Source of the DNA: Planctomycetota bacterium
GTDB lineage: Bacteria; Planctomycetota; UBA1135; GCA-002686595
Reading direction: 5' to 3'
NCBI GenBank assembly: GCA_004357655.1
Contig: SMVQ01000101.1
Span: 1 to 34,676 of the forward strand
Length of the DNA: 34,676 nucleotides
How positions within the stretch are numbered: the stretch's first letter is position 1; the number at the start of each line of letters is the position of its first letter. Both the position numbers and the translations under genes were made by a program. Positions 1-34,676 of the stretch are shown here, one piece after another. The notes under the pieces were generated by a model. It was not told the origin of the DNA, searched no databases, and saw only the letters and a list, made by a program, of their open reading frames with translations.

Positions 1-2
1 CC

Positions 3-416
3 GGCATGGCCCTCGCCAACCTGCTCAGCCTGTCGGCCTGGGGGCGCTTCGGCGACCGCGTCGGACACCGGCGCGCGCTGGGCCTCTGCGGGATCGGCAG
101 CGCCGTGGCGCTCCTCGTCCAGGCCGCTGTGCCCGCCTACCTCGCGCTCTTCCTCGCGCGCCTCCTCTTCGGGGTGGCGATGGCCGGCGTCGGGCCGCTC
201 GCGTTCGGCCTGGTGGCGGGGGAGGTCGCCGTCGACCGTCGCGGCGGTGCCTTCGGGCTCGTGTTCAGCGCGCGCACCCTCGCGGTCGCGGTCGGTGGCA
301 TGACGGGCGGCGTGGTCTCCTCGCTCATCGGCATCCGCGGCGTCATGTTCATCGGCGCCACCCTGATCGCCGCGGCCCTCCTCGTGCAGTCGCGCTCCAA
401 ACAGATCACGGACTGA
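3..416 (+). CDS. MFS-family transporter, 3' end only
   Basis: This is the C-terminal part of a membrane transporter whose 5' end lies outside the window. The frame is open from base 3. About 137 residues are visible, with Ala/Leu/Val-rich hydrophobic stretches that fit four or five transmembrane helices. An early stretch reads GRFGDRVGHRRAL, which matches the cytoplasmic loop motif of the major facilitator superfamily (G-x3-D-R-x-G-x-R-R). In a 12-helix carrier this repeat sits between helices 8 and 9, so roughly the last third of the protein is present. The substrate cannot be inferred. The stop codon overlaps by 11 bp the 3' end of the convergent hydrolase gene, so no separate terminator fits between them. 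Confidence 0.75.
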   Translation, partial: GMALANLLSLSAWGRFGDRVGHRRALGLCGIGSAVALLVQAAVPAYLALFLARLLFGVAMAGVGPLAFGLVAGEVAVDRRGGAFGLVFSARTLAVAVGGMTGGVVSSLIGIRGVMFIGATLIAAALLVQSRSKQITD

Positions 417-1311
417 CGGGCTCCGGCCACTCCTCGGCGAGGATGCGCCGCGCGTTGTCGGTGTCTTGACGCGCGCGCCTGCCCCCGCTCGAACCGCGCT
501 GTCGCGCGACGGCCGCGGCGGCCTCCCGGACGACCCCTTCGCGGCTGCGCCCACCCGTGATCTCGGCGCGGACGCGATCCCGGAGGAACGCGAACGTGCG
601 CGCCTCCAGGTCGATCGCGGCGAGGACCGCGTCGGCGCCCTCGATGGGGTCGTTGTGGGCGGGCAGGATGCGAGTGACGCCTTCGGACTCGCACCACCCG
701 CGCATCGTGGCGAGCGCCGACTCGAAGGCGCGGGCCTCCCAACGGCAGTACGCGAGGCCGGGCGAGACGAGGTAATCCGCGGTGCAGAGCGTCCGGAGCG
801 CTGGGATCCAGACGACGCTCGTGCAGTTCGAGTGGCCCGGAAGAAAGCGCATCTCGGCGGTGAGGTCGCCGATCGTGAATGTGCACCGTTCGTCGAAGAC
901 GATGTCCGCTTCGGGGTACCGGAAGCCCTCGTCCTCGACACCGAGCTGCTCGTCGATCTTGCGCTTCGTGGCGAGGATGCGCGTCCGGGCCGCTTCGGAC
1001 TTCTCGACGCCGGCGCGCGGGAACACGATGCGCGCGCCGGGGAAGCGCATCCACCCGCGGATGTGATCGTGATGGGAGTGCGTGACGGCGACGTGCGTGA
1101 CGCGCCGCGGCAGGCGGCCGGCGCGCTCGCACACGGCGCGGCGCAGAGCCTCGATCTCGTCGGGGTAGATCCCGGGGTCGACGACGCAGGCTTCGTCGCC
1201 GTCGAAGAAGCCGATCGCGTTGAAGTTCCAGAAGCGGCTCCGCAGCACGACGACCGGGTCCGCGGGGCTCCCGTGTTCGAGGAACCGGAACGTCTCGACT
1301 GCGCTCGTCAT
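406..1311 (-). CDS. Metallo-beta-lactamase-fold hydrolase
   Basis: A 301-aa probable cytoplasmic metal-dependent hydrolase of the MBL-fold superfamily. The metal-binding residues are visible: H78-x-H80-x-D82-H83 in THSHHDH, H160 in LPGHSN, D179 in CTADYL and H219 in LPAHND. This is the full glyoxalase-II-like dinuclear set. The C-terminal 60 residues are Arg/Ala-rich and probably helical, as in MBL proteins that carry a C-terminal helical extension. The substrate is unknown; a thioester or phosphoester hydrolase is possible. No signal peptide is seen. It starts 7 bp after the DUF6687-like gene stops, so the two are probably co-transcribed. Its 3' end overlaps the convergent MFS gene. Confidence 0.85.
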   Translation of the reverse strand: MTSAVETFRFLEHGSPADPVVVLRSRFWNFNAIGFFDGDEACVVDPGIYPDEIEALRRAVCERAGRLPRRVTHVAVTHSHHDHIRGWMRFPGARIVFPRAGVEKSEAARTRILATKRKIDEQLGVEDEGFRYPEADIVFDERCTFTIGDLTAEMRFLPGHSNCTSVVWIPALRTLCTADYLVSPGLAYCRWEARAFESALATMRGWCESEGVTRILPAHNDPIEGADAVLAAIDLEARTFAFLRDRVRAEITGGRSREGVVREAAAAVARQRGSSGGRRARQDTDNARRILAEEWPEPVSP

Positions 1312-1318
1312 CCGGCCG

Positions 1319-2392
1319 TCACGGGCGCGGGTACGCCGCCGATTCTTCGGGGAACACCCACGTGGCGCGCAGCGCGTCGACGAGGTGCGCCTTCACGGTC
1401 TCGGGCGCGAGCGCGCTAGGGCGCAGGACCGGCGCGGCGTGTTCCTCGAACGTCTCGAAGTCCGGCGTCCCGAACCACAGCTCCGGCGAGGCACCCGTGA
1501 CGGGCTGGAACCGCCAAGCGACTTCAGCCGTGGTGGGCGTGCCCTCGAGGGCGTTCAGTTCTTCCGCCAGGGCGCCGAGATCCGGGCGCGGCAGGGCGCG
1601 GATCGTCACGAGCTCGAACCACGAGAACGTGCCCAGGAGGAACCGGTAGGTCACGCCCCCTGCGATGCCGCCCAGCACGAGGACGCGGTCACCGCCGTTC
1701 GCGAAGAGGGCGTGGCGGCCCGGGTCGAACACGGCCGCCCCTCCGGCGCGGCTCGATACGGTGCCGGGCGGAGCCGTCCAGACGACCAGGTCCAGGTGCA
1801 CGAGCTCGTCCTTGGCGCACTGCGCGAGGTCCCGGAGATCGGCCTGCAGCGCAGCGAGCTCGGGCTCCCAGAGACCGCGCAGGTCGTCCGCCTCGCCATC
1901 CAGGATGCCCGCGAAGCGCTCCAGCGTCTCACGCGTGCACAGCTCGTACCGCGCCTCGTCCGTGAGCCCCGCGAACCGCTCGCGCCACGGCGAGCGCTCC
2001 GGGTCGCGGAGCCCCGTCACGATCGCGTCGACGACGAACGCCGGCTCGGAAGGGAACGCGAAGAAGTCACCCGCCGCCGCGGCCTCGAGCAACTTCTCCG
2101 CGCGCGGCAGCGCCAGCTCGGGGTAGCGCAGGGCGAACATCGAGCACACGCCGTCCGTGTCGAGGTGGTTGTTCGCGAGCGCCACGCAGCCCTCCGCGAG
2201 CTCCGCCTGCCGCCCGTCGGGGAGGCGCGCGAACGCGAGCGCGATGCCCGTCGAGAGGTCGTGCTTCAGCTCCGTGGGCGTCGTGTTCCCGGGCCAGTGC
2301 GAGAGGTTCAGGCCCGGCGCGTTCCAAGCGCCGTCCACGCTCACGACCCGGTCCGGCCCTGGCTCGAGGAGGATGCGGATAGGGAGGTCCAT
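1319..2392 (-). CDS. DUF6687-like protein with DHH-like motif
   Basis: A 357-aa protein without signal peptide or membrane segment. The N-terminal part has LSHWPGNTTPTELKHDLST followed by ANNHLDTDG (residues 73-81). From memory this matches proteins annotated as DUF6687, and the N-H-x-D-x-D-G pattern resembles the metal-binding DHD loop of DHH-family phosphoesterases. The middle part (DFFAFPSEPAFVVDAIVTGLRDPERSPW) also agrees with that family. The substrate is unknown. The gene lies 30 bp after the TPR lipoprotein gene and 7 bp before the MBL hydrolase gene on the same strand, which suggests one operon. The family call rests on remembered motifs, not on a search. Confidence 0.7.
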   Translation of the reverse strand: MDLPIRILLEPGPDRVVSVDGAWNAPGLNLSHWPGNTTPTELKHDLSTGIALAFARLPDGRQAELAEGCVALANNHLDTDGVCSMFALRYPELALPRAEKLLEAAAAGDFFAFPSEPAFVVDAIVTGLRDPERSPWRERFAGLTDEARYELCTRETLERFAGILDGEADDLRGLWEPELAALQADLRDLAQCAKDELVHLDLVVWTAPPGTVSSRAGGAAVFDPGRHALFANGGDRVLVLGGIAGGVTYRFLLGTFSWFELVTIRALPRPDLGALAEELNALEGTPTTAEVAWRFQPVTGASPELWFGTPDFETFEEHAAPVLRPSALAPETVKAHLVDALRATWVFPEESAAYPRP

Positions 2393-2422
2393 GGGTCGGG
2401 GTGCGCGCGCTGCCCGCAGGCT

Positions 2423-4090
2423 TCAATACGGATCGGAGATACCGTCCGCGAGCCGCTCGAGGTTGTTCCCGGCGTCTCTCCGGGCGGTCTCGGCGAGCTG
2501 CCGGTCTTCGTCGGAGATGCCGGCGTCCGCGAGCAGGGCCTGTGCCTCGGCGAGCGCCTGCTCGTACATGGCCTTCGCCCTGTCCGGGTCGCGCTTCAGG
2601 TAGTAGTGGAGGATCACCGCGCCGTCGTTCAGGAGGTGCGGCTTGTCCGGCGCAAGCTCGCGCGCCGTCTCGTACGCGGCGAGCGCCCGTTCGTAGTGCG
2701 CGGCCGCCGATCCACGCTCCGCAGCCTCCTCGCTGGCCGCGAGCGCGGCTCCCGCGTCGCGGCTGAACAGGCCCAGGTTGTCCCAGTACAGCCAGTTCTC
2801 GGGCAAGGCGCCCACGCGTACTTCGCACAGGAACGTCGCGTCGACGGGGCGCTCCGCGCTCGAGCACCAGCCCACCATCCAGTCGAGGACCTCCAGGTTG
2901 AACTCGCGGTTCGAGTTGATGCTGGCGACGAGGTTCGCCGGCTCCGCCGTCCAGTTCTTCCGGAGGGCGGCGATGGCGCCGTCGTAGTCCGCCTGGTGGT
3001 AGCGCGCGAGGCCGATGTAGTACCAGGCGTTCAGGAACTCGGGCCACTTCTCCACGGCCTTCCCGAACGCCGTCTCGGCCGCCGCGTGCTCGTCCGCGGC
3101 GAAGTTGCCGAAGCCGAGCCACCAGAGGAGCGTCGCATCCGCCTGCGAGCTCGCGCCGTGGCGCTGCACGAATTTCTCGGCTCCCTCGGTCAGCGCGGCG
3201 AGGAACGTCGCGCTCGACTCGGGCGTCGAGAGCCAGTTGTGGAGGTCGCCGAAGCTCACCTCCGACGGCTGCCAGCCCATCGCCTCCGCGAAGGCGTCCG
3301 CGGCGGCCGCGAGCTCTTCCCGCCACACGTGACAGAGGCCGAGCTGGTTGTGGATCCGCGCGGCGAGGCGCTCAGCCGCGGGCGAGCCCGGCCGGCCCAG
3401 GGCGAGCAGGGCGCTCCGGAACTCGGTGACGGTCTCCCGCCACAAGCCGTCCGCCTCCTCCGCCCGGCGCTCGTCGCCGCGCGCCGCCGAGTAGTGCGAG
3501 AAGAGGATGCGGCCGAGCGTGTAGTGCGCTTGTGGACTCCCCGGAGCGAGCGCGGCGGCCTGCGCGGCCGCGACACGCGCGGTCTCGAGATCCTGGGCGT
3601 ACCACGCCGCCTCCGCGAGCGCGAGGAAGCCGTCGTCGAACGTCCGCGGGTCCGCGTCGGTGGCGCGCTTCAAGAAGAGCGTCGCGTCCTGGAACGCGAA
3701 GCCGATCGAGCCGTCCTGGACGCCGGCCGCGAGGTGCCCCTTGCCGCGCAGGAAGGACGCCATGCCGTAGAGATAGTCCCCACCGGCGCTCTCGCGGTCG
3801 GCTTGCGGCAAGGCGTCGATGAGATCCATCGTGTCGTTCAGGCTCCCCGTCTCCATCATCGCGCGCAGGACCCAGACGCGGGTGCTGAAGGCGCCGCCCG
3901 AATCCACGTGCGCGCGCACGAAGACCGATCGGGCCTCGTCGGCCAGGCCCTGCGCGAGCAGCTTCTTGCCCGCGATGACGAGCTCGTGGACGCGTTGGTC
4001 CGCGGGGGGCGTGCTCGCGCAAGCCGTGACCGTGAGGGTCGGCGTCGCGTAGACGGCGGCCAGCAGGAGGATGGAGAGCGTGCGATTCAT
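2423..4090 (-). CDS. TPR-repeat lipoprotein (paralogue 1)
   Basis: A 555-aa secreted, probably lipid-anchored TPR protein. The frame is open for 50 codons upstream, but that extension is Arg/Pro-rich. I chose the ATG at 4088-4090 because it gives a signal peptide, MNRTLSILLLAAVYATP, followed by the lipobox VTAC. The rest is helical with TPR-like units, for example AWYYIGLARYHQADYDGAIAAL and AHYERALAAYETARELAPDKP. The C-terminal part shares LAPD, ND, I..YYL..D and the RDxxxxL spacing with the neighbouring 700-aa protein, so the two look like tandem paralogues. Such proteins usually act as scaffolds; no partner is evident. No Shine-Dalgarno sequence is visible before the start. Confidence 0.8.
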   Translation of the reverse strand: MNRTLSILLLAAVYATPTLTVTACASTPPADQRVHELVIAGKKLLAQGLADEARSVFVRAHVDSGGAFSTRVWVLRAMMETGSLNDTMDLIDALPQADRESAGGDYLYGMASFLRGKGHLAAGVQDGSIGFAFQDATLFLKRATDADPRTFDDGFLALAEAAWYAQDLETARVAAAQAAALAPGSPQAHYTLGRILFSHYSAARGDERRAEEADGLWRETVTEFRSALLALGRPGSPAAERLAARIHNQLGLCHVWREELAAAADAFAEAMGWQPSEVSFGDLHNWLSTPESSATFLAALTEGAEKFVQRHGASSQADATLLWWLGFGNFAADEHAAAETAFGKAVEKWPEFLNAWYYIGLARYHQADYDGAIAALRKNWTAEPANLVASINSNREFNLEVLDWMVGWCSSAERPVDATFLCEVRVGALPENWLYWDNLGLFSRDAGAALAASEEAAERGSAAAHYERALAAYETARELAPDKPHLLNDGAVILHYYLKRDPDRAKAMYEQALAEAQALLADAGISDEDRQLAETARRDAGNNLERLADGISDPY

Positions 4091-4151
4091 CGTGGACAGT
4101 CGCCTGGGAGGGAGGAGGAGGGGCCGGGGTGCGGACGGCGTACGGTCCGGT

Positions 4152-6254
4152 TCAACGCCGGTCGCGCGTCCAGACCATGCGGTCCAGCATGCGGTCGAGC
4201 GCCTCGCGCGCGCCCGGCTCGCCGGCGAGCAGCCGTTCACAGGCGGCGATGAGGGGCTCGAGCCCGGCTCGGGAGTCGCGGGGATCGATCTCGAAGCACC
4301 TTGCGAGCCACTCTCTCGCCCTTGCCGGCTGGTTCTTCAAGTGGATGTTGAGCACGCCGAGGTTCTGGTGGGCGTCACCGTAGGCCTCGCGCAGCGAGTC
4401 GAGAGCGGCGACGCGGGCTTCGAGCTCGCCCGCGAGCTCGTCCACGAGTGCCGCGAACGGTCCCATCGTCTCCAGCTCGGATGCGCCCTCTGAGTCCGCG
4501 AGCTCCTGGAAGCGCTCGGCGAACGGGCCCCGCAGCACGTTCTCCTCCGTCACGGCGGCGACCTCGGCCTCGAAGTCCGCGACCGCGGCCTGCATGGCCG
4601 GGACCTGTCGCGCGCCCGCCTCGACGGCGCGCAAGAGGTAGCGCTCCGCCGCCTCGACGTCCGTGCCGAGGTAGTAGGCCATGATGAGCCCCGTGTCGTT
4701 CACGACGCGCACGTCGTCCGGGGCGAGGCGCGAAGCATCGACGTAGGCGTCGTAGCTCTTGAGCATGAGCTCCCACGCCCGGCCCTGGAGCCGCTCGGCC
4801 TCCTGCTCGAGCTCGGACCGCGTCACCGGATCCGCCTCTTCGCGCGCCCTCGAGCGGGTGCCCCGCGCCTGATACTCGAGCAGGACCGCCGTGTCCCGGT
4901 TGAAGAAGCCCGCGTTATTGGCGAAGTCCGGATCGTCCGGATCGTAGACGTGCAGGTAGTCGTAGATGGCCGCGGCGTTGCCCTGAGCGGCCGCGTCGTC
5001 CTGCTCGTCGCTGTACCGGCTGGCGACGAACTGGAGGCCCATCACGCCGGAGAGCAGGCTGCCCTCGATCTTCCAGGCGAGCCCGTCCTCGACGACGTCT
5101 CGCATGGCGAGAAACGCATCCTTCGCCCCCTGCAGCTCGCCCTGGTTGAATCGACACCAGCCGACGGCATTCGGGCACATCACCTCGTAGGCCTTGCAGC
5201 TCGCCTCGTAGTCGGGTTCGAGCTCGCGGCTGCGCCGGAACGACTCCGCGGCGCGCTGGAACCCCGCGCGGCTGTCCTGTCCGGCGGAGAGGTCCGCGAG
5301 CGCCTGATCGAACGTCTCGCGCGCGAGGTACCAGGCGCCGAGCGCGACGTCGCCGTGGCGCTCGTTGAAGCGCTCGTAGGCTGCGATCACACCGGCGCGA
5401 CCGTGCAACTCGCGCGCGAGCTCGGCGAGCCGCGAGTGCAGTCCCGCGTCGTCGGGCGCGAGGTCGAGCCCGCGCTCGATCGTCTGCACGGCCTCCTCGG
5501 TGCGCCCCTCCCACTGGTACAGGTTCGCGAGCTGGGCCCAGGCCCACGGGTCCTCCGGCGTCCGCCCGAGCACCCGCCCGAGGTAGTCCTCGGTGAGCGC
5601 GAACGGCTCGCTCGCGTCCTCTTCGGCGGCACGCAGCTCGCGGTACACGTCGAACGAGGCCTCGGCTGCGACGCGCTCGGGCAGCACGTCGAGCGCCGGC
5701 CGCGGCCCCACGTTCTCGATGAACTCGAGCCCGCGCCGCGCGTAATCGAGTGCCTGCGTGGGATCCGGCGTCATGCGCGCGGCCCGGCTCGCCGCGAACA
5801 CGGCTTCGACCCCGTGGCCGCGCCGCAGCGCCTCCTCGAAGTTGCCGAGCGCGTCCGCGTAGAAGAAGCCCGGTTGGCTGTCCGTGGGCGCCGTCTCGAA
5901 CGCGGCCTGCCCGCGCAGGTACCAGGCCTCGGCGTTCCGGGGCTCGAGCTCGAGCGCGTCATCGAGCGGCAGGAGTGCGTCGCGCGCCCGACCCGCCGCG
6001 AGCAGCTCGCGCGCCTCGGCGAGGCGCTCCGCGACGAGCATGCCCGCGAGGATGGCGCGCGCCTGCTCGTAGTCGCGCGCGCGGATCGCAGCGATCGCGT
6101 CCTCGCCCGCCTGCCGGCGCTCACGCGGCGCGGCCGCTTCGGGGGCCCGGGGACCGGGCTCGGAGGTTGCACTCGGGTCGGCCTCGTCGTCCCCGGTAAG
6201 TGTGGGGCAGGCGAGGCTCGCGAGGAGGATGAGGGGGAGGATGGGAACGGGCAT
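4152..6254 (-). CDS. TPR-repeat lipoprotein (paralogue 2)
   Basis: A 700-aa secreted protein with repeated TPR-like helix pairs. The N-terminus MPVPILPLILLASLAC is a short lipoprotein-type signal peptide, although the residue at -3 is Ser rather than the usual Leu. An Asp/Glu-rich linker follows. TPR-like units are visible at LLPLDDALELEPRNAEAWYL, AQLANLYQWEGRTEEAVQTI and HQNLGVLNIHLKNQPARARE. The block NNAGFFNRDTAVLL plus LAPDDVRVVNDTGLIMAYYL corresponds to DNLGLFSRDAGAAL plus LAPDKPHLLNDGAVILHYYL in the downstream gene, so they probably arose by duplication. It is the first gene of a four-gene minus-strand run with gaps of 61, 30 and 7 bp. The function is unknown. Confidence 0.8.
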   Translation of the reverse strand: MPVPILPLILLASLACPTLTGDDEADPSATSEPGPRAPEAAAPRERRQAGEDAIAAIRARDYEQARAILAGMLVAERLAEARELLAAGRARDALLPLDDALELEPRNAEAWYLRGQAAFETAPTDSQPGFFYADALGNFEEALRRGHGVEAVFAASRAARMTPDPTQALDYARRGLEFIENVGPRPALDVLPERVAAEASFDVYRELRAAEEDASEPFALTEDYLGRVLGRTPEDPWAWAQLANLYQWEGRTEEAVQTIERGLDLAPDDAGLHSRLAELARELHGRAGVIAAYERFNERHGDVALGAWYLARETFDQALADLSAGQDSRAGFQRAAESFRRSRELEPDYEASCKAYEVMCPNAVGWCRFNQGELQGAKDAFLAMRDVVEDGLAWKIEGSLLSGVMGLQFVASRYSDEQDDAAAQGNAAAIYDYLHVYDPDDPDFANNAGFFNRDTAVLLEYQARGTRSRAREEADPVTRSELEQEAERLQGRAWELMLKSYDAYVDASRLAPDDVRVVNDTGLIMAYYLGTDVEAAERYLLRAVEAGARQVPAMQAAVADFEAEVAAVTEENVLRGPFAERFQELADSEGASELETMGPFAALVDELAGELEARVAALDSLREAYGDAHQNLGVLNIHLKNQPARAREWLARCFEIDPRDSRAGLEPLIAACERLLAGEPGAREALDRMLDRMVWTRDRR

Positions 6255-6593
6255 GGACGGGCCGAGCGGACACGCGGGTGCGTGCTACGGGGTGGGGGCG
6301 ACGAGCGGGCATTCTACGCAGCCGTCCGCGCGCCGGCCGAGGGGGCCGGCCCGTGGATGGGTCGCGGGGCTGCCGTGCTCGGGCGCCTCGGCCGGCGTCG
6401 CCCGCACGGGAAACTAGCGCGCTGCCCACCGGCGGTCACACGCTGACGGCCCCCGGGACGACGCCCCGGCCCACGAGCCTTCGATCGTCGACTACTTTAG
6501 AGGAAGATGATGCTTCAGCAAGCGTCCCTACGGAGGCCGCAGTGCCGCAATCGGGGCCGCCCGACGGCCCGCCACGCAGCCCGACTCCACCGC
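6255..6593. other. Divergent intergenic region
   Basis: This gap separates two divergently transcribed lipoprotein genes. On the minus strand TAGAAT (6311-6316) is a possible -10 box for the TPR operon, but no -35 box lies at the right distance. On the plus strand GAGGAAG (6500-6506) sits just before ATG codons at 6507 and 6510 that are in frame with the Ig-like gene. Those 28-29 upstream codons have poor GC3 and would put an odd extension before the signal peptide, so I treat them as leader. The rest is GC-rich with short inverted repeats. Confidence 0.4.
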
Positions 6594-9500
6594 ATGACCG
6601 ACCGATCCCCCCTCTCGCTCCCTTCGTGGATCAGGGCCCGACCGCGGGCGAGCCTGCTCGCGCTCGCGCTCCTGCCCCTCCCGTTCGTCCTCGGGAGCTG
6701 CGACAACCCCTCCTGCGTGTTCGGTGGCATATGCGGAGGCGGCGGCGGGAATCCCTCGGGGGCGGCCGCCGCCGGCACGATCGCCGTGGGCGACTACATC
6801 CAGAACGGTGCCCCCTCGATCACCAGCGTCTTCCCGCAAGGCCTGGACGCGCACTCCGACTCGGTCATCGTGCTCGAGGTCTCCGAGAGCCTGAACCCCG
6901 GTTCGCTGTTCAACGCGTTCGAGGTGGTCGACTCGCTCCTGGGCGTGCCCGTTCCGATCCTGCAACCGCCGGCCCTCGTCGGCGACGGGCGGCTCGTCAT
7001 CCTCGCGCCCTTGGCGGGCCTCGTGGAGGGCACGTCGTACATCGTGCGCTTCACGGAGGGGGCGCAGGTCGCCGACCTCACCGGGCAGGTGATCGCGCAG
7101 GGCCTCAACCCCGACATCGGGAGCTTCAGCGTGTCCAACACGCTGCCCGGCGAGCCGCGCGTGGTCGCGACGTGGCCGCCCGCGGATGCCGCGCGTATCA
7201 GTGACCTCACCGAGATCGCGGTCGTGTTCGATCGCAAGATGAAGGCGGGTTCGTTCAACAACGATTCATGGGTGGTGACCGTCGACGGGCTCGAGCCCCT
7301 GGAGAATCCGTCGCCCTTCCCGCTCATCGCCCTGGGCGGGGTCTTCCCCGTGACGGTCGATCAGGTGTTTCGCTGGCGCAGCGTCGATGGCGACGGGGTG
7401 CCCGTCTCGCTCGGCGAGGGGGGGGCTGTCGAGCTCGTGCTCTCGCCGGAGGGCGATGAACTGGAGGCCCAGGACAAGACGTTCCTGCCGACGGAGACGA
7501 TCGAGTTCGAGCTCCTGCCGTTCTCGGTCCCGGCCCTCGTGTTCAAGCACCTGCTCTCCGAGCCCGAAGACGCGATCGGTGGCCCGAACCTCCTGGGTGG
7601 CGGCGACGTCGTCCAGATCGAGCTGCTCGAGCCGAGCGCGGACGGCGACTCGCTCGAGGTCTTCCTCGTCGGGGGCGACCCGAGCTTCAGCGGGATGGGT
7701 GCGGCGCCCTTGATCGCACTCGCCCGGACCGTGTCGATACCCGGGGGGGCGACGACCCTGTTCCTGGATGGGGACGACCTGGACCTGCTCGCGGAGACCT
7801 CGCCGCTCGAGGGGCGCCTGGCCGGTGGCCCGATCCAGATCGCAGTGATGCTCGAGCGCGGCAACGATCGGAGCGCGGTGCAACTGTTCGACGCGGACCT
7901 CGACGGCGAGCCCGGGCCGCAGTCGGTGATCTTCGACGTGACGGCGCCGAGGGTGCTCGGCCTCTCGACCTCGGGCAGCGTCACCGCGACCTTCGTCTCG
8001 GACGTGCGCGACCTCGTGATCGTGGGGCGGGCGAGCGAGCAGCTGCGCAGGGTCGAGGTCGTGACGCCTGCGAGTGGCGACAACGGCTTGTTCCCGCCCG
8101 TCGTCTCTTCCGACTCGGACGGACTCTTCGTCGCCGCCCCCGTGCCCGTCGGGCTGGTCGACCCGGGTGCGGGTCCCATCCAGTACACGATTCAAGTCTA
8201 CGATCGGGCCCTCAACCCCGCGACGAGTACGGTGATGGGGGACTTCACCCAGATCGGTGTCGTCGCCTCGACCCCGATCGGCGGCACGCTCGAGGTCGAC
8301 GTCTTCGACGCGACGACGCTGGCGCTCATGCCCGGCGCCAACGTGATGGTCCACGAGGACAATGGCGGCACGATCTCGGTCGTGGGGGCGGTGCTCACCG
8401 ACGCCGCCGGCCATGCGACGATCACGGGCATCGGCGGCGGCGACGTCATCGTGACCGTCGACCTCGTCGGCTTCGACCTGTTCACGTTCGACGACGTCCC
8501 CGGCAAGCAATTCCAGGTGCCCCTCCAGCCGACGGGGCTCGGGAACGCACTCGTCGAGGGCGACGTCCTGGCCGCGTTCACGGCCAACATCAGTGGCGCG
8601 ACGAATCGCATCGCCGACACGCGGCTCTCCGATCCGGGCGACGCGTTCTACCCGGTCGACAACTGCACGGTGGACATGTCGACGGTCCCGCCGGGTTTCC
8701 GCTGCGGCTACGGGCCCGAGGTCGTTCTGCCGCGGCGACTCGGGGCGCGCACGTTCGTGTCCGCGGACTTCGCCCAGACGCTCTTCACCTTCAACCCAAC
8801 GGTCTTCCTGAAAGCGATCGATATTGGTTTGCCGATGGCTCCGATCGGCCCGGGCGACACGGAGGACGAGGACATCGACGTCGAGAACCTGCTGATCTTC
8901 CTCGGCCAGGATGAGCAGGCGAAGGACGGTCCGACGATCACCCTCGACCCCGCGGCGGCCGTGAATCTGGGCCCCCTCGCAGGCGACCCGGGCGTCGCGA
9001 TCCAGGGCGTCTCGCCCGGCACAGTGGGGGCCGTGACGGTCGGGATCGGCCTCGCTTTCGACGACGTCCCCGGCCTCTGGACCGTGCGCGGCGCATACGC
9101 CGGGGTGGCCGATCCCGTCACGGGGGAGCTCGTGCGCGAGGGCACGATCGAGGCGGACCTCCTGCTGCGCACCGAGCTCGTGGACGTCGACGGGGCGCGC
9201 TCCGGACGCCGACCGCGGTTCTCGGACCTGCCTCCACTCGGGACCGATCTCAGGCCGCCCCCGGTGCCCGTCCAGCGCGCGCCGGCCCCCGGCGCCGGCT
9301 CCGGTGGATCGACCTACAATGTCGTCTTCGACGACGTGATCCTGGACGCCACCGGCGAGGACGGCCTCTACCGCGTCGAGCTCACGGATACGACCGGTCG
9401 GAGCTGGCAGTTGTGGACGCCCGACCGCGCGGGCGGTGGAGGCTCGGACCGGGCCAAGGTGCTGGTGCCCGACATCGGACCCCTCGGGGGCAACCCGCTG

Positions 9501-9644
9501 GCGAACGGTCCGATCACCGCGCGGATCTCGGCCTACGCGTGGGCGTCGCTCGACATCGGGGGCGCGGGGTTCCTGTGGACGGACGTCGAGCGCGAGTACG
9601 ACGTGTTCAGCCACACGTTCCCAGTGACGTTCAGCCAGCCCTGA
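6594..9644 (+). CDS. Large lipoprotein with bacterial Ig-like domains
   Basis: A 1016-aa surface or periplasmic lipoprotein. The chosen ATG gives a 35-residue signal peptide ending in the lipobox LGSC (C36). A Gly/Ala linker rich in small residues follows. Residues about 70-180 and 180-300 look like SbsA/Big_5-type Ig-like domains (VFPQGLDAHSDSVIVLEVSE; WPPADAARISDLTEIAVVFD with DRKM). Around residues 560-650 a segment with GGTLEVDVFDATTLALMPGA and VLTDAAGHATITGI resembles a carboxypeptidase-regulatory-like beta-sandwich. The C-terminal third is beta-rich and not recognised. In-frame ATGs at 6507 and 6510 have a good GAGGAAG ribosome site but lie in non-coding-like sequence. The role is probably structural or adhesive. 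Confidence 0.8.
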   Translation: MTDRSPLSLPSWIRARPRASLLALALLPLPFVLGSCDNPSCVFGGICGGGGGNPSGAAAAGTIAVGDYIQNGAPSITSVFPQGLDAHSDSVIVLEVSESLNPGSLFNAFEVVDSLLGVPVPILQPPALVGDGRLVILAPLAGLVEGTSYIVRFTEGAQVADLTGQVIAQGLNPDIGSFSVSNTLPGEPRVVATWPPADAARISDLTEIAVVFDRKMKAGSFNNDSWVVTVDGLEPLENPSPFPLIALGGVFPVTVDQVFRWRSVDGDGVPVSLGEGGAVELVLSPEGDELEAQDKTFLPTETIEFELLPFSVPALVFKHLLSEPEDAIGGPNLLGGGDVVQIELLEPSADGDSLEVFLVGGDPSFSGMGAAPLIALARTVSIPGGATTLFLDGDDLDLLAETSPLEGRLAGGPIQIAVMLERGNDRSAVQLFDADLDGEPGPQSVIFDVTAPRVLGLSTSGSVTATFVSDVRDLVIVGRASEQLRRVEVVTPASGDNGLFPPVVSSDSDGLFVAAPVPVGLVDPGAGPIQYTIQVYDRALNPATSTVMGDFTQIGVVASTPIGGTLEVDVFDATTLALMPGANVMVHEDNGGTISVVGAVLTDAAGHATITGIGGGDVIVTVDLVGFDLFTFDDVPGKQFQVPLQPTGLGNALVEGDVLAAFTANISGATNRIADTRLSDPGDAFYPVDNCTVDMSTVPPGFRCGYGPEVVLPRRLGARTFVSADFAQTLFTFNPTVFLKAIDIGLPMAPIGPGDTEDEDIDVENLLIFLGQDEQAKDGPTITLDPAAAVNLGPLAGDPGVAIQGVSPGTVGAVTVGIGLAFDDVPGLWTVRGAYAGVADPVTGELVREGTIEADLLLRTELVDVDGARSGRRPRFSDLPPLGTDLRPPPVPVQRAPAPGAGSGGSTYNVVFDDVILDATGEDGLYRVELTDTTGRSWQLWTPDRAGGGGSDRAKVLVPDIGPLGGNPLANGPITARISAYAWASLDIGGAGFLWTDVEREYDVFSHTFPVTFSQP

Positions 9645-9775
9645 GGGCCGATTCTGCTCGCGTTGGGACGATCGAGTCCCATGCCTGCCCGCGCACGGGC
9701 ACGAGCGGGCCCGAGGAATCGGGCCCCCCGACCGAGCGGCGCTGGCGTGCCGTTCGGAACCCCGACCCTCCAGCG

Positions 9776-9804
9776 TTCCCCCAGGCCGATCGGGTCCCTA
9801 TACT
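9776..9804 (+). promoter_or_regulatory. Candidate sigma70-type promoter
   Basis: TATACT at 9799-9804 matches five of six bases of the -10 consensus. A weak -35 element, TTCCCC (9776-9781), lies 17 bp upstream. It would start a transcript about 80 nt ahead of the TTG start of the GNA1162-like gene. Confidence 0.4.
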
Positions 9805-9890
9805 CCGGCTGCGCGGGCACTGAGGGGTCGCCTGTCGCGCGAATGCGCATCCCTCGTGCGGCGGCAGACCATCCTTGTCTGGAGATCCAT

Positions 9891-10505
9891 TTGAAGCAGC
9901 CTCTCCTCAGCCCGAATTCGCACGGCCCGAACCGACTCGGCCTCTGCCTCGCCCTCTCCCTCGGGCTCACCCTCGGGTGCCGGCAGTTGCCCAAGGAGCG
10001 CGGTGCGCAGGTCCAGGTCATCTCCTCGTCAGGGCTCGCCGAGCTCAATCCGAACGACGTCGTGGTCGCGCCGGTCCAGAACATCATGGCGGAGGGCGAC
10101 ATCCCGGCCGACAAGATCCGGCTGGCGTTCTACTCGGCTCTGCCCCGTCGGGGCTACGTCCCGCTCGCCCTCGACTTCGTCGACCGGGCCGTGGTGGACG
10201 CCTCGTACAGCCCGAGCATGCTGCGCGAGGACGCCGTGCTCCAGATTCTGATCCACGACTGGAACGAAGCGCTCTGGAACGTGCGGACGGTCCTCGTGGT
10301 CGATCTCGAGGCTCGGATGCTCGATTCGAGCCAGCCCGGCGCCCCCGTGGTGTGGTCGGGCAGGCTCTCCGGGCGCTACGACTTCGCCCGCGATGAGCGC
10401 CAGTTCGCGAGCGACCAGGCCCTGCTCCAGCACGCCTGCGATCAACTGGCGATGGAGATCCTGTCCGCCATGCCCGCGCGAAGCACCGTTCCGGGCCGGA
10501 ATTGA
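9891..10505 (+). CDS. GNA1162/DUF799-like putative lipoprotein
   Basis: A 204-aa protein. The start is TTG, chosen because GGAG lies at 9881-9884 with a 6-nt spacer and because it directly precedes a signal peptide (residues 1-29) ending in LTLGC; the upstream in-frame ATGs give an Arg/Pro-rich extension. The mature part has VVVAPVQNIM, LPRRGYVPLALDFVDRAV, DAVLQILIHDWNEAL and a VDLEARMLDSS strand followed by VVWSGRLSGRY. This order of blocks resembles the GNA1162/DUF799 lipoproteins, whose fold is related to CsgG-type accessory proteins. The precise function is unknown. The family assignment is from memory of the pattern and is moderately sure; that it is a lipoprotein is likely. Confidence 0.75.
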   Translation: MKQPLLSPNSHGPNRLGLCLALSLGLTLGCRQLPKERGAQVQVISSSGLAELNPNDVVVAPVQNIMAEGDIPADKIRLAFYSALPRRGYVPLALDFVDRAVVDASYSPSMLREDAVLQILIHDWNEALWNVRTVLVVDLEARMLDSSQPGAPVVWSGRLSGRYDFARDERQFASDQALLQHACDQLAMEILSAMPARSTVPGRN

Positions 10506-10525
10506 GGCGGCTCGGGGCCAGCCCC

Positions 10526-10553
10526 TTCCACCGGCGGGCGGGTCGGCTAGACT
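10526..10553 (+). promoter_or_regulatory. Candidate rpsO promoter
   Basis: TAGACT at 10548-10553 is a fair -10 match. TTCCAC at 10526-10531 is a weak -35 with 16-bp spacing. It resembles the candidate promoter at 9776-9804. The transcript would have a leader of about 125 nt before rpsO. Confidence 0.3.
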
Positions 10554-10683
10554 CTCCGCCTTCAAGACGACACGACACTCCCCCCCGGTACAAGGGGGCA
10601 GGATCGGCCGGCGAGTCGCCGGCGCACCCCGCCTCGGAGACGGCCGAAGTCGCTCGGGCGAGGGCAAGTAGGAACTCAGATCC

Positions 10684-10953
10684 ATGGCTATCACTACCGA
10701 ACGGAAGGCCGAGCTCATCAAGGAGTTCGCAATCAAGGACGGCGACAACGGGTCGCCCGAAGTCCAGATCGCGCTGCTCACCGATGACATCAAGAACCTC
10801 ACGGAGCACCTCAAGGTGAACAAAAAGGACTTCACTTCCCGTCGCGGCCTCCTCCAGAAGGTCGGACGGCGCAGCAGTCTGCTCCGGTACCTCCGCAACA
10901 ATGACATGGCTCGCTACAGGACCATCGTGGCGAGCCTCGGCCTCCGCCGCTGA
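10684..10953 (+). CDS. rpsO: 30S ribosomal protein S15
   Basis: An 89-aa protein of normal length for S15, a primary 16S rRNA-binding protein of the small-subunit platform. The family pattern is clear: [40 protein letters not shown] and [23 protein letters not shown]. The usual DHHSRRG segment reads DFTSRRG here, so the His before SRRG is replaced. The start ATG has AGGA 10 nt upstream. It is followed by pnp, a very common pair in bacteria; 318 bp separate them. Confidence 0.97.
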
Positions 10954-11271
10954 CGAACGAAGACGAATGCTCATCCGTGGCCCGCACGCTGGTCCACTAC
11001 GGCGCCCCGACGAAGCGGCGCCCCGGACGCGGCGGCCCACGCCGGTCCGAATCCATCCATCGATCGCGCGGTTCCCGATGATCGGGGCCTCGGCGCGGTC
11101 GCTCGCATCCGGTCGACGGTGCGCCATCCAATCCGCATGCCAAGCGTGACGGTAGGACGCCACCCCGAGACTGTGCCCTTCTCTCTGAGGGGCGACGCGG
11201 CCGCCAGTGCCGCTCTCCGACGGGCGCGAGGCTCGACGAGACGATAATAGAAGAAAGAAAGCAAACGACCC
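10954..11271 (+). other. rpsO-pnp intergenic region
   Basis: No gene is seen. A short palindrome, CCCGAT-G-ATCGGG (11074-11086), is present. Near the end, GATAAT (11243-11248) could be a -10 box for pnp but has no clear -35 box. The final 30 bases before pnp are A-rich (GAAGAAAGAAAGC), unlike the GC-rich surroundings. In other bacteria this region holds an RNase III-processed hairpin for pnp autoregulation; I cannot define an equivalent here. Confidence 0.35.
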
Positions 11272-13494
11272 ATGACACCCAACCCCATCCGCGTTGAAGC
11301 GGAAATCGCCGGCAAGCGCCTCACGCTCGAGACCGGGCAGGTCGCCCGGCAGGCAGGTGGCTCCGTCATCGCCAAGCTCGGTGACACGATGGTGTTCGCC
11401 GCGGCGACCGCCGGCAAGGCGCGCGAGGACATCGACTTCTTCCCCCTGGTCTGTGACTACCGCGAGAAGACCGAAGCGGCGGGCAAGATCCCCGGCGGGT
11501 TCTTCAAGCGCGAAGGCCGCCCCACGACCAAGGAGATCCTCACCATGCGGCTGACCGACCGGTCCATCCGGCCGATGTTCCCCGACGGATACAAGGACGA
11601 GGTCCAGGTCATGTCCCATGCCCTGGCGTACGACGGACACAACAACCCCGACGTTCTGGCGATGATCGCCGCATTCGCAGCCGTGCGGATCAGCGGACTG
11701 CCGTTCGAGACGACCATGGGTGCGGTCCGTGTCGGCCAGATCGACGGGAAGCTCGTCGTGTGGCCGGACGATGAGCAGCGGCGCGACGGGGCGAAGCTCG
11801 ACCTCGTGGTCTCCGGGCACAAGGACGGCATCGCGATGGTCGAGTCGTCCGCGCTCGAGATCCCCGAGGAAGAGATGATCGACGCCCTCGAGCTCGCGCA
11901 TCAGACGATTCTAGAGGTCGTCGCTCTCGTCGATGAGCTCGTGGCGAAAGCCGGTAAGCCCGCGCAGGAATTCACGGCACCGGCCGTGGACGAGGCGCTC
12001 AAAGCCGAGGTGTTCGAGTACAAGGACAAGGTCAAGGCGGTCATCCGAACCGCCGGCAAGCACGAGCGCGACGTGGCCGTCCGCGAGGTCCGGACTGCGG
12101 CCCTCGCAGCCCTCACGGCCGGGATCGGGGACGAGAAGGCGCTCTCGAAGAAGACCAAGGCCGCGAAGGATTTCTTCCGCCAACTCGCGAAGCAGGTCGA
12201 GCGCGAGTGCATCCTCGAGGGCACGCGGGTGGACAATCGTAAGTGGGACGAAATCCGTGAGATCACCATCGTCCCGAACTTCGTCCCGCGCCAGCACGGC
12301 TCCGTGCTGTTCACGCGCGGCGAGACGCAAGCCCTCGTCAGCACGACCCTGGGCACGCCCGACGACGAGGCGATCATCGACGGTATCGAGACCGAGTACC
12401 GGAAGTCCTTCTACCTGCACTACAACTTCCCCGCGTACTCCGTGGGCGAGACCCGGCGGATCATGGGACCCGGCCGGCGTGAGATCGGACACGGAATGCT
12501 GGCGGAACGCGCGCTCACCGCGGTCATTCCCCCCAAGGACAAGTTCCCCTACACGATCCGCATCGTGTCCGACATCACGGAGTCGAACGGCTCCTCCTCG
12601 ATGGCGAGCGTGTGCGGCGGCTGCCTCTCGATGATGCTCGCCGGCGTTCCGCTCGGTCAGCCCATCGCGGGCATCGCCATGGGGCTCGTCCAGGAGGACG
12701 GCAAGACCGCCATCCTGTCCGACATCCTCGGCTCCGAGGACCACAGCGGCGACATGGACTTCAAGGTCGCCGGTTCGGGCATCGGGATCACTGCGCTCCA
12801 GATGGACATCAAGATCAAGGGCGTGTCCCGCGAGCTGCTGTCGGCGGCCCTGAACCAGGCGCGCGAGGGCCGGATCCACATCTTGCGCAAGATGCTCGAG
12901 GCCGTCCCCCAGCCGAGCCCCGATGTCTCCCAGTACGCTCCGCGCATGGAGCAGATCTCCATCCCCGCGGAGAAGATCGGGTTCCTGATCGGTCCCGGCG
13001 GACGCAACATCAAGGCGATGCAGACCGAGTACAAGGTCCGCATCGCGATCCTCGACGACGACGGCAACGTCCAGGTGTCGGGTGTCGATGCGGCCGGCGT
13101 GAAGGCGTGCATCGACGCGATCCAGGCCTCCTGCGAGACGCCGAAGATCGGGACGCGCTACACCGGGACCGTCCGGAGCGTCCGCGACTTCGGGGCCTTC
13201 ATCGAGATCCTGCCCGGCGTCGAGGGGCTGTGCCACATCTCGGAGCTCGCCGAGGGCTACGTCGGACAGGTGACGGACGTCGTCAACGTCGGCGATGAGA
13301 TCGAGGTCGTGATCATCAACGTCGACGACCGCGGCAAGGTGAAGGTCTCCCACAAGGCGACCCTCGAAGGCGCGGGCAGCCCGTCCGAAGGAGGCGGCGA
13401 CCGGGACCGCGGCCGGGATCGTGATCGCGGCGGCTCCGGGCGCCCGAGCGGCGGCGGCCGAGGGCGCGAGCGGACCGGAGCGGGCGAGCGCTAG
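11272..13494 (+). CDS. pnp: Polyribonucleotide nucleotidyltransferase
   Basis: A 740-aa PNPase, the phosphorolytic 3'-5' exoribonuclease of RNA turnover. Order of domains: first RNase PH-like domain from the N-terminus (GDTMVFAAATAGK, GGFFKREGRPTTKEIL), an all-helical linker near residues 220-310, second RNase PH domain (VPRQHGSVLFTRGETQALVS, YNFPAYSVGE, SDITESNGSSSMASVCGG, SGIGITALQMDIK), KH domain from about residue 560 (IGFLIGPGGRNIKAMQ) and S1 domain from about residue 625 (GTRYTGTVRSVRDFGAFIEI). The tail after residue 700 is Asp/Arg/Gly-rich and disordered (GDRDRGRDRDRGG). It follows rpsO and ends just before a strong hairpin. Confidence 0.97.
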   Translation: MTPNPIRVEAEIAGKRLTLETGQVARQAGGSVIAKLGDTMVFAAATAGKAREDIDFFPLVCDYREKTEAAGKIPGGFFKREGRPTTKEILTMRLTDRSIRPMFPDGYKDEVQVMSHALAYDGHNNPDVLAMIAAFAAVRISGLPFETTMGAVRVGQIDGKLVVWPDDEQRRDGAKLDLVVSGHKDGIAMVESSALEIPEEEMIDALELAHQTILEVVALVDELVAKAGKPAQEFTAPAVDEALKAEVFEYKDKVKAVIRTAGKHERDVAVREVRTAALAALTAGIGDEKALSKKTKAAKDFFRQLAKQVERECILEGTRVDNRKWDEIREITIVPNFVPRQHGSVLFTRGETQALVSTTLGTPDDEAIIDGIETEYRKSFYLHYNFPAYSVGETRRIMGPGRREIGHGMLAERALTAVIPPKDKFPYTIRIVSDITESNGSSSMASVCGGCLSMMLAGVPLGQPIAGIAMGLVQEDGKTAILSDILGSEDHSGDMDFKVAGSGIGITALQMDIKIKGVSRELLSAALNQAREGRIHILRKMLEAVPQPSPDVSQYAPRMEQISIPAEKIGFLIGPGGRNIKAMQTEYKVRIAILDDDGNVQVSGVDAAGVKACIDAIQASCETPKIGTRYTGTVRSVRDFGAFIEILPGVEGLCHISELAEGYVGQVTDVVNVGDEIEVVIINVDDRGKVKVSHKATLEGAGSPSEGGGDRDRGRDRDRGGSGRPSGGGRGRERTGAGER

Positions 13495-13958
13495 CCTTTC
13501 CGAGTCCCGGCGTCCACGCGCCGACTCTGCCCCGGACGCGCCCCGCGAGGATTCACCTCGCGGGGCGCGTCTGATCGTGGGGGGGGGCGGAAGCGGGACG
13601 GTCGCGCGCTACGCCCTGGATCACGCCCGAATCGGCCCCTGGCCCATCAAGGAACCGGAGCTTCCGGGCGATAGAGATGTCGCTCGGGCACCCGGGGCGT
13701 AAGCCTCGTGTATCGCCGCCAGGCCGACCCGATCCGTCCAGCAGGCTCCCCGGACCGGCCCCGGGCCTCCCGGAAAATTCTCCACTCCCACCCTCTCCCA
13801 GTCCTTGCCCCTTTGCTATATATGTTCCACTGCGGGCTACTAGGCCCGCCAGGGGACCCTGGACGATCTCGTGGGGCCGCGTCCGCTCTGGCGGACGTCG
13901 CGAGTCGGCCAGGGCACCTGGACCGTTCCCACAATTTCTAAGCGAACGAGACACCGTC
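13495..13958 (+). other. Intergenic region with structured leader
   Basis: This gap of 464 bases has no gene. After the pnp hairpin comes an AT-containing patch, CTATATATG (13816-13824), that could hold a -10 box for the next gene; no -35 box is convincing. The last 110 bases contain three short perfect hairpins: CCAGGG-GA-CCCTGG (13849-13862), GTCCGC-TCTG-GCGGAC (13881-13896) and CCAGG-GCA-CCTGG (13909-13921). The first and third are near-copies of each other and both continue with AC. Confidence 0.5.
13536..13570 (+). terminator. Perfect 15-bp hairpin after pnp
   Basis: ACGCGCCCCGCGAGG (13536-13550) and its exact reverse complement (13556-13570) flank the loop ATTCA. It begins 42 bp after the pnp stop. 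There is no U-tract, so it may terminate poorly or protect the mRNA 3' end. The stem is too long and perfect to be accidental. Confidence 0.7.
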
Positions 13959-14402
13959 ATGACTAGAGCATCGAGACGGGTCGCAGCGGCGGCACTCCTG
14001 CTCCTATCCGTTCCTGTCCTCGCGGCGGCCCCGCGCGAGACTCCGACGACCACCGAGGTGACGAGCGATGACGGTCGGGGGACCGACTACATCCTCAATC
14101 GCTCGGACAACATCTGCGGGCTCGACAACCCGCGCCAGCTCACCCGACCGGCGAAGATCGACTACGACGTGCTTCTCGCGGAGACCTCCGAGATGAAGCT
14201 CATGAAGAAGGAGAAGATCAACGCCAGCTCGCCACGCGGCATTCAGCTTCGAACGGCGGCGGCCAAGAAGGTCAGCCGGGCGTGCGAGAAGGTCCGGAGC
14301 GACAAGAGCTACTGTAGCGTCTGGAAGTCGATCCGCCGCCGCGACGGCAAGCGGATCAAGGACATCACTACGCTGGTCAAGAAGGAGATCTCAGGCAAGT
14401 AG
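13959..14402 (+). CDS. Small secreted Cys-containing protein
   Basis: A 147-aa protein that I do not recognise. The ATG at 13959 is chosen because it gives a standard signal peptide, VAAAALLLLSVPVLAAA, with cleavage near residue 24; the longer open frame upstream is non-coding-like. The mature part is short, highly charged (many Lys/Arg) and mostly helical. Three Cys residues (C53, C109, C119) lie in DNICGLDNP, SRACEKVRS and KSYCSVWKSIRRRDG. A segment near residues 66-75 reads KIDYDVLLAE. It is followed after about 100 bp by a secretin gene and may belong to the same secretion locus, but that is only context. Export is well supported; function is unknown. Confidence 0.75.
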   Translation: MTRASRRVAAAALLLLSVPVLAAAPRETPTTTEVTSDDGRGTDYILNRSDNICGLDNPRQLTRPAKIDYDVLLAETSEMKLMKKEKINASSPRGIQLRTAAAKKVSRACEKVRSDKSYCSVWKSIRRRDGKRIKDITTLVKKEISGK

Positions 14403-14505
14403 GCACGTGCGGATTCGACGTCGCAGGCAATCGCTGCGGCACGGCGGAGAAGCTCGGTGGGGCGAAGAATCCGCCAACTACGACAGCAACCAGGAAGGTC
14501 TCCCT

Positions 14506-15927
14506 TTGCCTCCCGTTCCCGGCCCCACCGACGGACGCAGTTCCGCCCGCATTCTCGCCGCGGCGCTCTTCGTGGCGCTCGCCGCGTGTGAGACCCCCCG
14601 GGCCGGCGAAGAGCCCGAGGACCTTCACCTCCAGGCGTTTCGGGACCTGATCGAGAAGGGCGTGCTCCGTCCCTCCGAAGAGTTCGACGAGGAAGACTAC
14701 TTCGCGGAGCTGGCGCTCGAGTACGCCGACGAACCGCGGGCGGCCGACGAGGTTGGAGGCTTCGGTGGCGGAATCGGTCCGGTGGATCCGTTCGACGAGG
14801 AGGAGATCCCCTACAACCCCTACCTCGAGTTCGGGGAGGACATCATGCCGTACGCGGACGGGCGGCTCATGAAGCCGTACCCGTTTCCTCCGGGGACTGC
14901 CGCGAAGATGCACCAGTTGCTCCAGAGGTACTTTCCCTTCGAGCTCTTCGTCGGGGAGGCCGGGATGGAGCAGCCGCTCGATACGGTGGCCCTGGACCTG
15001 CAGGAGGGATGGATCACGGAGTCGTGGTCGGATCCCAGGAGCGCGAACCTCGAGAATTGGGGCAACCCGGTCGTGCTGGGCGACATGATCTTCGTCACCG
15101 CGACCCCGGAGCTCATGCGGGAGGTCGAGCAGTTCATCAACAAGTTCGGGGCCAACGTCCGGCAGATCGAGATCGAAGCGAAGATCGTCGAGGTGATCAC
15201 CACGGACACCCTGGATATCGGGATCCGTGCCATCGATGACTCGACGCCGATGTTCGGCTTCCCGGACGGCACGCTCGTACGGGCGTTCGACTTCAGCTTC
15301 CCGACGGGCGCCGACCCGAGCGCGCTCCTCGCTTTCAGTTCGGTGCACGACGGCCTCGCGTTCAACGCCGTCCTGGAGGCGGTCGCGACCTCGGAGAACG
15401 TCACGATCATCTCGCGCCCGAAGGTCGCCGTACGCGAGGGCGCGCGGGCGGAGATCGTCAACGTCCGGGAGATTCCGTTCTTCAACATCAGCGGTGTCAA
15501 CCAGTCGGGGAACTTCACTGCCGGCCTGGAGTACAAGGAGGTCGGCGTCCAGATGTACGTCATCCCGCGCATCATCGGCACGGACACGGTCATCCTGAAC
15601 ATCGACATCGAGTCGTCCCAGGAGACCGGGACGTCCGTGACGTTCACCTCGGGCGGCATCGCACCGACGGAGATCTCGAACCCGATCATCGCCCGCCGGA
15701 GGGCTCGGACGATCGTGCGGCTCGAGCCGGGTCAGGCGGTTGTCCTCGGTGGCCTGATCTCCGAGCGCAAGGTGAAGCGCGAGACCAAGGTGCCGTTTCT
15801 GGGCGACATCCCGATCATCGGCAACCTGTTCAAGAGCCAGTCCACGAAGACGGAGCGGACGAACGTGTTGTTCTTCATCCGACCCCGGATCCTGCAGGGC
15901 AGCGACCTCAACCGGCCCTTCGAGTAG
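14506..15927 (+). CDS. Secretin-family outer-membrane lipoprotein (GspD/PilQ-like)
   Basis: A 473-aa member of the type II/III secretin family, whose members form outer-membrane channels. The start is TTG with AGGAAGG at 14492-14498 and a 7-nt spacer; it directly gives a signal peptide with lipobox LAAC (C28), whereas the longer open frame begins with a charged extension. Residues 30-150 are acidic and unlike standard N-domains. Around residues 185-230 is a short N-domain-like unit (GDMIFVTATPELMREVEQFI). The secretin core follows (IEIEAKIVEV, ISRPKVAVREG, GVQMYVIPRI) with the C-terminal signature VPFLGDIPIIGNLFKSQ near residues 429-446. It is shorter than typical GspD (about 650 aa). A GspK-like gene follows. 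Confidence 0.9.
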   Translation: MPPVPGPTDGRSSARILAAALFVALAACETPRAGEEPEDLHLQAFRDLIEKGVLRPSEEFDEEDYFAELALEYADEPRAADEVGGFGGGIGPVDPFDEEEIPYNPYLEFGEDIMPYADGRLMKPYPFPPGTAAKMHQLLQRYFPFELFVGEAGMEQPLDTVALDLQEGWITESWSDPRSANLENWGNPVVLGDMIFVTATPELMREVEQFINKFGANVRQIEIEAKIVEVITTDTLDIGIRAIDDSTPMFGFPDGTLVRAFDFSFPTGADPSALLAFSSVHDGLAFNAVLEAVATSENVTIISRPKVAVREGARAEIVNVREIPFFNISGVNQSGNFTAGLEYKEVGVQMYVIPRIIGTDTVILNIDIESSQETGTSVTFTSGGIAPTEISNPIIARRRARTIVRLEPGQAVVLGGLISERKVKRETKVPFLGDIPIIGNLFKSQSTKTERTNVLFFIRPRILQGSDLNRPFE

Positions 15928-16025
15928 CCCCGCGTACCGTCCCGGAGTCTCCTCCAGCCGGGGGCGCTGGGTACACTGCAATGCGGGAAGAATCACGGCC
16001 CTCGGCCGTCCCCCCATAGAGGCCC

Positions 16026-17357
16026 ATGAGAATCCTCCAGACGTGCGCCCCGCGGGGCGCGGCCGGACGACGCGGGGCGGCGCTGTTGCTCTCCTGCCTC
16101 GTGCTGATCGTGATCATCACGATCGTGCACCAGATCTACATCGTGACGGGCACGGACGCGCGCGTCACGCGGAACGACAACACGCTCGTGAAGATGGACC
16201 TCGCCATCGAGTCGGCGCTGCTCCAGGTGTACGAGCAGCTCGCGGAGGACGGGCAAGGGGCCGGCGCTCCCGAAGAAGGCACAGACCTGCTCGCGGAGGG
16301 CGGCACCGATTCGGGGGACTCCGGCGGGGAGGGCGAGTCGGTCGATTCGAAGATGGACGAATGGGCCCGGCCCCAGTCGACCACGATCAACGAGATCAAC
16401 CTGCGCATCCTGATCCAGGACGAGGACTCGAAGTACAACGTATTGAACATGCTCGCGGAGGACGAGGACCAGGCGCAGGCGGCCTTCGACCGGGTCGTCC
16501 GCATCCTCGAAGCGTGTCGGCTCGGGACGACCGAAGCGATCGACTCCGGAGTTGCCCTCGAGATGGCGACGGTGATGCGCGATCACATGCTCGAGCGCTC
16601 CGACTCGTTCCTCCCCCGGCCCACCCTGCTCAGCGACGACGAAGAGAACGAGGATCTGGGGATGCCGCTCTCCCTGAAGGAGTTCGCCTGCCTCGAGCCC
16701 TTCGAGGAATACCACTTCAGGGACTACTTCGACGTGGAAGGGGAGCGCGTCCACTCGATCGGCTCGTTCCTCACCGTGTGGACGGGGGTGGCCACGGGCG
16801 AAGACGGATCCGCAGCGGGCGGGTTCGGCGTCAACGTGAACACGGCGCCCATGGCCGTGCTCGCGAGCCTCATGGACGACCGGGACGTGCCGACCAGGGT
16901 CTGGGACGACGTCAGGGAGTACCGCAACCTCGAGGAGGATCCACCGGAGGACGGCGAGGCGCCCGAGCCGATGCTCGACGAGTACGGCAACGAGATCTAT
17001 CCGCACAAGTTCTTCGACAACCTCGCGGAGCTCGAGGAGGTGTACGGCTGGGACGACCTCGAGCAGGCGGTGAAGGCCGACGTCGAGGCGCTGCTCGGCG
17101 TGCAGAGCAACGTGTTCTCCGTGTTCATCACCGCACGGCTCGACACGGTCCAGGCGAGCCGTCAGATCGTGACGTTCGAGAGCCGCCGGGAGCAGGAGGT
17201 GTACGAGCGATCCGGGTCGCACATCGTGCGGACGATCCGCGCGGTCGTCTGGCGCCGGTCCGACGACGAGGAGATGGAGACCGTGCCCATCATCCGCTGG
17301 GAGGTGCTGGAGTACGCGCCACTCGAAGTCCTCGACTATCCCGAGGACGATTACTAG
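16026..17357 (+). CDS. GspK-like minor pseudopilin
   Basis: A 443-aa protein of the general secretion pathway K type. GspK caps the pseudopilus tip in type II secretion. A short basic leader precedes one hydrophobic helix near residues 18-37 (GAALLLSCLVLIVIITIVHQ), typical of pseudopilins. The protein is otherwise very acidic. The segment GFGVNVNTAPMAVLASLMDD matches the GspK helix-hairpin signature (N-V-N-T-A-P-x3-L). NLRILIQDEDSKYNVL corresponds to the D-x-x-x-K-x-N-x-N part of the family. It lies 98 bp after the secretin gene. No other T2SS gene (E, F, G) is in the window, so the system may be dispersed or continue elsewhere. GAGG lies a few bases before the ATG. Confidence 0.85.
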   Translation: MRILQTCAPRGAAGRRGAALLLSCLVLIVIITIVHQIYIVTGTDARVTRNDNTLVKMDLAIESALLQVYEQLAEDGQGAGAPEEGTDLLAEGGTDSGDSGGEGESVDSKMDEWARPQSTTINEINLRILIQDEDSKYNVLNMLAEDEDQAQAAFDRVVRILEACRLGTTEAIDSGVALEMATVMRDHMLERSDSFLPRPTLLSDDEENEDLGMPLSLKEFACLEPFEEYHFRDYFDVEGERVHSIGSFLTVWTGVATGEDGSAAGGFGVNVNTAPMAVLASLMDDRDVPTRVWDDVREYRNLEEDPPEDGEAPEPMLDEYGNEIYPHKFFDNLAELEEVYGWDDLEQAVKADVEALLGVQSNVFSVFITARLDTVQASRQIVTFESRREQEVYERSGSHIVRTIRAVVWRRSDDEEMETVPIIRWEVLEYAPLEVLDYPEDDY

Positions 17358-17400
17358 CCCAGATGGCCCAGAGCGATGAGCGAACGGCCCCGGGGCTGGC

Positions 17401-18975
17401 TTGAAGAGCGATCGCGTGCGTCTCGAGGTGTTCCACCACCTCTTCGCGGCCGCGGCGGAGGAGATGGGCGTCGCGCTCATGCGCTCTGCCTTCTCGCCGA
17501 ACATCAAGGAGCGGCGGGACTTCTCCTGCGCGCTCTTCGACGGCCGGGGCCGGGCGATCGCCCAGGCGGCGCACCTGCCCATCCACCTCGGGTCGTCACC
17601 GCTCTCCCTGGCCGCCGCCATGGCCGCGGTCGAGATGCAACCCGGTGACGCGGTCGTCCTGAACGACCCCTTCGAGGGGGGCACGCACCTGCCCGACGTG
17701 ACGATCATCTCGCCCGTGTTCCTGGCGGGTAGCCGGCGACCCGACTTCTATTGCGTCAACCGCGCCCACCACGCCGACGTGGGTGGCGCGTTCCCCGGCT
17801 CGATGGCGCCGGCGCACGACATCCACGGGGAGGGGATCCGCATCCCGCCCGTGCGACTCGTCCGGGGCGGCGCGCTCGACCGGGGGGTGCTCCGGCTGCT
17901 GCTGGCCAACATGCGCGTGCCGCGTGAGCGCGAGGGCGATCTCCTCGCCCAACTCGCGGCGAACCGGGTCGGTGAGCGTCGTCTGCTCGCCATGGCGGAG
18001 CAGCACGGGCGAGACGAGGTCCGCGCGCGCGGCGAGCAGCTCATGACGTGGACGGAGGAGCTCGTGCGGTCCGTCGTGCGCGGGCTCCCGCGCGGCGTCT
18101 ACCACTTCGAGGATGAGCTCGAGGCGCCGGTCGCCGGCGGGGAACGCAATGTCCGCATCCGGTTGCGGCTCGCGACGCGGGCGAACGAGCTCGTGTTCGA
18201 CTTCCGCGCGACCGACCCCGAGACGACCGGTTCGGTCAACACGGTCCGGGCCGTGACGCTCTCGGCGGTGTTCTACGTGATGCGTCTGCTCCTGCCCCCG
18301 GGGACGCCGACGAATGACGGCGTGATGCGGTGCGTCCGCGTCCTCACGACCCCGAAGACCGTGATCGACGCGCGCTACCCGGCCGCCGTCGCGGCGGGCA
18401 ACGTCGAGACGAGTCAGCGACTCGTCGACGTGGCGCTCGGCGCCCTGGCCCAGGTGCTCCCCGACCGGATTCCGGCGGCGAGCGCGGGCACGATGAGCAA
18501 CCTCACGTTCGGGAACGCGGGCCGGTCGGGCACGAGCTTCGCCTACTACGAGACGATCGCGGGTGGCGCCGGCGCGAGCGCATCCGGGCCGGGGCAACAC
18601 GCGGTTCAGACGCACATGACGAACACGCGCAACACGCCCATCGAGGCGCTCGAGACGCACTACCCGGTGCGCGTCGTGAGCTACACGGTCCGGCGCGGCT
18701 CGGGCGGCGCGGGGCGCCACGCAGGCGGCGACGGCGTCGTGCGACGGCTGCGATTCCTCGCGCCCGTGCGCGTGGGCTGGGTGGCCGAGCGCCAGTCCGC
18801 CGGGCCGTGGGGCCTGGCGGGAGGGGAGCCCGGGCAGCCGGGGAGAGCGTTCTATCGCGCGGCCGGCGAGCGGCGGAACACGCGGCTCGCGGGCAAGGCG
18901 GGCGTCGAGCTCGCCGCGGGCTCGGAGCTCGAGGTGCGCACCCCGGGCGGGGGCGGGTTCGGCCGCGCGCGCTAG
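17401..18975 (+). CDS. hyuB: Hydantoinase B/oxoprolinase family protein
   Basis: A 524-aa homologue of the HyuB subunit of ATP-dependent N-methylhydantoinase/5-oxoprolinase, full length for the family. Start is TTG at 17401; no in-frame ATG gives a better N-terminus, and RLEVFHHLFAAAAEEMGVAL begins the family at the expected place. Hallmarks: SPNIKERRDFSCALFD, AQAAHLPIHLGS, GDAVVLNDPFEGGTHLPDVT, NRAHHADVGG and GSMAPAHDIHGEGIRIPP, and near the C-terminus RRGSGGAGRHAGGDGVVRRL. The HyuA partner that binds ATP is not in the window on either side. It starts 43 bp after the GspK-like gene but has no evident link to secretion. The real substrate is unknown. Confidence 0.93.
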   Translation: MKSDRVRLEVFHHLFAAAAEEMGVALMRSAFSPNIKERRDFSCALFDGRGRAIAQAAHLPIHLGSSPLSLAAAMAAVEMQPGDAVVLNDPFEGGTHLPDVTIISPVFLAGSRRPDFYCVNRAHHADVGGAFPGSMAPAHDIHGEGIRIPPVRLVRGGALDRGVLRLLLANMRVPREREGDLLAQLAANRVGERRLLAMAEQHGRDEVRARGEQLMTWTEELVRSVVRGLPRGVYHFEDELEAPVAGGERNVRIRLRLATRANELVFDFRATDPETTGSVNTVRAVTLSAVFYVMRLLLPPGTPTNDGVMRCVRVLTTPKTVIDARYPAAVAAGNVETSQRLVDVALGALAQVLPDRIPAASAGTMSNLTFGNAGRSGTSFAYYETIAGGAGASASGPGQHAVQTHMTNTRNTPIEALETHYPVRVVSYTVRRGSGGAGRHAGGDGVVRRLRFLAPVRVGWVAERQSAGPWGLAGGEPGQPGRAFYRAAGERRNTRLAGKAGVELAAGSELEVRTPGGGGFGRAR

Positions 18976-19431
18976 GCTGGAGTTTCGCCCTTTCCGGCGG
19001 CGCCGAAGAGCCCTCGGTGGAGCTACCCGGAGTTTCTCGCGCGGCCGCTCGGTAGCAGGGTGCGCAGAAAGTCACTGGCTCAGGACCAGGGACCCGTGTG
19101 CGGCGCTGCCTTCGGCGGCGCGGTCAGGACGGCCCTTCGGGCCGACGACGCGCGCGCTTCGCGCACGCGGAGGCCTACCGCGTACGGCGGCTACACGGCG
19201 AGCGCCCGAGTCTCGCCCAGGATGGCGCAACTCGAGCCTGGGAGCCTGTCGCGCACAGCCGAATCCGCGCGGCACCGATCCTCGGGGGGCAGCTCTGCAT
19301 TGCAGCAGGTCACCCAATCAGCATGAAGCCATGCGAAACTTGCTGCGCCTCGATCTGCGACCGACGCTCGGCACCGCGCGAATCCCGCCATGCGCGACAG
19401 GCTCCGAGGGCACAGGGGGCCGCCGCCGCGC
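18976..19431. other. Intergenic region with triloop hairpins
   Basis: Convergent gap between hyuB (plus) and the SRPBCC gene (minus). Three hairpins with TTC loops follow each other: 19103-19121 (8 bp with one G-T pair), 19130-19144 (6 bp, perfect) and 19149-19169 (4 bp, one mismatch, 4 bp). They may form a shared terminator zone. Short open frames here have no protein-like character, and I found no tRNA-like fold. Confidence 0.45.
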
Positions 19432-19986
19432 CTACTCGCCGTGCGCCGTGGCTGGCAGGGAGCCCGGCGCGCTCCCTTCCACGAGGGCTCGGATCCGTCC
19501 GAGCTTGCCGGCGAAGTCGTCGCCCATCAGCGAGTCCGCGAACAGGCCGAAGTAGCGGAAGAGCGGATTGAGCCCAAGGTTCCCCGCGCGGGTCCAGGTC
19601 ACGCGGCAGCCGCCTTCGACCGGGAAGTACCGGACCGCGCACTTCGCCGCGAATCCGCTGCCCGTCTGGATGTCGAACCAGACGCCCTTCGCGGGGTCGC
19701 TCGCCGTGATCGTGAGGGAGCCCGTCCCTGCGCTCCCGCCGCTCCACTCCATCCGAGCATCGACCCCCTGCTCCGCGCCCGAGAACGTGAGGCTCGTCCC
19801 CGGATCCTGCTCCGGCCGCGCGAACCACTCCTCCCAGCGGCGGAGGTCCTCGAGGTAGGCGTGGATGGCCTCGGACGGAGCAGCGACGACGACGGAGCGT
19901 TCTACCTCGTACCGCGCGGGCAGGAGGAACCCGATGCACAGGAAGGCGAAGAAGAACAGGGGCAGGGCGATGACGAGCTTCTTCAC
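19432..19986 (-). CDS. Membrane-anchored SRPBCC-family protein
   Basis: A 184-aa protein. The start is taken as GTG at 19984-19986, giving KKLVIALPLFFFAFLCIGFLL, a single N-terminal membrane helix or uncleaved signal. The longer frame to 20106 begins with an Arg-rich, non-coding-like stretch. After the helix comes the START/SRPBCC pattern: YEVERSVVVAAPSEAIHAYLEDLRRWEEWF, then beta strands with GADARMEWSGG-like spacing (GVDARMEWSGG), AVRYFPVEGGCRVTW, and a long C-terminal helix. This fold (polyketide cyclase/dehydrase-like) binds hydrophobic ligands. Ligand and role are unknown. It stands alone, divergent from purA. Confidence 0.8.
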   Translation of the reverse strand: MKKLVIALPLFFFAFLCIGFLLPARYEVERSVVVAAPSEAIHAYLEDLRRWEEWFARPEQDPGTSLTFSGAEQGVDARMEWSGGSAGTGSLTITASDPAKGVWFDIQTGSGFAAKCAVRYFPVEGGCRVTWTRAGNLGLNPLFRYFGLFADSLMGDDFAGKLGRIRALVEGSAPGSLPATAHGE

Positions 19987-20322
19987 GCGGACCCCCGCCA
20001 CACAGTTCGGGGAGCCCGAAGGGTACTCCGCGCCGAGCCCTCGACGGGCCTCCCGACGGGCCCGGGCCCGAGCCGTTCCGTCGCCGCGGTCCAACTCCCA
20101 CTCCACTCCTGAAGAGTCGGCAACCTAACCGGGCACGGGCACGTCGGGCGGGCCGCGGACGACGGCCGCAAGGATGCCGGAATTCGCTTGTCGGCCCCCA
20201 GCGCGGGCGCAAGAATCCCCCGGCTCTCCTCACTTAGGTCCACCCCGCTTCGCGGGGGCCCCTCTCCGGTCGCCGGTCGGTCTCCGACGCGCGCCGAACC
20301 TCACCCCAGCGAGCGTCCTTCC
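19987..20322. other. Divergent region between SRPBCC gene and purA
   Basis: No gene is seen. A perfect hairpin CCCCGC-TTC-GCGGGG (20243-20257) with the same TTC triloop as those near 19.1 kb lies about 65 bp before the purA start. No clear -10/-35 pair is visible for either gene. Confidence 0.35.
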
Positions 20323-21606
20323 ATGCCCTGCACGAGCGTCTTCGGTGCCCAATGGGGAGACGAGGGGAAGGGCAAGATCATCGATCGGCTCTCCGCCAAC
20401 GCCGACGTCGTAGTGCGCTATCAGGGCGGCGCGAACGCCGGGCACACGGTCGTCGTCGGCGCCGAGGAGTACATCCTGCACCTCATCCCCTCCGGGATCC
20501 TGCACCCGGGGAAGGTCAACGTGATCGGCCAGGGGGTGGCCCTCGACCCGGTCCAGTTCCTCGACGAGGTGGATGGGCTCCGGGCGCGCGGCGTCGCCGT
20601 CGATCCGTCGAACCTCAGGCTGTCGGCGAACGCGCACGTGATCTTCGAGTACCACATGCGGCTCGACCAGCTCGCGGAGCGCTGGCGCGGCGAAGGCCGA
20701 ATCGGGACGACCGGCCGCGGCATCGGTCCGGCCTACGCGGACAAGACGGCGCGCACCGGCTTGCGGGTCTGCGACCTGCTCGAACCGGAGCACTGCAAGA
20801 CGCGATTGCGCGCGGCGCTCGCCGAGAAGAACGCCCTCATCGAGCGCGTCCACGGTTGCGAGCCGTTTGACTTCGACACTCAGTTCGACCGCTACGTGTC
20901 CCTGGGGGATCGCCTGCGGTCGTTCGTCTGCGACACGGGCGCGGAGGTTCGCGCGGCCGCGGATGGGGGCAAGCACGTCCTGTTCGAAGGAGCGCAGGGC
21001 TTCATGCTCGACATCGACGGTGGCACGTACCCCTACGTCACCTCGTCGAACACCGGCGTCGCGGGCATCGCCGCCGGTGCCGGCTTTCCGCCCGGCCGGA
21101 TCGATCGCTCCATCGGCATCGCGAAGGCGTACTGCACGCGCGTCGGCGAGGGACCCTTCCCGTCCGAGCTCCATGGCGCGGAGGCCGAACGCCTGCGGGC
21201 GGCGGGCAACGAGTTCGGCGCGACGACGGGGCGGCCGCGGCGTTGCGGGCTCTTCGATGTTCCGGCGATGCGCTACTCCCTCGAGCTGAACGGCGCGGAT
21301 GGTTGGATCATGACGAACCTGGACGTGCTCACCGGCTTCGACGAGATCCGCGTCGGAACCCGGTACCGCCGCGGGGACGAGCGCTGGCACGACTATCCCG
21401 CGCACCTCCCGACGCTCGCGGGCATCACCGTCGAGGCCGAGGGCCGCCCGGGCTGGACCGAGGACATCACCGGCGTCCGGATGTTCGCGGACCTGCCGCG
21501 CACCGCGCGCGAGTACGTGCAGTGGGTCGAGGAGCAGGTGGGCTCGCCAGTCCTGATGATCTCGGTCGGCCCGGACCGTGACCAGGTGATCGACCGGGAG
21601 GTCTAG
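20323..21606 (+). CDS. purA: Adenylosuccinate synthetase
   Basis: A 427-aa enzyme of normal length that makes adenylosuccinate from IMP, aspartate and GTP, the first committed step to AMP. The ATG at 20323 is chosen because the N-terminal signature FGAQWGDEGKGKIID begins at once; catalytic D13 and H41 (NAGHTVV) match the E. coli numbering. Further motifs are GTTGRGIGPAYADK, FEGAQGFMLDIDGGTYPYVTSS, GRPRRCGLFD and the GTP-binding TNLDVLTGFDEI. The stop codon overlaps the first base of the uppS start, so the two are translationally coupled. Confidence 0.97.
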   Translation: MPCTSVFGAQWGDEGKGKIIDRLSANADVVVRYQGGANAGHTVVVGAEEYILHLIPSGILHPGKVNVIGQGVALDPVQFLDEVDGLRARGVAVDPSNLRLSANAHVIFEYHMRLDQLAERWRGEGRIGTTGRGIGPAYADKTARTGLRVCDLLEPEHCKTRLRAALAEKNALIERVHGCEPFDFDTQFDRYVSLGDRLRSFVCDTGAEVRAAADGGKHVLFEGAQGFMLDIDGGTYPYVTSSNTGVAGIAAGAGFPPGRIDRSIGIAKAYCTRVGEGPFPSELHGAEAERLRAAGNEFGATTGRPRRCGLFDVPAMRYSLELNGADGWIMTNLDVLTGFDEIRVGTRYRRGDERWHDYPAHLPTLAGITVEAEGRPGWTEDITGVRMFADLPRTAREYVQWVEEQVGSPVLMISVGPDRDQVIDREV

Positions 21607-22397
21607 TGGCCAAGGAGCAGGTCTCCCACAGAAGCTTCGGCGGGCCAGTCCCCGAGCACGTCGCCATCATCATGGATGGCAACGGCCGGTGGGCGGAGGA
21701 GCGGGGAATGTTGCGCGTGCAGGGCCACGGCGCCGGCGTCGCCTCGGTGCGCGAGGTCACCACGGAGTGCGCGCGCATGGGCGTGAAGAGCCTCACGCTG
21801 TACGCGTTCTCCATCGAGAACTGGAAGCGACCGTCGCGCGAGGTCCGGTACCTCATGCGCCTCCTGCGCATCTTCATGCATCGCGAGCGCCGCACGCTGA
21901 TGGACAACGACGTGCGCCTGCACTGCATCGGGCGGCTCGACGAGCTCCCCGCGCCGGCGCTCCTCGAGCTGCGTCGGACGGAGGCGATGACCAGAGACAA
22001 TCCGGGCATGTTGCTCCGCCTCGCGCTCTCCTACGGCAGCAGGACGGAGATCGGGGACGCCGTGCGGAAGATCGCGCTCGAGGCCGTCAGGGGCGACCTC
22101 GACCCGAACGACATCGACGAGGAGACGATCCGCGCCTACCTCTACGATCCCGTCACTCCCGATCCTGACCTCATCATCCGCACGGCGGGGGAGATGCGCA
22201 TCTCGAACTTCCTCCTCTGGCAGATGTCGTACGCCGAGCTGTACGTCACCGACGTCTGCTGGCCCGAGTTTCGGCTCCCACACCTGCTCGAGGCCTTCAG
22301 TGCCTACGCGAAGCGCAAGCGCAAGTTCGGTGGGCTCCTCGACGAAGCCCAGGGCGGGGGCGAAGGGCGCGCGGCGGGTTCGCGCAGCACGGCGTAG
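21606..22397 (+). CDS. uppS: Isoprenyl transferase (undecaprenyl-PP synthase)
   Basis: A 263-aa cis-prenyltransferase that extends farnesyl diphosphate with isopentenyl diphosphate to the lipid carrier for peptidoglycan and polysaccharides. The start is GTG, overlapping the purA stop by one base (TAGTG). Motifs: HVAIIMDGNGRWAEERG with Mg-binding D24, RVQGHGAGV, LTLYAFSIENWKRP, RLALSYGSRTEI, PDLIIRTAGEMRISNFLLWQ and YAELYVTDVCWPEF. The order and spacing are those of UppS. The C-terminal 25 residues are Gly/Arg-rich. The gap to cdsA is 18 bp. Confidence 0.96.
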   Translation: MAKEQVSHRSFGGPVPEHVAIIMDGNGRWAEERGMLRVQGHGAGVASVREVTTECARMGVKSLTLYAFSIENWKRPSREVRYLMRLLRIFMHRERRTLMDNDVRLHCIGRLDELPAPALLELRRTEAMTRDNPGMLLRLALSYGSRTEIGDAVRKIALEAVRGDLDPNDIDEETIRAYLYDPVTPDPDLIIRTAGEMRISNFLLWQMSYAELYVTDVCWPEFRLPHLLEAFSAYAKRKRKFGGLLDEAQGGGEGRAAGSRSTA

Positions 22398-22415
22398 CCA
22401 CGCCCGCCCGCTCCG

Positions 22416-23345
22416 ATGGCTACCAAGTCCGCGAAGATCTGGCGACGCACCCGCGTCGGAGCGCTGCTCGCCGGCGGGCTCGCACTGCTCTTGTGGGCCG
22501 CGGCGCGGGAGTCGGGGGAGTGGGTCGTCCTGGCCGCCGGGGCCCTGCTCGCGACCGGCGGCGTATGGGAGGTGCACCGGATGGGCGCGTTCGGGGCGCG
22601 CGTGCTCGCCCTCGGCGTGCTGCCGACTGTCGCCGGCGTGTTCGGCCTCCTCGCCCTCAACGTGGTCGAGCTCGGGCACCTCCCGGCGCAGGACGCCGAG
22701 CCGTACCGCTCCCTCACTTCGTTGGTGGAAGGCTCGAACGCCTTCACGTTGCTGCTCTCGTACGTGCTCCTCGCGCTCATGCTCGCGAACCTGGCATTCC
22801 TCACCCGCCGGTGGTACGCGCGGCGCGAGCCGGAGATCCGGCCCCTCGCCTGGGGCCCTCTCGCGCTCGCGCTCTGGCTCGTCCTGCCGCTCGCCTGGCT
22901 GACGGTGATCCGGTTCCAGTGGGGCGTCGCCGGACTCGTCGCGCTCATCGTGCTCTCGAAGGTCGGCGACATCGCCGGCTACTACTTTGGAAACCTGCTC
23001 GGCAAGACGCACCCCTTCCCCCGGATCAGTCCGGGCAAGACGACCGGCGGGTGTGTCGCCTCGCTCCTCTGCGGGTCCCTCTTCGGGGTCGTGTGCGAGC
23101 TTGCGGGCCTCTTCCCCGCGTCGCGATTCGTGATCCTCTCGGGACTGCTCGCCGGCGCGACCCTGAACCTCGCGTCGCAGGCCGGCGACCTGCTCGAGAG
23201 CGTGGTCAAGCGCCGGGCGGGCGTGAAGGACTCCGGGACGCTCTTCGGGCCCTCGGGCGGCGTGCTCGACGTGGTCGACAGCCTGTTGCTCTCCGTTCCG
23301 GCGGCCCTGGTGACGTGGCCCTACCTCTTCGCCTGGACTTACTGA
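22416..23345 (+). CDS. cdsA: Phosphatidate cytidylyltransferase
   Basis: A 309-aa multi-spanning inner-membrane protein, about eight hydrophobic segments. CdsA makes CDP-diacylglycerol from phosphatidic acid and CTP. The C-terminal signature is recognisable: S262-x-V-K265-R266-x4-K271-D272-x-G274-x2-F277-G-P-S280-G-G-V-L-D285-V286-V-D288. Compared with the usual pattern, the His before GG is Ser and the Arg after Asp is Val. KVGDIAGYYFGNLLGKTHPFPRISPGKTTGG is the expected central metal/CTP site (usually D-x-x-A-Y-x-x-G). The position directly after uppS is the common uppS-cdsA arrangement. The assignment is firm; the two substitutions deserve attention. Confidence 0.92.
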   Translation: MATKSAKIWRRTRVGALLAGGLALLLWAAARESGEWVVLAAGALLATGGVWEVHRMGAFGARVLALGVLPTVAGVFGLLALNVVELGHLPAQDAEPYRSLTSLVEGSNAFTLLLSYVLLALMLANLAFLTRRWYARREPEIRPLAWGPLALALWLVLPLAWLTVIRFQWGVAGLVALIVLSKVGDIAGYYFGNLLGKTHPFPRISPGKTTGGCVASLLCGSLFGVVCELAGLFPASRFVILSGLLAGATLNLASQAGDLLESVVKRRAGVKDSGTLFGPSGGVLDVVDSLLLSVPAALVTWPYLFAWTY

Positions 23346-23528
23346 GGGTCCGTCCGAGGCTCTGTCCAGCGCTGTGGGGCCGCGCTCCGAGGCCATTCCG
23401 CGGCCCTGCCCCGGACTCCGGCTCACTCCGTTGACAGGACGGGACCCGCCGGGCGATGCTGGACCGCGAGATCCCTCCGACCGCGTGACGGTGGGGAGGG
23501 GCGGCCCCGACGGGAGCACTCTATTCTC

Positions 23529-24521
23529 TTGGCTGAAATCACGATTCCCCTCCGTTCCCACGACGAGGCCGCCCTCGTGCTGGGGCCCTACGACCGATTC
23601 GCGAAGCTCCTGCGTCAAGCTCTGGACGTCGAGCTCTCCACCCACAGCGGGAACCTGCGGCTGAAAGGCATCGAGGACGACATCCACGAGGCCCGACGGC
23701 GGATCGACCACCTGCTCGGCAAGTCCCGCAAGGGGCGCGAGCTCGGCGTGCGGGAGATCGAGAAGATCCTCCTCGACGGTCAGTCCAAGAGCGCGCGGGA
23801 GGCGAGCCAGGAGGCTGTGCTCGCCATGCGTTCCGGAGCGAAGCGCCCCGTCGCGCGCTTCCGGATCCGGCCCGTCGAACCGCGCAACGAGAACCAGCGG
23901 CGCTACCTCGACGTGATCGAGAAGCGACCGCTCGTGTTCGGGAACGGGGTCGCGGGGACCGGGAAGACGTACCTCGCCGTCTCGGCCGCGGTGCACATGC
24001 TCCGGTCGGGCGAAGTGCGACGGCTCGTCATCACGCGGCCGGTCGTCGAGGCCGGCGAACACCTCGGATTCCTGCCCGGAGATCTCCAGGCGAAGCTCAA
24101 TCCGTACATGCGGCCGATCTACGACGCGCTCCACGACCTCATCGAGCACGACGATCTCGTCCGCCTCGAGGAGGCGGGCGTGATCGAAGTCGCTCCGCTC
24201 GCCTACATGCGCGGCCGGACCCTGTCGAACGCGTTCGTGATCCTCGACGAAGCCCAGAACACGACCATCGGACAGATGAAGATGTTCCTGACGCGCATGG
24301 GTGAAGGCTCGCGCATGGTCGTGACGGGCGACCCGAGCCAGAACGATCTGCCCCCGAACACGCGGAGCGGTCTCCTGGATGCGGTGCAGCGGCTGCGCGG
24401 CTTCGAGGGTGTCGGGTTCGTCGAGTTCAACGCGAACGACGTCGTCAGGCATCCCCTCGTCGCACAGATCGTGCGCGCCTATCAGGCGCCTTCGCGCGTG
24501 AAGGAGGACGCGGCCGAGTGA
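23529..24521 (+). CDS. phoH: PhoH-family ATPase
   Basis: A 330-aa cytoplasmic PhoH-like protein of standard length. The start is TTG at 23529, with GGGAG 12 nt upstream; residues 1-60 (RSHDEAALVLGPYDRFAKLLRQAL) form the N-terminal domain seen in this family. The Walker A motif is G140-V-A-G-T-G-K-T147 and Walker B is VILDEAQN with D240-E241. TRPVVEAGEHLGFLPGDLQAKLNPYMRPIYDAL, YMRGRTLSNAFV and MVVTGDPSQNDLP are diagnostic. Its role is thought to be RNA-linked, as it is often next to ybeY. The gene overlaps the next one by 4 bp (GTGA), so coupling is likely. Confidence 0.95.
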   Translation: MAEITIPLRSHDEAALVLGPYDRFAKLLRQALDVELSTHSGNLRLKGIEDDIHEARRRIDHLLGKSRKGRELGVREIEKILLDGQSKSAREASQEAVLAMRSGAKRPVARFRIRPVEPRNENQRRYLDVIEKRPLVFGNGVAGTGKTYLAVSAAVHMLRSGEVRRLVITRPVVEAGEHLGFLPGDLQAKLNPYMRPIYDALHDLIEHDDLVRLEEAGVIEVAPLAYMRGRTLSNAFVILDEAQNTTIGQMKMFLTRMGEGSRMVVTGDPSQNDLPPNTRSGLLDAVQRLRGFEGVGFVEFNANDVVRHPLVAQIVRAYQAPSRVKEDAAE

Positions 24522-26110
24522 GCCTCCTGCAGCGCATCCGGGCGCGCGTCGAGGGACGCCATCACCTGCGGCGCTTCTCCCACGAGAAGGCGCGGGCGGT
24601 GGCCCGTGGCCAGCGCCGGGCGCCGATCCCGCAGTTGGGCGAGAAGCTCTGCATCGGTGCGGCGGCGGGCTTCCTCGGCGTCGGACTCCTCGGAGCGGGG
24701 GCGGCGGAGGGCGTCCGCCCGTGGCTCGCGCTCTTCGCGCTGGGGCTCATGCTCGTCACGGGCTTCGTACGCTACCTGGCGGACTTCCGCCGCCAGGCGC
24801 TCGGCTCGATCCGAAGGACCATCGGGCTCGCCACGGTCCTCCTGCTCCCGCTCGCGACGCTCGTCGCGTACGACCGGATCTGGGGCGTCGAGAGCCTCTC
24901 GCTCCTGCCCCTGTCCTTCATCGCCTTGATCCTGTCCCTCGCCTGGGGCCGCGCGCTGGCGATCGACTGCACGATGTTCTCGGGCGTGCTCCTGCTCCTC
25001 TACCTCGCCCTGAGATCGCGACTCGATGGGCCCAGTATCGAGGGGCTCGCGGTCGCGATCGGCGGCGCGCTCGTCGCTGCAATCGCGAGCGAAGAGGTCA
25101 AGCGCCGCAGCTCCCTGTTCCGGATCGGGCTCCTGATCGGCTTCTTCCAGGCCTTCCTCGCGGCGACGTTCCTGCTCATCGACCCCGCGGTCGTGCCCTC
25201 CACCCCGGACCTCGGCCCGCTCCTCATGGTCGGGGCCCAGGGCGTCGTCGTCGGGCTCCTCGTCTCCGGGCTCCTGCCCGCGATCGAAGCTCTCTTCGGA
25301 GTCACGACCGACATCAGTCTGCTCGAGCTGGGGAACACGCACGAGGCGCCCCTCCTGCGCAAGCTCCTGATCGAGGCGCCTGGGACGTTCCATCACTCCT
25401 ACGTCGTCGGTCTGATCTCGGAGGCCTCGGCGGAGGCCGTCGGGAGGAGCCCGCTCCTCGCGCGCGTCGGCGCGCTGTACCACGACATCGGCAAGCTGAA
25501 CAAAGCCGAGTACTTCGCGGAGAACTCGCCCGATGCGCGCGGTCGGCACAAGAATCTCGCGCCCGAGATGAGCATGCTGATCATCTCGTCCCACCCTCGC
25601 GACGGCGTCGAGCTCGGTCGGTTCTACGGCTTGCCGCAGGCGATCCTCGACTTCATGCCGGAGCACCACGGCACATCGCTGATCGAGTACTTCTACCATC
25701 GGGCCAAGGAACTTCGCGGCGATGAGAATGTCAGCGAGGAGAGCTTCCGTTATCCGGGACCGAAGCCACAGAGCGTCGAGACCGCGATCGTGATGATCGC
25801 GGACGCCGCCGAAGCGATCGCGCGTCAGATGCCCGACCCGAGCCAGGCGCGACTCAAGGAGATGGTGCACGAGGTCGCGCTGAAACGCCTCATGGACGGT
25901 CAGTTCGCCGAGTGTGGCATGACCTTGCGCGATCTCGACCTGATCGAAGCCGCCTGCGTGCGCGTGCTGTCGGCGATCCACCACACGCGTCCGACCTTTC
26001 CGAAGGGCAAGCCGCACCCCCTCGACCTCTCTCAACCGGGAGAGGAGCGCCGCGCCGTGCAGGACAAGGAGCGCGGAGAGCGCCGGCGTGTCGCCGGCGG
26101 TCGGATGTGA
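24518..26110 (+). CDS. PgpH/YqfF-type 7TM HD hydrolase
   Basis: A 530-aa membrane protein with a cytoplasmic HD phosphohydrolase domain. In Firmicutes, PgpH degrades c-di-AMP. About seven hydrophobic segments fill residues 40-260, then the HD domain: F-H292-H293-S, Y-H322-D323-I-G-K, ISSHPRDG and EHHGTSLIEYFYHRA, with the usual long helix set. The extracellular 7TMR-HDED domain that precedes the membrane part in PgpH is missing: membrane helices begin at about residue 40. The GTG start overlaps the phoH stop by 4 bp and has AAGGAGG 10 nt upstream. The gene ends with ATGTGA, overlapping ybeY. The substrate in this organism is an inference. Confidence 0.9.
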   Translation: MSLLQRIRARVEGRHHLRRFSHEKARAVARGQRRAPIPQLGEKLCIGAAAGFLGVGLLGAGAAEGVRPWLALFALGLMLVTGFVRYLADFRRQALGSIRRTIGLATVLLLPLATLVAYDRIWGVESLSLLPLSFIALILSLAWGRALAIDCTMFSGVLLLLYLALRSRLDGPSIEGLAVAIGGALVAAIASEEVKRRSSLFRIGLLIGFFQAFLAATFLLIDPAVVPSTPDLGPLLMVGAQGVVVGLLVSGLLPAIEALFGVTTDISLLELGNTHEAPLLRKLLIEAPGTFHHSYVVGLISEASAEAVGRSPLLARVGALYHDIGKLNKAEYFAENSPDARGRHKNLAPEMSMLIISSHPRDGVELGRFYGLPQAILDFMPEHHGTSLIEYFYHRAKELRGDENVSEESFRYPGPKPQSVETAIVMIADAAEAIARQMPDPSQARLKEMVHEVALKRLMDGQFAECGMTLRDLDLIEAACVRVLSAIHHTRPTFPKGKPHPLDLSQPGEERRAVQDKERGERRRVAGGRM

Positions 26111-26550
26111 CGACGCGCGTCACCTGGGACGTCGGACCGAGGCTCGTCACCGACGCCGAGGCGACTCGGGCGGTCGAGGCGGCGCTCGAGCACGGTGGGC
26201 GATCCGGGCTGGAAGTGGAGGTTCTGCTCGTCGCGGACGCCACGCTCACGGAGCTGCACGGTCGCTTCCTCGGCGATCCGACGCCCACCGACGTGATCAC
26301 CTTCGAGCTCGGCGGCGGCGGCGGGCCCGAAGCCGAGATCTACGTCAGCGTCGACTGCGCCCGCCGGGTCGCCGCGGAACGCGGGCTCGAGCCGGCCCGC
26401 GAGCTGGCGCTCTACCTCGTCCACGGCGCGTTGCACCTCTGCGGCTTCGACGACCACGGGGCCGAAGACCGGTCGGCCATGCGGGCGGCGGAGCGCGAGG
26501 TCCTCGAGCGCCTCGGGTACGCGCCGGACCCGACGTCCCACGACGCGTGA
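26107..26550 (+). CDS. ybeY: Endoribonuclease YbeY
   Basis: A 147-aa metalloprotein involved in 16S rRNA 3'-end maturation and ribosome quality control. The start is GTG at 26107, overlapping the previous stop by 4 bp (GTGA); the longer upstream frame is Arg-rich and runs over the HD gene. Motifs: EVEVLLVADATLTELHGRFLGDPTPTDVITFEL, then AEIYVSVDCARR and the metal motif HGALHLCGFDDHG. The third His is one residue further from the first pair than in the usual HGxxHLxGYDH. The phoH-HD hydrolase-ybeY order is a conserved cluster. Confidence 0.94.
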   Translation: MTTRVTWDVGPRLVTDAEATRAVEAALEHGGRSGLEVEVLLVADATLTELHGRFLGDPTPTDVITFELGGGGGPEAEIYVSVDCARRVAAERGLEPARELALYLVHGALHLCGFDDHGAEDRSAMRAAEREVLERLGYAPDPTSHDA

Positions 26551-26915
26551 TCGCGTCGCGGCTGCACCGCGCGCGCGTCGGATCGGCGGCAACCCCGAGC
26601 GCGCCGAGCGACGACAGCCGCGATTTAATTGAGAAAACTCAAAAAAAAAGTCGGCGCGGATCGTGACGCCGGTGCACACCGAATGATGCGAGTTTGCACG
26701 CCATTCGGCCAATGGAGCGGAAGTTCGCGCCGTGCAGCTCCCGAAGCGTGTGCTTCCTAGGCGCCTGGGAACGGAACGAACAGTTGATCCGGCCGTCCCG
26801 GAGGGAGTATCCAGACATCGTACGAGCAAGTCACGGCGATCGCACGGCGGGTTTGCGTGCATCGCGAGAGCGATCGGTGGCGGGCACCACGGTACTCGGC
26901 CACCGGGAGAGTTCC
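26551..26915 (+). other. Leader region of the sigma factor gene
   Basis: No gene is seen. An AT-rich island at 26624-26650 contains a small stem TTGAG-AAAA-CTCAA (26629-26642) leading into nine A residues (26641-26649). A second hairpin pairs CCGAATG (26679-26685) with CATTCGG (26702-26708). A possible but weak promoter is TTGATC, 17 bp, GTATCC near 26784-26812. In-frame ATG codons from 26694 would extend the sigma factor by 74 poor-quality residues and were not used. Confidence 0.4.
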
Positions 26916-27731
26916 TTGGACACCAAAGCAGAGACCGCCCCAAAGAACGGCCAGACCAAGGGTCGAGGCTGTGCCCGGAAGAGCGACGAGCTCGCACGGC
27001 TCTGGGCCTCCTACCGCAAGTGCCGCAACCACGCGACGCGCAACACGCTCGTCGAGGCGTATCAGTCGCTGGTCAAGGACGTCGTTCGGCGGTTCGCCGT
27101 GCGCCTCCCGCGCTCGGTCGACCGTGGCGACCTGGAGACCGCCGCCAACGTGGGCTTGATCTCCGCGGTGGAGGGCTTCGACCCCAATCGCGGCGTGCGC
27201 TTCGAGTCGTACTGCGAGCTGCGCGCCAAGGGCGCGCTCCTGGACGAGCTCCGGACCCAGGACTGGTTTCCGCGTCCGTGGCGCCACCGGATCGAACGGC
27301 AGAAGAGGACCTTCGAACGATTGCGGGGCGAGCTGGGACGCGATCCGCTGGACGACGAGGTGGCCGAATCCATGGCCATTCCGCTCGATCGGTACCAGTC
27401 CCTGTTCGGTACGGGGATGCCCACGGCGCCGGCGGGCTCGATGCGGACGGACGAAGGCGATGACGACCGTGCCCCGGCGCTCGATATCGTGCCGGATCCG
27501 CACTCCGAGGCTCCCGGCGAGAAGCTGACCCGCGAGGAGCTGCTCCAACTGGTCGCGCAGAAGCTCACCGAGCAGGAGTACCGGGTCGTGTACCTCAAGT
27601 ACTGGGAGGACCTCTCGATGAAGGACATCGGCGAGCTGGCGGGGCTCTCCGAATCGCGCGTGTGCAAGATCCACACGCGCCTGATCGAGCGGCTGCGGGA
27701 TCGTTTTCGCGTGGACGTCGCGGAAGACTGA
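26916..27731 (+). CDS. FliA/WhiG-family RNA polymerase sigma factor
   Basis: A 271-aa alternative sigma factor. The start is TTG at 26916 with GGGAG at 26905-26909 (6-nt spacer from GGAG), giving a normal length; the longer frame starts at 26694 with unlikely sequence. Region 2 lies at about residues 44-125: LVEAYQSLVKDVVRRFAVRL, DLETAANVGLISAVEGFDPNRGVRFESYC and RAKGALLDELRTQDWFPRPWR. The R-x-Q-D-W-x-P-R motif is typical of FliA/WhiG. Region 3 follows (ERLRGELGRDPLDDEVAESM), then region 4 at about 218-262 (LTEQEYRVVYLKYWEDLSMKDIGELAGLSESRVCKIH). It may direct flagellar or developmental genes; no targets are in the window. A convergent c-di-GMP riboswitch transcript faces it. Confidence 0.93.
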   Translation: MDTKAETAPKNGQTKGRGCARKSDELARLWASYRKCRNHATRNTLVEAYQSLVKDVVRRFAVRLPRSVDRGDLETAANVGLISAVEGFDPNRGVRFESYCELRAKGALLDELRTQDWFPRPWRHRIERQKRTFERLRGELGRDPLDDEVAESMAIPLDRYQSLFGTGMPTAPAGSMRTDEGDDDRAPALDIVPDPHSEAPGEKLTREELLQLVAQKLTEQEYRVVYLKYWEDLSMKDIGELAGLSESRVCKIHTRLIERLRDRFRVDVAED

Positions 27732-27758
27732 CGATCGCTCTCGCCGGTCCAGAACGAG

Positions 27759-27792
27759 AAGAGAGCATGAGGGTGAACCCTCATGCTCTCTT
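27759..27792. terminator. Perfect 16-bp inverted repeat, likely bidirectional terminator
   Basis: AAGAGAGCATGAGGGT (27759-27774) is followed, after GA, by its exact reverse complement (27777-27792). As RNA it would form a 15-bp stem with a UGAA loop. It lies 27 bp after the sigma factor stop. On the minus strand the stem is followed by CTCGTTCTGG, slightly T-rich, and on the plus strand by GCCCGG. It probably ends both convergent transcripts. Confidence 0.8.
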
Positions 27793-28485
27793 GCCCGGTG
27801 ATGAGACACGCCGCGAGGCGAGCCTCACGATCGCGGTGTTTCAGCTAGGCCGAGACACCCCCCTGCGATCCAAGGATCCGAAGAGAACCCTACCGGGGGC
27901 GCAACGTCCGGGCTGTCCCCACAAGCCCATCGGCTGCGCGACTCCTCCACGCGAGGCTCGAAGACTCTGTCCCCACGGAGCTTCGAGCCCGATCGCCTCC
28001 TTCACCCGCGCGGGCTGGAGGTCCCCACCCCAACTCGCCGCGCAGTCTCGCCGAGCCTCGAAGGCGCGGCGATTCCTGAATTCATCTCCACCGGGGGACG
28101 GGTTCCCTGCGTTCCCGTCCCCGCTCTGCTTCTGCCGTTCCCGGTCGCTGACATCACGTGCGGCGCACTCGCGTCGCACGTCATAGGGGCGAACGCCATT
28201 CGTGGCGGGACGGAGATGGACCCGCGGGGCGCCGACCGTACGGGTGGTCGGCCGCTCTCTGTCGGGGTGACTCCACATGTCCGTCTTCACTCTTTGATCC
28301 TTGGCGTTCGCTCGGGAGTGCCCGCGCCTTGGATGAGGTGCCCGCCCCAGCCCGGCACGAAGGCCGGGCTGAGGCGCGCGGGGGAGGAAGAGCAATGGTG
28401 TCTTCCGACCCGGAGTCTCAAACCGAGGCGGGAAGGAATTCCCGTCTGCCCCTCGGATGACACCCTGGATCGGATCGACGACGTT
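27793..28485 (-). ncRNA. Candidate structured noncoding RNA behind c-di-GMP aptamer
   Basis: About 690 nt on the minus strand between the aptamer and the shared terminator. It reads as RNA rather than protein. In order: nested stems GGTGTC/GACACC (28464-28459 with 28402-28397), CCGAGG/CCTCGG inside it, and CGGGAA-TTCC-TTCCCG innermost; AGCCCGGC-loop-GCCGGGCT (28370-28349); GCCGACC/GGTCGGC (28252-28231); ACGTGCG/CGCACGT (28181-28156); GGGGACGGG/CCCGTCCCC (28122-28094); TCGCCGCGC/GCGCGGCGA (28072-28035); GGCTCGAAG/CTTCGAGCC (27989-27955). Three loops carry TGGGGAC. A 184-codon open frame (28395 to 27841) crosses the region but lacks hydrophobic core pattern and known motifs. It could still be a divergent gene. 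Confidence 0.45.
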
Positions 28486-28560
28486 CGGTAGCCCGGCTGC
28501 CCGCTAGGGGCCCGTGGCTTTGCGCCCCAGCCTTGCGGCTGGTTTGCCCTTGTCGCGCCA
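28484..28560 (-). promoter_or_regulatory. Cyclic di-GMP-I (GEMM-I) riboswitch aptamer
   Basis: Read on the minus strand, the conserved blocks occur in the right order: AGGGCAAACC (28550-28541), a P2 hairpin CCAGCC-GCAA-GGCTGG with a GNRA tetraloop (28542-28527), GCGCAAAGCC (28525-28516), ACGGG (28515-28511), a P3 helix GCCC/GGGC with loop CTAGC (28511-28499), AGCCGGG (28498-28492) and CTACCG (28491-28486). These match the GEMM-I consensus GGCAAACC, GNRA, GACGCAAAGCC, ACGGG, AGCCGGG, TTACCG nearly base for base. AGGGC keeps G where, from memory, cGAMP-selective variants have A. It lies directly after a candidate promoter, and no recognisable gene follows. Confidence 0.9.
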
Positions 28561-28575
28561 TCTTCGGAGCGTTGG

Positions 28576-28604
28576 ACAGTACCTTGGAAATTGCAATTGA
28601 GCAA
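28576..28604 (-). promoter_or_regulatory. Candidate sigma70-type promoter of the riboswitch RNA
   Basis: On the minus strand TTGCTC (28604-28599) and TACTGT (28581-28576) are separated by exactly 17 bp. Transcription would begin near 28569, about ten bases before the aptamer. The spacer contains a perfect 10-bp palindrome AATTGCAATT (28598-28589), which stands out in this GC-rich DNA and could be an operator. Confidence 0.55.
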
Positions 28605-29009
28605 ACGGCGAGGGAGGATTCACCCGTGGAAGGTTTTTCCGTGCGACGAAAAGCCCGTGGTAGCAGGCGATTGCGACGATCGAGGGGGCGCGGAGCGACG
28701 CGAGAAACGGGCGAATCGGAAGCGAATCGGGCTCGATCAGGGACGGCACGGGTCGGGTGTGGATTTGCATCTGAGCAAGAACCAGGGATCCCAGCCTGCC
28801 ATGCGGCGCTCGCGGCGACGGGTCCATCCCCTCACGCTCGTCTGGCCCGGATGCGGCTCGCAGACGGGCTCGAACGGCTGCTCAGGATGGAATCCAGACC
28901 CCACGGGTCCGTGGGCTCATCCGCGATGGGGAGGTGTCGCGGGAATCCAACGGTGTGGGGCGCGGGTGGGCACGGGCCCGGGCGCGCTGGAGCCATGACC
29001 GGCCTCGCC
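28605..29009. other. Gap between riboswitch promoter and kdsA
   Basis: About 400 bases with no convincing gene. CCCACGG-GT-CCGTGGG (28900-28915) is a short perfect hairpin about 95 bp after the kdsA stop and may serve as its terminator. Open frames on the plus strand are shadows or random in composition. Confidence 0.35.
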
Positions 29010-29849
29010 CTACGCCGAGGGTCCGCCGCGCACAGCCTCGGATACGGCGAGCACCCCGTCGACGACGCGTGGGAACTCATCAAGGCGCAACATGTTCGGA
29101 CCGTCCGAGGGCGAGGAGTCGGGGTCGGGGTGGACCTCGAAGAACAGCCCGTCGATCTCGCCCGTCGCGACGGCGGCCCGCGCGAGGGCCGGTACGAGCG
29201 TGCGATCGCCGCCCGTCTTGTCGCCGAGCGCTCCCGGCTCCTGCACCGAGTGCGTCGCGTCGAACACGACCGGGCAGCCCGTCGCCGCCAGATGGCGGAA
29301 GCCGGCCATGTCGACCACCAGCCGACCGTATCCGAACGAGGTTCCGCGCTCGGTCAGGATCACGTTGGGATTGCCCGACTCAGTCACCTTCCGGACCGTG
29401 TTGCGCATGTCCCAGGGGCTCAGGAACTGGCCCTTCTTGATGTTGACGACCTTCCCCGTCCGGGCCGCGGCGACGAGCAGGTCCGTCTGGCGGCAGAGGA
29501 ACGCTGGGATCTGGAGCACGTCGACGATCTCGCCCACCACGGAGCATTGATCCGGGACGTGGACGTCGGTGAGCACGGGTACGCCGAGCGAGGCCTTGAT
29601 GTCGGCGAGCCACTCGAGTCCGAGCTCCAGGCCCACTCCGCGGCCCGAGTCGAGGCTGGAGCGGTTCGCCTTGTCGAAGCTCGCCTTGAAGATGAAAGTC
29701 GCGCCCCGATCCGCGAACAGCTCGGCCAGGCGTCCGGCGATCTCGAACGCGAGCTCGCGCGTCTCGAGCACGCAGGGGCCCGAGATGAAGAAGGGCTTTT
29801 CGCCGCGCAGGGGTCGCCCGCCGACCTCGACCTCGTGTCGCTCCGCCAT
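29010..29849 (-). CDS. kdsA: 3-deoxy-8-phosphooctulonate synthase
   Basis: A 279-aa enzyme of normal length that condenses phosphoenolpyruvate and arabinose 5-phosphate to Kdo-8-phosphate, the precursor of the LPS inner core. Motifs: FFISGPCVLETRELA, FKASFDKANRSS, LQIPAFLCRQTDLLVAAARTGKVVNIKKGQF, ILTERGTSFGYGRLVVDM, VVFDATHSVQ and FFEVHPDPDSSPSDGPN. C26 in GPCVLE sits where the E. coli enzyme has Asn (GMNVLE), and SDGP replaces the CDGP of that enzyme; both mark the metal-dependent class. The glutamate of the usual DVHEP motif is Val (DVHVPDQ). It lies 7 bp after the kinase gene, probably one operon. Its presence supports an LPS-bearing outer membrane. Confidence 0.96.
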   Translation of the reverse strand: MAERHEVEVGGRPLRGEKPFFISGPCVLETRELAFEIAGRLAELFADRGATFIFKASFDKANRSSLDSGRGVGLELGLEWLADIKASLGVPVLTDVHVPDQCSVVGEIVDVLQIPAFLCRQTDLLVAAARTGKVVNIKKGQFLSPWDMRNTVRKVTESGNPNVILTERGTSFGYGRLVVDMAGFRHLAATGCPVVFDATHSVQEPGALGDKTGGDRTLVPALARAAVATGEIDGLFFEVHPDPDSSPSDGPNMLRLDEFPRVVDGVLAVSEAVRGGPSA

Positions 29850-29856
29850 CGCGCGC

Positions 29857-30765
29857 TCAGGGTATCAGGAGGCGATGTCGGACGCCCGTGACTTCGATCT
29901 CCACGGGCGTCTCGCCGCCGTAGTCGCCGTCGACCTGGTAGTGCTCGGGCTCGTCGGACTCGATGCGGACACGCCGGGCGGGAACCATGCGGCACGAGCC
30001 GCCCGGAAGCCGGCGGAAGATGCCCCGCAGGGCGTACCCGATCAGGGCGAGCCGGGTTCCTCGCTCGAAGAGGGACACCTCGAAGAGCCCGTCGTCGAGC
30101 ACCCGGTCGGGCGCGATTTGCATGAAGCCCCCGTAGCCGATGGTGTTGCTCACGATGACCCAGCCGTACTCGCCCGGGATGCGCTCGCCGTCGACGAACA
30201 CCCGGAGCCGCGGGGGCCGGCCCCATGCGCGAAGGGTGCGCCAGACGGCCCGAACGTACGTCCATTTCGTCACGGGACCGCTGCGGGCGATGTCGATGCT
30301 CCGGACGATGCGGCCGTCGAAGCCGACCCCCGTCACGAGAAAGGAGAGCCGGCCGTTCACTCGCGCGGTGTCGAGCCCCGTCGTGCGCCCACCCCGGATC
30401 ATGCGGATCGTCCCCGCGGGCCGGCGCGGGATTCGGAGGTCGCGGCTCATGACGTTGGCGGTGCCGAGCGGCAACACCGCGAGCGGGATCTCCGGCCGCA
30501 GCCCGGCGAGGATCTCCGCCACGGTTCCGTCCCCACCGACGGCCACGACGAGGTCCGTCTCCGGCTCGAGCGCGCCCACGCGCCGGGTGGCATCGCCCCG
30601 GGCTGCGGTGAAGTGGAGCTCGGTCTCGATCCCATCCGCGCGCAAGCCCGCCGCGAGCTCGCCCGCCATGCGGCGCGCCCTGCCGCGCCCCGCAATCGGG
30701 TTCGCGACGATGAGCGCGCGCCGGAAGTGGGGCGTGTGCTTGGGGCTCTGGGCCTCGCGGGTCAT
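29857..30765 (-). CDS. Diacylglycerol kinase-family lipid kinase
   Basis: A 302-aa member of the DagK/YegS/LCB5 lipid kinase family. The ATG at 30763-30765 is chosen because the family begins soon after it (RRALIVANPIAGRGRARR); the open frame continues far upstream across the divergent gene. Nucleotide-binding G77-G-D-G-T81 is followed by IPLAVLPLGTANVMSRDL; later come VTGVGFDGRIV and SNTIGYGGFMQIAPDRVLDDGLFEVSLF, all typical. The protein has no membrane helix and is probably a soluble kinase acting at the inner membrane. The lipid substrate cannot be told from sequence. It precedes kdsA by 7 bp and is divergent from the RmlD-like gene with 39 bp between. Confidence 0.93.
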   Translation of the reverse strand: MTREAQSPKHTPHFRRALIVANPIAGRGRARRMAGELAAGLRADGIETELHFTAARGDATRRVGALEPETDLVVAVGGDGTVAEILAGLRPEIPLAVLPLGTANVMSRDLRIPRRPAGTIRMIRGGRTTGLDTARVNGRLSFLVTGVGFDGRIVRSIDIARSGPVTKWTYVRAVWRTLRAWGRPPRLRVFVDGERIPGEYGWVIVSNTIGYGGFMQIAPDRVLDDGLFEVSLFERGTRLALIGYALRGIFRRLPGGSCRMVPARRVRIESDEPEHYQVDGDYGGETPVEIEVTGVRHRLLIP

Positions 30766-30804
30766 GAAGGGAGAGGAAAGGAGAGGCAGCGAGAGCAAGG
30801 GATC

Positions 30805-31782
30805 ATGCACAATTCGCCCATGACCCGCGCCGAAGGCACCACCCTCGTCCTGGGCGCGAGCGGGTTCCTCGGTCCGCACGTCGTGGCGGCGGCCGTGGCG
30901 CACTCGGGCGCCGAAGCGACCTTCGCCGACCCGCTCGGGCCGCCCGTCGTCGGCGCGTGCCGGCGGCCGGAGCTCGCGCCGCTGTTCTCGAACCCGCGCG
31001 ACGCCGCGGCGTGGGAAGCGACGGACCTCTCCGCGCCGGGCGCTGCGGCGGCGCTGCTCGCGCTGGTCCAACCCGAGTGCGTCGTGTCGTGTCTCGCGTT
31101 GTCCCGTGTCGACGAGTGCGAGGCAGCGCCGGAGCTCGCGCGGCGGATCAACGCCGAGGTGGCCGGCGAGGTGGCCGGGTGGTGCGCGGAGCGGGACGCG
31201 CGGCTCGTGCACGTCTCGACGGACCTTGTCTTCGGCGCGGAGGACGCGCCCGAGGGCGGGTTCACCGAAGCGGCCGCGCCGGCGCCCCGCTCGGTGTACG
31301 GCGCGACCAAGGCGGAGGCGGAGAGCCTCGTCCTGGACGCGTGCCGGGGAGCCCTCGTCGTCCGCCTGCCGCTGCTCTACGGGAACTCGGGGGGGCGCGA
31401 GCTCGGTGCCTCCGACGGGCTGCTCGCGGCCGTCGACCGGGGCGAGGATCCGCCGCTCTTCGTCGACGAGTGGCGGACGCCGCTCGAGGTGCAGAACGCC
31501 GCGGCGGCGCTCGTGGAGCTCCTGCACACGGGCGCGAGCGGCATCCTGCACGTGGCCGGGTCGTCGCGCGTCTCCCGCTACGAGCTCGGGCTCGCCGTGC
31601 TCCGCGCCATGGGGTTGCCGGAGGCCGAGGCGGTCGGGCTCGTGCGCGCGACGCACGTGGCGGATGCCTCGGCGAGTGAGCTCCGTCCGCGCGACGTTTC
31701 GCTCGAAACTTCGCGGGCGTCGGGGCTGCTCGCGACGCGTCTGCTCGGAGTGCGCGAGGGGACGGAGCGGGCGATGCGTTGA
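30805..31782 (+). CDS. RmlD-like NAD(P)-dependent sugar reductase/epimerase
   Basis: A 325-aa short-chain dehydrogenase of the extended type, closest in pattern to dTDP-4-dehydrorhamnose reductase (RmlD). The cofactor motif G17-A-S-G-F-L-G23 is at the N-terminus. VSCLALSRVDECEAAPELARRINAEV matches the RmlD block (usually AAYTxVDxAE.....NxxA). VHVSTDLVFG and Y165-G-A-T-K169 form the catalytic site, and ALVVRLPLLYG follows. ATG 30805 has AAGG a few bases upstream; ATG 30820 is an alternative five codons later. The C-terminal part is less typical, so the sugar substrate is open. It is followed by valS after 95 bp. Confidence 0.85.
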   Translation: MHNSPMTRAEGTTLVLGASGFLGPHVVAAAVAHSGAEATFADPLGPPVVGACRRPELAPLFSNPRDAAAWEATDLSAPGAAAALLALVQPECVVSCLALSRVDECEAAPELARRINAEVAGEVAGWCAERDARLVHVSTDLVFGAEDAPEGGFTEAAAPAPRSVYGATKAEAESLVLDACRGALVVRLPLLYGNSGGRELGASDGLLAAVDRGEDPPLFVDEWRTPLEVQNAAAALVELLHTGASGILHVAGSSRVSRYELGLAVLRAMGLPEAEAVGLVRATHVADASASELRPRDVSLETSRASGLLATRLLGVREGTERAMR

Positions 31783-31877
31783 GCGCCGGACCTTGACCGT
31801 CCAGCGGATGCACGTTGAAGTGTCCCGCCCGATCGACGCCCGACGCCTCGCACCGACTCCTTTCCACACGCTGCCCC

Positions 31878-34559
31878 ATGGACCTCTCGACGCGCTATTC
31901 CCCCAAGGACATCGAGGGTCCCATCTACGCGGCCTGGGAGGCGAGCGGCGCCTTCCAACCCCCGGCCGGGGGTGAGGGTTCCGGGAAGCCGTTCACCATC
32001 GTGATGCCACCGCCGAACGTCACGGGCCGGCTGCACATGGGGCACGCCCTGAACGGCACGATTCAGGACATCGTCATCCGGCACCGGCGCAAGTCCGGCT
32101 ACGACGCGCTCTGGATCCCGGGCACCGACCACGCGGGCATCGCGACGCAGGCGGTCGTCGAGAAGCAGCTTTCTTCGGAAGAGGGCAAGACGCGCGAGGA
32201 CATCGGGCGCGAGGCCTTCCTCGCGCGTGTCTGGGCGTGGAAGGAGGAGCACGGCGACATCATCCTCGAGCAGTTCCGGCGCCTCGGGTGCTCCTGCGAC
32301 TGGACGCGGACGGCGTTCACGATGGACCCGGCGCTGTCGGCGGCCGTGCGCGAGGCGTTCGTGCGGCTCTTCGACCAGGGGCTCATCTATCGCGGCGCGC
32401 GCCTCGTCAACTGGGACTGCGTCCTGAAGACCGCGATCTCGGACGACGAGATCGAGTACGTCGAGCGCAAGGGCAAGCTGTGGTACATCCGCTACCCCCT
32501 GACGGGACGCGAGGGCGAGTTCATCGTCGTCGCGACGACGCGTCCGGAGACGATGCTGGGCGACACGGGCGTCGCCGTGCACCCGGACGACGAGCGCTAC
32601 AGGTCGCTCGTGGGCACGACGTGCGTCCTGCCGTTCCTCGAGCGCGAGATCCCGATCGTCGCGGACGACACGGTCGAGCCCGAGCTCGGCACCGGGGCGG
32701 TGAAGGTGACGCCCGGGCACGACCCGGCCGACTACGAGCGCGGCGCGCGGCACGGCCTGCCGATCATCGGCATCCTGAACCCGGACGGCACCATCAACGA
32801 GCAGGGCGGTCCCTTCGCGGGTCTCTCGCGCGAGGAGGCGCGCAAGCGCATCGTCGCGCAGCTCGACGAGCGCGGGCTGCTCGAGCGCGTCGAGGACATC
32901 GTGCACAAGGTCTCGCTCTCCGACCGCTCGAAGTCACCGGTCGAGCCGCTCGTCAGCGAGCAGTGGTTCGTGAAGATGCAGCAGCTCGCCGAGCCCGCGA
33001 TCCAGGCGCTCGCGGAAGGGACGCTGAAGTTCCGGCCCGAGCGGTGGGGGCGCGTCTACCTGAGCTGGCTCGAGCACGTCCACGACTGGTGCATCAGCCG
33101 CCAGCTCTGGTGGGGACACCGGATACCTGTGTGGTACGACGAAGAGGGCGTCCCGGTCGCCTCGAAGACGGACCTCGAAATCGGGTCGCCCCACCCGCGG
33201 ACGGGGCGCCCGATCGTGCGCCGCGATCCCGACGTGCTCGACACGTGGGCTTCGTCGTGGCTCTGGCCGTTCGCGACGCTCGGCTGGCCGAACGAGGACG
33301 CGCCCGACCTCGCCCGCTTCTACCCGACGCAGTTCCTCTCGACGGCGCGCGAGATCATCTACCTCTGGGTGGCGCGCATGGTGATGGCGGGCTACGCGTT
33401 CCTGCCCGAGTCCCTGGGCAAGGACCGGAATCCGTTCACGACCTGCTACATCCACGCGACGGTGCTCGATGCCAAGGGGCGGCGCATGTCGAAGTCCGCG
33501 GGCAACGGCATCGACCCGCTCGACATGATCGAGAAGTACGGCGCGGACGCCGTGCGCTACAGCCTCATCCTGCTCACGAAGGAGGGGCAGGACGTCAAGC
33601 TCGCGACCGACCGGTTCGAGCAGGGCTCGCGGTTCTGCAACAAGGTCTGGAACGCGGCGCGGTTCGTGATGATGAACCTCGACGGCGAGCGCGCGCCCGC
33701 GGGCGGGGGCCCGGGCGGCGCGCTCGAGGATCGCTGGATCCTCTCCCGGCTCCTGCGCTGCCGCGACGAGGTGAGCGCCGCGCTGGAGGAGTACCGCTTC
33801 AACGACGCGGCGACGACGCTCTACCGCTTCGTCTGGAACGACTTCTGCGACTGGTACGTCGAGATGGTGAAGGCGCGCCTCACCGGCGCCGACGCGGCGA
33901 GCGCCGCCTCCGCCCGCGGGACGCTCGCGCGGGTCCTCGCGGACGTCCTGGGGCTCCTGCACCCCTTCACGCCGTTCATGACGGAGAAGCTGTGGGCGAT
34001 GCTGTGGGAGACGCTCGGCGAGGAGCCGCCCGCCGCGCTCATCACGGCCCCCTGGCCCGCGGCCGAGGGCCTCGCGCTCGACGAGGCGGCCGAGGCCGAG
34101 ATGGAGCTCATCCAGGACCTCGTCGGCGCCATCCGCCGCGTGCGGTCGCTCACGATGGTGGGGGAGCGCAAGCCGCTCACCGCGATCCTCAGCGTTCCGC
34201 GGGAGGACGAGCGGCGCGTGCTCGAGAAGTACGCCGAAACGGCGCGCTCCCTCGCGTTCCTCGAGCGCCTCGAGATTCGCGAGCACGCCGAGCGCCCGGC
34301 CAACAGCGCCGTCGCGGTCGCCGGCGGGTTCGAGACCTTCGTGCCCCTCGGTGACGACGTGGACATGGCCAAGCTGAAGGACGTCCTCGAGAACCGCGCC
34401 TCCAAGGTGCGCTCGGCGATCGAGGGCGTCGGCCGGAAGCTCGCCAACAAGGCCTTCGTCGAGCGCGCCGACCCCGACGTGGTCGCGAGCGAGCGCCGCC
34501 GCGAAGGCGAGCTCGGCCTCGAGCTCGAGCTGCTCGAGCGCAACCTGGCCGGCTTCTGA
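31878..34559 (+). CDS. valS: Valyl-tRNA synthetase
   Basis: An 893-aa class I aminoacyl-tRNA synthetase that charges tRNA-Val and edits misactivated Thr. The ATG at 31878 (MDLSTRYSPKDIEGPIYAAW) gives the standard N-terminus; the longer frame adds an unlikely extension. The HIGH motif is PPPNVTGRLH53-M-G-H56. The editing domain shows TTRPETMLGDTGVAVHPDD and the later GTGAVKVTPGHDPADYERG. The Rossmann core resumes with CISRQLWWGHRIPVWY and DTWASSWLWPF. The KMSKS loop is GRRMSKS with M537. An anticodon-binding helical domain and a C-terminal coiled coil close the protein. The stop codon is the first copy of a threefold 9-bp repeat. Confidence 0.97.
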   Translation: MDLSTRYSPKDIEGPIYAAWEASGAFQPPAGGEGSGKPFTIVMPPPNVTGRLHMGHALNGTIQDIVIRHRRKSGYDALWIPGTDHAGIATQAVVEKQLSSEEGKTREDIGREAFLARVWAWKEEHGDIILEQFRRLGCSCDWTRTAFTMDPALSAAVREAFVRLFDQGLIYRGARLVNWDCVLKTAISDDEIEYVERKGKLWYIRYPLTGREGEFIVVATTRPETMLGDTGVAVHPDDERYRSLVGTTCVLPFLEREIPIVADDTVEPELGTGAVKVTPGHDPADYERGARHGLPIIGILNPDGTINEQGGPFAGLSREEARKRIVAQLDERGLLERVEDIVHKVSLSDRSKSPVEPLVSEQWFVKMQQLAEPAIQALAEGTLKFRPERWGRVYLSWLEHVHDWCISRQLWWGHRIPVWYDEEGVPVASKTDLEIGSPHPRTGRPIVRRDPDVLDTWASSWLWPFATLGWPNEDAPDLARFYPTQFLSTAREIIYLWVARMVMAGYAFLPESLGKDRNPFTTCYIHATVLDAKGRRMSKSAGNGIDPLDMIEKYGADAVRYSLILLTKEGQDVKLATDRFEQGSRFCNKVWNAARFVMMNLDGERAPAGGGPGGALEDRWILSRLLRCRDEVSAALEEYRFNDAATTLYRFVWNDFCDWYVEMVKARLTGADAASAASARGTLARVLADVLGLLHPFTPFMTEKLWAMLWETLGEEPPAALITAPWPAAEGLALDEAAEAEMELIQDLVGAIRRVRSLTMVGERKPLTAILSVPREDERRVLEKYAETARSLAFLERLEIREHAERPANSAVAVAGGFETFVPLGDDVDMAKLKDVLENRASKVRSAIEGVGRKLANKAFVERADPDVVASERRREGELGLELELLERNLAGF

Positions 34560-34579
34560 GCCTTCTGAGCCTTCTGAGC
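34552..34579 (+). repeat. Threefold 9-bp repeat across the valS stop codon
   Basis: The unit (G)CCTTCTGAG occurs three times in a row: GGCTTCTGA (end of valS), GCCTTCTGA, GCCTTCTGA, then GC. Each unit ends in TGA in the valS frame, giving three in-frame stops. It looks like slippage duplication. Confidence 0.8.
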
Positions 34580-34582
34580 AAT

Positions 34583-34676
34583 GTGAAGAAGGCCGCCAAG
34601 AAAAAGCCCGTGGCCAAGCAGAAGCCCGCGGCCAAGAAAGAGCCCGTGGCCAAGAAGAAGCCCGCCGCCAGGGAGA
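34583..34676 (+). CDS. Lys/Ala/Pro-rich ORF, 5' end only
   Basis: An open frame from GTG at 34583 runs off the window. It encodes a repeating pattern with the unit KKPVAK/QKPAAK/KEPVAK/KKPAAR, period about eight residues. Such tails resemble bacterial histone H1-like proteins or C-terminal DNA-binding tails. No good ribosome site precedes the GTG, so the start is uncertain. The lysine codons are nearly all AAG, in line with real coding use. It could be a nucleoid protein; only about 31 residues are seen. Confidence 0.5.
   Translation, partial: MKKAAKKKPVAKQKPAAKKEPVAKKKPAARE

Follow-up and report, generated by a model that had tools for sequence, protein, structure and literature searches.

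A c-di-GMP-I riboswitch aptamer at the head of a conserved, predicted non-coding RNA in a planctomycete family

We analysed a stretch of 34,676 nucleotides of DNA from a Planctomycetota bacterium of a group that has been little studied (hereafter the window). In it a c-di-GMP sensor heads a conserved non-coding RNA, which suggests a structured RNA, and no gene, as the target of the signal. As far as sequence can tell, the aptamer is probably the 5' domain of a c-di-GMP-gated non-coding RNA that acts in trans. Sequence comparison shows the aptamer, its promoter, the non-coding nature of what follows, the structure of the core, conservation throughout a family and the independent disappearance of the aptamer from copies that keep the RNA. 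A sigma-70-type promoter (28604-28576) would start a minus-strand transcript of roughly 0.8 kb, with start, end and length all predicted, that would comprise the c-di-GMP-I aptamer, a conserved structured region with a core of U-GGGG-A hairpins and an end at the hairpin 27791-27759.

Results

The aptamer carries the putative ligand-contacting bases of ordinary c-di-GMP-I riboswitches

With cmscan, the aptamer was matched end to end at 28557-28483 (minus strand) by Rfam family RF03167 (c-di-GMP-I-GGC) with 69.8 bits (E 1e-14; gathering score 59), and the plain c-di-GMP-I family, RF01051, also scored above its cut-off of 35 at the same position (65.5 bits). It is the sole copy found in this genome. 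The preliminary description had recognised a GEMM-I aptamer and named RF01051 as the model for checking it; both scores bear out the class, although the top-scoring family is RF03167. Of the span that it had given, 28484-28604, the part 28604-28558 is promoter and leader, and the aptamer itself starts at 28557.

In Vc2 numbering, G20 and C92 of such aptamers contact the ligand and A47 intercalates. The segments GGCAAACC, GCAAAG and ACCGA are all present in the window, and their G, A and C columns were invariant among 26 aligned sequences; we take these three bases to be G20, A47 and C92, which make up the c-di-GMP set. At the place where the window and its relatives read GCAAAG, the consensus of RF03167 has GCGAAG; a G at the A47 position is thus absent from the window and its relatives despite the higher RF03167 score. 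As we read the family name, that G is the mark of the c-di-GMP-I-GGC variant; by this base, an A in the window, the aptamer falls with ordinary c-di-GMP-I. Judged from its sequence, the aptamer has the putative ligand contacts of ordinary c-di-GMP-I and is in itself an unexceptional representative of an established riboswitch class.

A conserved promoter and a candidate switch in the leader

The promoter (28576-28604, minus strand) consists of TTGCTC (28604-28599), a 17-nt spacer and TACTGT (28581-28576). A generic sigma-70 scan did not call it at 28604-28576, but 38 of 40 homologous loci carry the pattern TTGNNN-N16/18-TANNNT about equally far from the aptamer, which supports the earlier proposal that the aptamer has a promoter of its own. 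Relatives without the aptamer keep the promoter as well. Many relatives, not all, also share an element within the spacer (TTGCAATTTC, 28596-28587, minus strand; TTGC(A/G)ATTTC), which occurs in some aptamer-less copies too and is possibly a regulator site.

Between promoter and aptamer, the leader GCUCC...GAUGGC (28557-28570, minus strand) is a candidate switching element that can form two mutually exclusive helices, its alternative pairing partners lying in a conserved segment after the aptamer (GUCGUCG...GUCAUCCGAGGGGC, 28448-28482, minus strand). The leader sequence GAUGGC/GAUGAC pairs either with GUCGUC (28482-28477), directly after the aptamer, or with GUCAUC (28461-28456) plus GGGGC, about 20-30 nt further on. 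Both helices are kept in the alignment, each with 97% of cells paired. The covariation behind them is weak because the segments hardly vary; the one clear compensatory class, U-A to C-G, falls in the second (GUCAUC) helix. No terminator with a U tract was found directly after the aptamer. Ligand binding might shift the leader from one helix to the other and so alter the amount, length or folding of the RNA; it could act by Rho-dependent termination, through the stability of the RNA or through the way the core folds.

The region downstream of the aptamer lacks coding signal

Members of the window's family have a gap of about 600-1,000 nt after the aptamer, with one case of 1,400 nt, and beyond it a convergent sigma factor gene of the FliA/WhiG type. 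Two window ORFs downstream of the aptamer were searched against Pfam and gave no match. Open frames of the gap were alike in sense, antisense and shuffled sequence (192, 182 and 165 codons), GC content by codon position was flat (0.73/0.62/0.70, vs 0.69/0.48/0.85 in the sigma gene), and translated similarity between relatives was hardly greater in sense (35 of 780 pairs) than in antisense (29 of 780). The possibility that the 690-nt gap hides an unrecognised protein gene with the aptamer as its leader could draw on the long stop-free frames present there, but such frames are expected at high GC; with sense, antisense and shuffled frames similar, codon-position GC flat and no conservation at the protein level, we rule out a coding gap and regard this reading as extremely improbable. 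The earlier statement that no recognisable protein follows thus holds, in the two ORFs and across the relatives. The aptamer is nevertheless no orphan; it is better described as the 5' domain of a predicted transcription unit of about 0.8 kb that continues into a conserved non-coding RNA and its terminator.

Searched against Rfam 15, the window and 20 related loci matched at gathering score only in the aptamer; downstream there were weak matches below threshold, so that another known Rfam RNA in the gap was ruled out.

The downstream RNA forms a conserved series of GGGG-tipped hairpins

An alignment of 27 genera revealed conserved blocks (GCGAACGCC...GGCGUUCGCC, repeated GUGGGGAC, and GGAGGA) and, in most members, a terminator hairpin with a U tract. 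The motif TGGGGA was strongly strand-biased, with 124 sense and 10 antisense occurrences in 30 kb of gap region from 40 loci, vs 1 sense and 9 antisense in 26 kb of flank. A stem of at least 5 pairs carried it in 77% of its occurrences, vs 26% with shuffled flanks. Successive motifs were often 48-55 nt apart. GGAGGA showed a sense excess as well (47 vs 11 over the same number of loci). The core thus consists of successive hairpins, spaced by about 50 nt and joined by GGAGGA linkers, each with a GGGG loop closed by U-A at its tip. In the core alignment (A3), 85.6% of cells were paired (59% when shuffled, 35-45% when slid), two-sided changes occurred in 11 of 12 modelled pairs, and the covariation score was 0.70, slid versions reaching at most 0.25. 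The 823-nt RNA of the window folded with z = -7.4 against 20 shuffles.

In the window, all of these elements lie on the minus strand. Following the aptamer and its post-aptamer segment, a strong GC-rich hairpin without a U tract (CAGCCCGGC-CUUCGU-GCCGGGCUG, 28348-28371) occupies a position where many relatives also have hairpins, and a long-range pairing (28188-28311) joins the arms GCGAACGCC (28311-28303) and GGCGUUCGCC (28197-28188), as it does in many aptamer-bearing members. GGGG-tipped hairpin A (28014-28034) precedes the conserved core (27893-27999), which is made of hairpins tipped GUGGGGAC with a GGAGGA linker; the covariance model of the core, R1, matched here with 74.3 bits (E 1e-13), its only match in the genome, the window copy being among the model's own sequences. 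Within the core, hairpin B (GGGCUCGAAGCUCCGUGGGGACAGAGUCUUCGAGCC, 27955-27990) and hairpin C (GGGCUUGUGGGGACAGCCC, 27910-27928) are joined by the GGAGGA linker (27943-27948). A 3' stem, GGAUCGC...GCGAUC (27829-27871), recurs in relatives, and the RNA would end at a terminator hairpin (27759-27791), which in relatives is mostly a long hairpin with a U tract and in the window has a weak T tail.

The RNA is found throughout one planctomycete family

The R1 model, built from the 108-nt core, was run on 37 genomes of the family and 24 of other families. It found exactly one locus in each of 28 of the 37 and none in the 24; in a class-wide sample, all 52 core-matching genomes belonged to the same family, 24 of them newly seen. 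These counts are minima, since the model misses true members (G009, G010, G014, G036 and the aptamer-less G012 and G035). At five loci (L075, L081, L102, L112 and L113), the sigma gene is kept with neither aptamer nor hairpin RNA beside it.

Relatives were reached by way of the neighbouring sigma factor. All are Planctomycetota, and most are metagenome assemblies, but two complete genomes, Poly30 and Pla163, are among them; Poly30 we take to be Saltatorellus ferox, a planctomycete species. Shape-changing members of the group have been described (PMC11032199). The aptamer-headed RNA appears to be undescribed in Rfam and in the papers searched, which cover part of the literature.

The aptamer appears to have been lost several times while the RNA was retained

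The aptamer is present in 29 of the 37 family genomes. It was absent, even at a permissive Rfam threshold, from five genomes (G005, G012, G019, G021, G035) and two further loci (L092, L109), and all seven aptamer-less loci keep the promoter, the hairpin core and the terminator. According to a quickly built tree of 54 sigma proteins, in which many forks are open, the aptamer state among RNA-bearing loci changed at least four times, two of these changes being forced by well-supported branches; the direction of change follows from taking presence, the majority state, as ancestral. Read in this way, the sequences show that the aptamer was lost independently from copies that went on to keep the RNA. 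Since promoter, core and terminator outlast the aptamer in several lineages, the RNA is the constant part, and its function would not require the aptamer.

Two causes of these losses were considered and set aside. Loss of c-di-GMP signalling was ruled out, as GGDEF proteins remain, and loss of flagella does not fit either, since G005 and G021 lack FlhA but G019, G012 and G035 have it.

Discussion

What the RNA may do

Identical hairpins in several copies, with loops that stay invariant and stems that vary and covary, typify RNAs whose task is to offer binding sites. We infer that the RNA acts in trans and offers repeated identical sites to a partner, for which the candidates are an RNA-binding protein (as for CsrB and RsmZ, but other than CsrA) or C-rich target RNAs. 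CsrB and RsmZ are sponge RNAs made of repeated hairpins with GGA in loops and linkers, and CsrA is the usual reader of GGA-rich hairpins. The RNA described here has repeated GGA-bearing hairpins, in the same layout, and a sponge of CsrA itself would be the obvious analogy; CsrA (PF02599) was, however, detected in only 1 of 61 genomes, not that of the window, by a search that picks up its controls from E. coli, B. subtilis and T. maritima. This largely refutes the CsrA sponge, unless a diverged CsrA-like protein exists, and we consider it very improbable. The lone match (L071, G032:C7:13638-13778, 78.7 bits; the other 60 sampled genomes lack CsrA) is a possible horizontal gain. A more specific form of the trans-acting reading, which we put forward tentatively and would not yet bet on, is that the family-wide RNA of the Saltatorellus group is a CsrB analogue without CsrA, whose GGGG-tetraloop hairpins titrate an RNA-binding protein and whose 5'-fused c-di-GMP aptamer, in most species, sets its activity. 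If so, the second messenger would exert a global effect by way of a sponge RNA, with no adjacent gene as its target.

The same exposed, invariant loop, repeated several times per RNA, would also suit a multi-site antisense RNA that uses its GGGG loops to base-pair with target mRNAs at C-rich sites close to their start codons. We think this rather unlikely: pairing alone would not obviously demand a constant spacing of about 50 nt, and TCCCC was only sporadic upstream of the other FliA/WhiG sigma genes that were read, so that no consistent complementary sites emerged there. Control in cis, in which transcription from the riboswitch promoter, or its read-through, interferes with the convergent sigma gene (26694-27731) or acts antisense to it, draws on the genomic setting, for the core matches examined adjoin this same sigma gene more constantly than they do the upstream genes, and others have suggested an antisense action for c-di-GMP-I riboswitches (PMC9943018). 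But the RNA would end at a hairpin (27791-27759) short of the sigma stop codon, interference needs no covarying hairpins with an invariant loop, and the linkage may partly be inherited gene order; control in cis is in our view unlikely, while the constant neighbour may still point to a role connected with that sigma factor. The merRNA of Bdellovibrio bacteriovorus, a 445-nt c-di-GMP riboswitch RNA without an ORF, has been proposed to store c-di-GMP (PMC3627812). A reservoir of this kind, holding c-di-GMP through the aptamer with the rest as scaffold, shares the outline of an aptamer inside a non-coding RNA with no ORF downstream; a store, however, needs the aptamer and not the core, and the lineages that lost the aptamer yet kept promoter, hairpin core and terminator show the opposite pattern of conservation, which leaves the store model a poor fit and, to us, an improbable one.

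Relation to known riboswitch-controlled RNAs

Whereas merRNA was not found outside Bdellovibrio, the RNA of the window extends across a planctomycete family; unlike in merRNA, the non-aptamer core is its conserved part and the aptamer is evolutionarily dispensable. Comparison with CsrB and RsmZ shows a different loop (U-GGGG-A), an attached aptamer and a host group in which CsrA is missing from 60 of 61 genomes. Rli55 and EutX are small RNAs, controlled by a cobalamin riboswitch, that sequester the ANTAR regulator EutV. They resemble our proposal in that a riboswitch controls a non-coding RNA that binds a regulator, but differ in ligand, host phylum and hairpin motif. In Clostridioides difficile, a c-di-GMP-II aptamer stands in tandem with a group I ribozyme; there too c-di-GMP acts on a large structured RNA, but the window has no Rfam group I intron match and its output would be non-coding, not an mRNA. 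By analogy, the RNA of the window would work most like the riboswitch-controlled non-coding RNAs (Rli55/EutX, merRNA), although by the features tested it belongs to none of them.

Few descriptions exist of riboswitches in control of a non-coding RNA, and the known c-di-GMP example, merRNA, was found in a single genus. Here, a conserved structured RNA absent from Rfam occurs in dozens of species in natural versions with and without the aptamer, a contrast that makes directly testable how a second messenger can be coupled to a trans-acting RNA. Two of the relatives that carry the RNA, Poly30 and Pla163, are in culture and have complete genomes, and the repeated identical loops could serve as bait for the partner. 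Shape change and unusual cell division are known from the group, and c-di-GMP-dependent control of lifestyle would be of interest there.

The convergent sigma factor and related loci

The constant neighbour of the RNA is a FliA/WhiG-like sigma factor gene (26694-27731, plus strand), whose true start is probably downstream of the first TTG. It closes a series of plus-strand genes (23529-27731) comprising phoH, a gene for a 7TM-HD (HDIG) membrane protein and then the sigma gene; a 192-aa ORF before the sigma gene gave no Pfam match. Genomes of the family carry at least three FliA/WhiG-like paralogues (in the genome of the window, on contigs G000:C324 and G000:C210 and at 26694-27731): one is high-scoring, one lies near flhA in many genomes, and one, diverged and below the NCBIfam cut-off, is convergent with the RNA.

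In other families of the same order, c-di-GMP-I aptamers lie in sense, at most a few hundred nucleotides upstream of a FliA/WhiG-type sigma gene (L049, L055, L057, L064 and L066-L070; genomes G049, G058, G042, G056, G052, G055, G041, G045 and G046). Simple inheritance of this riboswitch-before-FliA arrangement was rejected as the origin of the window's locus, because the FliA/WhiG gene in those families and the convergent one are apparently distinct paralogues; the sense loci represent a conventional arrangement.
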